Origin: Pseudolabrys sp.
GTDB lineage: Bacteria > Pseudomonadota > Alphaproteobacteria > Rhizobiales > Xanthobacteraceae
Assembly: GCA_017849615.1 (NCBI GenBank)
Contig: JAFIGS010000011.1
Span: 310,001-374,000, forward strand
Length of the DNA stretch: 64,000 nt
Direction of reading: 5' to 3'
Shown here: positions 1 through 64,000 of the stretch, piece by piece
Layout: each line of letters starts with the position of its first letter
How positions within the stretch are numbered: the stretch's first letter is position 1
Made by a program: the position numbers and the translations under genes
Notes under the pieces: model-generated
What the model was told of the DNA's origin: nothing
Seen by the model: the letters and a program-made list of their open reading frames with translations, nothing else
Database searches by the model: none

Positions 1-181
1 GCGGCCAGCCCGCGAATTCGAGCTTGTCGAACATCTCATACTTGGTGATGCCGAGCGCCGACTCGAACAGCATCTCGATCGAATGGTCGAAGATGCGGAA
101 ATAGTTGGGATAGAAAATGATCCCGGCGGGGTCGCAGTCGCCCCATGCGATCCGGATGGTGCGCGTGTTGGTGTAGGCCAT
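1..181 (-). CDS. 4HBT-type acyl-CoA thioesterase (partial)
   Basis: Only the first 60 codons are present; the gene runs off the left edge. The N-terminus reads MAYTNTRTIRIAWGDCDP and continues AGIIFYPNYFRIFDH. This is the signature of the 4-hydroxybenzoyl-CoA thioesterase branch of the hot-dog fold, where the Asp of the GDCDPAGI stretch is the catalytic acid. It is the last visible gene of a minus-strand operon with feruloyl-CoA synthases, hydratase, dehydrogenase and thiolase. By inference it releases an aromatic acid (vanillate or 4-hydroxybenzoate) from the CoA ester left after side-chain shortening. Family assignment is firm; the substrate is inferred from context. Confidence 0.85.
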   Translation of the reverse strand, partial: MAYTNTRTIRIAWGDCDPAGIIFYPNYFRIFDHSIEMLFESALGITKYEMFDKLEFAGWP

Positions 182-190
182 GGCGGATTC

Positions 191-805
191 CTAGCGGTCT
201 TCGGCGCGCCGCGCCAGCCAGATGCAGTGGCCGCCGCAATCGGGGTCGTTCATGCGGGCATCGACCACGGCAAAACCATGGGCGGCGAGCAGCGCCCGAT
301 ACTCGTCCGGGGCGAGGCTGGCGTGATAGAGCGGCTCGCCGTGCAATTCGCCGATGGCTTCGCCGTGCGTGGGACCGCTGGTGAACATCAGCGGCGCGCC
401 CGGTAAGGCATGCGCGGCGAAGAGCGGGAACATGCGGCGCTGATCGTCATAAGTCAGATGGAAGAACGAGTCCCAGGCGAGGACGCCGCCGAAGCGGCGG
501 CCGAGGTCGAGCGTCCGCATGTCGGCGACGCGCCAGTCCTGATCGGGAAAGTCGCGCCGACACAGATCAATCATGCGGGACGATGAATCGACGCCGGTGA
601 CGCCGCGGCCCTGCGCGATCAGATAGGCCGCAATGGGCCGGCCGAACCCGCAGCCGATATCGAGCATGTCGCCGTCTTTCGCGGCGAGGCTCAGAAAACG
701 ATCGAGCCAGCCTTGCTCGAAGAAATGCGGCTGCCGCCGCCGGTCAGCGGCCCAGTCATGCGCCTTGCGCTCGTAGAGATCGACGATACGATCGGCATCC
801 GACAT
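191..805 (-). CDS. Class I SAM-dependent methyltransferase
   Basis: A 204-residue protein with a Rossmann methyltransferase core. Motif I is LDIGCGFGRP near residues 48-57, followed by the acidic end of strand 2 (GVDSSSRMI) and the motif IV region (GVLAWDSFFHLT). It has no membrane segment or signal peptide. It lies 9 bp upstream of the thioesterase gene and 14 bp downstream of the dehydrogenase gene, so it is probably co-transcribed with the phenylpropanoid operon. The acceptor cannot be told from the sequence, and it may have nothing to do with the aromatic substrate. Confidence 0.8.
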   Translation of the reverse strand: MSDADRIVDLYERKAHDWAADRRRQPHFFEQGWLDRFLSLAAKDGDMLDIGCGFGRPIAAYLIAQGRGVTGVDSSSRMIDLCRRDFPDQDWRVADMRTLDLGRRFGGVLAWDSFFHLTYDDQRRMFPLFAAHALPGAPLMFTSGPTHGEAIGELHGEPLYHASLAPDEYRALLAAHGFAVVDARMNDPDCGGHCIWLARRAEDR

Positions 806-819
806 CTTCGATACGTCGC

Positions 820-1581
820 TTAGCGAGGCGCCATGCGCAATGCGCCGTCGATGCGGATCACTTCCCCGTTGAGATAGCCGTTCTCGACGATGTGCAGCGC
901 CAGCCTGGCGTATTCCTCCGGCTCGCCGAGCCGCTTGGGGAACGGTACCGAGGCGCCGAGCGAATCCTGAGTTTCCTGCGGCAGGCCCTTGAGCATCGGC
1001 GTCATGAAAATGCCGGGCGCAATAGCGCAGACGCGGATGCCGAACTGCGCGAGTTCGCGCGCGGCCGGCAGCGTCAGCGCCGCCACGGCGCCTTTCGACG
1101 AGGCATAGGCCGACTGGCCGATCTGGCCTTCGAAGGCCGCCACCGACGCCGTCGAGATGATGACGCCGCGCTCGCCGCCCGGCAGCGGCGCGGCCGCCTG
1201 CATGCCCGCCGCGACCAGCCGCATCATGTTGAAAGAGCCGATCAGGTTGACCTTGATGACGCGTTCGAAATCCTCGAGCGGCATCGGGCCGTCCTTGCCG
1301 ACAATGCGTTTGGCGGGACCGATGCCGGCGCAGTTGACCAGCACGCGCGTGGGGCCATGGACCGTGGCGGCGGCGTTGATCGCGGCGGCGGCGCCTTTAT
1401 CGAGCGTCACGTCGCAACCGAAGGCGATGCCGCCGATCTCGTTGGCGACGTCATTGGCCGCCTTCTCATTCAGATCGAACACGGCCACCTTGGCGCCGGC
1501 TTTGGCCAGCACGCGCGCGGTCGCGGCGCCGAGCCCCGAAGCGCCGCCAGTGACGATCGCGCCCTGTCCCTTGATGTCCAT
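820..1581 (-). CDS. Short-chain dehydrogenase, 3-hydroxyacyl-CoA dehydrogenase type 2-like
   Basis: A 253-residue classical SDR. The nucleotide-binding motif TGGASGLG lies at residues 11-18, with NCAGIG in the middle and the catalytic YASSK further on. The overall pattern (PLEDFERVIKVNLIGSFNMMR, then a PGIFMTPM region) resembles the HSD17B10 / 3-hydroxy-2-methylbutyryl-CoA dehydrogenase branch. Within this operon it would oxidise the 3-hydroxyacyl-CoA made by the hydratase to the 3-ketoacyl-CoA for the thiolase. The ATG is preceded by AAAGGG. SDR membership is certain; the aromatic substrate is inferred. Confidence 0.85.
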   Translation of the reverse strand: MDIKGQGAIVTGGASGLGAATARVLAKAGAKVAVFDLNEKAANDVANEIGGIAFGCDVTLDKGAAAAINAAATVHGPTRVLVNCAGIGPAKRIVGKDGPMPLEDFERVIKVNLIGSFNMMRLVAAGMQAAAPLPGGERGVIISTASVAAFEGQIGQSAYASSKGAVAALTLPAARELAQFGIRVCAIAPGIFMTPMLKGLPQETQDSLGASVPFPKRLGEPEEYARLALHIVENGYLNGEVIRIDGALRMAPR

Positions 1582-1615
1582 TTCTTATCCCTTTGCTCGC
1601 ATGATCGGTGAGCGA

Positions 1616-2851
1616 CTATGCCGCCTCGGTATTCTCGATCAGCAGCGCGATGCCCTGGCCGCCGCCGATGCAGGCCGATGAGATACCATAACGCAGGCCG
1701 GAGCGCTTGAGTTCGCGCGCCAAGGTCAGGGTCAGGCGGATACCGGTGGCGCCGAGCGGGTGGCCGATCGCGATGGCGCCGCCATTGACGTTGAGCCTGT
1801 CCTCGTCGAGGCCGAGCGCGCGGGCGCAGGCCATTACCTGGGCGCCGAAGGCCTCGTTGATCTCGAAGCGGCCGATATCCTCGAGCTTGAGGCCGGCGCG
1901 TTCGACCACCGCCTTGATCGCCGGCACCGGGCCGATGCCCATGATTTCCGGCGGTACGCCGACCGCCGCGCTGGCGATGATGCGGGCCAGTGGTTTCTTG
2001 CCGTTCTTCTCGGCATAGGCCTTGGACGACACCAGCACGGCGGCCGCGCCATCGACGATGGCCGACGAATTGCCGCCGGTCTGCACGCCGCCGAAAGCCG
2101 GCTTGATCTTGGCGAGTTGCTCGACGGAGGAGTGGCGCACATGCGTGTCGGCGGTGACGTCTTCCTTCACGCGAATGCCGCGGGCATTCATGCCCTCGAC
2201 TTCGAACTTCTCGGTCGTCACCGGCGCGATCTCACCGGCGCGGAAGTCGGCGGCCTTCATGGCGCGCTCGAACGAGCGCGACGCATAGGCGTCCACTTCG
2301 GCGCGGGTGATCTGATACTGCTTGGCGAGGTTCTCAGCGGTGTCGCCCATGGTGCAGTTGACGCCCGGATCGAGCAGCGCCTCCCACAGGAAGTCCTTGA
2401 ACTCGACCTGGCCCATGCGGAAGCCGTTGCGGCTGGTATAGGAGGCGACCGGGTTGCGGCTCATCGACTCGGCGCCGACGCAGAGAGCTAGATTGGCGCG
2501 CTTGAGCGAGGTCGAGTCGGAGGCCTGCGCGATCACTTCGATGCCGGTGCCGCAGACGCGCTGCACCAGATGCGCCGGCACCTCCTGCGGCACCCCGGCG
2601 TAAAGCCCGACATGGCGCGGCAGCATGTAGGCGTCGAAACTCGCTTGAGCCATGCTGCCGGCGATTACGGTGCCGACATCCCTGGCGGGCACGCCGGATT
2701 TCTTGATCGCCTCGCGCGCCGCCTTGATGCCGAGATCGATCGGCGAGATCGGCGCCAGCGCGCCATTGTAATCGACGAAGGGCGTGCGCGCGCCGTCGAT
2801 CAGCCAGGCGTCGTCATAGGTGGCGCCGATGCCAGCGGGTTTGTCGGTCAC
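1616..2851 (-). CDS. Thiolase (acetyl-CoA acyltransferase)
   Basis: A 411-residue thiolase. The nucleophilic Cys is about residue 100 (VQRVCGTGIEV), the active-site His is in [11 protein letters not shown], and the second Cys is in SSACIGGGQG. The start codon is GTG, with GAGGGAG a few bases upstream inside the tail of the preceding gene. It follows the second feruloyl-CoA synthase by 12 bp. In a beta-oxidative pathway it would cleave the aromatic 3-keto-3-arylpropanoyl-CoA to aroyl-CoA and acetyl-CoA. A generic degradative thiolase is the alternative. Confidence 0.88.
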   Translation of the reverse strand: MTDKPAGIGATYDDAWLIDGARTPFVDYNGALAPISPIDLGIKAAREAIKKSGVPARDVGTVIAGSMAQASFDAYMLPRHVGLYAGVPQEVPAHLVQRVCGTGIEVIAQASDSTSLKRANLALCVGAESMSRNPVASYTSRNGFRMGQVEFKDFLWEALLDPGVNCTMGDTAENLAKQYQITRAEVDAYASRSFERAMKAADFRAGEIAPVTTEKFEVEGMNARGIRVKEDVTADTHVRHSSVEQLAKIKPAFGGVQTGGNSSAIVDGAAAVLVSSKAYAEKNGKKPLARIIASAAVGVPPEIMGIGPVPAIKAVVERAGLKLEDIGRFEINEAFGAQVMACARALGLDEDRLNVNGGAIAIGHPLGATGIRLTLTLARELKRSGLRYGISSACIGGGQGIALLIENTEAA

Positions 2852-2863
2852 TTGCTCACTCCC

Positions 2864-4726
2864 TCAAAGTCGGATCACGCGCGGCGACACCGCGTCGGCA
2901 TAGAGTTCCTCGACCAGCGCGGCGCGATTCTTCAGCACGGTGCGCTGGTTGATCGAACCCTTGTCGGTCATTTCACCGAGGTCCATCGACGGCGGCTCGG
3001 TCATCAGCATGATGCGCTGGACGCGGTTCGACGAGCCGGTCGAGGCGGCGGCCATTTTCGCCAGCATGTCGGCGAAGTGCTGCTGCACGTCGTAATGCTG
3101 CACGATCTGGTCTGCCGGCGTGTCCGGCGCGCGGTGCAGGATCTTGCGGCAGGCCTCGACATCCGGAAACACCAGCGCGGTGAGGAAATCGCGATCGAGA
3201 CCGGCGAACACGACGTCGCGCACGAAAGGCTTGAAGGCGTCGATGAACTGCGCGCGCAACGGGCCGACATTGACCCAGGTGCCGGACGACAGCTTGAAGT
3301 CCTCGGCGATGCGGCCGTCGAACAACAGGCCCTGCGTCGGATCGTCCGGATCGGCGAATTTGAAGGTGTCGCCGAGTTTGTAGAAGCCTTCCTCGTCGAA
3401 GGCGTTCTTTGTGTATTCCGGCTGACGCCAGTAGCCCGGCGTGATGTTGGGCCCGCGCACGCGCGCTTCCAGCTTGCCCTCGTTCGGAACCAGCTTGAGT
3501 TCGAGCCCGGCGGCGGGCAGGCCCATATTGGTCGAGTTTGGATGATGGAACGTGCGCACCAGCGCGCAAGGCGCGGTTTCGGTCGAGCCGAAGCCGGTGA
3601 GGAACTGCACGCGCTCGCCGCAGGTCTCGACCGCGAGCTGGTTGATCTCGTCGAACACATGCTGGGCCAGGCCGGCGCCGGCGAACCACAGCACCTTCAC
3701 CTTCGAGAAGAACTTGCGGCGCAGCTCGGCATCGGCGCGCAAATAGGGCAGCAGCGCCTCGTAACCTTTCGGCACGGTGAAGTACCAGGTCGAGGCGATG
3801 TCGCGCAGATTGCGCACGGTCTCGTCGATGGCGCCGGGCATCGGCTTGCCCTCGTCTATATAGAAGGTGCCGCCGTTATAAAGAACGAGGCCGACATCGT
3901 GATTGCCGCCGGCGGTGTGATGCCACGGCGCCCAGTCGAGGATCACCGGCGGCTCGTCCTCAAAATAGGCGAGGCCCTGCTTCAGCATGACCTGGTTGGC
4001 GCACCACATGCGCTGGGTATTGATCACGCATTTCGGCGTGCCGGTGGAGCCGGACGTGAACAGGAATTTGGCGATGGTGTCGGGCCCGACCTTGTCGTTC
4101 GCGGCATCGACCGCGGCGGTCGGTTCGGCCGACAGCTCGGAGAAGAGTGTCGTGCGGCCTGCGATCGGATTGCGCGTGACCACCACCGGCACGTCCTTCG
4201 GCACGATATCGTTGATGGCGCGGGCGAAGGCCTTGCCGTCGGCGGCAAAGACGAGGCCGGGCGTGATCAGGTCGAAGATGGATTTCAGCCGCGCGAAGTC
4301 CTGGGACACCAGCGAATAGGCCGGCGAGATCGGCGCATAGGCGACGCCGGCATAGACCGCGGCAAGGCCGAGCATGGCGTGTTCGAGATCGTTGCCGGAG
4401 AGGATGACGATCGGCCGCTCGGCGGAGAGATTGTATTGGAGCAGCGCGGTGCCGATGCGACGGGCATGATCGAGCGCCTGCGCATAGGTGATGGTGCGCC
4501 AGGTGTCGCTTCCCTTGCCGTCGCGCTGCGCCATGAAGACGCGATCCGGCGCATGCCTGGCCCAGTACTCGAGGCGCTCGGTCAATTTCCTCGGATAGGG
4601 GCCGAGGGGTTGCTGCGAACGCAGGATCATCGCGCCGTCGGCGCGGCGTTCGATATCGACGGCTCGCGGTCCGAGCCGCACCGCGCGGGTCTTCGCCGAG
4701 GAAGGAGCGGAGATGGTCATGCTCAA
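2864..4726 (-). CDS. Feruloyl-CoA synthase, second copy
   Basis: A 620-residue ANL-superfamily acyl-CoA synthetase of the feruloyl-CoA synthase type. The phosphate-binding motif (residues 224-233) reads TSGSTGTPKC, where almost all relatives have Gly in place of the final Cys. The C-terminal hinge region YKLGDTFKFADP and the end motif TDKGSINQR are intact. Its start overlaps the stop of the upstream copy by 4 bp (ATGA), so the two are translationally coupled. The acyl-pocket stretch (WAPWHHTAGGNHDVG) differs from the upstream copy (WLPWSHTFGSNHNFN), which suggests a different or altered acid substrate. Confidence 0.88.
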   Translation of the reverse strand: MSMTISAPSSAKTRAVRLGPRAVDIERRADGAMILRSQQPLGPYPRKLTERLEYWARHAPDRVFMAQRDGKGSDTWRTITYAQALDHARRIGTALLQYNLSAERPIVILSGNDLEHAMLGLAAVYAGVAYAPISPAYSLVSQDFARLKSIFDLITPGLVFAADGKAFARAINDIVPKDVPVVVTRNPIAGRTTLFSELSAEPTAAVDAANDKVGPDTIAKFLFTSGSTGTPKCVINTQRMWCANQVMLKQGLAYFEDEPPVILDWAPWHHTAGGNHDVGLVLYNGGTFYIDEGKPMPGAIDETVRNLRDIASTWYFTVPKGYEALLPYLRADAELRRKFFSKVKVLWFAGAGLAQHVFDEINQLAVETCGERVQFLTGFGSTETAPCALVRTFHHPNSTNMGLPAAGLELKLVPNEGKLEARVRGPNITPGYWRQPEYTKNAFDEEGFYKLGDTFKFADPDDPTQGLLFDGRIAEDFKLSSGTWVNVGPLRAQFIDAFKPFVRDVVFAGLDRDFLTALVFPDVEACRKILHRAPDTPADQIVQHYDVQQHFADMLAKMAAASTGSSNRVQRIMLMTEPPSMDLGEMTDKGSINQRTVLKNRAALVEELYADAVSPRVIRL

Positions 4727-6600
4727 CTGTCGCTCCGGATCACGTTCGCCGATGGCGTTTCGGCATAAAGCTCCTCGACCAGCACCGCGCGCGTGCCGAG
4801 CACGGCGCGCTGGTTGATCGAACCCTTGTCGGTGGCTTCGCCCTTGTCCAGCGACGGCGGCTCCGCCATCAGGATCAGGCGCTCGACGCGCGTCGACGAG
4901 CCCTTGGCTTCCGCCGCCAGGGTGAACAGACGCTCGGCGAACAAGAGACGCACGGTCGGCGCGACGACGATGTCGGCCGGCGTCGCATTAAGGCCGAGCC
5001 CGGCGAGCTTGCGGCAGGCCTCGATATCCGGAAACACCAGCGCGCCGATGAAGTCGCGGTCGGCGCCGGCCAGCACGACGTCGCGCACATAGGGCGCGAA
5101 GTGATCGATGAACTTGCCGCGCAGCGGGCCGACGCTGACCCACGTGCCGGTCGAGAGCTTGTAGTCCTCGGCGATGCGCCCGTCGAACAGCAGGCCCTTG
5201 TCGGGATCGTTCGGGTCCGCGAATTTTAGCGCGTCGCCCAGCTTGTAGAAGCCTTCGTCGTCGAAGGCGGCTTGCGTGTGGTTGTCCTGCCGCCAGTAGC
5301 CCGGCGTGATATGCGGGCCGCGCAGCCGTGCTTCCAGCTTGCCTTCGTTCGGCACCAGCTTGAGTTCGACGCCGCGGCAGGGCAGGCCGATATTGCCGGG
5401 GCGGCCGAAGTCGAAGGTGCAGGCGAGCGCCGCCGGCGCGGTTTCGGTCGAGCCGAGCGAGGAGATGAAGATGACGCGCTCGCCGGTCGTCTCGACCGCG
5501 ATGTCGTTCATCTCGTCGTAGGTGGCCTGGTTCAAACCCGCGCCGGCATAGAACAGCACGTTCAGCCGGCTGAAGAAGTTGCGGCGCAGCGTCTCGTCGG
5601 CGCGGAAATGCGCGATCAGCGCCTCGAAGCCCTTGGGGACGTTGAAATAGATGGTCGGCGCGATTTCGCGCAGATTGCGCGCGGTTTTCGGCGCGCCGGG
5701 CGGGGTCGGATTGCCGTCGTCGATATAGAACGAGCCGCCGTTCACCAGCACGAGATTGAAGTTGTGGTTGGAGCCGAAGGTGTGGCTCCACGGCAGCCAG
5801 TCGACGATGACCGGCGGCTCGTCCTTCACGAAGGCGAGGCTGCCGCGCAGCATCGCCTGGTTCGACAGCAGCATGCGGTGGGTGTTGATCACGCCTTTCG
5901 GCGTGCCCGTCGAGCCCGACGTGAACAGGAATTTGGCGATGGTGTCGGGGCTGACCTGCGCGTGGGCTGCATCGACGCCGCGTGTGTCCTCGTCGCCGAT
6001 CAGATCGGCGAACAACGTGGTCGGCCGGTCGCCGAGCGGATTGCGCGTGACCACCAATTCGATGTCGTCGGGAATGGTGGCGTAAAGCGCCTTGCCGAAA
6101 GCCATGCTGTCGGCGGCGAACACCATACCCGGCGTCAACAGCTCGACGATCATGCGCAGCTTGCCGAAGTCGCTCGACATCAGCGAGTAGGCCGGCGAGA
6201 TCGGCGCATAGGGAATGCCGACCATCATGGCGGCGAGCCCGAGCAGCGCGTGCTCGATGTCGTTGCCCGAGAGGATGACGATCGGCCGGTCCTTCGACAA
6301 CCCGCGGCGCAGCAAGGCCGCGCCGATACGCTTCACCTTGTCGAGCGTCTGCGCGTAAGTGAGCTTGCGCCAGTTTCCGTCGGCATCGCGCTGGGCGAGA
6401 TAGACGCGGTCAGGCGCGACCTTCGCCCAATGCTCGAGCGGCTGGCCGATGGTGTCGTGATAATCCTCCAGCGCCTGTCGGCTGCGGATGTACATCGTGC
6501 CGTCCGGCCGCCGATCGACGACCGCGTCGAGCGCGCCGAGATTGACGGCGCGCAGCGGCGTATTCGGCTTCGCGGAGGCAAGAGGCTGTGTCACCTGCAT
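4723..6600 (-). CDS. Feruloyl-CoA synthase, first copy
   Basis: A 625-residue acyl-CoA synthetase that would activate hydroxycinnamates (ferulate, p-coumarate) with ATP and CoA. The P-loop TSGSTGTPKG is at residues 227-236. WLPWSHTFGSNHNFN is typical of feruloyl-CoA synthases. GYWRQDNHTQAAF and YKLGDALKFADP mark the hinge, and TDKGSINQR closes the C-terminal lobe. It starts 10 bp after the hydratase gene and overlaps the second copy by 4 bp. It is the more canonical of the pair and is probably the main hydroxycinnamate ligase. Confidence 0.9.
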   Translation of the reverse strand: MQVTQPLASAKPNTPLRAVNLGALDAVVDRRPDGTMYIRSRQALEDYHDTIGQPLEHWAKVAPDRVYLAQRDADGNWRKLTYAQTLDKVKRIGAALLRRGLSKDRPIVILSGNDIEHALLGLAAMMVGIPYAPISPAYSLMSSDFGKLRMIVELLTPGMVFAADSMAFGKALYATIPDDIELVVTRNPLGDRPTTLFADLIGDEDTRGVDAAHAQVSPDTIAKFLFTSGSTGTPKGVINTHRMLLSNQAMLRGSLAFVKDEPPVIVDWLPWSHTFGSNHNFNLVLVNGGSFYIDDGNPTPPGAPKTARNLREIAPTIYFNVPKGFEALIAHFRADETLRRNFFSRLNVLFYAGAGLNQATYDEMNDIAVETTGERVIFISSLGSTETAPAALACTFDFGRPGNIGLPCRGVELKLVPNEGKLEARLRGPHITPGYWRQDNHTQAAFDDEGFYKLGDALKFADPNDPDKGLLFDGRIAEDYKLSTGTWVSVGPLRGKFIDHFAPYVRDVVLAGADRDFIGALVFPDIEACRKLAGLGLNATPADIVVAPTVRLLFAERLFTLAAEAKGSSTRVERLILMAEPPSLDKGEATDKGSINQRAVLGTRAVLVEELYAETPSANVIRSDS

Positions 6601-6610
6601 CGCTTGAACC

Positions 6611-7414
6611 CTAATCGGGGCGCTTCACTTTGCCGGCGCGGCCTTCAAGGAAGGCCGTCAGGCGGTTCTTTGCTTCCGGATCGGCTTGCGCGATCGACGA
6701 GATCAGCGACTCCATGGCGAAGCCGGTCGCGGGCGCAGCCTCGGCAATGCGCGGCAGCGCGTGGGTTATGGCGAAATTCGTCATCGGCGTGTTGGTGGCG
6801 ATGCGCTGCGCCAGTTCGATGCCCTTGGCGAGGCCTTGGCCCGGCTCGGTCAGATAGGTCGCAAGGCCCATTGCGATGCCGTCTTCCGCCGAATAGGTGC
6901 GGCCGGTCAGCATCATGTCCATCATGCGGGCGACGCCGATCAGGCGCGGCACGCGCACCGAACCGCCGCCGCCGACATAGATGCCGCGGCTGCCTTCGGG
7001 CAGGCCGTAATAGGTCGAGCGTTCGGCGACGCGGATATGGGCGGAGGAGGCAAGCTCGAGGCCGCCGCCGACCACGGCGCCGTGCAGCACGGCGACCACC
7101 GGCACTTTGCCGAATTGTATTTTCTCGAAGGCGCGGTGCCACAGCGCGGAGTGGACAATGCCTTCGTGGATATTGCGCTCCTGCAGTTCCGACAGATCGA
7201 GGCCGGCGCAGAAATGCTCGCCCTCGCCGGCGAGGACGACAGCGCGAATGTCACCGGGCAGCGCCGAGAAGAACGCGTCGATGCCGATGACGGTGCCGTC
7301 GTCGATCGCGTTGCGCTTGTGCGGGCGGTTGAGTTTGAGAATCGCAATCGGGCCTTGCCGCTCGGCGGTGAGCGATGGCGGCAGGTCGGCGAACGAAACG
7401 CGGCTGGAGTTCAC
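6611..7414 (-). CDS. Enoyl-CoA hydratase/isomerase (crotonase family)
   Basis: A 267-residue crotonase. The oxyanion-hole segments are FCAGLDL (about residue 70) and GGGLELA (about 117). Both catalytic glutamates of ordinary hydratases are present, E120 in GGGLEL and E140 in GLPEGS. Feruloyl-CoA hydratase-lyases lack the first of these, so this enzyme looks like a plain hydratase rather than a vanillin-forming lyase. The start is GTG with AAGGAG upstream. It is the second gene of the operon, directly before the CoA ligases. The probable reaction is hydration of feruloyl- or coumaroyl-CoA. Confidence 0.85.
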   Translation of the reverse strand: MNSSRVSFADLPPSLTAERQGPIAILKLNRPHKRNAIDDGTVIGIDAFFSALPGDIRAVVLAGEGEHFCAGLDLSELQERNIHEGIVHSALWHRAFEKIQFGKVPVVAVLHGAVVGGGLELASSAHIRVAERSTYYGLPEGSRGIYVGGGGSVRVPRLIGVARMMDMMLTGRTYSAEDGIAMGLATYLTEPGQGLAKGIELAQRIATNTPMTNFAITHALPRIAEAAPATGFAMESLISSIAQADPEAKNRLTAFLEGRAGKVKRPD

Positions 7415-7500
7415 GAAGGGCTCCTTGATTGCGATGTCGCCGCTGCCGGGGTGCGGCAGCGGCGGATCGGTAGCGATGGGCTTGCGCCCGGATTTGCCGA

Positions 7501-8709
7501 TCAGTTGGCTTTGACCAGCGGGCAGCCGCCTTCATTGAGCGGGCGGAAGGCCTTGTCGGTCGGGACCGTGCCGACAATCTTGAACACGTCCCAGTCGCTC
7601 TTGGACTCGGCGGGCGTCTTCACCTGCAGCAGAACGAGCGGGTGAATGGCGCGGCCGTCCGGACGGATCTCGACCTTGCCGTAGACCGGCTCGTCGGCGG
7701 GCGTTGCCTTCATGGCATCGACCACGGCCTTGCCGTCGGCCGGCGAGCTGACCTTGTCGACCGCCTTGAGGTAGGCGAGCGTAGCCGAATAGACGCCGGC
7801 CTGCATGTGGTTCGGGTACATCTTTTTGCTGTGACGCTCGGCGTAGCGCTTGGCGAAGTCGCGGGCGCCGTCGCTCTGGTCCCAGTACCAGGCGTTGATC
7901 GCCTGCAGACCTTGCGCGGTGCCGAGGCCGATCGCCGGCACGCTCTGCAGGTCGAAGATCAGCGCGACGACTTTCTGCTTTTCGCTGATCTTGAAGTCGG
8001 CGGCCTGCTTGATGGTGTTGACGGTGTCGCCGCCGGCATTGGCAAGCAGGATCACGTCGGCCTTGGAGGCCTGCGCCTGCAGCAGCGCCGAGGAGAAATC
8101 GTTGGTGCCTAGCGGCAGGCGGATGGCGCCGGCGATCTTGCCGCCCGAGGCGTTGATCTCGTCCGAGGCCTGCTTCTCGAGGTCGTGGCCGAAGGCGTAG
8201 TCCGCGGTGATGAAGAAGAAGGTCTTGGCGCCCTGTTCCAGCACGCCCTTGGCGGTGCCGTGGCCGAAGGCCCAGGTGTCGTAGGTCCAGTGCACGAAGT
8301 TCGGCGAGCACTTGGCGCCGGTGAGCAATGCGGTGCCGGCGCCGGAGCCGATCACGACCTTGTTCTTTTCGCGGCCGATGTCGGACACCGCGAGCGCAAC
8401 GGCCGAATTCGGCAGGTCGATGACCATGTCGACGCCTTCGGTGTCGAACCAGCGGCGCGCGATGCCGGCGCCGATGTCCGGCTTGTTCTGGTGATCGGCG
8501 GAGATCACTTCGGCTTTGCGCTTCGAAGTCTTGTTGAATTCCTCGACCGCCATTTGCGCGCCGAGCACGGAGCCCGGGCCCTGGAAGTCCGAGTAGACGC
8601 TCGACATGTCGTTCATGACGCCGATGCGCAGAGTGCCGTTCTGCTCGGCCAGCGCCGGAGTTGCAGCCAACACGCCAGCCATGGCGGCGAGCTTGATCGC
8701 TTTCAGCAT
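7501..8709 (-). CDS. ABC transporter periplasmic substrate-binding protein (branched-chain amino acid/aromatic type)
   Basis: About 402 residues when started at the ATG at 8709, which has GGGAGGG just upstream; an upstream in-frame ATG at 8742 lacks a ribosome site. The N-terminus MLKAIKLAAMAGVLAATPALA is a signal peptide, and the mature part begins like a Peripla_BP_6 / LivK-type receptor (LRIGVMNDMSSVYSDFQGPG). Relatives in aromatic-degrading alphaproteobacteria bind p-coumarate and similar acids, which suits this operon. No permease or ATPase genes are in the window, so it probably borrows a transporter encoded elsewhere. Confidence 0.9.
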   Translation of the reverse strand: MLKAIKLAAMAGVLAATPALAEQNGTLRIGVMNDMSSVYSDFQGPGSVLGAQMAVEEFNKTSKRKAEVISADHQNKPDIGAGIARRWFDTEGVDMVIDLPNSAVALAVSDIGREKNKVVIGSGAGTALLTGAKCSPNFVHWTYDTWAFGHGTAKGVLEQGAKTFFFITADYAFGHDLEKQASDEINASGGKIAGAIRLPLGTNDFSSALLQAQASKADVILLANAGGDTVNTIKQAADFKISEKQKVVALIFDLQSVPAIGLGTAQGLQAINAWYWDQSDGARDFAKRYAERHSKKMYPNHMQAGVYSATLAYLKAVDKVSSPADGKAVVDAMKATPADEPVYGKVEIRPDGRAIHPLVLLQVKTPAESKSDWDVFKIVGTVPTDKAFRPLNEGGCPLVKAN

Positions 8710-8794
8710 GGGGTCCCTCCCGAAGGGTAATGCGGTTGGCATCGTTGGTCGGCCGCCGCACCCGCAATGCTGGCAGGGGACGGCGCTCCGGTCA

Positions 8795-8819
8795 ATATTG
8801 TTGTCCAGGACAACAATAT
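8795..8819. promoter_or_regulatory. Perfect 12-1-12 palindrome, putative operator of the phenylpropanoid operon
   Basis: Arms ATATTGTTGTCC and GGACAACAATAT flank a single central A. The palindrome lies 86 bp upstream of the solute-binding-protein start, between that gene and the upstream DUF3237 gene. The size and symmetry suit a MarR- or GntR-type dimer. No cognate regulator gene lies next to it, so the binding protein is unknown. Confidence 0.75.
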
Positions 8820-8881
8820 GCCCGCGCTAGGGAATTACTCCCTTCGCATCTGCGAGATGAATAATGCCGAGCGGCCTGGCG

Positions 8882-9379
8882 CTACAGAACCTCGAAAACA
8901 TCGAGCCTCACGGCGCGGGCTTCGCGCTGGCCGCGGGCGATGGCGAGGATGCGGTTCATCCAGGCTACGGCCGGGTCCGACGTCTCGAAGCGCATCACCG
9001 TCCGGAAGTAATAAAGCGCCGGATCGACCGTCTCGCCGCGCATGACCCGGTCCAGCACCTCTTTTGGTCCATGCCGCAGGCCCTCACTCGACACCAGAAT
9101 GCGGGCGCCGGCCTCGCTTTCGATGGTGTAGCGCGCCTGGATATCGGCGGCGCCGTCGGCGCGGATGAATTGCCAGTCGGCGCCGCCGGGCAGCACGCGT
9201 CCATTGAGTTTGTGGCCGCGCACGGTTCCGCCGAGGATATCGATGATACGGCGATGGCCGTAGGGCGTGGCGCCCAGATCGAGAATGCCGGCCAGTTCGG
9301 CGTCGATCGTGAAGATCGGCTTGTCGCTCAGGATGGCGGTCAACGGCCTGCGCTCCCACATCTCGTCAAGAGGTGCCAT
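8882..9379 (-). CDS. DUF3237 domain protein
   Basis: 165 residues from the ATG at 9379, which has AGGG upstream; an in-frame ATG at 9460 would add 27 residues that do not resemble the family. The stretches LGATPYGHRRIIDILGG and LNGRVLPGGADWQF are characteristic of DUF3237, a small all-beta domain of unknown function often found in aromatic and acyl-CoA catabolic clusters. It is divergent from pcaF and sits upstream of the phenylpropanoid operon. No catalytic role can be assigned. Confidence 0.8.
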   Translation of the reverse strand: MAPLDEMWERRPLTAILSDKPIFTIDAELAGILDLGATPYGHRRIIDILGGTVRGHKLNGRVLPGGADWQFIRADGAADIQARYTIESEAGARILVSSEGLRHGPKEVLDRVMRGETVDPALYYFRTVMRFETSDPAVAWMNRILAIARGQREARAVRLDVFEVL

Positions 9380-9470
9380 TTGACCCTGTCCCGGACCAAC
9401 CGTAAATACGGGGCCGCCTGAAACCCGACGCGATCTCATTGGCGCAAGAAGGCCGTGCAAGGAAATTCAA

Positions 9471-10688
9471 ATGACCGACAAGATCCGTGACGTTTTCATT
9501 TGCGACGCCGTTCGTACGCCGATCGGCCGCTATGCCGGTTCGCTCGCCAAGGTTCGCGCCGACGATCTTGCCGCCATTCCGATCAAGGCGCTGATGGCGC
9601 GCAATCCGAAAGTGGATTGGGAGAAGGTCGAAGAGGTCGTGTTCGGCTGCGCCAATCAGGCCGGCGAGGACAACAGAAACGTCGCACGCATGGCGGCGCT
9701 GCTCGCCGGTCTGCCGGCCTCGGTGCCGGGCGTGACGGTCAACCGCCTCTGCGCCTCCGGACTTAACGCGGTCGGCGACGTTGCGCGCGCCATCCGCGCC
9801 GGCGAAATGGAATTCGCCATCGCCGGCGGCGTCGAGTCGATGACGCGCGCACCCTTCGTGCAGGGCAAGGCCACCGAAGCCTTTTCGCGCTCGGCCGAGA
9901 TATATGACACCACCATCGGCTGGCGCTTCATCAATCCGCTGATGAAAGCGCAATACGGCGTCGATTCCATGCCGGAGACCGGCGAGAACGTCGCCGAGGA
10001 TTATCAGGTGTCGCGCGCCGACCAGGACGCCTTCGCCTGGCGCTCGCAGCAGAAGGCCGGCAAGGCCATCGCCGCGGGCTTTTTCGCCAGGGAAATCGTG
10101 CCGGTCGAGATCGCCGGCCGCAAAGGCGACGTGGTGAAGATCGACGCGGACGAGCATCCGCGTCCGGAAACCACGCTCGAGCAGCTCGCCAAGCTCAAGA
10201 CGCCATTCCGCAACCCCGGCACGGTGACGGCCGGCAACGCTTCCGGCGTCAATGACGGCGCCGCGGCGCTGATCCTGGCCTCCGCGGAGGCGGTAAAGGC
10301 TCACGGTTTGACACCGCGCGCCCGCGTTCTCGGCATGGCATCGGCCGCCGTCCCGCCGCGCGTGATGGGCATCGGCCCCGTGCCGTCGACCCAGAAGCTG
10401 ATGGCGCGGCTCGGCCACAAGATCGGCGACTACGATATTATAGAGCTGAACGAAGCCTTCGCCTCGCAATCGCTCGCTGTCATGCGTCAGTTGGGACTTC
10501 CCGACGACGCCGAACACGTCAATCCGCATGGCGGCGCCATCGCTTTGGGCCATCCGCTCGGCATGTCAGGCGCGCGTCTGGCATTGACGGCGACGCATGC
10601 TCTGGAGGAAAAGGCTGGAAAGCTCGCGCTCGCAACCATGTGTGTCGGTGTCGGCCAGGGAGTGTCCCTGGCGATCGAGCGCGTTTAA
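9471..10688 (+). CDS. pcaF: 3-oxoadipyl-CoA thiolase
   Basis: A 405-residue thiolase that matches PcaF closely: [19 protein letters not shown] at the N-terminus, Cys in [12 protein letters not shown] (about residue 90), [20 protein letters not shown], and MCVGVGQG at the end. It catalyses the last step of the beta-ketoadipate pathway, giving succinyl-CoA and acetyl-CoA. AAGGA precedes the ATG. It is followed after about 20 bp by pcaH and pcaG, which supports a protocatechuate function. The pathway genes pcaB, C, D, I and J are not in the window. Confidence 0.92.
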
Positions 10689-10707
10689 TCGAGAGGGGAT
10701 AACCAAG

Positions 10708-11418
10708 GTGGCGCTGATCTATCCGACCAAAAGCCTCGAGAACTTTCCGAAGCATCTCACGCCGAACTACAAGAGCACGGTCAAGCGTTCGCCGACCCGG
10801 CCGCTGATGATCATTCCGCATACCCTGTCGGAATTGACCGGCCCGGTTTACGGCCATAACGCGGTGCAGGAAGGCGACAACGATCTCACCAGGCAGCACG
10901 CCGGCGAGCCGCTCGGCGAGCGCATCGTCGTTCACGGTCAGGTGCTCGACGAAGACCGCCGTCCGGTGAAGAGCGCGCTGATCGAGCTGTGGCAGGCCAA
11001 TGCCTGCGGCCGTTACGTGCACAATGTCGATCAGCATCCGGCGCCGCTCGATCCGAACTTCACCGGCGCGGGCCGCACCGTCACCGACGACAACGGCTAC
11101 TACAAGTTCATCACCGTGAAGCCCGGCGCCTATCCGTGGGGCAATCACCACAACGCCTGGCGCCCCAACCACATCCACTTCTCGGTGTTCGGCCACTCCT
11201 TCGTGTCGCGCCTCGTCACGCAGATGTATTTCCCGGGCGACTATCTGTTCCCGTTCGATCCGATCTTCAATTCGGTGACCGACGAGAAGGCGCGCAACCG
11301 CATGGTGGCGTCGTTCGATCTCGAGAACACCGTGCCGGACTGGGCGCTGGCATTCAAATTCGACATCGTGCTGCGCGGCCGCGAGGCGACCCCGCTCGAC
11401 AACGACGATCATCACTGA
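10708..11418 (+). CDS. pcaH: Protocatechuate 3,4-dioxygenase beta subunit
   Basis: 236 residues from the GTG at 10708 with GAGAGGGG upstream; a longer reading from 10597 overlaps pcaF and has no family resemblance. The non-haem Fe(III) ligands are visible: Tyr in NACGRYVH, Tyr in GAYPWGNHHNAW, and two His in WRPNHIHFSV. PcaH forms the iron-bearing half of the intradiol ring-cleavage enzyme that opens protocatechuate to 3-carboxymuconate. pcaG follows after about 20 bp. Confidence 0.95.
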   Translation: MALIYPTKSLENFPKHLTPNYKSTVKRSPTRPLMIIPHTLSELTGPVYGHNAVQEGDNDLTRQHAGEPLGERIVVHGQVLDEDRRPVKSALIELWQANACGRYVHNVDQHPAPLDPNFTGAGRTVTDDNGYYKFITVKPGAYPWGNHHNAWRPNHIHFSVFGHSFVSRLVTQMYFPGDYLFPFDPIFNSVTDEKARNRMVASFDLENTVPDWALAFKFDIVLRGREATPLDNDDHH

Positions 11419-11439
11419 GACAGGCGGGAAAAGAGCACC

Positions 11440-12051
11440 ATGTCCGAAATCACGCCGTCACAGACCGTCGGTCCGTTCTTCGCCTATGGCCTCACGCCGG
11501 TGGGGCGCTGCGAGTGGGATCCGAACGGCCACTATTCGTGGAAGAACTCCGTCGAGTCGAACCTCGTCACCCCGGACGCGTCCGGCACGCGCATCCGCGT
11601 CGTCGGCACCGTGTTCGACGCCGACAACGCGCCGATCAACGATTGCATGATCGAGATCTGGCAGGCCGATGCTCAGGGCCGTTACGCCAGCGCGCAGGAC
11701 AGCCGCGCGCTGCCCAACAGCCAGTTCAAGGGCTTCGGTCGCTCGGCGACCGACAAGGCCGGCCTGTTCGTGTTCGACACGATCAAGCCGGGCGCGGTGC
11801 CGGGCCCCGGCGGCAAGGAGCAGGCGCCGCATATCGTGGTCGCTATCTTCTCGCGCGGCATGCTGCGGCAGGTCTATACGCGGCTGTATTTCTCCGACGA
11901 GCCGGCCAATGCCGCCGATCCGGTGCTCAATCTGGTGCCCGCCGAGCGCCGCGGCACCCTGATTGCCCACAAGGAAGCGGGCGAGCCGCCGGTCTATCGC
12001 TTCAACGTCCACATGCAGGGCGACAGCGAAACCGTGTTCTTCGAAGTCTGA
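11440..12051 (+). CDS. pcaG: Protocatechuate 3,4-dioxygenase alpha subunit
   Basis: A 203-residue partner of PcaH with the same intradiol dioxygenase fold. It starts MSEITPSQTVGPFFAYGL, typical of PcaG, and contains IEIWQADAQGRYAS. The iron-ligand histidines of the beta subunit are replaced (QAPHIVVAIFSRG), as expected for the alpha chain. It ends 33 bp before a strong intrinsic terminator, so pcaF-pcaH-pcaG looks like one transcription unit. Confidence 0.95.
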   Translation: MSEITPSQTVGPFFAYGLTPVGRCEWDPNGHYSWKNSVESNLVTPDASGTRIRVVGTVFDADNAPINDCMIEIWQADAQGRYASAQDSRALPNSQFKGFGRSATDKAGLFVFDTIKPGAVPGPGGKEQAPHIVVAIFSRGMLRQVYTRLYFSDEPANAADPVLNLVPAERRGTLIAHKEAGEPPVYRFNVHMQGDSETVFFEV

Positions 12052-12084
12052 TCGACAGGCGGCAAGGGCCGCGGGCTTGGAAAG

Positions 12085-12114
12085 GCGGGCGCTCCGGCGC
12101 CCGCTTTTTTTTTT
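12085..12114 (+). terminator. Rho-independent terminator after pcaG
   Basis: The stem GCGGGCGC/GCGCCCGC (8 bp, perfect) with a TCCG loop is followed by ten consecutive T. It ends the pcaFHG transcript. Confidence 0.95.
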
Positions 12115-12458
12115 GCAGGTCAGCCAACAAGAAAAAGATGCCCAACAAAAGCCGGTCCGGGAGGTGGGCAGTGGGCGGAAATCGGTGCCAAAAAAGTTGC
12201 GGGCGCAAGTAAATCGAATAAGCTGTTGTAATAAAATAGAAATTTTGCTGCGATAAGTCTGCCCAACTCATCTGCCCAACTTTTTTGTATCGATTTTTTC
12301 GTTGACGCCGCGTCCCTCTCTTTGTTTGGCTAGGCCCAGCGGCCGCCAGAGCCGCGTCAGCCATGACGTCAGAACCGACGTCCCAGGGCGCTGAAACGAC
12401 AAGGGACAAGCGGTCTTCCGCGCCCGGCACCGGGCTCGCCGTTTGAAGGGAAACGCCG
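12115..12458. promoter_or_regulatory. AT-rich intergenic region with TCTGCCCAACT direct repeats
   Basis: No gene is visible in these 344 bp. Much of it is AT-rich for this genome. The 11-mer TCTGCCCAACT occurs exactly twice, at 12258-12268 and 12271-12281, 13 bp apart. A partial copy (TGCCCAAC) lies at 12139-12146. It is the presumed promoter region of the gene at 12459. The repeat could be an activator or repressor site, but no known consensus was recognised. Confidence 0.5.
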
Positions 12459-13874
12459 ATGAACGAGGTCATCCTCCAGGAGATCGCCGAATTCTGCCGC
12501 CAGCGCGGGCTGGCGGAATCCACGTTCGGCCGCAGGGCCGTCAATGACGGCAAGCTCGCCAGCCGCCTGCGCAATGGCGGCCGCATCACCACCGACACGC
12601 TCGATCGCATTCGCTCCTTCATGGCGCATGGCAGCGACGGCAGCACCGCGCGTCGTCGGCGTCTGGCCATCGATGGCCCGTCCGCGCAATCGCTTCCCGT
12701 CATTAAAATGCAGGCGCCGCCAATGGCCTCCGCTCAAGTCGACAACGACGATCCGCAGCGCAATTTCCGCTTCTTCGACAATCGCCAGAAGTATCTGCTG
12801 TTCGTGAACACCTGCTCCGAGAAGTGGGAGGTCGCGCAGCGCGTCTCGCTCGAACTCGACAACATCCATCCGCGGCCGCCGGCGGTGCGCGTGTTCGACG
12901 CCGGCGTCGGCGACGGCACGGTGCTGACGCGGGTGATGCGCTCGATGCATCACAAATTCCCGACCATGCCGTTCCAGATCGTCGGCAAGGAAATCAGCCT
13001 CGAGGACGTGCGCCTCGCGCTGCAAAAGATGCCCGACCGCTTCATGGAGCATCCCTCGACCGTCGTCGTCCTCACCAACCTCGCTTACGCCGACGCGCCG
13101 TGGCTCGCCGCCAAGTCGCTGTCGGCCGCGACCTCGATGGTGTGGAAGGAAGTCGCGCTCGACGGCAACACCGCGCATTCCTTCGAGGAGCAGATCACCG
13201 CGCTGGAGCCGTTCCTCGCCGAATCCTGGAAAGCCAAGGTGTCGCCGACCAGCGGCAATCCGGTTTACGAGCGCCCGGTCGTGCTGGTGCTGTACCGCAA
13301 CGATCACCGCTTCATGCTCGATCAGGTGATCCCGAAGCCGGGCGGCTCGCATGCCGACTACGATCTGGTCATCGCCTCGCAGCCTTATCGCGCCCGCGCC
13401 TCGCTGGAGTTCAAGGCCAAGCGCGTCTTGGCGCCACTCGCCCGTGCGCTCGGTCCCGGCGGCCGCATGATCACCATCCAGTCCTACGGCAACGATCCCG
13501 GCATGGAGATCGTCCACAAGGTCTGGCCCGACGACAATCCGTTCATGCACAGCCGCCACGATCTCCTCAAGGAGACCAAGCAGGAGCTCGGCTCGGCGGG
13601 GCGCGATCTGAACTTCAACGTCTATTCCGACCAGCGTTCGCTGTTCCGCTACGACATGCACACGCTGCCGTCCGAAGTGTCGTCGTCGATCGGCACCTCG
13701 ACCTTGCTGGCCGCATGGAACGCCGCGGTCTATGTCGCACAGGTGGAGGACGATCGCCTGTCGGACATCAATTCGGACCGTCGCTATGTCGACGCCACGC
13801 GCGAGGTGCTGCAGCAGCGCGGCGGCCTTTGGTTCTTCGACGAATCCTTCGTCATCTCGAGACGCCGCCAGTAG
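12459..13874 (+). CDS. Methyltransferase-like protein with N-terminal helical domain, function unknown
   Basis: A 471-residue soluble protein. Residues 1-55 are a compact helical segment resembling a DNA-binding or adaptor domain (FCRQRGLAESTFGRRAVNDG, then KLASRLRNGGRITTDTLDRI). After a linker comes a Rossmann-like SAM-binding signature, VFDAGVGDGTVLTRVMR (about residue 145). The rest, including DYDLVIASQPYRARAS and ALGPGGRMITIQSYG, fits a methyltransferase fold. It is followed after about 40 bp by a MetF-like gene and lies near a LigM-type demethylase, so a role in one-carbon handling is possible. The acceptor is not recognisable, and a role in regulation cannot be excluded. Confidence 0.6.
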   Translation: MNEVILQEIAEFCRQRGLAESTFGRRAVNDGKLASRLRNGGRITTDTLDRIRSFMAHGSDGSTARRRRLAIDGPSAQSLPVIKMQAPPMASAQVDNDDPQRNFRFFDNRQKYLLFVNTCSEKWEVAQRVSLELDNIHPRPPAVRVFDAGVGDGTVLTRVMRSMHHKFPTMPFQIVGKEISLEDVRLALQKMPDRFMEHPSTVVVLTNLAYADAPWLAAKSLSAATSMVWKEVALDGNTAHSFEEQITALEPFLAESWKAKVSPTSGNPVYERPVVLVLYRNDHRFMLDQVIPKPGGSHADYDLVIASQPYRARASLEFKAKRVLAPLARALGPGGRMITIQSYGNDPGMEIVHKVWPDDNPFMHSRHDLLKETKQELGSAGRDLNFNVYSDQRSLFRYDMHTLPSEVSSSIGTSTLLAAWNAAVYVAQVEDDRLSDINSDRRYVDATREVLQQRGGLWFFDESFVISRRRQ

Positions 13875-13912
13875 CGCGGCGTCTTTCCAACGAAACGGGC
13901 TTTCCAGTGAAC

Positions 13913-14761
13913 ATGCTCATGAAAGCATCGCCGGCCACCATCGCGCGGCGCTTCTCGATCGAAACGACGCGGCCGAAGCCGGCCGAGATCGATGCCGTCG
14001 CCGCGGCGGTGCCGAAAGGCGCCGAGATCTACATCACCGCGGTGCCGACGCAGACCGACGACGAACTGGTCGCCGCCGCCGCCCATGCGCGCCGCGCCGG
14101 GCTCGAGCCGGTGGTGCATATCGCGGCGCGGCGGTTGCCGAGCGTCGAATTCCTGCGGGAGCGACTCGCGCGCCTTCAGGCCGAGGCGGATGTGCGCCGC
14201 CTGCTGGTGATCGGCGGTGACATCGATCCGGTCGGCCCCTTCGCCGATGCGCTGGCCGTGATCCAGAAGGGCAAATTGCCCGAGGCCGGCATCGAGCATG
14301 TCGGCATTGGCGCCTATCCGGAGGGCCATCCTGTGATTCCGCTGGACCGGCTGGTGGCCTCGCTCGATGAAAAGATCGCCGCCGCTGTGGCGCAAGGTCT
14401 GGGCGTGCGCCTCGTCAGCCAGTTCTCGTTCTCGCCGGACGAAATCGTCGCCTGGCTCAAGAAATTGCGCGCCACCGGCATCACCCAGCCGGTGAGTGTC
14501 GGCATGGTCGGCCCGACCAGCGTGCCGGCCCTGTTGCGCTTTGCCAAGCGCTGCGGCGTCGGCACCTCGCTCAAGGGCCTGATGTCCGGCGCCGCCAGCG
14601 CGCTGATCGGCAATGTCGGTCCCGACCGCATCATTCACGCGCTCGATGCCGCGCAGGCGACCGTCGGCGATGTGCAGCCGCACTATTTCACCTTCGGCAA
14701 CCTCGTCGCCACCGCCGAGTACGGCACGGCGATGGCGGAGAAGGAAATCGCGGCGGCCTAA
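13913..14761 (+). CDS. Methylenetetrahydrofolate reductase-like protein
   Basis: About 282 residues. The start is uncertain: a GTG at 13907, or ATG at 13913 or 13919, with no clear ribosome site. The pattern PVVHIAARR ... RRLLVIGGDIDPVGPF ... HVGIGAYPEGHP matches the MetF TIM barrel, which interconverts methylene- and methyl-tetrahydrofolate with FAD. It is probably in one operon with the upstream methyltransferase-like gene. O-demethylation by LigM yields 5-methyl-tetrahydrofolate, and metF-type genes accompany ligM in other lignin degraders, so it probably recycles that cofactor. Confidence 0.8.
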   Translation: MLMKASPATIARRFSIETTRPKPAEIDAVAAAVPKGAEIYITAVPTQTDDELVAAAAHARRAGLEPVVHIAARRLPSVEFLRERLARLQAEADVRRLLVIGGDIDPVGPFADALAVIQKGKLPEAGIEHVGIGAYPEGHPVIPLDRLVASLDEKIAAAVAQGLGVRLVSQFSFSPDEIVAWLKKLRATGITQPVSVGMVGPTSVPALLRFAKRCGVGTSLKGLMSGAASALIGNVGPDRIIHALDAAQATVGDVQPHYFTFGNLVATAEYGTAMAEKEIAAA

Positions 14762-14780
14762 CCGGCCAAGAAGTAGATTG

Positions 14781-14814
14781 TAGCGTGCTATAACTATAAT
14801 TTAGCGTGGTATAT
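14781..14814 (+). repeat. Direct repeat TAGCGTGSTATAW, two copies 21 bp apart
   Basis: TAGCGTGCTATAA (14781-14793) and TAGCGTGGTATAT (14802-14814) are spaced by two helical turns. A TATAAT lies between them at 14795-14800. They sit just upstream of the AT-rich nuclease-like gene and may be its promoter and operator. Confidence 0.55.
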
Positions 14815-14870
14815 TATTGGCTAGAGGTGTTTTCGTTCTCCTGTCCGGAGAAGGAAAGCATTTTTTGGGC

Positions 14871-16205
14871 ATGCACATAATGGACAGCCTTCAACTCGAA
14901 ATCGCTCGCTTTATAGTGGCGAAGGCGCTGCGGAAATCGCGGGTGACGTATCAACAAGTCGGAGAGGCAATTGGCTGGAACCATCCTCATGGTCGTGGCC
15001 TCGGGAAGAATCTTGAGACGATCCTTCTCCACTTGCATGATCGCGGATTGCCGCCACTCACGACGATCCTGGTAAAGAAAGGCGAACGCTATCCAGCCGA
15101 AGATGCAATGACATACATCCGTGGTGTTCTCGGTCAAATTGATATCGAGCAGGCTCAGCAGCAGGTATTTAGTTTCGATTGGCTGCGTGTGCCTGAACTG
15201 ATGCCCGACAAGGATACGTTACCAAACAGCCGCAATGCCTGGCTCACTTCGTTTTGGGGATTTGCTCCAAGTGAATGGGGGTGTATTGGCTTCGCGGATG
15301 AGGGAAAACGCAACAGATATTTGAAGCTTTCAAAGCCGGGAGATATTACAGCAATCTACGTGACCAAGGGCAAAGGCCCAGAGGAAATGCGAGGCAAAGT
15401 TGTCGGAGTTCTCGAGGTCTCGCACCAGACCGGCCATGCAAGAGAATTTATTTCAGGAGATCGCTGGGCGGAGAAGGAGAATGACCCTCAATCGAGAGGA
15501 AAGTGGCTTTATGCAGTAAAGGTGACGCGTGCTTGGCGGGTAATTACTGAGGACTGGCAACCTGTAGAAGCCATCTTCCCGTCTACGTACGGAAGTGCGC
15601 ATCCAGAATTTATTGGCTCAAGCGGCGTTCAAATGTCGCGCGAAGAAGCTGAGCGCTTGTTGCAATTGGACGTTTATGAAGTGCCAGTTTACGGTCAGTC
15701 GGAGCCAATAAATCCAACGATCAGCACGCTTGATGCGGCCCTTGTTCCAAGTCGCGCAGTGCCCGCTTCTTCGGGGCCCTACTGGGTGGGAGAAACTGAC
15801 GGTCCCAAGCATCTTTATATACTTGAACTGACGGGAGATATAGCGGCTTATTTAGGTAGACCGCTAGCGGCTGTCGAGGGAAAGTCGGTCATTAAGGTCG
15901 GTTTCTCTAAAAGTCCGATGGCGCGCCGCGACCAAATCCAAAGCGCGTATCCTCGTGGGCAGTTCAAATGGGTAGTGGTGCGACCTGAGCCAATGCCCGA
16001 GCAGGCGCCATACTTAAATACACAGGTAGCTATTGCTGGTGAGGACGCGATGAAGAAGCGTCTTGTTGACGAGCGAGCTGAGGTCTTGGGCGGCGAGTTT
16101 TTTCTAGCCGACGACTGTCTTGTTTACAGCGCTTGGAGTGCGGGGATGTATGCCGCAAACCAAGCCCAATTGTCCCTGCGTCCAAAAAAATCCGCCGAGA
16201 GTTAA
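14871..16205 (+). CDS. Putative modification-sensing nuclease: wHTH-like, EVE/PUA-like and GIY-YIG (T5orf172-type) domains
   Basis: 444 residues from the ATG at 14871 (GGAGAAGGAAAG upstream; ATG at 14880 is also possible). Residues 1-75 look like a winged-helix DNA-binding domain (RVTYQQVGEAIGWNHPHGRG). Residues 125-225 resemble an EVE/PUA-like pocket: RYLKLSKPGDI, KVVGVLEVS, then KWLYAVKVTRAWRV. Residues 315-425 fit a T5orf172/MUG113 GIY-YIG nuclease: LYILEL, VIKVGFSKSPMARRDQ, a likely catalytic Glu at 391 and GGEFF at 408-411. Base composition and codon use are clearly more AT-rich than in its neighbours, so it was probably acquired. It interrupts the MetF-like/ligM neighbourhood. By inference it is a modification-dependent restriction-like enzyme; activity is unproven. 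Confidence 0.6.
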   Translation: MHIMDSLQLEIARFIVAKALRKSRVTYQQVGEAIGWNHPHGRGLGKNLETILLHLHDRGLPPLTTILVKKGERYPAEDAMTYIRGVLGQIDIEQAQQQVFSFDWLRVPELMPDKDTLPNSRNAWLTSFWGFAPSEWGCIGFADEGKRNRYLKLSKPGDITAIYVTKGKGPEEMRGKVVGVLEVSHQTGHAREFISGDRWAEKENDPQSRGKWLYAVKVTRAWRVITEDWQPVEAIFPSTYGSAHPEFIGSSGVQMSREEAERLLQLDVYEVPVYGQSEPINPTISTLDAALVPSRAVPASSGPYWVGETDGPKHLYILELTGDIAAYLGRPLAAVEGKSVIKVGFSKSPMARRDQIQSAYPRGQFKWVVVRPEPMPEQAPYLNTQVAIAGEDAMKKRLVDERAEVLGGEFFLADDCLVYSAWSAGMYAANQAQLSLRPKKSAES

Positions 16206-16212
16206 AGATTCG

Positions 16213-16242
16213 GCAGCATGGCGAGCTTAGTCGCCATGCTGC
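16213..16242. terminator. Bidirectional terminator-like hairpin between convergent genes
   Basis: Perfect 12-bp arms GCAGCATGGCGA/TCGCCATGCTGC with a 6-nt loop lie between the stop of the nuclease-like gene and the stop of ligM. T-rich sequence follows on the plus side (TGTTCTTGCTTTCC). Confidence 0.75.
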
Positions 16243-16268
16243 GATGTTCTTGCTTTCCTCTGCAGACC

Positions 16269-17678
<1,410 letters not shown>

Positions 17679-17754
17679 TCACTCCCACGTGTTGTGTTTC
17701 ATTGACTGCGAGCGTCCGGCCGAACGTCTTTCCGGGCCGGAAAACCGCAAGGCC

Positions 17755-17855
17755 GTATACAGCCGGTCGGTGTCGCTTGCGTAAAACCAGAAATTTGCGC
17801 CAAAATCGATCCCGGAATGAGGCCGGATTTGGCATTTGGTCTATTCCTCGTATAC
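17755..17855. promoter_or_regulatory. ligM/gntR divergent promoter region with two GTATAC sites
   Basis: GTATAC occurs at 17755-17760 (in CCGTATACAG) and at 17850-17855 (in TCGTATACAA). The second is one base off TTGTATACAA, a common operator core for FCD-type GntR repressors. Both sites lie between the divergent ligM and gntR starts, which suggests autoregulation and repression of ligM, perhaps by looping. Confidence 0.6.
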
Positions 17856-17907
17856 AACAGGCTTCCGAGCGTCCTCAAGGATTGGGCAGAAAAAAAGGAG
17901 CCCACCG

Positions 17908-18669
17908 GTGCCCACCCCACCCGCTGAGCCCGACCGCGCCTCCTCCCAGACCGTCAAGGCCCAGCTTGCGCTGCGCGACCTGATCCTGTCCGGCGGTCTC
18001 AAGCCGGGAGACCGGGTGTCGGAGCTGTCGCTGGTCGATCGGCTCGGCATGTCGCGTACGCCGATCCGCATGGCGCTGGTCCGCCTGGAGGACGAGGGCT
18101 TCCTCGAAGCGATCCCGTCCGGCGGTTTCGCCATCAAGGCCTTCACCGAGCGCGACGTCTACGACGCCATCGATCTGCGCGGCATGGTCGAGGGTTTTGC
18201 CGCGCGCATTGCCGCCGAGCGCGGCGTGCCCGGCGGTCTTATCCGCGATATGAAGAACGCGTTGCGGCAGATTGATGACATCGCCGCCTTGCCGGAACTG
18301 AGCGTCGATCATTTCTCCGAATACGTCGATCTCAACGGCCGCTTTCATGCGCTGCTGGCGGAGGCCGCCGACAGCCCGGTGGTCAGGCGCCAGATCGAGC
18401 GCGTGTCGAACCTGCCCTTCGCCTCGCCGTCGGGCTTCGTCATGGTGCAGGCCATGCTTCCCGAGGCGAGACACATTCTCACCATCGCGCAGGACCACCA
18501 CCACTGCGTGGTCCGCGCCATCGAGGATCGCGAAGGCATGCGCGCCGAATCGCTGATGCGCGAGCATGCGCGGCTGGCGCAACGCAATCTGCAGCTCGCG
18601 CTCGGCGATCAGGGCACGCGCAGCCTGGTACCGGGCGTCGTCCTCATCCGTGGCGGCGCTCTCGTATGA
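17908..18669 (+). CDS. GntR-family transcriptional regulator (FCD subfamily)
   Basis: 253 residues from the GTG at 17908, chosen because AAAGGAG lies 7 bp upstream. The winged helix (LRDLILSGGLKPGDRVSE ... LGMSRTPIRMALVRLEDEGFL) is at residues 20-85. It is followed by an all-helical FCD ligand domain with the usual metal/ligand residues (DLNGRFHALLAEAADS, HHHCVVRAIEDRE, EHARLAQRNL). It is divergent from ligM and is a likely vanillate-responsive repressor of VanR type. The effector is inferred from position only. Confidence 0.88.
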   Translation: MPTPPAEPDRASSQTVKAQLALRDLILSGGLKPGDRVSELSLVDRLGMSRTPIRMALVRLEDEGFLEAIPSGGFAIKAFTERDVYDAIDLRGMVEGFAARIAAERGVPGGLIRDMKNALRQIDDIAALPELSVDHFSEYVDLNGRFHALLAEAADSPVVRRQIERVSNLPFASPSGFVMVQAMLPEARHILTIAQDHHHCVVRAIEDREGMRAESLMREHARLAQRNLQLALGDQGTRSLVPGVVLIRGGALV

Positions 18670-18779
18670 CCAAAGAAGAGTTCCGCCGCGGCTGACGCTG
18701 CCCACTCATCGTGCTAAGGCACCCCCGAATTGACGCCGCGGGCGGGGATAAATCCCACGGCGATTTTTGGAGGAAGTGA

Positions 18780-19889
18780 ATGTCCCAGAGAAGCAAACCG
18801 CCGTTCCGCGCCGATCAGGTCGGCTCCATCCTGCGCACCACCGCGATCCATGAGGCGCGGACCAAGCACGAAAAGGGCGAGATCACCGACGCGCAGCTCA
18901 AGGCGATCGAAGACGCCGAAATCATCAAGATCATCAAGAAGCAGGAAGAACTCGGCCTCCAGCCCGTCACCGACGGCGAATTCCGCCGCGCCTGGTGGCA
19001 TTACGACTTCTTCGGCATGCTCGACGGCGTTGACGTCGTTCCGTCCGATCACGGCATCCAGTTCCAGGGCGTTCAGACCAAGATGCAGGTGCTGAACATC
19101 ACCGGCAAGATCGGCTTCTCCGCCAGTCACCCGATGCTCGAGCACTTCAAGTTCCTCAAGGCGCACACCAGCCGCACGCCGAAGATGACCATTCCGGCGC
19201 CGAGCGTGATGCACTTCCGTCTCGAGCCGGATGCGGTCAAGACCAGCGTCTATGCGAATCGCGACGCGATTTTCGACGACCTCGCCATCGCCTATCAGAA
19301 AGCTGTGAAGGCGTTCTACGACGCCGGCTGCCGCTACCTGCAGTTCGACGACACCGCCTGGGCCTATCTGTGCTCGCAGGACGAACTGAAGAAGGCGCGC
19401 GACCGCGGCCTCGATGTCGATCATCTGCAGGACAGCTACACCAGGATGATCAACAAGGCGCTGGAAGCCAAGCCGGCCGACATGGTCATCACCACGCATG
19501 TCTGCCGCGGCAACTTCCGCTCGACCTTCATCTCGTCGGGCGGCTACGAGCCGGTGGCGCAGAACCTGCTCGAGAAGTGCAACTACGACGGCTACTTCCT
19601 CGAATACGACACCGACCGCGCCGGCGGTTTCGAGCCGCTGCGCTTCCTGCCCAAGGGCAACAAGGTCGTGGTGCTCGGTCTTGTCACCTCGAAGTCCGGC
19701 ACGCTCGAGAAGAAGGAAGACATCAAGAAGCGCATCGAGGAGGCGACCAGGTTCGTCGCGCTCGACCAGCTCGCGCTGTCGCCGCAGTGCGGCTTCGCCT
19801 CGACCGAGGAAGGCAATACGCTGGCCGAGGACGAACAGTGGGCCAAGTTCAAGATGATCCTCGATATCTCGAAGGAAGTCTGGGGCTGA
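18780..19889 (+). CDS. MetE-core-like cobalamin-independent methyltransferase (YxjG/YxjH type)
   Basis: A 369-residue protein equal to the catalytic half of MetE, without the N-terminal folate-binding half. The zinc-site features are HVCRGNF (about residue 240) and QCGFAST (about 338); the FDDTAWAYL stretch forms the pocket floor. Such short MetE-like proteins transfer methyl groups to thiols such as homocysteine. Lying close to the LigM demethylase and a MetF-like gene, it is a plausible sink for methyl groups stripped from lignin aromatics. The exact donor is unknown. Confidence 0.82.
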   Translation: MSQRSKPPFRADQVGSILRTTAIHEARTKHEKGEITDAQLKAIEDAEIIKIIKKQEELGLQPVTDGEFRRAWWHYDFFGMLDGVDVVPSDHGIQFQGVQTKMQVLNITGKIGFSASHPMLEHFKFLKAHTSRTPKMTIPAPSVMHFRLEPDAVKTSVYANRDAIFDDLAIAYQKAVKAFYDAGCRYLQFDDTAWAYLCSQDELKKARDRGLDVDHLQDSYTRMINKALEAKPADMVITTHVCRGNFRSTFISSGGYEPVAQNLLEKCNYDGYFLEYDTDRAGGFEPLRFLPKGNKVVVLGLVTSKSGTLEKKEDIKKRIEEATRFVALDQLALSPQCGFASTEEGNTLAEDEQWAKFKMILDISKEVWG

Positions 19890-19896
19890 TCTTCTG

Positions 19897-20082
19897 CCCT
19901 CTCCCCGCTGGCGGGGAGAGGGTGGCTTGTATCGCGATTACGCGATGCAAGCCGGGTGAGGGGGCGCTAAACTCGCGCTCCAACGGCCCCTCACCCGATT
20001 GTCTTCGTTGCACTCAGACAATCGACCTCTCCCCGCATAGGCGGGCGGACGCTCGCCGTCCGGCGAGCTATGCGGGGAGAGG
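19897..20082. repeat. REP-like palindromic mosaic
   Basis: Several nested inverted repeats: CCCTCTCCCCGC/GCGGGGAGAGGG (19897-19922), GGCTTG/CAAGCC (19924-19952), CGGGTGAGGGG/CCCCTCACCCG (19953-19997), and a 15-bp perfect arm pair CCTCTCCCCGCATAG with its complement (20026-20040 and 20068-20082) enclosing GCTCGCCG/CGGCGAGC. It fills the gap between the MetE-like and MaoC genes and has no coding content. It resembles interspersed palindromic elements common in Hyphomicrobiales. Confidence 0.8.
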
Positions 20083-20106
20083 TAAAGAAAGAGCGTACTG
20101 AGTCAT

Positions 20107-20991
20107 ATGCCCCTCAACGTCGAAGCCCTTCTCGCCGCGCAGTTGCCACCCATCGAGCGAACCTATGGTCCGAAGGATTGCATCCTTTATGCGCTCGGCG
20201 TCGGCCTCGGTTACGACCCGACCAATGAGGACGAACTCGCCTTCGTCTACGAGAAGAACATCAAGGTGCTGCCGACTTTCGCGGTGGTGCCCGCCTTCGA
20301 CTACAGGTGGATGCTGCGCCCCGAATTCGGCCTGACCTGGAGCCACATCGTTCACGGCGAGGAGGCGATCGTCCTGCATGCGCCGATCCCGCCGCAAGGC
20401 ACGGTGATCGGCCGCGAGCATGTCGTGGATGTCGTTGACAAGGGCGAGGGCAAAGGCGCACTGCTGTTTCATGAGCGCAGCCTGATCGACAAGGCGACCG
20501 GCACGCTGCTCGCCACGCTGAAGCAGACCACGTTCTGCCGCGCCGATGGCGGCTTCGCCGCGACGTCGGGCGGCGCGCGGCGCGACACGCCCGCGGCGCA
20601 TCCCATTCCCGATCGCGCGCCGGATATCGTCTGCGATTTGCCGACGCGTCCGGAGATGGCGCTGCTCTACCGGCTGTCGGGCGACGAAAATCCGCTTCAC
20701 GCCGAGCCGGCTTTCGCGCGCGCGGCCGGTTTCCCGCGGCCGATCCTGCACGGCCTCGCCACCATGGGCGTCGCCGGACACGCCCTGCTCAAGTCGGTCT
20801 GCGGCTACAACCCCGAGCGGCTAAAGGTCATGTCGGTGCGCTTCTCCGCGCCGGTGTTTCCCGGCGAAACCATCCGCACCGAGATCTGGCAGGATAGCGG
20901 CAAAGCCGGCGCTGTTGTCACGTTTCGCGCCCGTGTTAAGGAACGGGATGTCCTCGCCATCAATAACGGGCGGGCGGAAATAGCTCAGTAG
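20107..20991 (+). CDS. MaoC-family enoyl-CoA hydratase 2-like dehydratase
   Basis: A 294-residue double hot-dog protein. The C-terminal half carries the hydratase-2 motif YRLSGDENPLHAEPAFARAA followed by GFPRPILHGL, with the catalytic Asp and His. The N-terminal half is the usual non-catalytic hot-dog (TFAVVPAF). It hydrates trans-2-enoyl-CoA to the R-3-hydroxyacyl-CoA. It is followed 9 bp later by an acyl-CoA dehydrogenase and then a CoA-transferase, forming an acyl-CoA catabolic operon of unknown substrate. Confidence 0.88.
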   Translation: MPLNVEALLAAQLPPIERTYGPKDCILYALGVGLGYDPTNEDELAFVYEKNIKVLPTFAVVPAFDYRWMLRPEFGLTWSHIVHGEEAIVLHAPIPPQGTVIGREHVVDVVDKGEGKGALLFHERSLIDKATGTLLATLKQTTFCRADGGFAATSGGARRDTPAAHPIPDRAPDIVCDLPTRPEMALLYRLSGDENPLHAEPAFARAAGFPRPILHGLATMGVAGHALLKSVCGYNPERLKVMSVRFSAPVFPGETIRTEIWQDSGKAGAVVTFRARVKERDVLAINNGRAEIAQ

Positions 20992-21000
20992 AGGAAGCGC

Positions 21001-22164
21001 ATGACTGGACCGCAAGAGAACTATGCCGACATTCGCGAGTCCGTGCGCGCGCTGTGCGACAGGTTCCCCGGCGAATACTGGCGCGAACTCGATCGCGACC
21101 GCGCCTACCCGACGGCGTTCGTCAAGGCCCTCACCGAGGCGGGGTATCTCGCCGCGCTGATCCCGGAAGAGTTTGGCGGCAGCGGCCTGCCGGTGTCGGC
21201 GGCGGCCGCGATCATGGAAGAGATCCATGCGGCCGGCGGCAATGGCGCGGCCTGCCACGCGCAGATGTACACGATGGGCACCATTCTGCGGCACGGCTCG
21301 CCGGCGCAGAAGGAGCGCTATCTGCCCAAGATCGCCACCGGCGAATTGCGCCTGCAGGCTTTCGGCGTCACCGAGCCGACCTCCGGCACCGATACATTGT
21401 CGCTGCGCACCGTGGCGCGGCGCGGCGGCGACGAATACGTCATCAACGGCCAGAAGATCTGGACCTCGCGCGCCGAGCATTCCGACCTGATGCTGCTGCT
21501 GGCGCGCACGACGCCGAAGGAAGAGGTGAAGAAGCGCACCGACGGCCTGTCGGTGTTCCTGGTCGATATGCGCAAGGCGCTCGAAGCCGGGACGCTGACC
21601 ATCAAGCCGATCCGCACCGTGATGAATCACGCCACCACGGAAGTGTTCTTCGACGACCTCCGCGTGCCGGCAGAAAATCTCATCGGCGAGGAAGGCAAGG
21701 GCTTCCGTTACATTCTCTCGGGCATGAACACCGAGCGCATCCTGATCGCGTCGGAATGCATCGGCGACGCCAAATGGTTCATCAGGAAGGCGGCCGATTA
21801 CGCCAAGGAGCGCGTGCTGTTCGGCCGGCCGATCGGCCAGAATCAGGGCGTGCAGTTCCCGATCGCGCGCGCCTATGCGCAGATGCGGGCCGCCGAGCTG
21901 ATGGTGCATGAGGCCTGCCGCAAATACGAAGCCGGCGAGGATCTCGGCGCCGAGGCCAATATGGCCAAGCTGCTCGCCGCCGATGCGTCATGGGCCGCCG
22001 CCGACATGTGCGTGCAGACGCATGGCGGCTTCGGCTTCGCCGAGGAGTATGACGTCGAGCGCAAATTCCGCGAAACGCGCCTCTATCAGGTGGCGCCGAT
22101 TTCGACCAATCTCATTCTGTCGTATCTGGCCGAGCACGTGCTCGGTCTGCCGAGGTCGTATTAG
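21001..22164 (+). CDS. Acyl-CoA dehydrogenase
   Basis: A 387-residue flavoprotein of the ACAD family. It contains QAFGVTEPTSGTDT (FAD/substrate contact), WTSRAEHSD, and the C-terminal RVLFGRPIGQNQGVQFPIA and QTHGGFGFAEEYDVER signatures. It would introduce the 2,3 double bond into an acyl-CoA and pass electrons to ETF. Its place between the MaoC hydratase and the CoA-transferase suggests a dedicated pathway for a short organic acid. The substrate cannot be read from the sequence. Confidence 0.92.
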   Translation: MTGPQENYADIRESVRALCDRFPGEYWRELDRDRAYPTAFVKALTEAGYLAALIPEEFGGSGLPVSAAAAIMEEIHAAGGNGAACHAQMYTMGTILRHGSPAQKERYLPKIATGELRLQAFGVTEPTSGTDTLSLRTVARRGGDEYVINGQKIWTSRAEHSDLMLLLARTTPKEEVKKRTDGLSVFLVDMRKALEAGTLTIKPIRTVMNHATTEVFFDDLRVPAENLIGEEGKGFRYILSGMNTERILIASECIGDAKWFIRKAADYAKERVLFGRPIGQNQGVQFPIARAYAQMRAAELMVHEACRKYEAGEDLGAEANMAKLLAADASWAAADMCVQTHGGFGFAEEYDVERKFRETRLYQVAPISTNLILSYLAEHVLGLPRSY

Positions 22165-22171
22165 TATCTTC

Positions 22172-22267
22172 CGTCGTCCCCGCGAAGGCGGGGACCCAAA
22201 CGCCGTAGCCTATCGATGGGACACGGAGTATGGGTCCCGGGTCTCGCTGTCGCTCGCCCGGGACGAC
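22172..22267. repeat. REP-like palindromic repeat
   Basis: Outer arms GTCGTCCC/GGGACGAC enclose two hairpins: GTCCCCGC-GAAG-GCGGGGAC (22176-22195) and GTCCCGGG/CCCGGGAC (22234-22264). It is intergenic, between the acyl-CoA dehydrogenase and CoA-transferase genes. Confidence 0.75.
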
Positions 22268-22286
22268 ATTGAAATGGAAGTTTCCC

Positions 22287-23411
22287 ATGTCCCTCCCGCT
22301 TGAAGGCATCCTGGTCGTCTCGGTCGAACAGGCGGTGGCCGCGCCGCAATGCACGTGCCGCCTCGCCGATGCCGGCGCGCGCGTCATCAAGGTCGAGCGC
22401 CCGGAAGGCGACTTCGCGCGGCATTACGATTACATCGTTCATGGCGAGAGCGCGCATCTGGTCTGGCTCAACCGCGGCAAGGAGTCCGTGGTCTGCGACC
22501 TCACCAGGGACGAGGACAAGGCCCTGCTCGAGGCCATGCTGGCGAAGGCCGATGTCTTCGTGCAGAACCTCAAGCCCGGCGCGCTCGGCAAGCTCGGCTT
22601 CTCCTTCGAGCGCCTGCGCAAGGATTATCCGAAGCTGATCTGCGCATCGATCTCGGGCTACGGCGAGAGCGGTCCGTTCGCGCAGCGCAAGGCCTATGAT
22701 TTGTTGATCCAGGCCGAGTCCGGCCTGTCGTCGGTGACCGGCGGCCCCGAAGCGCCGGCGCGCGTCGGCGTCTCGGTGGTCGATATCGCGGCCGGGTTGA
22801 GCGCCTATGAGGCGATCCTCGAAGCGCTCATCCGCCGCGGCCGCACCGGCGAGGGCGCCACCATCTCGGTGTCGATGTTCGACGCCATGGCGGAGTGGAT
22901 GACCATTCCCTTGCTCAATCAGGAATGGGGCAATCCCTTCCGGCGCGTCGGCCTCAATCACCCGACCATCGCGCCCTACGGCGTGTTCCGCACGCGCGAC
23001 GGCGCCGATATCCTGATCTCGATTCAGAACGATCGCGAATGGCGCGTGCTGGCCGACAAGGTGCTCGGCAATGCCGCGCTCGGCGACGACGCGCGCTTTG
23101 CCACCAATCCGCAGCGTCAGGCCAACCGCGCCGAGACCGATGCGGCGGTCGCGGCGGTGTTCGGCGCCGAGGATGTCGAGCCCTTGATGAAGAAACTGGC
23201 GGCCGCGGACATCGCCTTCGCGCGCGTCAATGATTCCGCGCTGCTGTCCACGCATCCGCATTTGCGCCGCGTGACCGTCAATACGCCGAGCGGTCCGGCC
23301 TCGACGCCGGCGCCGGGCGCGCGCTTCGTCGGCGAGGAGCGGCACTACGGCGATATCCCCGCGCTCGGTTCGCACAATGAGACGATCCGCAAGGAGTTTG
23401 GCGGGAAGTAG
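22287..23411 (+). CDS. CaiB/BaiF family CoA-transferase (class III)
   Basis: 374 residues from the ATG at 22287 (GGAAG upstream), since the reading further upstream lies inside a palindromic repeat. Typical features are LADAGARVIKVERPEGDFARHYD, LNRGKESVVCDL and KLICASISGYGESGPFAQRKAYD with the catalytic Asp in the last. It moves CoA between an acyl-CoA and a free carboxylate without a covalent Cys. It probably activates the substrate of the two preceding acyl-CoA enzymes. Confidence 0.9.
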   Translation: MSLPLEGILVVSVEQAVAAPQCTCRLADAGARVIKVERPEGDFARHYDYIVHGESAHLVWLNRGKESVVCDLTRDEDKALLEAMLAKADVFVQNLKPGALGKLGFSFERLRKDYPKLICASISGYGESGPFAQRKAYDLLIQAESGLSSVTGGPEAPARVGVSVVDIAAGLSAYEAILEALIRRGRTGEGATISVSMFDAMAEWMTIPLLNQEWGNPFRRVGLNHPTIAPYGVFRTRDGADILISIQNDREWRVLADKVLGNAALGDDARFATNPQRQANRAETDAAVAAVFGAEDVEPLMKKLAAADIAFARVNDSALLSTHPHLRRVTVNTPSGPASTPAPGARFVGEERHYGDIPALGSHNETIRKEFGGK

Positions 23412-23431
23412 ATGGCCGCGCGCGCCGCGGC

Positions 23432-24988
23432 CTAGTCCATCGCGTGAATGACTTCGTCTTCCTTCCTGGCGCCCTGATTGGCCTTGCGCGTCGAGCCGAT
23501 CATCAGCACCAGCGGCATCGCCGCGATGGTCAAGAACATCAGCAGCTTGAAGTCGTTGAGATAGGCGATCATGTTGGCCTGCTGCGTGATCAGGCCGTCC
23601 AGCATCGCCTTGCCGGCGTCGGTGTTGAGGTTGATCGCGCCGGTGACATCGGGAAATTGCAGATTGCTGTTGAACGGCGTGATGTTGGCGCCGAGCCGCT
23701 CGTGCATATAGGTCGTCTTGCTGGTCAGGTTGGCGATCACCATCGAGATGCCGATCGACGAGCCGATGTTGCGGACCAGGGTCGTGATGGCGGCGGCGCC
23801 GTTGCGCATGTGGCCCGGCAGCGTCAGGAACGCCACCGAGGTGATCGGCACGAACAGCAGGCCGAGCCCGACGCCCTGGATGATGCTGGTGATGACGATC
23901 GTGTGCTGCTGGGTGTCGAGCGACCAGCCCGTCATCTCGTAAAGCGTGCCGGCGGTGATGAGCAGCCCGAGGAAGATGAGATTGCGCGTTTCGGTCAGGC
24001 GCATCAGCCGCGGCGCCACCATCATGGTGAACAGCGTGCCGACGCCGCGCGAGCCGAGCAGGAGGCCGGCGGTCTGGATCGGATAGCCGAGCAGGTTCTG
24101 CATGAACGGTGTCACCAGCGCCATGGTGCCGAACAGCACCACGCCGATTACCACCATGAACATGACGCCGGACAGGAAGTTGCGGTCCTTGAACATGTCG
24201 AAGTTCACGAAGGCGCGGTCGGTCGTCAGCGAATGGGCGAAGAAGTAGTAGAAGCCCGCCGCCGAGATGATGGTTTCGACCCAGATTTCGCGCGCCTCGA
24301 ACCAGCCGACCTGTTCGCCGCGGTCGAGCAGCAGCTGCAGCGAGCCGATGCCGATGGCGAGCGCGGCGAAGCCGAACCAGTCGAAGCGAAGGTGGTTCTG
24401 CTTGTCGGTGTCTTCCATGAAAAACATCATGCCGATCACGGTCAGCACGCCGATCGGCAGGTTGATCAGGAACACCCAGTGCCACGAATAATTGTCGGTC
24501 AGCCACGCGCCCAGGGTCGGGCCCATGATCGGGCCGAGCATCACGCCGATGCCCCACATCGCCATGGCCTGGCTGCGCTCCTGCGGCGAATAGGAATCGA
24601 GCATCACGGCCTGCGACAGCGGCACCAGCGCCGCGCCGGCCATGCCCTGCAGCAGGCGGAACAGCACCATCTGCTCGATGTTCTGCGCCAGCGCGCAGAG
24701 CAGCGACGCGACGGTGAAACCGGCGACGCAGGCGATGAACACGCGCTTGCGGCCGAAGCGATCGGCCAGCCAGCCGACCGGCGCGGTCATGATCGCCGCG
24801 GCGACGATGTAGGAGGTGAGCACCCAGTTGACCTGGTCGAGCGAGGCCGACAGCGAGCCCTGCATGTAGGGCAGCGCGACGTTGGCGATCGTGGTGTCGA
24901 GCGCCTGCATGATGGTCGCGGTCATGGCGCAGACCGTGATCAGCAGGCGGCGTGCGCCGCTCGGCAATGGTTTGGTGTGGGCGCTCAT
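23432..24988 (-). CDS. emrB: DHA2-family MFS drug/acid efflux protein (EmrB type)
   Basis: A 518-residue membrane protein with about 14 hydrophobic segments. The motif A region WLADRFGRKRVFIAC and the DHA2 motif C-like stretch GIGVMLGPIMGPTLGAWLTD are clear. With the upstream membrane-fusion protein and MarR regulator it forms an EmrRAB-like tripartite pump that would work with a TolC-type channel encoded elsewhere. It may export toxic phenolic acids, which would suit this locus, but the substrate is not determined. Confidence 0.92.
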   Translation of the reverse strand: MSAHTKPLPSGARRLLITVCAMTATIMQALDTTIANVALPYMQGSLSASLDQVNWVLTSYIVAAAIMTAPVGWLADRFGRKRVFIACVAGFTVASLLCALAQNIEQMVLFRLLQGMAGAALVPLSQAVMLDSYSPQERSQAMAMWGIGVMLGPIMGPTLGAWLTDNYSWHWVFLINLPIGVLTVIGMMFFMEDTDKQNHLRFDWFGFAALAIGIGSLQLLLDRGEQVGWFEAREIWVETIISAAGFYYFFAHSLTTDRAFVNFDMFKDRNFLSGVMFMVVIGVVLFGTMALVTPFMQNLLGYPIQTAGLLLGSRGVGTLFTMMVAPRLMRLTETRNLIFLGLLITAGTLYEMTGWSLDTQQHTIVITSIIQGVGLGLLFVPITSVAFLTLPGHMRNGAAAITTLVRNIGSSIGISMVIANLTSKTTYMHERLGANITPFNSNLQFPDVTGAINLNTDAGKAMLDGLITQQANMIAYLNDFKLLMFLTIAAMPLVLMIGSTRKANQGARKEDEVIHAMD

Positions 24989-25034
24989 TTTATTACGACT
25001 TTCGCCTTCGCTTCAGGCGCTGATCCAGTTTCCG

Positions 25035-25112
25035 TTCATTCCCGCGAAAGCGGGAATCCAGCTCGAGCGCGCAGGCATTTCTCGTGACACTAGGTCCCCG
25101 CTTTCGCGGGGC
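25035..25112. repeat. REP-like palindromic repeat
   Basis: Two hairpins, ATTCCCGC-GAAA-GCGGGAAT (25038-25057) and CCCCGC-TTTC-GCGGGG (25096-25111), lie in the gap between emrA and emrB. Confidence 0.7.
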
Positions 25113-25136
25113 CGAGCGGGCACCCGCTTGCGTTTG

Positions 25137-26282
25137 TCAGTTCGAGGCCTCCGCGCTCGACATGAACGGGATGCGGCTGTGATGCGTGTCGATATCGATG
25201 GTGGTGCTCATGCCGGTGCGCAGACGGCTGAGGTCCTGGTTCTTGTCGAAGGCGATCCGCACCGGCACGCGCTGGACGACCTTGACCCAGTTGCCGGTGG
25301 CGTTCTGCGCCGGCAGGATCGAGAACTGCGAACCGGTGCCGGGGCTCACCGCGATCACGGTGCCGGTAAAGGTGCGGTCCGGAAAGCTGTCGACGCTGAG
25401 CGTCGCCTTCTGGCCGAGCCGCAGATAGGTGATGTCGGTTTCCTTCGGATTGGCATCGACCCACGGATTGGCGTCGTCGATCACGCTGAAGATCGGCGCG
25501 CCGGCGGCGACGAAGCGGCCGAGCTGGATGTTGTCCACCTGGGTCGCGGTGCCGTCGATCGGCGCGCGCAAGGTGGTGTGCGCCAGATCGCGCTCGGCAT
25601 TGTCGGCCGCCGCTTTCGCCTCGGTATAGGCCGGGAACTTCTCCAGCGGCAGATTGGCGTCACCCAGCAACGAGGCCAGGGTCGTGTCGCGCTGCTGCTC
25701 GGCATATTGCGCCTGCAACTGCGCCGCCACCACCGCGGCCGCCGACGCATCGACGTCCGCCGCCGAACCGGCCTGCGAGGCGACCAGCTTCTGCTTGCGC
25801 TCGAGGTCGCGCTGCTTGAGTTCGACGTTCCGTTCGGCAAGGTCGGACAGCTTGATGAGCGAGGCGAGATTGGCCTTGGTCTTGTCGTAATCGCTGCGCG
25901 CGGTGGCGAGCTTGGCTTTGGCCTGCGCCAGCGCCAGTTCGAACGGCACGCTGTCGAGCGAGAGCAGTTCGTCGCCGGCCTTCACATGCTGGCCTTCGCG
26001 CACGGCGACCTTCATCACCTTGCCGGAGATGTCCGGCGTGATCAGCACTTTCTGCGCGCCGACATAGGCGTTGTCGGTCGAGACGTAGCGGCCGCCCATG
26101 AGATAGATCGCGCCGCCGATCAGCGCCGCCGCGAGCGGCAATACGATCAGCAAGGTTCGGCGCAGGTTGCGCCTGTTCGGCGCAGCGGCCTGCGTCGGCG
26201 CTCCCGCGGCGATGCCGGGCGGGGTCTCCGGGGCGCTCTTGGCGTCCGGGGCGGGAACGACTTTCAGAACACTGTCACTCAT
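25137..26282 (-). CDS. emrA: HlyD/EmrA-family membrane fusion protein
   Basis: 381 residues from the ATG at 26282 that overlaps the marR stop (ATGA); the longer upstream reading is the marR sequence in another frame. One transmembrane helix at residues 42-62 (TLLIVLPLAAALIGGAIYLMG) is followed by the lipoyl-like segment YVSTDNAYVGAQKVLITPDISG, a long coiled coil (about residues 110-210) and a beta-barrel domain. It bridges the inner-membrane EmrB and an outer channel. Translation is probably coupled to marR. Confidence 0.92.
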   Translation of the reverse strand: MSDSVLKVVPAPDAKSAPETPPGIAAGAPTQAAAPNRRNLRRTLLIVLPLAAALIGGAIYLMGGRYVSTDNAYVGAQKVLITPDISGKVMKVAVREGQHVKAGDELLSLDSVPFELALAQAKAKLATARSDYDKTKANLASLIKLSDLAERNVELKQRDLERKQKLVASQAGSAADVDASAAAVVAAQLQAQYAEQQRDTTLASLLGDANLPLEKFPAYTEAKAAADNAERDLAHTTLRAPIDGTATQVDNIQLGRFVAAGAPIFSVIDDANPWVDANPKETDITYLRLGQKATLSVDSFPDRTFTGTVIAVSPGTGSQFSILPAQNATGNWVKVVQRVPVRIAFDKNQDLSRLRTGMSTTIDIDTHHSRIPFMSSAEASN

Positions 26283-26761
26283 GATGCTGCGACTTTGCTG
26301 GATTCGGAATCGGTGGTGGGGGAAGTGCGGCCGATGGCGGCGCGCAGGTTTTCGCGCATGACGCCGAGGTCGGCGTGCAGGCGGTCGATGGCCTTGTCGT
26401 CGAGGCCGTCGAGCACCTGGCCCATGACTTCTTCGCCGAGCGCAGTCAGCCGATCGAGCAGCGGGCGCGCGGCGGGCGTCAGATAGAGGCGGTTGGCGCG
26501 GCGGTCGTTGGGGTCGGGGCGTCGCTCGATGAGGCCGTTTTCGGCGAGGCGGTCGAGCAGGCGGGTCAGCGAAATCGGCTGCAGGTCGAGCAGTTCGGCA
26601 AGTTCCGACTGCTTGAGACCTTCGCAGCGGTTGAGCCGGGACAGCACCGCCCACTGGGCACGGGTGGCGCCGTAGCGGCGCGCGCTCTGGTCGGCGTAGG
26701 TTTTCATCAGACGAGCTACGTCGTTGAGAACAAACGCAATTTCTTTTCGGATCGTCGGCAC
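26279..26761 (-). CDS. MarR-family transcriptional regulator
   Basis: 160 residues from a GTG at 26761 with AGGAG about 11 bp upstream. The winged helix is clear: TRAQWAVLSRLNRCEGLKQ, LAELLDLQPISLTRLLDRL, and the wing DPNDRRANRLYLTPAA. As first gene of the marR-emrA-emrB operon it is probably its autorepressor, released by phenolic or hydrophobic compounds. Confidence 0.92.
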   Translation of the reverse strand: MPTIRKEIAFVLNDVARLMKTYADQSARRYGATRAQWAVLSRLNRCEGLKQSELAELLDLQPISLTRLLDRLAENGLIERRPDPNDRRANRLYLTPAARPLLDRLTALGEEVMGQVLDGLDDKAIDRLHADLGVMRENLRAAIGRTSPTTDSESSKVAAS

Positions 26762-26790
26762 GGCGGCAATGGCTCCTGGCTGTGTGCCCT

Positions 26791-26816
26791 CTTATAATAA
26801 GCATCCTTATAATATG
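26791..26816. promoter_or_regulatory. Putative MarR operator/promoter
   Basis: CTTATAATAAG (26791-26801) is a perfect 5-1-5 palindrome, followed by a near copy CTTATAATATG (26806-26816) 15 bp on. It lies 30 bp upstream of the marR start and is unusually AT-rich, fitting a promoter overlapped by a MarR operator. Confidence 0.65.
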
Positions 26817-26909
26817 ATCGAGGCCTTAAAGGTCCCGGAAAAGGGACAGATCAGCCCTGCGGCTGCTGCATGGCACTATCGCGCCGGCGCGAACGCGCGT
26901 GGGAGGGAA

Positions 26910-28007
26910 CTATCCCTGCTCGGCCACCACTTCCGCCTTCAGATTGACGCTGGAGCGGACGCCGATATCGGCGAAGTGGTTGTCGAGGAAGCGCCGGGCC
27001 GCGCGCTGGCCGAGCTTGTGCAGCAGCTCGAGCGATTCAAAATCGTTGCGCAGTTTGGTCGAGGCGGAGAAGCGCTCGCCGAGTCCGTCCATGACGATGC
27101 GGTGCACGTTGATGTGACGATACTCGTTCGGCCCGGTGCCGTGCGGCAGGCGATGCTGATCGATCAGCCGGTTGACGAATTCGATGGCGCGCAGCTCCGC
27201 CATCAGCGCCGAGTTGAAGGTGATCTCGTTGACGCGGCCCATGATCTCGCGCGTCGTCTGCGGGATTTTCTTGCGCATCACGGGGTTGATCTGGACGATC
27301 AGCACATCCTCGGTCTGGGTCGAGCGGAAGAACGGGAAGATCACCGGATTGCCGAGATAGCCGCCATCCCAGTACGGCACGCCGTCGATCTCGACGGCCT
27401 GAAACACCGCCGGCAGACAGGCCGAGGCCATCACGGCTTCGGCGGAAATCTTGTCCTTGGGAAAAATGTGTAGCTTCCCCGTCTGCACATTGGTCGCGGC
27501 GATGAAGATCGGCCGGCCATCCTTGCGCAGGCCGTCGAAATCGACGAAGCGCTCGACCAGATCCTTCAGCGGATTGATGTTGAGCGGGTTGACGTCATAA
27601 GGCGACAATTGCTGCGACCATGCCGACAGCCAGTTGAAGGTCGGCGAGCCGTCGCCGGGCCACAGCGCGAATAATTTGTCCGTGATGGCGCGCTGCACCG
27701 CCGGCAGATCGCCGCCGAGGCTCGCCGCGCGCCAGAAATCGGCAAGACGCTTGCGCGCTTCCTCGGGGCCGCCGCGGTTGAGACCGTCGGCCAGCATCAC
27801 CGCGTTCACCGCGCCCGCCGAGGTGCCGGAAATGCCTTCGACGGCGAGGCGCCCGTCGTCCAGCAGATGATCGAGCACGCCCCAGGTAAAGGCGCCATGC
27901 GCGCCGCCGCCCTGCAGCGCCAGGTTGATGCGCTTCTTCTTTCCCTGCGGCTTGGGCTGATCGTCCTTCTGATCGCCCCAGAACAGCCGGGAGAGGAAGT
28001 CGTTCAT
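26910..28007 (-). CDS. Patatin-like phospholipase
   Basis: A 365-residue patatin-fold hydrolase. The oxyanion-hole motif LQGGGAHGAFTWGV is near residue 32, the nucleophile Ser is in GISGTSAGAVN (about 60), and the dyad Asp is in YWDGGYLGNP (about 215). The C-terminal part is helical, as in patatins with a DUF3734-type tail. It starts 13 bp after bdhA and is co-transcribed with it, an arrangement also known as bdhA-patD in Legionella. A role in lipid or polyhydroxybutyrate turnover is possible; none is shown by sequence. Confidence 0.88.
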   Translation of the reverse strand: MNDFLSRLFWGDQKDDQPKPQGKKKRINLALQGGGAHGAFTWGVLDHLLDDGRLAVEGISGTSAGAVNAVMLADGLNRGGPEEARKRLADFWRAASLGGDLPAVQRAITDKLFALWPGDGSPTFNWLSAWSQQLSPYDVNPLNINPLKDLVERFVDFDGLRKDGRPIFIAATNVQTGKLHIFPKDKISAEAVMASACLPAVFQAVEIDGVPYWDGGYLGNPVIFPFFRSTQTEDVLIVQINPVMRKKIPQTTREIMGRVNEITFNSALMAELRAIEFVNRLIDQHRLPHGTGPNEYRHINVHRIVMDGLGERFSASTKLRNDFESLELLHKLGQRAARRFLDNHFADIGVRSSVNLKAEVVAEQG

Positions 28008-28020
28008 GGGCGGTACGCCA

Positions 28021-28803
28021 TCACTGCGCGGTCCAGCCGCCGTCGATGGAATAGGCCGAGCCGGTGATCGAGGCCGCCGCGTCGCTCGACAGGAACACCG
28101 CGAGCGCGCCGATATTCTCCGGCTTGGTGAACTGATGCATCGGCTGCTTCTCCGACAGGAGCGCGATCTCCGCCTCGCGCGGCGATTGACCCGAGGCCGC
28201 GGCGCGGGCGTCGATCTGCTTCTGCACCAGCGGCGTCAGCACCCAGCCGGGGCAGATGGCGTTGCAAGTGACGCCGTCATTGGCGGCTTCGAGCGCGACG
28301 ACCTTGCTGAGGCCGACAATGCCGTGCTTGGCCGCGACATAGGCGACCTTCTGCGCGCTGGCGACGAGGCCGTGCGCCGAGGCGATGTTGATGATGCGGC
28401 CCCACTTGCGCTTCTTCATGCCGGGCATCGCCGCGCGGATGGAATGAAACGCCGACGACAGATTGATGGCGATGACCGCGTCCCAGCGCTCGACCGGGAA
28501 GTCCTCGATATTGGCGACGAACTGGATGCCCGCATTGTTGACCAGCACATCGAGCGCGCCGAACTCCTTCTCCGTCGTCGCCACCATCTCGGCGATCTCC
28601 GCCGGCCTCGACATGTCGGCGCCCGAATACTTCGCCTTGACGCCGAACTCCTTCTCCAGCCCGGAGCGGATCGCCTCGATCGCGTCCTTGTCGCCGAAGC
28701 CGTTGAGCATGATGTTGGCGCCGTCGGCGGCCAGCGCCCGCGCGGTGGCGAGGCCGATGCCGGAGGTCGAGCCGGTGACGAGTGCGGTTTTGCCTTTGAG
28801 CAT
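28021..28803 (-). CDS. bdhA: D-3-hydroxybutyrate dehydrogenase
   Basis: A 260-residue SDR matching BdhA: LVTGSTSGIGLATARALA at the N-terminus, LVNNAGIQFVANIEDFP, the catalytic Ser in NIASAHGLVAS and YVAAKHG, then CPGWVLTPLVQKQI and the C-terminal SIDGGWTAQ. It oxidises 3-hydroxybutyrate released from PHB to acetoacetate using NAD. The adjacent patatin gene, and phaA/phaB/phaR elsewhere in the window, fit PHB cycling. Confidence 0.92.
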   Translation of the reverse strand: MLKGKTALVTGSTSGIGLATARALAADGANIMLNGFGDKDAIEAIRSGLEKEFGVKAKYSGADMSRPAEIAEMVATTEKEFGALDVLVNNAGIQFVANIEDFPVERWDAVIAINLSSAFHSIRAAMPGMKKRKWGRIINIASAHGLVASAQKVAYVAAKHGIVGLSKVVALEAANDGVTCNAICPGWVLTPLVQKQIDARAAASGQSPREAEIALLSEKQPMHQFTKPENIGALAVFLSSDAAASITGSAYSIDGGWTAQ

Positions 28804-28886
28804 GAAATTCCTCGTGACGTTGAGGGCCGGGAGGCGGCGCAGGGGACGAACGGGTCGGAGGCTGCCCGGAACCTGCCCCTATTTTT

Positions 28887-28899
28887 ATTGCGTCGCAAT
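28887..28899. promoter_or_regulatory. Small palindrome in the bdhA/zur divergent region
   Basis: ATTGCG-T-CGCAAT, 6-bp arms, lies in an AT-rich stretch between the divergent bdhA and Fur-family genes. It could be an operator for either direction; it does not match a Zur consensus that I recognise. Confidence 0.4.
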
Positions 28900-28983
28900 A
28901 TATATGTTCGGGACGGCGACCTTGAAGCCGCCTTCGGCTACAATGATGTGACAAAAGGCCGGCAGATCAACGAACAGGTTACC

Positions 28984-29538
28984 GTGGCGAAAAAAGCGCA
29001 GGCGCACGAGCATAGTCACGATCACGATCACGATCACGATCACGGTCAGTATCTTGGCCGCGCGGTGTTCCCGACGCCGGATCATGACCATGGCCGCTGT
29101 GCCGCGGACGCCATCGCGCATGCCGAGCAGATTTGCTTGTCCAAGAAGGAACGCCTGACGCCGATCCGTCGCCGCGTGCTCGAGGCGCTGCTGGCAAGCC
29201 ATGCGCCGCTCGGCGCGTACGAATTGATCGATCGCCTCGCCGACGGCGGCGAGGGCCGCCCGGCGCCGATCACGATTTATCGCGCGCTCGATTTCCTGCG
29301 CGAGCAGGGCCTTGTCCATCGCATCGAGAGCCGCAACTCGTTCATCGCCTGCGTGCACAACCACGAAAGCGGCGATCCGGTGGTGTTCCTGATCTGCGAC
29401 GTCTGCGGCGCGGTCGGCGAAGCGACCGGCGCCGGCATCGCCGACGCCATCAAGGCCGCGACCCGCGTGGCCGGCTTCGCGCCGAAGACGCCGGTGATCG
29501 AGATTTCCGGCACCTGCGCGCATTGCAGAGCCGCCTGA
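28984..29538 (+). CDS. Fur-family regulator with histidine-rich N-terminus, probably Zur
   Basis: 184 residues from the GTG at 28984. Residues 8-40 are rich in His and Asp (HEHSHDHDHDHDHGQYLG, later DHDHGRC), built partly from a CACGAT tandem repeat at 29018-29042. The Fur winged helix follows (LTPIRRRVLEALLASHAPLGA ... ITIYRALDFLREQGLVHRIE). The C-terminal domain keeps the CxxC pairs CDVC and CAHC of the structural zinc site and HNHES of the sensing site. This composition points to a zinc-uptake regulator rather than iron Fur. A more upstream GTG is possible. Confidence 0.82.
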   Translation: MAKKAQAHEHSHDHDHDHDHGQYLGRAVFPTPDHDHGRCAADAIAHAEQICLSKKERLTPIRRRVLEALLASHAPLGAYELIDRLADGGEGRPAPITIYRALDFLREQGLVHRIESRNSFIACVHNHESGDPVVFLICDVCGAVGEATGAGIADAIKAATRVAGFAPKTPVIEISGTCAHCRAA

Positions 29539-29629
29539 TCTGGGCCGCCGCGCCGGCGATTGGCGCGGGGCTTCCGGCGCGTTAAAGGTTGCACCGGCAT
29601 AATCTCATGCCGCCGGGAATTGCCGCTTC

Positions 29630-30565
29630 ATGTCGTCGCCTGTTTCGCCGGGGCCATCCGCTCCGCCGCCTCACCATCACACCACGCGTCCGCTCGATAC
29701 GATGGCCCTCGCCGTCACCGTTGTGGTGTGCCTGTCCTGGGGCTTTAACCAGACCGCGGTGAAGCTGGCGATTCACGACATCCCCGCCTTGACGCAGGGC
29801 GCCATCCGCTCGGCGATCGGGATGACGATCGTGACGCTCTGGTGCTGGTTGCGCGGCATCCCGCTGTTCCGCCCGGATGGCACCTTGTGGGTGGGCCTGC
29901 TCGCCGGTCTGCTGTTCGGCGCCGAGTTCGCGCTGATCTATCAAGGGCTCGCTTACACGACCGCGACGCGGGCCTCCGTGTTTCTTTACCTGGCGCCGTT
30001 TCTGGTCGTTCTCGGCGGCCGCATCCTGCTGCCCGGCGATCGCTTCCGCGTGTCGCAATGGGCGGGGCTGCTGCTGTCCTTCGCCGGCATGATCATCGCG
30101 TTCGGCGTTCCGACGCCGGCCCTCGATCCGCGGCAGACGCTCGGCGATATCCTCACCCTCATCGCCGCGGTGCTGTGGGCCTCGACCACGCTGCTGATCA
30201 AATCGAGCCGCGCGCTGAACGCCACGTCGCCGGAAAAGGTGCTGCTCTATCAACTCCTGATGTCCACCCCGATCATCGCCCTGTTGTCGTGGTTCTCGGG
30301 CGAGCGCGTGACGCACTGGCCGGATCAGCAGGCGCTGGCCATGATGGCGTACCAGTCGATATGGGTCGTGAGCGTCACCTTCGTGGTGTGGTTCGCCCTC
30401 ATCAAGAAATTTTCGGCCAGCCGCGTCTCGGCCTTCACGGTGCTGACGCCGCTGTTCGGGGTCGCCGCCGGCCATTTCGTCATGGGCGATCCGATCACCC
30501 CGGCGTTTCTGGTGGCCGTGGCCTTCGTCCTCGTCGGCCTGGTGCTGGTAAACCGGGCGAAATAG
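29630..30565 (+). CDS. EamA/DMT-family transporter
   Basis: A 311-residue membrane protein with ten predicted hydrophobic segments in two EamA repeats, starting VVVCLSWGFNQTAVKLA and ending VAVAFVLVGLVLVNR. The first 24 residues are a Pro/His-rich cytoplasmic tail. Family members export amino acids or metabolites; the substrate is unknown. It lies between the Zur-like gene and ispG without obvious coupling. Confidence 0.88.
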   Translation: MSSPVSPGPSAPPPHHHTTRPLDTMALAVTVVVCLSWGFNQTAVKLAIHDIPALTQGAIRSAIGMTIVTLWCWLRGIPLFRPDGTLWVGLLAGLLFGAEFALIYQGLAYTTATRASVFLYLAPFLVVLGGRILLPGDRFRVSQWAGLLLSFAGMIIAFGVPTPALDPRQTLGDILTLIAAVLWASTTLLIKSSRALNATSPEKVLLYQLLMSTPIIALLSWFSGERVTHWPDQQALAMMAYQSIWVVSVTFVVWFALIKKFSASRVSAFTVLTPLFGVAAGHFVMGDPITPAFLVAVAFVLVGLVLVNRAK

Positions 30566-30630
30566 GGCTCTGGCGCCTGCGTTGACCCTGCCATATTTGT
30601 CTGGCACTCCCGTGCCGTCAGGATAGCCAG

Positions 30631-31869
30631 ATGAGCCCCGCCCCCCGTCACAGAACCGTTGCAGTCGATGTTGCCGGCGTCACCGTCGGCGGCGGCGCGC
30701 CGATCGTCGTGCAGTCGATGACCAACACCGACACGGCGGACGTCGAGGGCACCGCGCGCCAGATCGCGGCGCTCGCGCGCGCCGGCTCGGAACTGGTGCG
30801 CATCACGGTGGACCGCGATGAGGCCGCCGCCGCGGTGCCGGCGATCAAGGAGCGGCTCGCGCAAATGAATGTGCGCGTGCCCATCGTCGGCGACTTCCAC
30901 TATAACGGCCATACGCTGCTCAACGATTTCCCCGGCTGCGCCGAGGCGCTCGACAAGTACCGCATCAACCCGGGCAATGTCGGCTTCAAGAACAAGCGCG
31001 ATCCGCAGTTCACCCAGATCGTCGAGATGGCGATCAGGCACGGCAAGCCGGTGCGCATCGGCGTCAACTGGGGCTCGCTCGATCAGGAGCTTCTGACGAA
31101 GCTGATGGACGAGAACTCGCGCTCGGCCAATCCGATCGACGCCCGCGCGGTGACGCATGAAGCGATGGTGCAGTCGGCGCTGCTGTCGGCGGCGCGCGCC
31201 GAGGAGATCGGCCTGCCGAAGAACCGCATCATCCTGTCGGCCAAGGTCTCGGCGGTGCAGGATCTCATCGCGGTTTACACCGAGCTCGCGCGCCGTTCCG
31301 ACTACGCGCTGCATCTGGGTCTCACCGAAGCCGGCATGGGCACCAAGGGCATCGTCGCCTCGGCGGCGTCGATGGGCGTGCTGCTGCAGCAGGGCATCGG
31401 CGACACGGTTCGTATTTCGCTGACGCCCGAGCCGGGCGGCGACCGCACCCGCGAGGTGCAGGTCGGGCAGGAACTGCTGCAGACCATGGGGCTGCGCACT
31501 TTCGTACCGCTGGTCGCGGCCTGCCCCGGCTGCGGCCGCACCACCTCGACCACGTTCCAGGAACTGGCCTCCGACATCCAGAGCTTCATTCGCGACTCCA
31601 TGCCGGAATGGAAGACGCGCTATCCCGGCGTCGAGACGCTCAACGTCGCGGTGATGGGCTGCATCGTCAACGGCCCGGGTGAATCCAAGCACGCCGATAT
31701 CGGCATCTCGCTGCCCGGCACCGGCGAGCTGCCGACCGCGCCGGTGTTCATCGACGGCAAGAAGGCCGCCACCTTGCGCGGTGCGACACTGAGCGCCGAC
31801 TTCAAGCAGATGGTGATCGACTATATCGAACGCCGCTGGGGCACCGGCTCGCGCACCGCGGCCGAGTAA
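30631..31869 (+). CDS. ispG: 4-hydroxy-3-methylbut-2-enyl diphosphate synthase (IspG/GcpE)
   Basis: A 412-residue enzyme of the MEP isoprenoid pathway that reductively converts the cyclic MEcPP to HMBPP using a [4Fe-4S] cluster. It has the N-terminal TIM barrel ([34 protein letters not shown]) and the iron-sulfur domain with CPGCGRTTS and [11 protein letters not shown]. Length and motifs are normal. The prenyl synthase gene ispA, in the same pathway, lies about 3 kb downstream on the other strand. Confidence 0.96.
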
Positions 31870-31900
31870 CAGCCATCCCGCTTCATTCGAAAGAACGCGC

Positions 31901-32326
31901 GTGAAAGCCAAATCCGTCCTGCTGACCTTCCTCGCGCTCGGCGTGCTCATGATCGGCATCACGATCTATTACGCCGCGACCATCGACCGCGCGCAGCGCG
32001 ATATCGACACCGTGGTCGCGCCGGACGGCCGCTACAAGGCGGTGCACATGCGCGTGTACGGCGACAAGCCGGAGCCGTTCTGCGTCGATACCATCGCCAT
32101 TTATCTGGCGCTCTATCCGGAGAGCTTCGTCTCGTCGAAACGCGCCTATGAGGTCTTTGGCGGCCCTTGCGCCACGCCATCGAGGAACGCCCCGGCGCCG
32201 AAGATGGAATGGACGGATAACAAGACGGTGCGCATCACCTACGCCGCGCCCGCCGACAAGCCGCCGCGCATGCGCGACAAGGACGCCTCGCTCTTCGTCG
32301 ATATCGAGTGGGTGAAGGCGAACTGA
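31901..32326 (+). CDS. Small membrane-anchored protein of unknown function
   Basis: 141 residues from a GTG 31 bp after ispG. Residues 5-27 form a hydrophobic anchor (LLTFLALGVLMIGITIYYAA), followed by a soluble periplasmic-looking domain with two Cys (PFCVDTIAIYLALYP and FGGPCATPS) that could pair. No family was recognised. It may be co-transcribed with ispG. Confidence 0.7.
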   Translation: MKAKSVLLTFLALGVLMIGITIYYAATIDRAQRDIDTVVAPDGRYKAVHMRVYGDKPEPFCVDTIAIYLALYPESFVSSKRAYEVFGGPCATPSRNAPAPKMEWTDNKTVRITYAAPADKPPRMRDKDASLFVDIEWVKAN

Positions 32327-32396
32327 CGTTTGCTCAGCCCGTCAGCGCGCTTGACGCTGTCCGCGATCGCGCCGCCATCCCGATACCGGCTTTGCG

Positions 32397-32410
32397 TTGA
32401 TTTGCGTCAA
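32397..32410 (+). promoter_or_regulatory. FNR/FixK-like box
   Basis: TTGATTTGCGTCAA fits TTGAT-N4-RTCAA. A possible -10 element TAGGAT lies at 32432-32437, which would put the box centre near -40 to -41 of a start around 32444, the usual activating position. The next gene starts at 32470. Confidence 0.55.
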
Positions 32411-32469
32411 AGGCCGCCTTGACCCTCAATCTAGGATTGATCGTCTTTCCGCTGCAACGAGGTTGTGCG

Positions 32470-33540
32470 ATGGCGATCTTCACGATCACGAACGAGCGCA
32501 TCAGGTTCACGAACAACGACGGTCAGGGCCAGCAGAGGACTCCCGCGGTCGGCCGCCAGCTCAAGTTTGCGCTGTCGGCTTCCCTCTCGGCCGGGAGCGT
32601 CACATTCAACAAACAAGTGCTGACTCTGAACGACGCCGGCTTGTTCGTCGTATCGGGTTGCCCGATGGCCGCCGATCCGTTGACCATCGGTCTGAGGGTC
32701 GATGGCACGGAGACGGACAAGAGATTTTCCGAAAGCGGAAATGGCGAAACGCAGGTCGTTTTGACCGGCACGTCTTCCCAACACGTGGTCGTGGATGTGC
32801 CGATCAAGGAAGTGCGCAGTGCGACTGACTCCGAAACGGCTGCGAATGGCAAGCCTCGCAAGAAGCCGCAGAAAACAACGTTCCATCTCGGTTTCGTTTT
32901 CGAGGTCAAGGCGTCCGACACACAGTATGATCGCCAGCAGCGGGCGCAAAAATTCGTGCCGGACCTCAACAAGGCTCTCGATGCGGTGTTGCCCGTCGCC
33001 AATGCGGGCTGCGCCATCAATCGGGATGATGTCTTCGATCTCCTGATGAACACGGCCAATCACGAGAGCGATTTCTTCAGGGCCGTTTCGCAGTATTACA
33101 ACGGCAAGGGGCGGGGCCTCGTTCAGATGGAGGAAAAGACCTACAACAGCCTGTGGGTCAACTTCCTGTCGCAGCCGGGCAAGGCCGAGTTGGCCCAGTC
33201 CCTCCGGCAACTTGCCGGCTCGGGCGCGGCGCGGCCCAAGGTGAGCTCCTTAAAGTCGAATACTGTCTTCGCCGCCGCCATGGCGTTCACGCGCTACCTC
33301 GAACATGCGGACGGTAAAGACATTCCGTCCAAGGGCGATCGTGCGGCGCAGGCTGAGTATTGGCTCGACCACTATCGGATGAGACGGGCGGACGAGACTC
33401 CGGAAAAATGGGAAGACCTGAAAAAGAAATTCCGGGACGATTGCGAGGCGACCTTCGGCAAGCCGGCCGCCGGGGCCGCCGCGCCGCCGCCCGCCGAACT
33501 TCCCAAGAAGAAAGTCCTTGACCAATCTTTAGGACTATGA
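32470..33540 (+). CDS. Orphan protein with C-terminal lysozyme-like domain
   Basis: 356 residues from the ATG at 32470 (GAGG upstream). Residues 1-150 are beta-rich and polar, with no signal peptide. From about 165 the protein is helical and resembles lysozyme/chitinase-like folds: MNTANHESDFFRAVSQYYN, then GRGLVQMEEKTYNSLWVNFL and AAQAEYWLDHYRMR. The Glu in NHESD is a candidate catalytic acid. The end is Pro/Ala/Lys-rich. No immunity or secretion gene is adjacent. It could be a murein hydrolase, an exported effector or a phage remnant; the call rests on weak pattern similarity. Confidence 0.5.
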   Translation: MAIFTITNERIRFTNNDGQGQQRTPAVGRQLKFALSASLSAGSVTFNKQVLTLNDAGLFVVSGCPMAADPLTIGLRVDGTETDKRFSESGNGETQVVLTGTSSQHVVVDVPIKEVRSATDSETAANGKPRKKPQKTTFHLGFVFEVKASDTQYDRQQRAQKFVPDLNKALDAVLPVANAGCAINRDDVFDLLMNTANHESDFFRAVSQYYNGKGRGLVQMEEKTYNSLWVNFLSQPGKAELAQSLRQLAGSGAARPKVSSLKSNTVFAAAMAFTRYLEHADGKDIPSKGDRAAQAEYWLDHYRMRRADETPEKWEDLKKKFRDDCEATFGKPAAGAAAPPPAELPKKKVLDQSLGL

Positions 33541-33658
33541 TCCATTACGGGCGCGGGCGGAGCGTGGTCGCTGTCATCTAGAGGCAATGACCGCGCGCCG
33601 CCGGCACGGCGCCCGACAATGGCGCCGTCACCGGCTTCGCCCTCGGGCGGGGCCGCGG

Positions 33659-33834
33659 TGGAGCGCCGGGAGGCGCAGCGCTGGTGCGTCGGGCCTCGCA
33701 AACCCGGTGCATTCGGCGCGCGCGCCTCGGGCGCCGGTCTCGCAAACCGGCACCCCACGGCGTGCGGACGCTCCCGATCGCAAGGGACGTCCAAAGGGGG
33801 TCTCGCAAGCCCCCTGGCGCCTCCCGGCGCTCCA
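33659..33834. ncRNA. Multi-hairpin element bounded by an 18-bp inverted repeat, possible structured RNA or repeat
   Basis: Perfect 18-bp arms (33659-33676 and 33817-33834; the right arm reads GCGCCTCCCGGCGCTCCA) enclose four hairpins whose loops all contain TCGCAA. H1: 33686-33710, 8-bp stem with two G-U pairs, loop CCTCGCAAA. H2: 33733-33751, GCCGGT/ACCGGC, loop CTCGCAA. H3: 33766-33792, stem TCCC/GGGA extended by GGACG/CGTCC, loop GATCGCAA. H4: 33795-33815, AGGGGG/CCCCCT, loop TCTCGCAAG. Different stems with one loop motif indicate selection on structure. Transcription is not shown; a dispersed palindromic repeat is the main alternative. Confidence 0.55.
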
Positions 33835-33862
33835 TTTCTCTTCGGAGAAAAGGAAAAGGGGT

Positions 33863-33884
33863 AAGGCTCGGCCCGGGCCTTTTC
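33863..33884 (+). terminator. Weak terminator-like hairpin
   Basis: AAGGCTC-GGCCC-GGGCCTT followed by TT lies downstream of the multi-hairpin element, between convergent genes. The T-run is short. The rest of 33541-33919 holds no supportable gene. Confidence 0.4.
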
Positions 33885-33919
33885 AAACAACAGGGCCGGC
33901 GAAGCGTTGGATGAAATCG

Positions 33920-34594
33920 TCAGATCAGGTTCGCGACCACGTTCACGGTCAGCGCCAGCACCACGAGATTGAAGAAGAACGACAGCGCGCCGTGCATCGA
34001 CACCATGCGGCGCTGCGTCTTCGACGTGATCTGCACGTCGGACACCTGCGAGGTCATGCCGATGACCAGCGAGAAATACAGGAAGTCGCGATAGTCCGGC
34101 GCCTTGTCGCCGGGAAATTCCAGCCCGCCGATCATGTCGTCGTGGCCGCGGCCGTAATATTCGTGGGCGTAGTGAAAGGCGAAGATCGTGTGCACGAAAT
34201 TCCACGACAGCACGATGGTGAGAATGGTGAGCGTGATCGCCAGCGAGCCTTCGCCGTGCTTGGCGCCGACCAGCGCGAACACCACGGCAACGAGGCTGGC
34301 GCAGGTGGCGACGACCGACAGCAGCAGAATGATGAAGCCGCCTTCGTCCTGTTCGGCGGCGCGCTTGCGGATGTCCTCGACGTCGTAGCGGCGGCGAAAG
34401 CGCGCGGCGAGCGCGAGATAAATCACGACGCCGACATCCCAACCGGCGAGCACGCGCGCGATCGGTTCGATCGGCGCGGCGAGCAGCGCCAGGGAGCAGG
34501 CGAAGCCTGCGACGACGGCGATCACGAGCTTCAAATGCGCCCGCCCGATACGGATCAGCATGGGCGGTCTGTCGGCGGGTTCGGCTTTGGCCAT
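33920..34594 (-). CDS. DUF1345 integral membrane protein
   Basis: A 224-residue protein with five or so hydrophobic helices: LKLVIAVVAGFACSLALLAA, WDVGVVIYLALAARFR, GGFIILLLSVVATCASLVAVV, LAITLTILTIVLSWNFVHTIF, and a C-terminal helix. The motif TIFAFHYAHEYY followed by LEFPGDKAPDYRDFLYFSLVIGM is typical of DUF1345. Function is unknown. It lies downstream of ispA. Confidence 0.88.
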   Translation of the reverse strand: MAKAEPADRPPMLIRIGRAHLKLVIAVVAGFACSLALLAAPIEPIARVLAGWDVGVVIYLALAARFRRRYDVEDIRKRAAEQDEGGFIILLLSVVATCASLVAVVFALVGAKHGEGSLAITLTILTIVLSWNFVHTIFAFHYAHEYYGRGHDDMIGGLEFPGDKAPDYRDFLYFSLVIGMTSQVSDVQITSKTQRRMVSMHGALSFFFNLVVLALTVNVVANLI

Positions 34595-34613
34595 GGCGGT
34601 GGGCGTCGTGTTC

Positions 34614-35531
34614 TCAATTCCGCCGTTCGGCGATGAAGCGCGCGGCGGTGCGCAGAGTATCGGCCTTCGGCCCGAACGGCGCCAGCGCGCGATCGGCCTG
34701 TTCGATCAAACTTTCGAGTTTGGCGCGTGCGCCGTTGATGCCCAGCGCCGCGATCTGGGTCGCCTTGCCGGCCTCGGCGTCCTTGCCGGCGGCCTTGCCG
34801 AGCGTCGCGGCGTCGCCTTCGACGTCAAGCAGATCGTCGGCGATCTGGAACGCCTCGCCGATGGCCGCGCCGTATTGTTCCATGGCGGCGAGCTGCGTGG
34901 CGTTCGCCCGTCCGAGCAGCGCGCCGGCGCGGCAGGCAAAGCGCAGCAGCGCGCCGGTCTTCATCGCCTGCAAGGTGACGATCTCTTGCTCGCTCAGGGC
35001 GCGCTTGCCGGCAAAGCGGCCTTCGGCGGCGAGGTCGAGCATCTGGCCGCCGGCCATGCCGCCAAGCCCGGAGGCGCGGGCAAGCTCGCGCACCAGCGCG
35101 ATGCGCACCATGGGGTCGGCTTGAACCTCGTCGCGCGCCATGATGTCGAAGGCGAGCGTCAGCAGCGCGTCGCCGGCAAGAATGGCGGTGGCCTCGTCAT
35201 AGGCCTTGTGCACGGTGGGCTGGCCGCGGCGCATGTCGTCATTGTCCATCGCCGGCAGGTCGTCATGGACCAGCGAATAGCAATGCAGCAGTTCGAGCGC
35301 GCAGCCGGCCAGCAGCGCGCCGTCCCGGTTGGCGCCGAACAGCGCGGCGCTCTCGACGACAAGGAACGGCCGCAGCCTCTTGCCGCCGCCAAGCACGGCG
35401 TGACGCATCGCCGCAACAAGCCGCTCCGGCCGTGCGGTCTCGCCCGGCAGCGGCGCATCGCCGAGCAATTGCGCCAGCAGCGCTTCGCTTTGCGCGGCCA
35501 CGGCGTTGAGACGGTCTGCGAAGGAGCTCAT
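34614..35531 (-). CDS. ispA: Polyprenyl (farnesyl) diphosphate synthase
   Basis: 305 residues from the ATG at 35531, which has AAGG upstream; an earlier in-frame start at 35579 runs back across the presumed promoter. The first aspartate-rich motif DDLPAMD and the second DDLLD are present, with GGKRLRPFL and KTGALLRFA. It condenses IPP with DMAPP/GPP to farnesyl diphosphate, using IPP/DMAPP produced via IspG of the same window. It is divergent from mtgA. Confidence 0.92.
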   Translation of the reverse strand: MSSFADRLNAVAAQSEALLAQLLGDAPLPGETARPERLVAAMRHAVLGGGKRLRPFLVVESAALFGANRDGALLAGCALELLHCYSLVHDDLPAMDNDDMRRGQPTVHKAYDEATAILAGDALLTLAFDIMARDEVQADPMVRIALVRELARASGLGGMAGGQMLDLAAEGRFAGKRALSEQEIVTLQAMKTGALLRFACRAGALLGRANATQLAAMEQYGAAIGEAFQIADDLLDVEGDAATLGKAAGKDAEAGKATQIAALGINGARAKLESLIEQADRALAPFGPKADTLRTAARFIAERRN

Positions 35532-35609
35532 GGCCCTTGTTAGCCTTGCAGCCATCCGGCTCGCAAGCCGGTGCCGCATTCGCCGCGGCGATGGGTTACA
35601 CTGGCGGCC

Positions 35610-36341
35610 GTGATCAGTCGTTCGGATTTCCTGCCTTCATTGCGGCCCGGATTTACCCGCCGAAAGCGGCCGGTGTGGCGCACGGTGCTGTATGCCGTGC
35701 TGGCGGTGCTGCTGCTGCCTTACGCGCTGACCCTGCTTTACGCCGTGGTTAATCCGCCCTCGACCCTGATGCTGTGGCGGACCGTGACCGGTCAGCGGGT
35801 GGTGCGGAGCTGGGTGCCGCTGGCCAAAATCGATCCGGCGCTGCCGCTGTCGGTCATCGTCGCCGAGGACGGCCGCTTCTGCAGCCATTTCGGCATCGAC
35901 CTGACCGAAATCCAGAACGCCCTCGACGACGCCGAAGGTCTCGACGACGTCCGCGGCGGCTCGACGCTCACCCAGCAGGTCGCCAAGAACCTGTTTCTCT
36001 GGCAGGGCCGCAGTTACGTCCGCAAGGCGCTGGAGCTGCCGCTGGCGCTCTGGATCGACCTCGTCCTGCCGAAGCCGCGCATTCTGGAGATCTACCTCAA
36101 TATCGCGGAACTCGGCCCGGACGGCGAGTTCGGGGCCGAAGAGGGCGCGAAACGGGCTTTCGGGCGGTCTGCCGCCAATCTCAGCGCCAATCAGGCGGCG
36201 CTTCTGGCGGCTTCGCTGCCCAATCCGGTCACCCGCGACGCCAAACGGCCGGGTCCGGGGCTGCGGCGTCTGGCGGGCCTGTACCAGCGCCGCGCGGCCA
36301 GCGCGCCGGAGGCGGCGGCCTGTATCCGGCAAAAGCGCTAG
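35610..36341 (+). CDS. mtgA: Monofunctional biosynthetic peptidoglycan transglycosylase
   Basis: About 243 residues from the GTG at 35610; a GTG at 35571 is also in frame and no start has a strong ribosome site. One N-terminal transmembrane helix ([20 protein letters not shown]) is followed by the GT51 domain: the catalytic Glu in [48 protein letters not shown], and [18 protein letters not shown]. It polymerises lipid II into glycan strands in the periplasm. Confidence 0.94.
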
Positions 36342-36446
36342 GTTTGGGCCGCCAAATCGCTGCCTTTGGGGCTGGTCTTGGGGCCTTTCATCCTCTATAA
36401 GCCCGGCTCCAAACCGACATTTTGCGCCTATCAGGAGTTTCACCCC

Positions 36447-36632
36447 ATGGCTGTGCCGAAAAGAAAAACGTCGCCGTCGAAGCGCGGCATGCGTCGTTCG
36501 GCCGATGCTTTGAAGCAGCCGACCTATGTCGAAGACAAGGATTCCGGCGAGCTGCGCCGTCCGCACCACATCGACCTGAAGACCGGCATGTACCGGGGCC
36601 GTCAGGTTCTGAAGGTGAAGACCGAGGCGTAA
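36447..36632 (+). CDS. rpmF: 50S ribosomal protein L32
   Basis: 61 residues starting [20 protein letters not shown], the standard L32 N-terminus. AGGAG precedes the ATG. The zinc-ribbon cysteines are absent, as in other alphaproteobacteria, and the C-terminus is [16 protein letters not shown]. It lies between mtgA and a small membrane protein. Confidence 0.97.
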
Positions 36633-36665
36633 GAACGCCTTTGATCGGCGGGAGGAAGCTGGCTC

Positions 36666-37085
36666 ATGTACCTGCTCGGCTTTCCCCTGCTGCTGGTTCC
36701 TTTCGCGATCTACAACATCGTTGCCTTTCTCTGGGCCGGCGTAAGCTGGTCCGATGCCGCCACGCGCGTACACCTGGTGTCCGGTGGCGAGTGGACGATG
36801 TCTGCCGGCGACATTCTGATCGCCGTGTCGCTCGTTTTCCTGTTCGGCGAAATCGTCAAGGCGACGCGCATCGGCACCCGGGCGGTGGTCGATCATGCGC
36901 TGTCGCTTCTGCTGTTCCTCGCCATGATGGTCGAATTCCTGCTGGTGCCGCAGGCCGCTACCGCGACGTTCTTCCTTTTGCTTGCGATCAGCTTAGTCGA
37001 CGTGCTCGCCGGTTTCGCCGTGACCCTGCGCACCGCGCAGCGCGACCTCACGGTCGAAGGGCTGCCGTCGGCGCCAACCTCCTGA
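36666..37085 (+). CDS. Conserved membrane protein of unknown function
   Basis: 139 residues with four hydrophobic helices: LLGFPLLLVPFAIYNIVAFL, ILIAVSLVFLFGEIVKA, HALSLLLFLAMMVEFLL and ATFFLLLAISLVDVLAGFAV. The charged C-terminus is cytoplasmic. It starts 33 bp after rpmF and ends 9 bp before ggt, so it may be co-transcribed. Its function is unknown. Confidence 0.75.
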   Translation: MYLLGFPLLLVPFAIYNIVAFLWAGVSWSDAATRVHLVSGGEWTMSAGDILIAVSLVFLFGEIVKATRIGTRAVVDHALSLLLFLAMMVEFLLVPQAATATFFLLLAISLVDVLAGFAVTLRTAQRDLTVEGLPSAPTS

Positions 37086-37094
37086 GTCTTTCCC

Positions 37095-38675
37095 ATGTCC
37101 CGTGATTTCCAGTTGCCCGGCCGTTCGCCGGTGATCGCCTGCGACGGCATGGCGGCGACGTCCCACCCGCTGGCGAGCCTCGTCGCCGTCGATATCCTGC
37201 GCGAAGGCGGCACCGCCGCCGACGCCGCGGTCGCGGCCTGCGCCACCTTGTGCGTGGTCGAGCCGCACATGACCGGCATCGGCGGCGACTGCTATGCGCT
37301 GGTGTCGAAACCCGGCAAGCCGGTATGGGGCTATAACGGCTCCGGCCGCGCCGGCGCCAAGGCTTCCGATGAAGCGCTGCGCTCGCAGGGCCTCAAGGAA
37401 ATCGGCGACTCGATTCACGCCGTCACCGTGCCGGGCGCGCTCGATGCGTGGGATGCGTTGCTCAAGGCCCACGGCCGCTTCGATCTGGAACGCCTACTGC
37501 AGCGCGCGATTCGCTACGCCGAGAACGGCTGGCCGGTCGCCTCGCGCGTCGCCTGGGACTGGAAGCGTTTCGTCGGGAAACTGAGCAAGGATGCCGGCGC
37601 CAGCAAGCATTACCTGTTTAACGGCTTGCCGCCGAACGAAGGCGACATCGTCAGGTCGCCGGCGCTGGGCCAAACCTTGCGCACGCTCGGCCGGAAAGGC
37701 GCGCGGGCCTTCTACGAAGGCGAACTCGCCGACGACATGGCGGCCACTCTTGCGGCCAAGGGCTCATTCATTACCGCCGAGGATTTCAGCGCGCACCGCG
37801 GCGACGAAGTGACGCCGATATCGACTAATTATCGCGGTCTCGATCTCGTTGAAATCCCGCCGAACGGGCAGGGCATCGTCGCCCTGATCATGCTCAACAT
37901 TCTCGAGAACTTCGATCTCGCATCCTTCGACCCGTTGGGGCCGGAGCGCTTCCACCTGCAGATCGAGGCCGCGCGGCTCGGCTACGCTATCCGCGACGCT
38001 CATCTCGCCGACATCGCGCATATGCGCATCAAGGTCGCCGATCTCATCGACAAGGGCTTCGCAAGGAAGCTCGCCGCGCAGATCGACATCAACAAGCGCG
38101 CCGAATTTCCCGATGCGCCGACGCCGGGCAGCGACACGATCTATCTCACCGTCGTCGACAGGGATCGCACCGCCGTCTCGTTCATCAACTCGCTGTATTC
38201 GGCTTTCGGCCTCGGCGTCTGCACCGAGAAGTCGGGCATCATGCTGACCAATCGCGGCGCCTGCTTCACGCTCGCCCGCGACCACGTCAACACCTTCGGT
38301 CCGAACAAGCGGCCGATGCATACCATCATTCCCGGCCTGACCATGAAGGATGGCCGCTGCGACATGAGCTTCGGTGTCATGGGTGGGTCGTACCAGCCGA
38401 TGGGTCACGCCCAGATCGTGCTCAACATGCTCGATTACGGCATGGACGTGCAGGAGGCGATCGACTGCCCGCGCTTCATGTTCGAGGATGGACAGGTGCT
38501 GCTCGAGCGCGGCACGCCTCAGAAGACGATCGACGGCCTCAAGGCGCGCGGCCATCTGGTCGCCGACGCGACGTTGCCATGGGGCGGCGCGCAGTCGATC
38601 AGGATCGACTGGCAGCGCGGCGTGCTGATCGGCGGCTCCGAGCCGCGCAAGGACGGCCTGGCGCTCGGTTACTGA
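37095..38675 (+). CDS. ggt: Gamma-glutamyltransferase
   Basis: A 526-residue Ntn-hydrolase. The large-subunit part includes ACATLCVVEPHMTGIGGDCY and NGSGRAGAKAS. The autoprocessing site is in PGSDTIYLTVVD, where Thr would become the N-terminal nucleophile of the small subunit; PMHTIIPGLTMKDGR and MGGSYQPMGHAQ follow. No signal peptide is visible, so it belongs to the cytoplasmic/short form. It cleaves gamma-glutamyl bonds such as in glutathione. Confidence 0.9.
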   Translation: MSRDFQLPGRSPVIACDGMAATSHPLASLVAVDILREGGTAADAAVAACATLCVVEPHMTGIGGDCYALVSKPGKPVWGYNGSGRAGAKASDEALRSQGLKEIGDSIHAVTVPGALDAWDALLKAHGRFDLERLLQRAIRYAENGWPVASRVAWDWKRFVGKLSKDAGASKHYLFNGLPPNEGDIVRSPALGQTLRTLGRKGARAFYEGELADDMAATLAAKGSFITAEDFSAHRGDEVTPISTNYRGLDLVEIPPNGQGIVALIMLNILENFDLASFDPLGPERFHLQIEAARLGYAIRDAHLADIAHMRIKVADLIDKGFARKLAAQIDINKRAEFPDAPTPGSDTIYLTVVDRDRTAVSFINSLYSAFGLGVCTEKSGIMLTNRGACFTLARDHVNTFGPNKRPMHTIIPGLTMKDGRCDMSFGVMGGSYQPMGHAQIVLNMLDYGMDVQEAIDCPRFMFEDGQVLLERGTPQKTIDGLKARGHLVADATLPWGGAQSIRIDWQRGVLIGGSEPRKDGLALGY

Positions 38676-38691
38676 TGTTCGGGCGGAAGAT

Positions 38692-38985
38692 TCAGACCAG
38701 CGCCGCGGCGGCGCGGTAGGCCGCCAGCGCTTCCATCGGCTCGGCCCGGCGGCGGTCCCGCGTCTGCGGTGCCTGGTCGCGGGTGGCGATGAGCTGCGCC
38801 AAAAAGGCCGCCTGGCGGTAGGAAGACGCCGGCTCGGGCGTCGGCGGCGTCCCGATCATGACCAGTTCGCGCCCCGGCTTGCGGTCGTCGGCGGAATCCT
38901 GGTTGACGGACCCTTGCCGCGACTCATCCGGCGTCGTCAAATCGAGACGCTGGTGGGTGAGGTGTCTGGCCGTTTCGATCCGCAT
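38692..38985 (-). CDS. Small conserved hypothetical protein
   Basis: 97 residues, polar, no membrane segment. The C-terminal half SSYRQAAFLAQLIATRDQAP followed by RRRAEPMEALAAYRAA recalls a short protein common in Hyphomicrobiales. The reading frame and codon pattern look genuine, and the gene lies convergent to ggt. No function can be given. Confidence 0.6.
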   Translation of the reverse strand: MRIETARHLTHQRLDLTTPDESRQGSVNQDSADDRKPGRELVMIGTPPTPEPASSYRQAAFLAQLIATRDQAPQTRDRRRAEPMEALAAYRAAAALV

Positions 38986-39201
38986 CGGGTCAATTCTGTT
39001 CCAGGGAGAGACAGGTCGGGTCGTGTTCCATCTCTTAGGGGCAAGCGCTGTGCCGTTAACACTTCGTCGTGGTTAAAGCGCGGCAACGCCCGGTTCTCCC
39101 GGATTTATTTAAGTGTTGCCGGGTAGGGTTTGTACCGTGTTCATCTGTGGGTTAACCCGCTGCGGCTCGCGGCGTTCCCGAAACGGGACAAAGGAATTCG
39201 C

Positions 39202-40887
39202 GTGATCAAGGTCGGTGAAACCGCGCTCGGCGTCGGTGACATCCTGCGGCTTGTTGGGGAAGCCACCTACGAATGGCGACTCAATGACGACCGGCTGTCG
39301 TGGAGCCCTCATGCGGCGGCGGTGTTCGGCGTTACCGACCTGGCGCCGCTGGAAACGGGTTCCGGTTTTGCGCGGCATGTCGATGCGGGCGGCGGCGTGA
39401 GCCGTCTCGACGCGGTGACCAAAAGCAGCCAGCGCGATGGCGGCGAAGGCGTGCCTTACGAGGCGCAATATGCCTTCAGGCGCGCCGATGGCACCACGAC
39501 CTGGATCGAGGATACCGGCCGCTGGTTCGCCGGTGCGGACGGCAAACCTGCGCGGGCCTGCGGCGTCGTGCGTTCGATCGACGCGCGGCACGAGCGCGAA
39601 CAGGAGCTGCAATGGCTCGCCAAATTCGACCCGCTGACCGGCGAGCTTAACCGCACCTCGATCATCGAGATTCTGTCGAAGACGCTCGACGACACCATCC
39701 GCTTCCGTGGCTCCTGCGGCTTTCTGCTGGTCGCCATCGATCATCTCGGGAATCTCAACGACTCCTACGGCTTCGAGGTCACCGAAAATGTGATCGCCGA
39801 AGTCGGCAAGCGCCTCCGCGCCCGCGTGCGCGGCAAGGACTTCTTCGGCCGCATCTCCGGCAACAAGTTCGCCGTGGTGCTGACGAGCTGCACGCCCGAC
39901 GAACTGACCGTCGCCGCCGAACGCCTGCTGGCCGGCGTACGGGATGAGCCGATCGCGACCTCGGCCGGCTCGGTCGCCGTCACCATTACCATCGGCGGCA
40001 TCACCGCGCCGCGCCATGCCTCGACGCTGAATGAAGTGCTGAGCCGTTCGCAGGACGCGCTGACCGCCGCGCGCGACAAGCGGCGCGGCTCCTTCGCCGC
40101 CTACCGGCCCAGCGTCGAGCGCGACGCGCTCCGTAAGGAAAGCCTGCGCGCCACCGACGAGATCATCGCCGCCCTCAACGATCGCCGCATCGCGCTGGCT
40201 TTCGAGCCGGTGGTCGAGGCGCGTTCATGCGACATCGCTTTCTACGAATGCCTCATCCGCGCCCATCGCGAGGACGGCACGCCGCTCAACGCCGCGGATA
40301 TCATCCCGGCGGCCGAGCGGCTGGGTCTGGTGCGCATGCTCGACCATCGCGTGCTCGAGCTGGTTGTCGGCGAGCCGCAGCTTTCGACCAGCGTCAATGT
40401 CTCGCCGGCTTCGGCGATTGATCCGGCATGGTGGAACGCCCTCGGCGCCATGTTGCGCGCCAATCCGGGCGTCGGCGAGCGGCTGATCGTCGAGATCACC
40501 GAGACCGCCGCCATCCAGGATGTCGACGACGCCCGCGGCTTCGTCACCCGGGTCAAGGATCTCGGCTGCCGCATCGCCATCGACGATTTCGGCGCCGGCC
40601 ATACCTCATTCCGCAACCTGCGCCGTCTCGGCGTCGATATCGTGAAGATCGATGGCGCCTTCGTGCAGGACATCGTGCGCTCGGAAGACGACCGCGCCTT
40701 CGTGCACACGATGATCGATCTGGCGCATCGCCTGCGTATCCAGGCGGTGGCGGAATGGGTGCAGGATGAAGCCGCCGCCGCGCTGCTGCGCGACTGGGGC
40801 TGCGACTACATGCAGGGCGCGTTCACCGGACTGGCGTCCGGCGACAGGCCGTGGCTGGCAGGTGGCGGCAGCAAAGCGGCGGTTTAG
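39202..40887 (+). CDS. PAS-GGDEF-EAL protein, probably phosphodiesterase
   Basis: 561 residues from the GTG at 39202 (AAGGA upstream). Residues 1-130 form a PAS-like sensor (YEWRLNDDRLSWSPHAAAVFG). The GGDEF domain is degenerate: the active loop reads GRISGNKFAVVL instead of GGDEF, so cyclase activity is unlikely. The EAL domain keeps the metal and substrate residues: YECLIR (ExLxR), SVNVSP, EITET, AIDDFGAGHTSF, VKIDGAF, AVAEWV. It probably hydrolyses cyclic-di-GMP, with the degenerate domain regulating it. Confidence 0.88.
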   Translation: MIKVGETALGVGDILRLVGEATYEWRLNDDRLSWSPHAAAVFGVTDLAPLETGSGFARHVDAGGGVSRLDAVTKSSQRDGGEGVPYEAQYAFRRADGTTTWIEDTGRWFAGADGKPARACGVVRSIDARHEREQELQWLAKFDPLTGELNRTSIIEILSKTLDDTIRFRGSCGFLLVAIDHLGNLNDSYGFEVTENVIAEVGKRLRARVRGKDFFGRISGNKFAVVLTSCTPDELTVAAERLLAGVRDEPIATSAGSVAVTITIGGITAPRHASTLNEVLSRSQDALTAARDKRRGSFAAYRPSVERDALRKESLRATDEIIAALNDRRIALAFEPVVEARSCDIAFYECLIRAHREDGTPLNAADIIPAAERLGLVRMLDHRVLELVVGEPQLSTSVNVSPASAIDPAWWNALGAMLRANPGVGERLIVEITETAAIQDVDDARGFVTRVKDLGCRIAIDDFGAGHTSFRNLRRLGVDIVKIDGAFVQDIVRSEDDRAFVHTMIDLAHRLRIQAVAEWVQDEAAAALLRDWGCDYMQGAFTGLASGDRPWLAGGGSKAAV

Positions 40888-40926
40888 TCGCCGCCGCGGC
40901 GCGCGACGGCGTTCAACCCGTCGATT

Positions 40927-41514
40927 TCAGTCCTTGCCGCCCATGCGGTCGAGACGCTTCTGCATCTCATCGAGCTGGCGCTTGAGCTCGTCCATGTCGG
41001 ACCCGGACGAGGCGGGGGTCGAGGGCTTCTCCGGCGCCGCTTCGCTGGCCTTGTTGCGGGCGAAGGGCGGTGTGAACATGGCGAAGGTCTTCTCGAACAT
41101 CTCCATGTTGCGGCGGACCTGATCCTCCATCGAGCCGAAACCGCCGACGCCGCCGAAAGCCTTTTCCATCTGCTCGCGGAACTTGCCCTGCTGGCTGGTC
41201 AGCGTCGACATCGACTGCTCGAGGAAATGCGGCACCATCATCTGCATGGAGTCGCCGTAGAAGCGGATCAGTTGCCGCAGGAACGCGATCGGCAGCAGGC
41301 TCTGCCCTTCCTTGTTCTCCTGCTCGAAGATGATCTGCGCCAGAACCGAGCGAGTAATGTCCTCGCTGCTCTTGGCATCGAAGACCACGAAATCTTCGCC
41401 GTTTTTGACCATGACGGCGAGATCTTCCAAGGTCACGTAAGTACTGGTGCCGGTATTATAGAGCCGCCGGTTGGCGTATTTCTTGATGGTGACCGGCTCT
41501 TTATTGTCTGCCAT
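40927..41514 (-). CDS. phaR: Polyhydroxyalkanoate synthesis repressor PhaR
   Basis: 195 residues from the ATG at 41514 with GGAGGAAA upstream. The DNA-binding PhaR N-terminal domain is clear: VTIKKYANRRLYNTGTSTYV, LEDLAVMVKNGEDFVVFDA, followed by the PHB accumulation regulatory domain (AQIIFEQENKEGQSLLP). The C-terminal segment is a short coiled coil. PhaR binds PHB granules and represses phasin genes; it is divergent from phaA here. Confidence 0.94.
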   Translation of the reverse strand: MADNKEPVTIKKYANRRLYNTGTSTYVTLEDLAVMVKNGEDFVVFDAKSSEDITRSVLAQIIFEQENKEGQSLLPIAFLRQLIRFYGDSMQMMVPHFLEQSMSTLTSQQGKFREQMEKAFGGVGGFGSMEDQVRRNMEMFEKTFAMFTPPFARNKASEAAPEKPSTPASSGSDMDELKRQLDEMQKRLDRMGGKD

Positions 41515-41618
41515 GGGTCCACGTTTCCTCCGCCCTGCCATGAGCATAACCGCATTCCGACGGCGCGGGCCAGTTGTTTTATGGCGGCGCGGGATGCTTA
41601 AAGAGCACCGCACCATCA

Positions 41619-41634
41619 CTTGCGTTAACGCAAG
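41619..41634. promoter_or_regulatory. Perfect 16-bp palindrome in the phaR/phaA divergent region
   Basis: CTTGCGTTAACGCAAG has perfect symmetry and lies about midway between the phaR and phaA starts. It is a good operator candidate; PhaR recognises GC-containing palindromic sites in relatives, but binding here is not shown. Confidence 0.6.
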
Positions 41635-41763
41635 GAAGTGTCCAATTTCCGGCCATAACTTCACTCGCGGCTGTTGTTGACAGGGTGGGGTGCCCTGTTG
41701 AGGATGCGGCACCGCCAAAAGGCCGCCTCAGACCCTCACAGCCCCGCTTAAGGAGAGTTCCCC

Positions 41764-42939
41764 ATGCAAGACGATGTCGTCATTGTCAGCGCTGCCCGCA
41801 CGCCGGTCGGCGCCTTTAACGGTGCTTTTGCCAATTTGCCGGCCCACGAGCTCGGAAAAGCCGCCATTTCGGCCGCGCTCCAGCGCGCCGGTATCGAGGG
41901 TGACCGCGTCAGCGAGGTCGTCATGGGCCAGATCCTCACCGCCGGTCAGGGTCAGAACCCGGCCCGTCAGGCCTCCATCGCCGCCGGCATTCCGGTCGAA
42001 AGCCCTGCCTGGGGCGTGAACCAGCTCTGCGGCTCGGGCCTGCGCGCGGTCGCGCTCGGCTATCAGGCCATCCTCAACGGCGACAGCGACATCGTCGTCG
42101 CCGGCGGCCAGGAGTCGATGAGCATGGCGCCGCATGCCCAGCATCTGCGCGCCGGCGTCAAGATGGGTTCGCTCGAACTCGTCGATACCATGATCAAGGA
42201 CGGCTTGTGGGACGCCTTCAACGGCTATCACATGGGCAACACGGCCGAGAACGTCGCCAAGCAGTGGCAGATCACCCGCCAGCAGCAGGACGAATTCGCG
42301 GTCGCCTCGCAGAACAAGGCCGAGGCCGCGATGAAGGCCGGCAAGTTCAAGGACGAGATCGTCCCGGTAACCATCAAGGGCCGCAAGGGCGACACCGTCG
42401 TCGACACCGACGAATATCCGAAGGCCGGCGTGACGCTCGAGGGCATCGCCAAGCTGCGCCCGGCCTTCGACAAGGAAGGCACCGTGACCGCGGCCAGCGC
42501 CTCCGGCATCAATGACGGCGCCGCCGCCGTGGTGCTGATGCGCGCCTCCGAAGCCGCCAAGCTCGGCAAGACCCCGCTCGCCCGCATCGTGTCCTGGGCG
42601 CAGGCCGGCGTCGATCCCAAGATCATGGGTTCGGGCCCGATCCCGGCTTCGCGCGCCGCGCTGAAGAAGGCCGGCTGGAATCACCAGGACCTCGACCTGG
42701 TCGAGGCCAACGAGGCCTTCGCGGCGCAGGCCTGCGCGGTGAACAAGGACCTCGGCTGGGATACCTCCAAGGTCAACGTCAATGGCGGCGCCATCGCCAT
42801 CGGCCATCCTATCGGCGCGTCCGGTGCCCGTGTGCTCACGACCCTGCTGTTCGAGATGCAAAAGCGCGACGCCAAGAAGGGTCTTGCCACCCTCTGCATC
42901 GGCGGCGGCATGGGTATCGCCATGTGCGTCGAACGGTAG
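41764..42939 (+). CDS. phaA: Acetyl-CoA acetyltransferase (PHB thiolase)
   Basis: A 391-residue biosynthetic thiolase. The Cys nucleophile is in [11 protein letters not shown] (about residue 89), the His in [15 protein letters not shown], and the second Cys in LCIGGGMG. It condenses two acetyl-CoA to acetoacetyl-CoA for PHB synthesis. phaB follows after 310 bp. It is the most canonical PhaA among the three thiolases of the window. Confidence 0.94.
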
Positions 42940-42942
42940 CAA

Positions 42943-42965
42943 GACGCACCGGAAAAAGGTGCGTC
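42943..42965. other. Hairpin after phaA
   Basis: GACGCACC-GGAAAAA-GGTGCGTC, perfect 8-bp stem 3 bp after the phaA stop. It has no T-tract, so it may protect the phaA mRNA 3' end rather than terminate. Confidence 0.55.
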
Positions 42966-43040
42966 GAGCGCTGATCGTAGCATCGGTGACCTGACGCGTT
43001 CGCAGCGCACAATCGCCGACTTGATCTGAATCACAGCCAG

Positions 43041-43072
43041 GGCCGCATTTCGGAGTTATCCGAAATGCGGCC
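43041..43072 (+). terminator. Strong terminator-like hairpin between phaA and phaB
   Basis: Perfect 14-bp stem GGCCGCATTTCGGA/TCCGAAATGCGGCC with a GTTA loop, followed by TTAGCCTTT. It suggests phaA and phaB can be separately transcribed. The rest of 42940-43249 has no gene; TTGATCTGAATCAC at 43021 is close to an FNR-type box. Confidence 0.7.
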
Positions 43073-43249
43073 TTAGCCTTTAGACGATGCGCGGTTGTGG
43101 CTTGTTGCGAATAGTGAGCGAGGCTTTAATCTGCCATCAACAAGTCGCGATGAGCGGCATAAGAATTGCTCCGCCGGGGAGATTGGCAAGGAGCTCGTTT
43201 GTCGGGGGACGGCAAGAAAAGTGACGAAAAAGGTTCTGGGAGAGGGACA

Positions 43250-43978
43250 ATGGCTCGCGTTGCATTGGTGACTGGCGGTACCCGCGGTATCGGGGCTGCG
43301 ATTTCGAAAGCGCTCAAGGACAAGGGTTACAAGGTTGCCGCGAGCTATGCCGGCAACGATGAAGCCGCGCAGAAATTCAAGGCCGAGACAGGCATCCCTG
43401 TCTTTAAATGGGACGTCTCGTCCTATGAGGCCTGCGGCGAAGGTATCAAGAAGGTCGAGGCCGAGGTCGGCCCGATCGACGTGTTGATCAACAATGCCGG
43501 CATCACCAAGGACGGCATGTTCCACCGCATGACGGTTGAGCAGTGGAACGCGGTCATCGGCACCAATCTCGGCTCGCTGTTCAACATGACCCGCCAGGTC
43601 TGGGAAGGCATGCGCGCGCGCAAGTTCGGCCGCGTGGTCAATATCTCCTCGATCAACGGCCAGAAGGGCCAGATGGGTCAGGTGAACTATTCCGCCGCCA
43701 AGGCCGGCGAGCTCGGCTTTACCAAGGCGCTGGCGCAGGAAGGCGCCAAGGCCGGCATCACCGTCAACGCCATCTGCCCCGGCTATATCAACACCGAAAT
43801 GGTGCAGGCGGTGCCGAAGGACGTGCTGGAGAAATCCATCCTGCCGCAGATCCCGATCGGTCGCCTCGGCGAACCGGAAGAGATCGCGCGCTGCGTGGTC
43901 TTTCTGGCCGCCGACGATGCCGGCCTCATCACCGGCGCGACGCTGACCGCGAATGGCGGGCAGTATTTCGCCTCCTAA
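43250..43978 (+). CDS. phaB: Acetoacetyl-CoA reductase
   Basis: 242 residues from the ATG at 43250 (GAGAGGGA upstream). SDR motifs TGGTRGIGAAI, NNAGITKDGMFHRM, the catalytic Ser in NISSINGQKGQ, and YSAAKAG are those of PhaB. The product is NADPH-dependent R-3-hydroxybutyryl-CoA for PHB polymerase. The polymerase gene phaC is not in the window. Confidence 0.94.
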   Translation: MARVALVTGGTRGIGAAISKALKDKGYKVAASYAGNDEAAQKFKAETGIPVFKWDVSSYEACGEGIKKVEAEVGPIDVLINNAGITKDGMFHRMTVEQWNAVIGTNLGSLFNMTRQVWEGMRARKFGRVVNISSINGQKGQMGQVNYSAAKAGELGFTKALAQEGAKAGITVNAICPGYINTEMVQAVPKDVLEKSILPQIPIGRLGEPEEIARCVVFLAADDAGLITGATLTANGGQYFAS

Positions 43979-44015
43979 GGCGCTTCCGCCCCGCGTCTCA
44001 ATTGGCTAGATCAGG

Positions 44016-44045
44016 CGGCCCGCCCATCAGAAGGCGGGCCGTTTT
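44016..44045 (+). terminator. Rho-independent terminator after phaB
   Basis: CGGCCCGCC-CATCAGAA-GGCGGGCCG (9-bp perfect stem) followed by TTTT. Confidence 0.88.
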
Positions 44046-44064
44046 GCATTGCAAGGAGACGCCC

Positions 44065-45153
44065 ATGGCCACATCCCCGAACACCAATCGCGTCCACCGC
44101 ATCGCGGTCATCCCCGGCGATGGCATCGGCAAGGAAGTCGTGCCGGAGGGCGTGCGCGTGCTCGAGGCGGCGGCCAGGAAATTCGGCTTCAAGCTCCAGC
44201 TCGACGATTTCGACTTCGCGTCCTGCGACTATTACGAAAAGCACGGCCGCATGATGCCGGAGGACTGGAAGGAGAAGATCGGCAAGCACGACGCCATCTA
44301 CTTCGGCGCCGTCGGCATGCCGGACCGGGTGCCGGACCACATCTCGCTGTGGGGCTCGCTGATCCTGTTTCGCCGCGAATTCGACCAGTACGTCAATCTG
44401 CGCCCGGTGCGGCTGATGCCGGGCGTGCCGTGCCCGCTGGCCGGCCGCAAGCCGGGCGACATCGACTTCTGGGTCGTGCGCGAGAACACCGAAGGCGAAT
44501 ACTCGGCCATCGGCGGCAAGATGTTTCCCGGCACCGACCGCGAGGTCGTGGTGCAGGAAACGGTGATGAGCCGTGTCGGCGTCGACCGCGTGCTGAAATT
44601 CGCCTTCGAACTCGCCAAATCAACGCCGAAGAAGCACCTCACCTCGGCCACCAAATCGAACGGCATCGCCATCACCATGCCGTACTGGGACGAGCGCGTG
44701 AAGGAGAGGGCCAAGAACTATCCGGACGTGAAGTGGAACCAGTTCCACATCGACATCCTCACCGCGCACTTCGTCATGAACCCCGACAGGTTCAACGTCG
44801 TCGTCGCGTCCAACCTGTTCGGCGATATCCTGTCCGATCTCGGCCCGGCCTGCACCGGCACCATCGGCATCGCGCCGTCGGGCAACATCAATCCGGAGCG
44901 CAATTTCCCGTCGGTGTTCGAGCCGGTTCATGGTTCGGCGCCGGACATCTTCGGGCAGGGCATCGCCAATCCGGTCGGCCAGATCTGGTCCGGCGCCATG
45001 ATGCTCGACCATCTCGGCGAACACGAAGCGTCGGCCGCCATCGTCAAGGCGATCGAGACCGTGCTGGCGCAGGACAAGCTGCGCACGCGCGATCTCAAGG
45101 GCTCGGCCAATACGGTCGAATGCGGCAAGGCGGTCGCGGAGGCGCTGAACTGA
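44065..45153 (+). CDS. Tartrate dehydrogenase-like isopropylmalate/isocitrate dehydrogenase family enzyme
   Basis: 362 residues from the ATG at 44065 with AAGGAG upstream. IAVIPGDGIGKEVVPEG, VNLRPVRLMPGVPCPL, VVRENTEGEYSAIGG, and the metal-binding SNLFGDILSDL are present. The NAD site region is FEPVHGSAPDIFGQGIANP. The PVRLMPGVPCPL stretch and length fit the TtuC/YeaU tartrate dehydrogenase (also D-malate dehydrogenase) branch rather than LeuB. The substrate should be called tentative. Confidence 0.86.
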   Translation: MATSPNTNRVHRIAVIPGDGIGKEVVPEGVRVLEAAARKFGFKLQLDDFDFASCDYYEKHGRMMPEDWKEKIGKHDAIYFGAVGMPDRVPDHISLWGSLILFRREFDQYVNLRPVRLMPGVPCPLAGRKPGDIDFWVVRENTEGEYSAIGGKMFPGTDREVVVQETVMSRVGVDRVLKFAFELAKSTPKKHLTSATKSNGIAITMPYWDERVKERAKNYPDVKWNQFHIDILTAHFVMNPDRFNVVVASNLFGDILSDLGPACTGTIGIAPSGNINPERNFPSVFEPVHGSAPDIFGQGIANPVGQIWSGAMMLDHLGEHEASAAIVKAIETVLAQDKLRTRDLKGSANTVECGKAVAEALN

Positions 45154-45156
45154 TTT

Positions 45157-45276
45157 CGTCGTCCCCGCGGAAGCGGGGACCCATACGCCGCGGCGCCTTG
45201 AGCGAAAAAAGTCGTCGCGGCCTTTACAACATTACTCGCTCAGGGATTATGGGCCCCCGCTTCCGCGGGGATGACC
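45157..45276. repeat. REP-like palindromic repeat
   Basis: GTCCCCGC-GGAA-GCGGGGAC (45161-45180) and CCCCGC-TTCC-GCGGGG (45255-45270) form two hairpins in a tail-to-head gap; the second overlaps a possible upstream start of the next gene. Confidence 0.72.
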
Positions 45277-45285
45277 AGAAGCACC

Positions 45286-46149
45286 ATGTCCTCCCTCCAA
45301 TCCACCCTCATCGGCTTTTCCGCGATCCTGATGTGGTCGTTGCTGGCGCTGCTGACGGTGGCGTCGGGCGCCGTGCCGCCGTTTCAGCTTGCGGCGATGA
45401 CCTTCGCCATCGGCGGCGCCATCGGCGCGGTGTGGGTGACATGGAGCGGGTCGTGGGGCGCGCTCCGCCAAAGCCCGCGCGCCTGGGCGCTCGGCGTCGG
45501 CGGCCTGTTCGGCTATCACGCGCTGTATTTCATCTCGCTGCGGCTGGCGCCGCCGGCCGAGGCTGGGCTGCTGAATTATCTCTGGCCGCTGTTGATCGTA
45601 TTGTTTTCCGGCCTGCTGCCGGGCGAGAAACTGCGCTGGTACTCGGTCGCGGGCGCGCTCATCGGCTTTGCCGGCACGGCCATCCTGTTCGCCGGCAAAG
45701 GACTGACGCCAACCGGCGGAGCAACGACGGGCTACATCGCGGCGCTGATGGCGGCGTTCGTCTGGGCCGGTTACTCGGTGCTGTCGCGCAGGCTGGCGAG
45801 CGTGCCGACCGCCGCGGTCGCGGGCTTCTGCCTGGTGACGGCGGCGCTGGCCGCGCTGTGCCACCTCACGCTCGAGACCACGGTGTGGCCGAACGGCCTC
45901 GAGGAATGGGAAGCGGTGATCGCGCTTGGCGTCGGGCCGGTCGGCGCCGCGTTCTATGCCTGGGATATCGGCGTCAAGCGCGGCGACATTCGCCTGCTCG
46001 GCGTTGCGTCCTACGCCGCGCCGGTGCTGTCGACGCTGTTTCTGGTGCTCGCGGGATTTGCCGAAGCGCGCATCACCTTGCTGCTGTCGGCCCTGCTGAT
46101 CGCCGGCGGCGGCCTGCTCGCGGCCAAGGATATGCTGCGGCGGAAGTGA
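45286..46149 (+). CDS. EamA/DMT-family transporter
   Basis: 287 residues from the ATG at 45286; an ATG at 45271 immediately abuts the palindromic repeat and is less likely. Ten hydrophobic helices in two EamA repeats (GFSAILMWSLLALLTVA ... LLLSALLIAGGGLLAAKDML). The segment LAPPAEAGLLNYLWPLLIVLFSG is typical of aromatic amino-acid exporter-like members (YddG group), but the substrate is unproven. Confidence 0.86.
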   Translation: MSSLQSTLIGFSAILMWSLLALLTVASGAVPPFQLAAMTFAIGGAIGAVWVTWSGSWGALRQSPRAWALGVGGLFGYHALYFISLRLAPPAEAGLLNYLWPLLIVLFSGLLPGEKLRWYSVAGALIGFAGTAILFAGKGLTPTGGATTGYIAALMAAFVWAGYSVLSRRLASVPTAAVAGFCLVTAALAALCHLTLETTVWPNGLEEWEAVIALGVGPVGAAFYAWDIGVKRGDIRLLGVASYAAPVLSTLFLVLAGFAEARITLLLSALLIAGGGLLAAKDMLRRK

Positions 46150-46153
46150 GGTT

Positions 46154-46258
46154 GTCATTCCGGGGCGGCCTGAAAGGCCGAACCCGGAATCTAGACGAGA
46201 CCTCAGAATTGCTTGTCTGGATTCCGGGTTCACTTGCTTCGCAAGCACCCGGAATGAC
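46154..46258. repeat. 105-bp palindromic repeat, copy 1
   Basis: Outer arms GTCATTCCGGG (46154-46164) and CCCGGAATGAC (46248-46258); inner inverted pair ACCCGGAATCTAGAC/GTCTGGATTCCGGGT. It lies between the convergent EamA and cupin genes. The same architecture occurs at 46694 and 50696. Confidence 0.85.
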
Positions 46259-46261
46259 GAG

Positions 46262-46681
46262 TTATGGTTTCCATCCCGCCGGCGCGAGTTCGAAGCCTTC
46301 GAACTGAAATCCGGGCGCCACGGTGCAGCCGACCAGGGTCCAGGCGCCGAGCGATTCCGCGGCCTGCCAGGCGCGCGCCGGCACCGTCACCTGTGGCACC
46401 TCGTCTTTATGGATGTCGCCGCCGAGGCGGATGATTTCTTCCTTCGAGCCGTCAACGATCTCGAGCTTGAGCGGCGCGCCGGCATGCCAGTGCCAGATCT
46501 CGACCGCATCGACGCGATGCCAGTGCGAGCGCTCGCCCTTCGCCAGCAGAAACAGGATGGCGGTCGAGGCGGCACGGCCGTCGATCAGGCGGTTGTCGCG
46601 GAAGGTCTCGCGGTAATGCCCGCCTTCGGGATGCGGCTTGAGCGCGAGCTTCTTGATGATGTCGGCGGCGGCGAGAGGCAT
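46262..46681 (-). CDS. Cupin (DUF985) protein
   Basis: 139 residues from the ATG at 46681; an upstream in-frame start at 46735 lies inside a palindromic repeat. KLALKPHPEGGHYRETFRD and SHWHRVDAVEIWHWHAGAPL are DUF985 features, with several His suited to metal or sugar binding in the cupin barrel. Function is unknown. The gene is flanked on both sides by copies of the 105-bp repeat. Confidence 0.88.
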   Translation of the reverse strand: MPLAAADIIKKLALKPHPEGGHYRETFRDNRLIDGRAASTAILFLLAKGERSHWHRVDAVEIWHWHAGAPLKLEIVDGSKEEIIRLGGDIHKDEVPQVTVPARAWQAAESLGAWTLVGCTVAPGFQFEGFELAPAGWKP

Positions 46682-46693
46682 CTGCTTTGCTCC

Positions 46694-46798
46694 GTCATTC
46701 CGGCGCGCTGGAAGCGCGAACCCGGAATCCAGCAACTTGCTCAGAGTTACGTCCTCTGGATTCCGGGTTCGCTCGCCTTGCGAGCGCCCCGGAATGAC
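46694..46798. repeat. 105-bp palindromic repeat, copy 2
   Basis: Outer arms GTCATTCCGG (46694-46703)/CCGGAATGAC (46789-46798); inner CCCGGAATCCAG/CTGGATTCCGGG. Same length and plan as copy 1. Confidence 0.85.
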
Positions 46799-46804
46799 AG
46801 GAGA

Positions 46805-47572
46805 CTAGAATTTATTCTTCCGCAACCTGATCTCCGCGAACACCTCATTGGCCGGCTTGCCGGCCATGCCGATGCCGGCGGCGACTTCCGCAATATCGGC
46901 GCGGATGAACGGGTTTTCCTTTTTCTCCGCGCCGATGGTCACCGGAATGGTGAAGTGCCCGCCGGCGATCTGCTTCTCGGCTTCCGCCGCGCGCGATTTC
47001 AGCGCCGCGTTGTTCGGCTCGATGGTCAGCGCGAACTTGATGTTGGCCAGCGTGTATTCGTGGCCGACATAGATGCGGGTGTCGTCGGGCAGGTCGCGCA
47101 GTTTCTTCAGCGAATCCCACATCTGGTCCATGGTGCCTTCGACGACGCGGCCGCAGCCGATCGAGAACATCGTGTCGCCGACGAAGGCGACCTTGTCGCC
47201 GTGAAACCAGTAGGCGATATGGCCGAGCGTGTGGCCCGGCGTCTCCAGTACATTGCCGGTGAGGCTGCCGACCTTGACGCGGTCGCCTTCCTTGACGGTT
47301 TCGTCGACGCCCGGAATCTTGCCGGCTTCGGCGGCCGGCGCGACAACGCGGCACTTGTACTTGCCCTTCAGCGTCATGATGCCGTCGGTATGATCGGCGT
47401 GGTGATGCGTGACGAGGATGTCGGTCAATTTCCAGCCGGTCTCCTTGAGCATCGCTTCGATCGGCGCCGCTTCCGGCGCGTCGATGGCGGCGGTGGCGCC
47501 GGTGTCGGGGTCATGCATCAGCACGCCGTAATTGTCGGACAGGCAGCGAAACAGGCGGATTTCTGCGGGCAT
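46805..47572 (-). CDS. gloB: Hydroxyacylglutathione hydrolase (glyoxalase II)
   Basis: 255 residues from the ATG at 47572, with GGAG 8 bp upstream. The metallo-beta-lactamase metal motif THHHADHTDG (about residue 55), ETPGHTLGHIAYWF, FVGDTMFSIGCGR and YVGHEYTLANIKFAL match GloB. It hydrolyses S-lactoylglutathione to lactate and glutathione. It is divergent from a methyltransferase gene, an arrangement frequent in Hyphomicrobiales. Confidence 0.94.
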   Translation of the reverse strand: MPAEIRLFRCLSDNYGVLMHDPDTGATAAIDAPEAAPIEAMLKETGWKLTDILVTHHHADHTDGIMTLKGKYKCRVVAPAAEAGKIPGVDETVKEGDRVKVGSLTGNVLETPGHTLGHIAYWFHGDKVAFVGDTMFSIGCGRVVEGTMDQMWDSLKKLRDLPDDTRIYVGHEYTLANIKFALTIEPNNAALKSRAAEAEKQIAGGHFTIPVTIGAEKKENPFIRADIAEVAAGIGMAGKPANEVFAEIRLRKNKF

Positions 47573-47734
47573 GATGGTCTCCGGCAACGGGTCGGCGGTA
47601 TGGGCGTTAACCTTCGCACCGGACGAAAGGGTCCCGTGCGGTTCATCCGACGTTTCGCATATTCACGCCGTGTCGTGAAAGACTGTAATTTGGCTGTGCG
47701 CCCGCCGGGCGCCTTTCCATGGTACCGTTCATTC

Positions 47735-48469
47735 ATGTCCATCGATGTCGTCGATCTGCGCAATTTCTACGGCCAGCCCCTTGGCAAGGTGGCGCGGCGG
47801 ATCATTGGCCGCGGCGTGCGGGCGCAATGGCGCGACACCACCGGCGAGCGCGTGCTCGGCATCGGCTATACGCCGCCTTATCTCGGCCTGTTCCGCGAGG
47901 AGGCCGAGCGCTGCCTCGCTTTCATGCCGGCGGCGCAGGGCGTTGTGAAATGGCCGACGGCGCGTCCGGCGCTGGCCGCGCTGGTCGAGGAGAACGAACT
48001 GCCGCTCACCGACGCCGCGGTCGATCGCGTGCTGCTCGTGCATGCCATCGAGATGACGCACGATCCGGCCGGCATGTTGCGCGAAGTCTGGCGCGTGCTG
48101 GCGAGCGGCGGGCGATTGCTCGCGGTGGTGCCGAACCGGCGCGGCGTCTGGGCGCGGACCGATACCACGCCCTTCGGTCATGGCCGGCCGTTTTCGCGCA
48201 GCCAGATCAATCAGTTGCTGCGCGAGACCTGGTTCTCGCCGACGGGCTGGAGCGAGGCGCTTTACGTGCCGCCGGTGCCGAGCGGCTGGTTCCTGCGCTC
48301 CGCGGTGGCGTGGGAACGCACGGGCGCGACCTTGTCGGCGCCGTTCGCCGGCGTGCATATCGTCGAGGCCACCAAGCAGGTGTACCGCGCCATCCCGACG
48401 CGTCGCCGCGAGCGGCGCGTCCTGGTGCCGGCCCTGGAGCCGGCGCTGTCGCCGACGCCGGGCGTATAG
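47735..48469 (+). CDS. SAM-dependent methyltransferase (type 11)
   Basis: A 244-residue methyltransferase-like protein. Motif I is unusual (GERVLGIGYTPPYLGLF); the DRVLLVHAIEMTHDPAGML stretch and LREVWRVLASGGRLLAVVPNR fit motif IV and post-motifs of type 11 methyltransferases. The GxGxG loop is reduced to GIGYT, so SAM binding may be atypical. Divergent from gloB. The acceptor is unknown. Confidence 0.8.
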   Translation: MSIDVVDLRNFYGQPLGKVARRIIGRGVRAQWRDTTGERVLGIGYTPPYLGLFREEAERCLAFMPAAQGVVKWPTARPALAALVEENELPLTDAAVDRVLLVHAIEMTHDPAGMLREVWRVLASGGRLLAVVPNRRGVWARTDTTPFGHGRPFSRSQINQLLRETWFSPTGWSEALYVPPVPSGWFLRSAVAWERTGATLSAPFAGVHIVEATKQVYRAIPTRRRERRVLVPALEPALSPTPGV

Positions 48470-48533
48470 CTCGCCAAAATGCAAATGGCCGGGTAAAGGG
48501 CCCGGCCATCGCAAACTCATCAAGCTGCGGCGC

Positions 48534-49271
48534 TTATTCCGCCGGCGGCTCGTCGCCGGCCGGCTGCGGCGCCGGGGTGCCGCCTTCGGCATTGTTGGCG
48601 TTGTAGTCCGGGCGATCGCCGCGGAAGCCGCCGCGATGGCGACGGCGACGGCGGCCGAAACGATCGGGGCGGTCGCCCTGTTCGTGGCCATTGTTGCCGC
48701 CCTGCGCGGCGTGTTCGCCGCCGGAAGGCTGCTGACCGCCGGTGATGAAGGCGGGCAGGCCCGGAACGTCGGGCTGCGGCTGCTGTTGCGGCTGCTGCGG
48801 CGCGCGCTGCGGAAACTGCGTGTCGCGCGGCAGATAAGGCTGGCCCTGCTGCGGCTGCGGCGCGAAGCCGGGGTCCTGCGCGGCGAAGGGCTGGGCGTCG
48901 TCGTCGTCGTAGTTTTCGTCGGCGGCGCCCTGCGGCCCCTGCTGCGTCGCCTGCTGCTGCTGATTGTAATAGGGGTTCTGCTGCCGGAGCTGCTCCTGCG
49001 CCGCGGCGATCAGGCGGAAGTAATGCTCGGCGTGCTGGAAATAGTTTTCCGCCGCGACCGGATCACCCGAGCCCTGCGCGTCGCGGGCGAGCTGCATGTA
49101 TTTTTCCGCAACATGCGAGGCAGTGCCGCGGATTTTGACGTCCGGTCCGTTCGACTCGTAAACGCGAGTCAGTGGGTTTTGGCCCTTGCGATGGTTGTTG
49201 TTGTTGCCGCCGCCGCCGCCGCCGCCGCCGCCACCGCCGCGACCGCGCATACGCTTCTGACCGTTTCTCAT
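48534..49271 (-). CDS. DUF4167 protein with poly-Gly and Gln-rich tracts
   Basis: 245 residues from the ATG at 49271 (CAGGA upstream). Residues 13-22 form a run of glycines, followed by the conserved DUF4167 domain (VYESNGPDVKIRGTASHVAE, then KYMQLARDAQGSGDPVAAEN, then YFQHAEHYFRLI). The C-terminal half is low-complexity, rich in Gln/Pro, and ends with Arg-rich and acidic patches typical of disordered RNA-associated proteins. It follows prmC in a gene order conserved in Hyphomicrobiales. Confidence 0.88.
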   Translation of the reverse strand: MRNGQKRMRGRGGGGGGGGGGGNNNNHRKGQNPLTRVYESNGPDVKIRGTASHVAEKYMQLARDAQGSGDPVAAENYFQHAEHYFRLIAAAQEQLRQQNPYYNQQQQATQQGPQGAADENYDDDDAQPFAAQDPGFAPQPQQGQPYLPRDTQFPQRAPQQPQQQPQPDVPGLPAFITGGQQPSGGEHAAQGGNNGHEQGDRPDRFGRRRRRHRGGFRGDRPDYNANNAEGGTPAPQPAGDEPPAE

Positions 49272-49775
49272 GCTCGTCCTGTTGCTAGCCAAAATTCTCT
49301 TTCGGGCCGCGGACGTTCCGCCGGCCCATTTACGTCGCCGCCCCGCGTCAACCGGCGCCGGAACGGTTCAAACTCCCACTGCTGACAATCGCACGTTCGC
49401 TCGTGCGTAGCGGGCCTGCCCCGGAAGGCCCGCGATCATCTCACTTTCGTGTGCCCGCTATCGCCAGGACAGCAACCGCTGAAGCCGTGAGACCCGTCAT
49501 CGTCCGTTTCGATGTGCTTTGTCGAAATTCGATCAACTGCCGATCTCGGTTACCGTCGACTACGATCTGTTCGGTTTGCCGAGTTCTTTCAACCGGCTCA
49601 ATCGACTTCGAGTTTTACGTCGGTTTTTTGCGCTGCCGGCCGAGCCAATGGCCCAGGGCCTCAAGGTGCTGCGCGACCGTCGCGGGTCGATTCCGTAACC
49701 GGAAGCTAGTCGTTTCCAGCCCCCATTCCAAGTGGTTTTTTGCCGGCCGGCATGGCCGGAATGCCGGTTTGCACC
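49272..49775. other. 504-bp intergenic region, no gene seen
   Basis: It lies between prmC and the DUF4167 gene, both on the minus strand, and presumably carries the DUF4167 promoter. Short open frames have no coding character. The only structure noted is a CCGGCAT/ATGCCGG hairpin at 49747-49767. Confidence 0.6.
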
Positions 49776-50681
49776 TCAGTCGGGACTGTTTTTTGCCGCT
49801 TTCCGTGCCGCCAGCGCCCGGGGAATACCGGCAAGGTCCGGCCGCGCCGGGGCCACCGTTAACCCTGCCGTATCAAACAGGGACCTGACCGGCGGTTCCT
49901 GCCCGAGCCCCAGTTCCACGACGAGGTGTCCGCCCGGGGCCATGAGCCGCCCGGCCTCGCGGGCGATGGCGCGATAGAAATCGAGGCCGTCGGCGCCGCC
50001 GTCCAGCGCCAGCATCGGATCGTATTCGCGCACTTCGGCATCGAGCGTCGGGATTTCGGCGCGAGCGATGTAAGGCGGGTTCGACACGACGAGATCGAAT
50101 GGCCCGCCGAGACCGTCGGCGAGATTGCAGCAAACAAACCGGGCGCGGGCATCGAGTTTATTCCGCTCGGCGTTGCCGCACGCCACCGCGATGGCGTCCA
50201 TGCTGATGTCGGTGCCGACGCCCGTTGCGGCCTTGAGTTCGCTGAGCAGCGCCAGCAGCAAGGCGCCCGAACCGGTGCCGATGTCGAGGATGCGCAGCGG
50301 CTCGCGCCGCGCGCCGTCGCGCGCGATCAGATCGAGCGCTTCCTCGACGAGGGTCTCGGTTTCCGGACGCGGCACCAGCACGGCGGGGCTGACCTGGAAT
50401 ATCAGGCTCCAGAACTCCTTGTGGCCGAGAATTCGCGACACCGGTTCGTGGCGCAGCCGGCGCGCCGCCAGCGCCTGGACGAGCGCGACTTCGCGCGCCT
50501 CGAGCAGGCGATCCGACTGCGACATCAACTGGGCGCGGCTCAGCCGCAGGGCCAGGCCGAGCAGGAGACGTGCATCGGCGTCCGGCGCCTCGATGCCGGC
50601 CAGCCGGAACGACTGCGCCATGAGGCGCTGCGCCCCGGCGACCGAGGCGTCCGTTTTCAGTCCGGGGATGATGCGCGCCAT
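49776..50681 (-). CDS. prmC: Release factor glutamine methyltransferase
   Basis: 301 residues from the ATG at 50681 with GGAG upstream. The N-terminal helical domain is followed by the Rossmann core with ILDIGTGSGALLLALL and the catalytic NPPYIARAEI, which binds the Gln side chain. It methylates the GGQ glutamine of release factors. It is just downstream of prfA, its substrate, separated by a palindromic repeat. Confidence 0.94.
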   Translation of the reverse strand: MARIIPGLKTDASVAGAQRLMAQSFRLAGIEAPDADARLLLGLALRLSRAQLMSQSDRLLEAREVALVQALAARRLRHEPVSRILGHKEFWSLIFQVSPAVLVPRPETETLVEEALDLIARDGARREPLRILDIGTGSGALLLALLSELKAATGVGTDISMDAIAVACGNAERNKLDARARFVCCNLADGLGGPFDLVVSNPPYIARAEIPTLDAEVREYDPMLALDGGADGLDFYRAIAREAGRLMAPGGHLVVELGLGQEPPVRSLFDTAGLTVAPARPDLAGIPRALAARKAAKNSPD

Positions 50682-50695
50682 TCCGCTCCTCATTC

Positions 50696-50801
50696 GTCAT
50701 TCCGGGACGCCTGCGCAGCAGGCGGACCCGGAATCCAGAATTACGCACTTTCGTATGTTGCTGGATTCCGGGTTCGCGCCTTTGGCGCGCCCCGGAATGA
50801 C
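50696..50801. repeat. About 105-bp palindromic repeat, copy 3
   Basis: Outer arms GTCATTCCGGG (50696-50706)/CCCGGAATGAC (50791-50801); inner ACCCGGAATCCAG/CTGGATTCCGGGT. It lies between prfA and prmC in an otherwise tight operon. Confidence 0.85.
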
Positions 50802-50807
50802 TGGTTG

Positions 50808-51877
<1,070 letters not shown>

Positions 51878-51881
<4 letters not shown>

Positions 51882-54145
51882 AGTGACAGGCCTTCGGCTT
51901 GGGCGAATTCTTCGAGCCGGGCGCGGATCGGCACGCTGCCGACCGGCTGCGCCAGCACCGGCAGCAAAATGTCGGCGCCCTTCTTGCAGTCGAGGCCGAG
52001 CAGCATCGCCTTGACCGGGCCGACGGCGGACGGCGTCAGCGACATCGTGCGATAGCCCAGAATCGCCAGCGCCATCGCGCCGATCGGCTGCGACGCCATC
52101 TCGCCGCACAGGGCGACGGGCTTGCCGTACTGACGGGCCTTGTCGGCGATATCCTTGAGCGCGCGCAGCACCGGCGCTGACAGAATGTCGAACCGCGTGG
52201 CGACCCGCATGTTGCCGCGGTCGGCGGCATACATGAACTGCATCAGATCGTTGGAGCCGACCGAGAGGAAATCGACGCGCTCCAGAAGCTCGTCGAGCTG
52301 GAACAGCAGCGACGGCACTTCAAGCATGGCGCCGATGTGGACGCGTTCGGGCAGGGCGTGGCCGTGCCGGCGCAGATGCGTCAGCTCCATATCGACGAGC
52401 TTCTTGGCCTGGTCGAATTCCTCGACCGTGGCGATCATCGGAAACATCACGCGCAATTCGCGGCCGCCGGCGGCGCGCAGCAGCGCGCGCACCTGGCTGC
52501 GGAGAAGGCCGGGGCGGTCGAGGCCGAGGCGGATGGCGCGCCAGCCGAGCGCCGGGTTTTCCTCCTCGACGTTGCGCATATAGGGCAGCACCTTGTCGCC
52601 GCCGATGTCGAGCGTGCGGAAGGTCACCGGCCGCTTGTCGGCGGCGTTGAGCACGGTGCGGTACAGCGCCAGCTGATCCGAGACGCGCGGCATGGTCGGC
52701 GCCACCATGAACTGCATCTCGGTGCGGAACAGCCCGATGCCCGTGGCGCCGGTCTCCACCATATGCGGCAGGTCGATGGTGAGGCCGGCATTCATCAGGA
52801 GCTGGATGCTGCAGCCGTCCTTGGTAACGCAGGGCTTGTCGCGCAGCGCGCGATACTGCGCCTGGCGCCGCGCCCGCAGTTTGACGCGTTCGCCATAGGC
52901 GGCCTGGATGTCCTGCGGCGGCCGCATGTGGACATGGCCGGTCGCGCCATCGACGATGATGGCGTCGCCCTGCTCGACGAGGCCGGTGGCGTTGGCGATA
53001 TCGCCGACCGCCGGAATGCCGAGCGCACGGGCGACGATCGACACATGCGAGGTCGGGCCGCCTTCCTCAAGCACAAGGCCGCGCACTTTCTTGCGGTCAT
53101 AGTCGAGCAGCGCCGCCGGACCCATCGAGCGCGCGACGAGGATGGCGTTATCGGGCAATTGATCGCGCTGCGGCGCGTGGTCCTGGCCCATCAGGATGCG
53201 CATCAGCCGGTTGGCGAGATCGTCGAGATCGTGCAGCCGGTCGCGCAGATAAGGGTCGGAAGCGCGCAGCATGCGGGCGCGGGTATCGGACTGGACGCGT
53301 TCGACGGCGGCTTCGGCGGTGAGGCCGGTCGAGACCGCTTCGCGCAGCTTGTGCGCCCAGCCCTGGTCGTAGGAGAACATGCGGTAGGCTTCGAGCACGT
53401 CGCGGTGCTCGCCGCCATCGACGACGTCGCGATGCTCGACCATGCGGTCGAGATCGGCGCGCAAGGTGGCGAGCGCGGCTTCGAGGCGCTTCAATTCGCG
53501 CGGCACGTCGTCGGCGATGACATTGGTGATGACGACGCGCGGCTCGTGCAGCACGACATGGCCGAGCGCGATGCCGTCGGACAGCGACGAGCCTTCGATA
53601 TGAATGGCGTGGCGGGCGATCGGCTCGGCGCCGGGACGGGCGAGCGACGACAATTCGCCCGAGGCGATCATCTCGGCGAGGACCATCGCCGTGGTCTGCA
53701 GCGCCTCTTCTTCTTCCTCGGTATAGGTCCGCCGCGCGCGGTTCTGCACCACGAGCACGCCGAGCGTGTTGCCCGCGCGCAGGATCGGCACGCCGAGGAA
53801 GGAGTGGTAGATTTCTTCGCCGGTCTCCGGGCGGAACGAATAGGCCGGGTGGTTCTGGGCGTCGGACAGATTGATCTTGGTCGCCTCGCTGGCGACCAGG
53901 CCGACCAGGCCTTCCTCGGCCTTCATCACGGTGTTGTGGACGGCTTCGCGCTTGAGGCCTTCGGTGGCGTACAGCTCAAGGGTGCCGTCAACGCGCAACA
54001 CGTAGACGGAGCACACCTCCGCCACCATGTTGGCGGCAATCAGAACGACCACCTTGTCGAGTCGGTCCTGCGCGCTGACCGGCTCCGCCATGACTTCGCG
54101 GAGGCGTCGCAACAGCACGCGTGGGCCGCCCAGCGCGCCACGCAT
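51878..54145 (-). CDS. ptsP: Phosphoenolpyruvate-protein phosphotransferase PtsP (EI-Ntr)
   Basis: 755 residues from the ATG at 54145, chosen because [19 protein letters not shown] is the family N-terminus. A GAF domain spans about 20-155. The phospho-carrier His is in [19 protein letters not shown], and the C-terminal PEP-binding barrel has [12 protein letters not shown] and [16 protein letters not shown] with CGEMAS. It starts the nitrogen PTS relay by passing phosphate from PEP to NPr. The GAF domain likely senses glutamine. Confidence 0.95.
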
Positions 54146-54454
54146 CGAAGAAGCCCTTTTCAGCCCGGAAACCGAGGTCTGGACCTCGATTGCGGCTCGA
54201 TTATGCACGAATCGCGGCCCGACGGCCCCGACATGCCCTCGAACCACATATGGGGAGGGCTATAGCCGCTGGGGATAGAGGGGGGCAAGGAAAAGGGCTT
54301 CTTCATCCCTCCCCGCGTTCGAGGAGGGATGCCCGCCGAAGCGACAGCGAAGGCGGGTCGGGTGGGTTTTTTTGCTTGCGAGCGATGTCAACATCGCCCC
54401 ACCCCCGACACTTCGTGTCGGACCCTCCCCGTAGCCGGGGAGGGATAAGCAGGC
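54146..54454. repeat. ptsP upstream region with REP-like mosaic (54304-54444)
   Basis: Hairpins: CATCCCTCC/GGAGGGATG (54304-54331), CCCGCC/GGCGGG (54332-54357) and CCCTCCCC/GGGGAGGG (54423-54444). The third sits 10 bp from the lysC stop and may act as a transcript end. No gene lies here. Confidence 0.7.
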
Positions 54455-55708
54455 CTAGCCCTTATCCAGCCCGAACAGTTTGTGCAGGGTGCGGACGGCC
54501 TGGTCGGTCTGGCTGGCCTTGATCAGGACCGAGAATTTGATCTCCGAGGTCGTGATGGCGAGGATGTTGATCTTCTCCTCCGCCAGCGCCTTGAAGGCCG
54601 AGGCGGCGACGCCGGCATGGCTGCGCATGCCGATGCCGATGACCGACACCTTGGCGACGTCGGTGGCGCCATCGAGCCGCTCGTAGCCGATCTGGGCCTT
54701 GGCCTTCTCGATGGTGACGCGGGCGCGCTCATAATCCGACGACGGCACCGTGAAGGTGAGGTCGGTGGTCGAGCCGTCCGGCGAGATGTTCTGCACGATC
54801 ATGTCGACATTGATGCTGGCGTCGGCCAGCGGCCCGAAAATCGCGGCGGCAATGCCCGGCTTGTCCTGCACGCGGCGGATCGAGATTTGCGCCTCGTCCT
54901 TGGAGAAGGCGATGCCGGTGACGGTTTGCTGTTCCATGATCTCACTCTCGTCGCAGATAAGCGTGCCGATGAAATTGGCCTTGGGGTCGATGTCTTCCGG
55001 CTTGACGAAGCTGGAGCGCACGAAAATGCGGACCTTGTGCAGCATGCCGAGCTCGATCGAGCGCACCTGCATGACCTTGGCGCCGAGCGAGGCCATTTCC
55101 AGCATTTCCTCGAAGGCGATCTTGTCGAGGCGGCGCGCCGAGGGCTCCACGCGCGGGTCGGTGGTGTAGACGCCGTCCACGTCGGTGTAGATGTCGCAGC
55201 GCTCGGCGCCGATGGCGGCGGCGATCGCCACGGCCGAGGTGTCCGAGCCGCCGCGGCCGAGCGTGGTGATGCGGTGCGTGCTCTCATGCATGCCCTGGAA
55301 GCCGGCGATGACGGCGACCTGCTTCATCTCGGCGAAGCGCTTGATCAGTTCGTCGCCGTTGACGCTCTCGATGCGGGCCGAGCCGTGGATGTTCGAGGTC
55401 AGGATCGGCAGCTGCCAGCCCTGCCAGGAGCGGGCGTTGACGCCCATGCCCTCGAGCACGATGGCGAGCAGGCCGGCGGTGACCTGTTCGCCGGTCGCGA
55501 CCACGGCGTCGTATTCGCGGGCATCGTGCAGCGGCGCGGCATCCTTGCACCAGGCGACGAGCTGGTTGGTCACGCCGGACATGGCCGAGACGATGACGGC
55601 GACGTCATAGCCGGCGTCCACCTCGCGTTTGACGTGGCGGGCGACGTTGCGGATGCGGTCGAGGTCGGCGACGGAGGTGCCGCCGAATTTCATGACAAGG
55701 CGAGGCAT
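54455..55708 (-). CDS. lysC: Aspartate kinase
   Basis: 417 residues from the ATG at 55708. The kinase domain starts LVMKFGGTSVADLDRIRNVA, with AGFQGMHESTHRITTLGRGG and YTDVDGVYTTDPR. Two ACT domains follow (SIRRVQDKPGIAAAIFGPLA and VSVIGIGMRSHAGVAASAF), giving feedback control. It phosphorylates aspartate at the head of lysine, threonine and methionine synthesis. It is divergent from ubiG. Confidence 0.96.
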   Translation of the reverse strand: MPRLVMKFGGTSVADLDRIRNVARHVKREVDAGYDVAVIVSAMSGVTNQLVAWCKDAAPLHDAREYDAVVATGEQVTAGLLAIVLEGMGVNARSWQGWQLPILTSNIHGSARIESVNGDELIKRFAEMKQVAVIAGFQGMHESTHRITTLGRGGSDTSAVAIAAAIGAERCDIYTDVDGVYTTDPRVEPSARRLDKIAFEEMLEMASLGAKVMQVRSIELGMLHKVRIFVRSSFVKPEDIDPKANFIGTLICDESEIMEQQTVTGIAFSKDEAQISIRRVQDKPGIAAAIFGPLADASINVDMIVQNISPDGSTTDLTFTVPSSDYERARVTIEKAKAQIGYERLDGATDVAKVSVIGIGMRSHAGVAASAFKALAEEKINILAITTSEIKFSVLIKASQTDQAVRTLHKLFGLDKG

Positions 55709-55889
55709 GGCGTTCAGGAACCCGAGACCCAATAATCCGACATTCGCGGCAGGCGCCGAAATGCGCTAACAAGCGGCGTTGCCTGCCTTTCGTGTCGAAA
55801 GGCGCGTATACAGAAGGGGTGGGCCGCCTGCAACTCAGCCGCCCCACCGGATTTGGCTACCAAGGACTGGCGGACGAAAGAAGGACCGG

Positions 55890-56660
55890 ATGGTGAACAC
55901 GAAAAGCCGCGGCTCATCGATCGACGACGCCGAGATCGCGCGCTTCGCCCGGATGGCTGAGCGCTGGTGGGACCCCCGCGGCCCGATGGCGCCGCTGCAC
56001 AAGCTCAACCCGGTCCGTATCGGCTACATCCGCGACCAGGTGGCCGCGCATTACGGCCGCGACCCCCGGCAGCTCGAGTGCCTCGCCGGCCTGCGCATGC
56101 TCGATATCGGCTGCGGCGCCGGCATCCTGTCCGAGCCGCTGACGCGGCTGGGCGCGACCATGGTCGGCGTCGATCCGGCCGAGGAGAATATTTCGGTCGC
56201 CCGCGCCCATGCCGAAGGCGAGGGCCTCGCCATCGATTACCGCGCCGAGACCGCCGAGGCGCTGGCCGCGGCCGGCGAGAAATTCGACGTGGTGCTGGCG
56301 ATGGAAGTGGTCGAGCACGTCGTCGATGTGCCGGAATTCGTCGCCACCTGCGCGTCGATGGTCAAGCCCGGCGGCCTGATGATCGCGGCGACGCTCAACC
56401 GCACGCTCAAGAGCTTCGCGCTGGCGATCGTCGGCGCCGAGTACGTGCTGCGCTGGGTACCGCGCGGCACGCATCAGTGGGACAAATTCGTCACCCCGGC
56501 CGAACTCGAGCGCGCCATCGAAGGCGCCGGCCTCGACGTCATCGGCGAGCGCGGCGTGATCTTCAATCCGCTCGCCGACCGCTGGCAATTGTCGTCCGAC
56601 ATGGACGTGAATTACATGCTAGTGGCGACGCGGCGGGTTTCTTCAGGAGCGGACGCATGA
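55890..56660 (+). CDS. ubiG: Ubiquinone biosynthesis O-methyltransferase
   Basis: 256 residues from the ATG at 55890 with AAGGA upstream. The UbiG N-terminus is clear ([20 protein letters not shown]), followed by motif [28 protein letters not shown], and [20 protein letters not shown]. It carries out both O-methylations of the ubiquinone ring. A small gene overlaps its stop. Confidence 0.95.
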
Positions 56661-56998
56661 TTCTCGAACTGGTCGAGTTCGACACGCCCGAGGGCTGGGG
56701 GCGCGAACAGGTTATGGACGATGCCCGCAAGGTCTTCGCCAAGTGGCAAGCCAACGCCGACCTCAAGCGCAAGCACTTCCTTATCGACGAGACCGGCAAG
56801 ACGATCGCCGGCGTCTATATCTGGCCGACCATCGAAGCGGCCAAGCGCGCGCACAATGCGCAGTGGCAGCAGTCGGTGATCCAGCGTACCGGCGGCGCCG
56901 CGCGCATCCGTTACTTTGATCTTCTGGCTCTGGTCGACAACGAGGCCGGCAAGGTCACCGAGTTTGCGGCTAACCCGTTCGAACCGGCTGCTCCTTAG
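56657..56998 (+). CDS. Small YdhR-like dimeric alpha/beta-barrel protein
   Basis: 113 residues, ATG overlapping the ubiG stop (ATGA), hence coupled to it. The pattern [20 protein letters not shown] then [20 protein letters not shown] recalls YdhR/ABM-type small monooxygenase-like ferredoxin folds. Coupling with ubiG could suggest a quinone-related role, but this is only positional. Family assignment is tentative. Confidence 0.6.
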
Positions 56999-57053
56999 GG
57001 CCGGTATATTTGATGCGCGGCGCGAAGCCCGCGCATGACAGCGGGTAATACGC

Positions 57054-57941
57054 ATGCTCTGGGCCGTCTTCACCATCATCGCCGCGGCGGCGCAAACCGC
57101 GCGCAACGCCATGCAGCGCGAATTGACCGCGACTTTGGGCACCGTCGGGGCGACGCATGTGCGGTTCCTGTTCGGCTTTCCCTTCGCGCTGTTGTTTCTG
57201 GCCGGCGTCTGCGCCGTTACCGGGAGCATTCCGCCGCCGCCGCCGCTGGTGTTCTGGCCATGGCTCCTGCTCGGCTTTCTGGCGCAGATCATCGCGACGG
57301 CGATGATGCTGTCGGCGATGAACGATCGCTCTTTCGTCGTCACCACGGCCTATATCAAGACCGAGCCGGTGCAGACGGCGCTGTTCGGTCTCATCCTGCT
57401 CGGCGACAAGCTCACGCCGATGCTGGCGGCGGCCATCCTCATCGCCACCGCGGGCGTCGTCGTCATGGCGGTGAAGCCGGGCGTTGCGCAGGTCAACGGC
57501 TTGAAGCCGACGCTCAAAGGCGTCATCTCGGGCGGCATGTTCGGGCTGTCGGCGATCGGCTATCGCGGCGCCATCCTGTCGCTCGGCATTCCCGATCAGT
57601 TCGTGCTGGCCGCGACCTTTACCCTGGCAGTCGGACTTGTGTGCCAGGCAGCGCTGTTGTCGGTGTACCTGCTCGCGTTCGATGCCAGGACGATGCGGGC
57701 GATCCTGCGAGCATGGAAGCCGTCGATGCTCGCCGGTTTCATGGGCGCGCTGGCGTCGCAGTTCTGGTTTCTGGGCTTTGCCATCGCCTCCGCCGCCATC
57801 GTGCGCACGCTGGCGCTGATCGAGGTGCTGTTCGCGCAGGGCGTTTCCAGGTTCGCCTTCAAGCAGCCGACGTCACGGCGCGAGATGGTCGGGATCGCGC
57901 TGATCGTCGTCGGCGTCGTTCTGCTGATCTGGGCGCATTGA
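57054..57941 (+). CDS. EamA/DMT-family transporter
   Basis: A 295-residue protein with about ten hydrophobic helices in two repeats, starting LWAVFTIIAAAAQTARNAMQ and ending VGIALIVVGVVLLIWAH. The motif KTEPVQTALFGLILLGDKL is typical of the family. Third EamA gene in the window; the substrate is unknown. Confidence 0.86.
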   Translation: MLWAVFTIIAAAAQTARNAMQRELTATLGTVGATHVRFLFGFPFALLFLAGVCAVTGSIPPPPPLVFWPWLLLGFLAQIIATAMMLSAMNDRSFVVTTAYIKTEPVQTALFGLILLGDKLTPMLAAAILIATAGVVVMAVKPGVAQVNGLKPTLKGVISGGMFGLSAIGYRGAILSLGIPDQFVLAATFTLAVGLVCQAALLSVYLLAFDARTMRAILRAWKPSMLAGFMGALASQFWFLGFAIASAAIVRTLALIEVLFAQGVSRFAFKQPTSRREMVGIALIVVGVVLLIWAH

Positions 57942-57942
57942 G

Positions 57943-57986
57943 GGCACCGTCGTCCCGGAAGCCATTGCTGCGCAATGCCCCGGAGT
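57943..57986. repeat. Short REP-like hairpin, partial relative of the GTCATTCCGG family
   Basis: GTCGTCCCGG-like left arm and a CCCCGGAGTAAC right arm flank GCATTGCTGCGCAATGC-like symmetry. Imperfect and shorter than the 105-bp copies. Confidence 0.45.
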
Positions 57987-57996
57987 AACGATGTCT

Positions 57997-58467
57997 CTAA
58001 TTCCGTTCGTCCGGCAGCACCGGCACGGGAAGCACGTCGATGCCCTCTTCGGCGAGCTCCTTGGCGTCGTCGAGCGAGGCGACGCCGTAGATCGAGCGAT
58101 GCTCACTCTCGCCGTAATGCATCTTGCGCGCTTCTTCGGGAAACTTCTCGCCGACATTGTCGGCGTTCTTGACGATGTGCTCGCGCAGCTCCTTGAGCTT
58201 GCTGCGCAGCTCCATCTCCATCGGCGACATCACGGCGACATTTGACTTTTCCTGCACCGCGCCCGGCGCGACGGGTGCTTCCTGAGTCCTGGCGCGCTTG
58301 CGCGTGCCCGCAAGGCGCGGCGCCATGATCGCCTTCTCGACCTTGGCCGAGTTGCAAACCGGGCAGGTGACGAGGCCGCGTTTGGCCTGCTTGTCGTAAG
58401 CGACCGAATCGGCGAACCAGCTTTCGAAGATGTGGCCTCTGTCGCAGGCCAGCGCGTACTTGATCAT
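57997..58467 (-). CDS. DUF1178 protein
   Basis: 156 residues. IKYALACDRGHIFESWFADS at the N-terminus and TCPVCNSAKVEKAIMAPRL with a CxxC pair are typical of DUF1178, suggesting a zinc-ribbon. The C-terminal part has GEKFPEEARKMHYGE and GIDVLPVPVLP. Its start overlaps the stop of the upstream nitrilase gene by 4 bp. Function is unknown. Confidence 0.92.
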   Translation of the reverse strand: MIKYALACDRGHIFESWFADSVAYDKQAKRGLVTCPVCNSAKVEKAIMAPRLAGTRKRARTQEAPVAPGAVQEKSNVAVMSPMEMELRSKLKELREHIVKNADNVGEKFPEEARKMHYGESEHRSIYGVASLDDAKELAEEGIDVLPVPVLPDERN

Positions 58468-59339
58468 TCCGTATCCCGGACGAGGTGGAGATGCGCCGGC
58501 TCCGCCATCGGCTCCGGCACCTCGAAGCGGCGCCCGTGATCGAGCGACGGCACGCGCGAACGCGCTTCCGCCACCAGTGCCGGGTCGATCTCGGCCATGA
58601 TGACGCCGGGCTCAAGGCCGCCTTCGGCGATGATGCGGCCCCACGGATCGACGATCAGAGAATGGCCGAAGGTCTCGCGGCCGTTCTCGTGCTTGCCGCC
58701 TTGCGCGGCGGCGAGGACGAAGCAGCCGGTCTCGATGGCGCGCGCGCGCATCAATACGTGCCAGTGCGCTTCGCCGGTTTGCTTTGTGAATGCCGAGGGA
58801 ATGGCGAGCATCGTCGAGCCTGCTTCCGCCAGCGCGCGATACAGCGCCGGGAAACGCAGGTCGTAGCAGATGGTCAGGCCGAGCCGGCCCCACGGCATGT
58901 CGGCGGTGATGGCGATCTCGCCGGGACGATAGGTGCGCGACTCGCGGTAGCTCTCGCCATTGCCGAGATCGACGTCGAACATATGGATCTTGTCGTAGCG
59001 CGCGACGACCTCGCCCTGGGGATCGATCAGGAAACCGCGGTTGGCGGCCCGGTCCGGCAGAAGCTTGATCGCCAGCGAGCCGACATGGACGAAGATGCCA
59101 TGCTTTTTCGCCAGTTCGCGGAAAGCGGCGAGCGACGGATCGCTCTCTTCCTCGCGGATATTCGTGAACAGCCGCTCGCGATTGACGTCCATCACGTTCG
59201 TCATCTCGGGCGTCTGCACATAATCGGCGCCGCCGGCCTTGGCCTCGGCGATCAGCCGCGAAGCCGCGTCGATATTGGCCGCGGGAGTCACGCCCGTGCG
59301 CATCTGGATGAGGCCGGCTTTGAATGTGTTGCTGGTCAT
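58464..59339 (-). CDS. Carbon-nitrogen hydrolase (nitrilase superfamily)
   Basis: 291 residues from the ATG at 59339. The catalytic triad is visible: Glu in QTPEMTNVM, Lys in YDKIHMFDVD, Cys in LTICYDLRFPALYR. The pattern matches the Nit1/Nit2 omega-amidase branch (deaminated glutathione amidase). It overlaps the DUF1178 gene by 4 bp, a gene pair common in alphaproteobacteria. It is next to grxC, which fits glutathione repair. Confidence 0.92.
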   Translation of the reverse strand: MTSNTFKAGLIQMRTGVTPAANIDAASRLIAEAKAGGADYVQTPEMTNVMDVNRERLFTNIREEESDPSLAAFRELAKKHGIFVHVGSLAIKLLPDRAANRGFLIDPQGEVVARYDKIHMFDVDLGNGESYRESRTYRPGEIAITADMPWGRLGLTICYDLRFPALYRALAEAGSTMLAIPSAFTKQTGEAHWHVLMRARAIETGCFVLAAAQGGKHENGRETFGHSLIVDPWGRIIAEGGLEPGVIMAEIDPALVAEARSRVPSLDHGRRFEVPEPMAEPAHLHLVRDTE

Positions 59340-59351
59340 GGCAGGTCTCGT

Positions 59352-59480
59352 GTCCCGGATGCGGTGCGGCACGCAGCGAAGCGAAGTGACGCTCCGCTGA
59401 TCCGGGACCCATCGAACTGTCGCGTTCGCGAAGGTCCCGGTTCAGCAGCGCACCACTTCGTGCTGCGCTGCGCCCGGGAC
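59352..59480. repeat. REP-like palindromic repeat pair
   Basis: GTCCCGGAT/ATCCGGGAC (59352-59360, 59400-59408) and GTCCCGG/CCGGGAC (59434-59440, 59474-59480) lie between the nitrilase and glutaredoxin genes. Confidence 0.7.
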
Positions 59481-59496
59481 AGGGACGGGGCTTGGC

Positions 59497-59766
59497 TCAT
59501 GCCGCGCTTCCGTCGCCGGCGAGCAGGGCGTCGAGCTTGCCGGCATATTCCAGCGCGTGCAGGTCGTCGCTGCCGCCGACATGGGTCTTGCCGATGAAAA
59601 TCTGGGGCACGGTCATTCGTCCGTTGGCGCGCTGGATCATGGCCTCGCGCACATCGCGCGGTGAGGCGTCGATCTCGTTATAGGTGACGCCCTTGCGCTT
59701 CAACAGCGCCTTGGCGGCATGGCAGTAGGGGCACCAGCCGGTGGTGTAGATGTCGACAGCTTGCAT
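59497..59766 (-). CDS. grxC: Glutaredoxin 3
   Basis: 89 residues with the dithiol active site GWCPYCHAAK, TVPQIFIGKTHVGGSDDL and normal GrxC length. It reduces protein and GSH mixed disulfides. It lies downstream of comF on the same strand, 23 bp apart. Confidence 0.96.
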   Translation of the reverse strand: MQAVDIYTTGWCPYCHAAKALLKRKGVTYNEIDASPRDVREAMIQRANGRMTVPQIFIGKTHVGGSDDLHALEYAGKLDALLAGDGSAA

Positions 59767-59789
59767 GAGGTCGTTTCCGTTTCCGCTCT

Positions 59790-60596
59790 TTATATGGGGC
59801 CCCGCCCGGCGGCGACAACCCGTGCGAAAACAAGCACATCCACCTGCCTCGCGCCGGCCTTCAGCAGCGTCCGGGCGCAGGTGTCGACGGTCGCCCCGGA
59901 GGTAAGGACGTCGTCGATCAGGATAACGCGCCGGCCGGCAATCGTTGCTTTCCGGTCGGGCGGCACGCGGAAGGCCCCCTGGACGTTGTCTGCGCGCTGG
60001 ACTTTCGTCAGGCCGACCTGCTGCGGCGTCGACCGTACCCGGCGCAGGGTGTCGAACAGGACCGGCACGCCTGACGTTGCCGAAATGGCCTTGGACAGGG
60101 CGGCCGCCTGATTGAAGCGCCGCGACCACAGCCGGCGCCAGTGCAGCGGCACCGGGACGAGGGCGTCGGCCTCGGGCAGAAGCTCGCGTCCCGCCCGCGC
60201 CATCCAGCGGCCCATCATGGGCGCGAGGTCCATGCGGTCGCCGAACTTGAAGGCCAGCACCAGCGCCCGGGCGACCTCGTCATAGCGCACGGCGGCACGG
60301 GCGCGGTCATAGGCCGGCGGATTGGCCATCGCCTCCATGGACAGGAGGCCGGGGCCCGGATCGTAGACGAACGGGATGCCGAGCCGGGCGCAATAAGGCT
60401 TCTCGATCGGCGACAGTTTCGACCAGCACTGGGCACATAGTCCGGCGCCGTCGCCCAACGGCTCGCGGCAGGACGGGCAAAGTTGCGGCAGCGCCGAGTC
60501 GAGCGTGAAGCGGAACAGACCGCGGAATGCGCCGCCGAGGCGGGCGGCGATGCCCGGCGGCCGCTGTTCCTCGCTTGCCTCGACAAGCTCGTTCAT
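59790..60596 (-). CDS. ComF-family phosphoribosyltransferase-like protein
   Basis: 268 residues. An N-terminal zinc-ribbon has CPSC and CAQC, and the C-terminal phosphoribosyltransferase-fold domain ends with RRVILIDDVLTSGATVDTCA (PRPP-binding loop). Members are linked to DNA uptake or double-strand DNA processing, but the enzyme activity is unknown. It is divergent from a methyltransferase gene. Confidence 0.92.
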   Translation of the reverse strand: MNELVEASEEQRPPGIAARLGGAFRGLFRFTLDSALPQLCPSCREPLGDGAGLCAQCWSKLSPIEKPYCARLGIPFVYDPGPGLLSMEAMANPPAYDRARAAVRYDEVARALVLAFKFGDRMDLAPMMGRWMARAGRELLPEADALVPVPLHWRRLWSRRFNQAAALSKAISATSGVPVLFDTLRRVRSTPQQVGLTKVQRADNVQGAFRVPPDRKATIAGRRVILIDDVLTSGATVDTCARTLLKAGARQVDVLVFARVVAAGRGPI

Positions 60597-60612
60597 GCTG
60601 CAACGCTAGCAG

Positions 60613-61503
60613 ATGACCGCCAACCCGACCATCTTCGACCGCACCCTCCTGCGCGCCCGGCAGCACCGCGCCGCCGGGCTCGGGCCGGCGACATTTCTGC
60701 TCGACCGTGTCGCCGAGGAAATGACCGACCGGCTGGCGGCGGTGCTGCGCACGTTCGAGAGTGCCGTCGACCTCGATACGCCGGGCGATACGTTGCGCGC
60801 GGCGCTCCTCGCGAGCGGCAAGGTCCCGTCGCTGGAGCGCGCCTCGATCGTCAGCGAAAGCGGGCTCGAGGTCATGGCCGGCGGACGGGGGCAACCCTTC
60901 GCCGATGGCTCGCTCGATCTCGTGGTCTCCGGGCTTGCGCTGCAGTTCGTCAACGATCTGCCGGGCGCCCTCATCCAGGTCTGCCGCGCGCTCAAGCCGG
61001 ACGGTTTGTTGCTCGCCGCCATGATCGGCGGCGACAGCCTCAATGAGTTGCGCGAGGCATTCGCGCAGGCCGAAAGCGAAGTCGAAGGCGGATTGTCGCC
61101 GCGCGTCCTGCCGTTCGCCGATATTCGTGAGCTGGGCGCGCTGATGCAACGCGCCGGCTTTGCGCTGCCGGTGATCGACGCCGATCGCGTGACCGTGCGC
61201 TATCAGTCGCCGATCGCGCTGATGCGCGACCTGCGCGCCATGGGCGCGACCAATATTATGGTCGAACGGCGCCGCGCGCCGCTCAAGCGCGCGACCTTGC
61301 GGCGGATGATGGAGGTTTACGCCGAGCGCTTCGCCGACAGCGATGGCCGCGTGCGCGCGACCTTCGAGATCGTCTGGCTGTCAGGCTGGACGCCGCATGA
61401 GAGCCAGCAGAAGCCGCTCAAGCCGGGCTCGGCGACGCGGCGTCTGGCGGATGCGCTGGGGACGAAGGAGTTGCCGGCCGGTGAAAAGCCGGACGGATCG
61501 TGA
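60613..61503 (+). CDS. NDUFAF5/BioC-like methyltransferase
   Basis: 296 residues. TIFDRTLLRARQHRAAGLG at the start and LDLVVSGLALQFVNDLPGAL, CRALKPDGLLLAAMIGGDSL, SPRVLPFADIRELGALMQRAG resemble the alphaproteobacterial homologue of mitochondrial NDUFAF5, which hydroxylates an Arg of complex I; the canonical GxGxG loop is weak. Activity is inferred from the family. Confidence 0.85.
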   Translation: MTANPTIFDRTLLRARQHRAAGLGPATFLLDRVAEEMTDRLAAVLRTFESAVDLDTPGDTLRAALLASGKVPSLERASIVSESGLEVMAGGRGQPFADGSLDLVVSGLALQFVNDLPGALIQVCRALKPDGLLLAAMIGGDSLNELREAFAQAESEVEGGLSPRVLPFADIRELGALMQRAGFALPVIDADRVTVRYQSPIALMRDLRAMGATNIMVERRRAPLKRATLRRMMEVYAERFADSDGRVRATFEIVWLSGWTPHESQQKPLKPGSATRRLADALGTKELPAGEKPDGS

Positions 61504-61523
61504 CGGTCGGCCGGGCGTTGCGA

Positions 61524-61703
61524 TTACTTCAGCGCGGTTGCGACCGACTGCCAGGTATCGTTGACCTTGGTGCCGAGGCCGTTCACGGCGGCGACGATCG
61601 CGCCGGCAACGCCGGTGGCGATCAGGGCATATTCGATCGCGGTGGCGCCGTTCTCGTTGCGGATGAAAGCGAGCAGCGTTCTGTGCTCTTGTGCTTTACG
61701 CAT
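61524..61703 (-). CDS. Flp/Fap-type IVb pilin
   Basis: 59 residues, too short for many gene finders. The prepilin sequence is MRKAQEHRTLLAFIRNENGA then TAIEYALIATGVAGAIVAAV. The Gly and the Glu/Tyr five residues on (NENGATAIEYALIA) form the Flp prepilin-peptidase motif, followed by the hydrophobic helix. AAGGA lies 7 bp upstream of the ATG. No tad/cpa assembly genes are nearby, so it must use a machinery encoded elsewhere or be dispensable. Confidence 0.92.
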   Translation of the reverse strand: MRKAQEHRTLLAFIRNENGATAIEYALIATGVAGAIVAAVNGLGTKVNDTWQSVATALK

Positions 61704-61740
61704 TGCACCGTCCTTTGGCCTGTTCTTGGCCCTTGGCGAT

Positions 61741-62145
61741 TTACAGCAACGCCATCAGATGTGCGATCAGCGGCACATCGGCCGGCGGCATCTCATAGTC
61801 GCGCAGTTTGTTCGGCCGCACCCAGGTGAGGTTCTGTCGCTCGAGTGCGGTGACCGTCCCCTCCCAGCGCCGGCAGACATAGAGCGGCATCAGCAGGTGA
61901 AAGTCCGGATAGGCGTGGCTCGCGAAAGTCAGCGGCGCGAGGCAGTCTTCCTTGACCGATATTCCCAGTTCTTCCTTGAGTTCGCGGATCAGCGTTATTT
62001 CAGGCCGCTCGCCGCTTTCGACCTTGCCGCCGGGAAATTCCCACAGGCCCGCCATCGGCTTGCCTGGCGGGCGCTGTGCGATGAGCACGCGACCGTCGGC
62101 GTCGATGAGGGCGCAGGCGGCAACAAGGACGATTTTGACGCTCAT
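61741..62145 (-). CDS. mutT: Nudix hydrolase, MutT-like
   Basis: 134 residues. The Nudix box GGKVESGERPEITLIRELKE followed by ELGI is intact, with GLWEFPGG before it. It likely hydrolyses 8-oxo-dGTP. It is downstream of argJ, an order common in Hyphomicrobiales. Confidence 0.92.
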   Translation of the reverse strand: MSVKIVLVAACALIDADGRVLIAQRPPGKPMAGLWEFPGGKVESGERPEITLIRELKEELGISVKEDCLAPLTFASHAYPDFHLLMPLYVCRRWEGTVTALERQNLTWVRPNKLRDYEMPPADVPLIAHLMALL

Positions 62146-62238
62146 GGCCGGTCACCTGACGCTATGGGCGCAGAGTTAAAAGTTCCACTCATCGGGAGCG
62201 CCGGCGACGATCGCTTCCCCGGCATGATTAGGGAATCG

Positions 62239-63474
62239 TTAAGACCGGTAGTCGCCGTTGATGGCGACGTATTCCTTGGTCAGGTCGCAGGTGAGGACAC
62301 GGTCGCGGCCCTTGCCCATGCCGAGCGCGACCTTGAGGAAGATCTCCGGCTTCTTCATCTCGGCGGAGACCTTGGTCTCGTCATAGGACGGATCACGCGC
62401 GCCCTTGTGCGCAACGCGCACGCCGGCAAACCAGATCGACAGCTTGTCGCGGTCCGCCGGCTCGCCGGCCTTGCCGACAGCCATGACGACACGGCCCCAG
62501 TTGGCGTCCTCGCCGGCGATGGCGGTCTTCACGAGCGGCGAGTTGGCGATCGACATGGCGATCCTGCGCGCCGATTTGTCGGACACCGCGCCCTCGACGA
62601 CGATTTCCACGAGCTTGCGCGCGCCTTCGCCGTCGCGCGCCACCTGTTCTGCGAGATCGGCGAGCACGTCGTGCAGCGCCTTCTTGTAGGCCTTAAGCTT
62701 CGGATCGGCGGCGCGGGAAATCTTCGGGCAGTCTTTCGCCTGACCAGTCGCGAACATCATCAGAGTGTCCGACGTGGATGTGTCGCCGTCGATGGTGACG
62801 GCGTTGAAGGTCGAGCCGACGCCCTCCTTGAGCAGGCCCTGCAGCGCCGGCGCGGCGATCGCTGCATCGGTGAAGACAAAAGAGAGCATGGTGGCCATAT
62901 CCGGCGCGATCATGCCGGCGCCCTTGGCGATGCCGCAGATGGTCACCTTGGACTTGCCGATCCTCGCGGTGGCGGTGGCCACTTTCGGAAAGGTGTCGGT
63001 GGTCATGATGGCCTTGGCGGCCTCATGATAGAAATCGCCGGCGACGCTGTTGGCGAGGTTCTGCATCACCGGCGCGAACTTGTTGGCGTCGAGCGGTTCG
63101 CCGATCACGCCCGTCGAGGCGAGAAAGATTTCGTTCGGCTTGCAGCCGATGGTCTTCGAAGCGATGTCGGCGGTGAGCCTGGTCGCGGCGCGCCCGGTCT
63201 TGCCGGTGAAGGCATTGGCGTTGCCGGAGTTCACCACCAGCGCGCGCGCTTTCCCGGACTTGAGATTGGCGCGGCACCACTCGACCGGCGCCGAGGGGCA
63301 CTTCGACGTCGTGAACACGCCGGCGACCGTGGTGCCCGGATCGAACAGCGCCAGCAGCACGTCGGTGCGGTTCTTGTAGCGGATGCCGGCTTCGGCGGTC
63401 GCCATGCGCACGCCGGCGATCGCCGGCATGTCGGGGACGGTGGTCGGGGCGAGGGGGGAAACGGCGGTCGACAT
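62239..63474 (-). CDS. argJ: Bifunctional glutamate N-acetyltransferase/amino-acid acetyltransferase
   Basis: 411 residues from the ATG at 63474; an in-frame start further upstream crosses a hairpin. [19 protein letters not shown] contains the autocleavage Thr (after DMA), and [17 protein letters not shown] is diagnostic of ArgJ. The enzyme cycles acetyl groups between ornithine and glutamate in arginine synthesis. It ends 93 bp before mutT. Confidence 0.95.
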
Positions 63475-63490
63475 TGCGCTCTCCAGCGTC

Positions 63491-63513
63491 ATGCCCGGGC
63501 TTGTCCCGGGCAT
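63491..63513. repeat. Hairpin in the argJ leader
   Basis: ATGCCCGGG-CTTGT-CCCGGGCAT, 9-bp stem, 17 bp upstream of the argJ start. It may be a REP-type remnant or affect argJ translation. Confidence 0.55.
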
Positions 63514-63550
63514 CCACGTCTTTCGATTATCCGAATTAAACGAATTGGCC

Positions 63551-63581
63551 AAAAACAAAATGCCCGGCTTTCGCCGGGCAT
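63551..63581 (-). terminator. Rho-independent terminator after the PpiC gene
   Basis: On the minus strand, ATGCCCGGC-GAAA-GCCGGGCAT is followed by TTTTGTTTTT. It separates the isomerase gene from argJ. Confidence 0.88.
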
Positions 63582-63608
63582 CGTGTCTTGTCAGTCATGT
63601 GACAGCCG

Positions 63609-64000
63609 TTACTGCTTTGGCGCCGCCGGGGCATCGGCCTTCGGCTCTTCGACCGTGTAGTTCTTCTCGATCTTGGCATCGGCGCGCAGCTTGGTGACGA
63701 ATTCGGCCTGCGCCTTGCGGGCGACGAACTGCTCGACCTGCGGCTTGACGTCCTCGAAGCTCGGCTTCGGCTTTACGCGCTTGTCCTCGGTCTTGATGAC
63801 GTGCCAGCCGAACTGGGTCTTCACAGGCGCGGAAATCTTGCCCTTCTCGAGCGAGAAGGCGACGTTGGCGAATTCCGGCACCATCTGGTCCTTGGTGAAA
63901 TAGCCGAGATCGCCGCCATTGGCCTTGCCCGACGGGTCCTCGGTGACTTCGCCCGCGACCTTGGCGAAATCCTCGCCCTTGTTGAGGCGGGCGATCACGG
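63609..64000 (-). CDS. PpiC-type peptidyl-prolyl cis-trans isomerase (partial)
   Basis: Only the C-terminal 130 residues are present; the gene runs off the right edge. The parvulin domain is clear: EDFAKVAGEVTEDPSGKANG, GDLGYFTKDQMVPEFANVAF, and APVKTQFGWHVIKTEDKR. The tail is Lys/Ala/Pro-rich. Homologues are periplasmic foldases that assist outer-membrane protein assembly. argJ lies downstream on the same strand, beyond a terminator. Confidence 0.92.
   Translation of the reverse strand, partial: VIARLNKGEDFAKVAGEVTEDPSGKANGGDLGYFTKDQMVPEFANVAFSLEKGKISAPVKTQFGWHVIKTEDKRVKPKPSFEDVKPQVEQFVARKAQAEFVTKLRADAKIEKNYTVEEPKADAPAAPKQ

Follow-up and report, generated by a model that had tools for sequence, protein, structure and literature searches.

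A lone AT-rich gene lying between a metF-like and a ligM-like gene of Pseudolabrys sp. raises the question of what it encodes and how it came to stand there. We addressed this within a 64,000-nt window (contig JAFIGS010000011.1 of assembly GCA_017849615.1, positions 310,001-374,000, forward strand), whose own coordinates are used below and where the candidate three-domain modification-dependent nuclease gene occupies 14871..16205 on the + strand. The open reading frame is intact (444 aa) and runs uninterrupted from an ATG at 14871 to a stop ending at 16205, with a second in-frame ATG at 14880, the start position of close homologues in alignment, as the likely start (441 aa). Its GC content of 0.526 (52.6%) compares with a mean of 0.656 (sd 0.028, minimum 0.567) for the 44 other window ORFs, which were called by a simple script that at times took the wrong frame (e.g., over ligM), and Pfam assigns the flanking genes to MTHFR (PF02219, metF-like) and GCV_T (PF01571, ligM-like, convergent to the nuclease gene). 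The original prediction, made by a model from the DNA letters, had described a gene more AT-rich than its neighbours between MetF-like and ligM genes, and both points are confirmed, as is the presence of its motifs KPGDI, VVGVLEV, WLYAVKVTR, Glu391 and GGEFF in the translation.

Comparing window positions 10000-22000 by blastn with seven same-genus loci selected by their ligM match (L052-L058), we found that six reach the insertion site, L055 stopping at a contig edge. Five of these six (L052, L053, L054, L057, L058) carry the metF and ligM pair without the nuclease gene, with 243-969 nt separating the aligned metF and ligM blocks, and in the sixth (L056) the metF end is unaligned. The blastn blocks stop at the metF end (14761) or at most 136 nt short of it, then restart at, or up to ~80 nt inside, ligM (16269), leaving 14762..16268 (GC 0.519) unmatched in the same intergenic region of the relatives. 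Because the relatives' blocks succeed one another without the gene, we interpret these ~1.5 kb as a foreign segment inserted into, or replacing, a variable intergenic stretch. Homologues of host-like composition at this locus in all relatives, the pattern that the original prediction had named as speaking against it, are thus not what we see, the gene being missing there in the relatives compared and its composition foreign. Of the direct and inverted repeats detected, none brackets the inserted segment. A terminator-like hairpin, a 12-bp perfect inverted repeat, follows 7 nt past the stop (16213..16242, + strand; repeat/terminator scan), in a region where such hairpins are not above shuffles (3 found, shuffle mean 2.1), and the promoter scan matched nothing upstream of the nuclease gene, its counts likewise not above shuffles.

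A lone insertion between conserved genes would also suit a selfish gene such as a free-standing homing endonuclease, given that the GIY-YIG class, to which we assign the C-terminus below, includes homing enzymes. Against this, the metF-ligM spacer is variable, those of four relatives differing from one another such that no conserved target is seen, and full-length copies (window, L005-L009, L012, L062) sit in differing contexts, bar a downstream gene common to two Bradyrhizobium loci; we therefore regard a selfish gene as most improbable. As for the gap itself, that of L052 (G004) holds another small ORF on the opposite strand (L052:5863-6453) with EF-hand-like repeats by eye, so the metF-ligM gap may be a tolerant insertion place. 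Elsewhere in this one-carbon cluster, the window has one copy (18780-19889) of a Meth_synt_2 gene (cobalamin-independent methionine synthase-like), which has one match each in L052, L053 and L057 and 2-4 consecutive matches beside ligM in L054, L055, L056 and L058, a tandem expansion.

Close homologues, at 57-72% identity, are few and occur sporadically across the alphaproteobacteria. Among 59 other relatives searched, three gave remote matches only, namely G016 (same genus, 29% across the barrel) and two others of the order, while a scan of genome contigs yielded seven loci (Ancylobacter 72%, Ensifer 68%, Pleomorphomonas 69%, two Bradyrhizobium 65-66%, Hyphomonadaceae 35% and an Aquamicrobium fragment) and plasmids added Limimaricola (69%), Thioclava (27%) and an Aminobacter fragment. 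With the gene's own genome counted, profile searches found members in 7 of 385 genomes of the class and 12 of 398 of the phylum. Neither viral contigs (protein and alignment queries, pattern-limited scans) nor phage records yielded a relative, and a phage origin is thus not supported. Purifying selection acts on the nuclease family (dN/dS 0.13 for L007/L008, 0.075 for L005/L009), synonymous sites being saturated in all four pairs that include the window gene. Apparent gene remains occur in Aquamicrobium (L011:7956-8234) and on the Aminobacter plasmid (L014:12001-12268, with no gene listed under the match), and in L047 (G204) a TAG falls inside the match; these point to repeated decay, as expected of defence genes.

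What the gene encodes was not apparent from the window protein alone, as Pfam, NCBIfam, PADLOC and PHROGs returned just a sub-threshold match to NF002008 (E 0.045, residues 151-187) and phmmer against the PDB gave no useful match. Predicted structure (before which L012 and L013 were left out of the rows), profile-profile comparison and relatives together back a reading in three domains, and we consider the folds, though all three are predictions, and the active site well supported. The DNA-binding-like N-terminus, EVE/PUA-like middle and GIY-YIG-like C-terminus of the original prediction are thereby borne out, the model having a PUA-superfamily/EVE-like fold where absence of an EVE or GIY-YIG fold would have counted against it, and the C-terminus being a T5orf172 GIY-YIG domain by profile and fold. 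Its domain limits (1-75, 125-225 and 315-425) were roughly right, the first two being too narrow.

The nuclease domain spans 15801..16178 (+ strand; model residues 308-433) and is preceded by a predicted flexible linker at 15747..15800 (+ strand; model residues about 290-307, pLDDT <50 at 291-304). In hhalign comparisons the C-terminus matched PF10544 members at E 1.5e-5 (checked against shuffles), the strand and helix order of the model fits the GIY-YIG fold, and BFVD fold matches named T5orf172, which we place on the C-terminus by inference, the aligned range not being given. Five residues, all encoded on the + strand, are invariant in 21 of 21 aligned rows: Tyr316 (15816..15818), equivalent of the GIY tyrosine and already invariant in the earlier 17 of 17; Lys342 of KVG (15894..15896) at the second-tyrosine position; the catalytic arginine Arg352 (15924..15926); the presumed metal-binding glutamate Glu391 (16041..16043); and Glu409 (16095..16097) in GGEFF, the equivalent of T5orf172 GEWF. 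This alignment grew from 17 rows by addition of L072, L059, L012 and L013, and excludes L067 (HNH) and the fragments L011, L014 and L069. Lysine for the second tyrosine also occurs in 10 of 11 extracted PF10544 proteins, that pattern having been searched for (19 loci listed, 11 extracted, ten used; L087 without the pattern). At the Pfam PF10544 cut-off the window protein was unmatched and 4 of 16 members scored sub-threshold, none above, and the matches listed from PDB fold searches held no GIY-YIG and no DpnI chain, the full-model list being filled by the barrel. The sole C-terminal profile match in the PDB, the UPF0213 protein 1ywl (E 0.5), which we take to be a GIY-YIG protein, is not counted as evidence. 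Separately, a 108-aa open frame of the own genome, ~22 kb past the window end (G000:C27:395880-396110), matches T5orf172 above cut-off.

The middle of the protein (15222..15689, + strand; model residues 115-270) is an EVE/ASCH/YTH-like barrel and a predicted reader of modified bases. Its fold in the model is that of the PUA superfamily, with VcaM4I among the structural matches, and Trp129, Phe131, Trp136, Trp212 and Trp222, invariant in eight aligned rows, are candidate residues of an aromatic pocket. The window protein did not match Pfam EVE (PF01878), for which 3 of 16 members scored sub-threshold and none above cut-off, and ranking of the best fold matches, which include ASCH and RNA-binding YTH, does not separate EVE, ASCH and YTH. 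Those matches would allow a barrel that reads RNA, in a protein acting as an RNA-directed regulator or abortive-infection factor, but the C-terminus has GIY-YIG catalytic residues and DNA is the usual target of winged-helix modules, leaving an RNA reader highly unlikely. One distant relative (L067:9224-10270, G164) keeps the EVE-like part and has an HNH-like end in place of the GIY-YIG domain, a natural nuclease swap in which the HNH motif was seen by eye and Pfam HNH scored sub-threshold only.

The N-terminus (14880..15209, + strand; model residues 1-110) is a winged-helix-like module that, as judged from model and sequence, appears closer to the DNA-binding domain of alkyltransferases (AGT/ATL) than to that of DpnI. 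The AGT fold match is weak (best Foldseek E 0.51), and an initial AGT profile comparison, built on 11 rows, lacked strength (E 0.041, score 10.6, with 50 shuffles reaching up to 8.2); for the enlarged N-terminal profile, 398 of 400 shuffles scored at most 9.8 in hhalign, the other two (score near 130 over a single aligned column) being left out as hhalign artefacts. Two of the 25 loci in the AGT (PF01035) set, L103 and L121, were unused, as we read no PCHR pattern in them. None of 25 module rows has the PCHR active-site cysteine motif of AGT, LPPLT or similar standing at the likely position. The comparison with DpnI_C (PF17726), based on a six-row profile, scored 3.1 in hhalign over just 6 aligned columns, below the maximum of 12.2 among its 72 retained shuffles (28 of 100 shuffles, with <5 aligned columns, being left out). 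That profile drew on 6 of 8 loci extracted from 10 (L147 and L151 without a clean reading; L152 and L153 weak), and DpnI is absent among the 50 matches listed for the N-terminal fold comparison. The sole N-terminal profile match in the PDB, Werner helicase at E 0.92, was set aside as not being evidence.

ATL proteins pass lesions to UvrABC, and UvrC carries a GIY-YIG domain. An N-terminal module like AGT/ATL DNA-binding domains might therefore belong to a repair or lesion nuclease in which an ATL-like damage reader and a UvrC-like GIY-YIG cutter would excise alkylated or bulky bases. The gene is, however, sporadic, horizontally moved, absent in nearly all relatives and near defence genes in several of its loci (see below), unlike housekeeping repair, its C-terminus is T5orf172-like with no UvrC likeness shown, and the AGT fold match is the weak one given above; we judge a repair role very unlikely. 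The module itself occurs more widely: it precedes HNH_2 and probable PD-(D/E)XK domains in other proteins (L075:922-1710, L136:958-1887, L140:1432-2337), the PD-(D/E)XK label of L136 being given by eye since phmmer of L136 against the PDB gave nothing; it was the only part matched in L073-L076 in the phylum profile search; and it is found in many short open frames, to which we assign no role.

The original prediction had proposed a survey of homologues for defence neighbours, and we carried this out for 15 loci (L005-L010, L012, L013, L060-L066; L059 left out), in which 188 ORFs were script-called across some 6.5 kb, a count that takes in most of the family genes, and 46 of these, hand-picked, plus one outside were scanned with Pfam and ten also with PADLOC. 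Restriction, methylase, GmrSD or Gabija genes lie near the family gene in 7 of the 15 loci; having no matched control set for neighbour counts, we do not claim enrichment. Specifically, L005 has two C5 methylases, Mrr_cat, the nuclease gene, GajA and a UvrD-type helicase, and L006 has an SNF2/PLDc helicase, a type ISP/IIG methylase, the nuclease gene and AlbA_2 in a tight operon (gaps of 0-9 bases), along with GmrSD. An HsdR-like gene (L008) or GmrSD_N (L064) is nearby in two others, a C5 methylase lies about 4 kb off in L060, and the nuclease gene follows HsdM and HsdS in L013 and stands ~20 bp after an MmeI-type enzyme in L063. L012 has toxin-antitoxin genes, which fall outside the defence count, L062 has an integrase nearby, and L010, L061, L065 and the window copy have metabolic or housekeeping neighbours only, among the ORFs scanned. 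The two Bradyrhizobium loci each have a 291-aa ORF, equal in length and place (L007:9400-10272, L008:9400-10272), 3' of the nuclease gene, and that of L007 matches DUF6615, a possible partner.

A DNA methyltransferase gene stands within three genes of the family gene in at least 4 of the 15 loci (L005, L006, L013, L063), and this, together with the L006 operon and the placements in L013 and L063, would fit a component of a restriction-modification system (type IIG/ISP, MmeI-like or type I), either its nuclease or an accessory arm, recruited by or balancing an adjacent methylase, with the window copy a stray cut off from its partner. Yet the adjacent methylases are of four types, such that no fixed partner is seen, 11 of the 15 loci are without a methylase found within three genes (among the 46 of 188 ORFs scanned), and the window copy is alone, making such an arm unlikely. 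The absence of a methylase partner in the original prediction is accordingly true of the two genes next to the window copy and fails for those four relatives' loci. Helbrecht et al. report that 87% of >1,000 wH fusions have no methylase among the three genes to each side (PMC11037411).

We interpret the gene, with a probability of about 0.68, as encoding a DNA endonuclease that acts alone as a single protein, depends on modification (type IV-like) and lacks an NTPase part, carried as a lone, horizontally acquired defence gene. By analogy with VcaM4I, wH-GIY-YIG enzymes and CMoRE, the EVE-like barrel would flip out and hold a modified base, the N-terminal winged helix would grip the DNA through sequence context or a second mark, and the T5orf172 GIY-YIG domain on its flexible linker would cut nearby with a metal ion via Tyr316, Lys342, Arg352 and Glu391. 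The substrate would thus be DNA, cleavage would depend on modification and fall at a distance, and the role would be anti-phage or anti-plasmid; that PUA-superfamily domains also bind RNA speaks against this explanation. As to which mark might be read, PF00145 is unmatched in the own genome, so a 5mC reader would be safe for the host, although the two C5 methylases in L005 argue against a general 5mC-dependent nuclease, which would not tolerate them. The own genome has one full PF01555 match, probably CcrM, with a short second one, and one PF02384 match (45 bits, above cut-off), and a general 6mA reader might therefore harm the host itself. More tentatively, and with a probability that we would call low, the ATL-type winged helix and EVE-type barrel may both have to see modified or distorted DNA (e.g., altered phage guanines) before the GIY-YIG domain fires, the ATL-like module then being a common reader in GIY-YIG, HNH and PD-(D/E)XK-like nucleases.

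To place such an endonuclease among known enzymes, we compared it with the published descriptions. Bell et al. 2020 treat fusions of EVE to PLDc or GIY-YIG nucleases, of which they note a large number, as putative type IV enzymes, the GIY-YIG ones pairing an EVE-type reader with a GIY-YIG nuclease as in the window protein; they also mention one GIY-YIG - MmcQ/YjbR - EVE protein, whose middle part may give sequence specificity and which thus also has a DNA-binding third part, but in another domain order; their main text does not contain 'winged', 'wHTH', 'T5orf172', 'alkyltransferase' or 'methylguanine' (PMC7641849). VcaM4I (EVE-HNH), as described in PMC7897488, takes up flipped 5mC/5hmC in a pocket formed by P24, W82 and Y130, a proven specificity where modification dependence of the window protein is inferred, and has HNH in place of GIY-YIG, an N-terminal barrel and no winged helix. 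The wH-GIY-YIG enzymes, which cut at a distance from G6mATC, include Ahi29725I and Apa233I, which like the window protein are stand-alone chains joining a winged helix to GIY-YIG; they are proven 6mA-dependent and their account mentions no PUA-type barrel, while the winged helix here has no DpnI_C profile match (PMC11037411). CMoRE / PD-T4-3 is reported as a proven single-component GIY-YIG type IV enzyme whose GIY-YIG domain is N-terminal with a GIYxY motif and whose sensor fold has no known relatives, where the window protein has a C-terminal GIY-YIG domain and LYIL (PMC12923530). R.Hpy188I likewise has Lys for the second GIY-YIG tyrosine, its described Y63, K73, R84 and E149 corresponding to Y316, K342, R352 and E391 (PMC2630997). 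It is a type II enzyme, unlike our type IV-like reading of the window protein. To our knowledge, R.Hpy188I has no reader barrel.

In the open-access literature, searched mostly at title and abstract level, we found no description of a winged helix - EVE-like barrel - GIY-YIG enzyme, nor of an ATL-like module in a restriction enzyme. The EVE-GIY-YIG class is thus already reported, and type IV activity is proven for wH-GIY-YIG and other GIY-YIG enzymes, while the three-part arrangement looks undescribed. The original prediction's "undescribed" stands in this narrower sense, its general kind (EVE-GIY-YIG, putative type IV) being present in the account of Bell 2020 (PMC7641849). On nearly every other count the original prediction proved right.

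If our reading is correct, this three-part enzyme would enlarge a small group of restriction enzymes directed at modified DNA, by a pairing of nuclease and reader for which the literature searched offered no bench test, and its N-terminal module would point to a possible new reader of altered DNA common to three nuclease folds. Modification-dependent enzymes are used to map modified bases, and they account for some of the arms race in which phages mask their DNA and their hosts target the mask.
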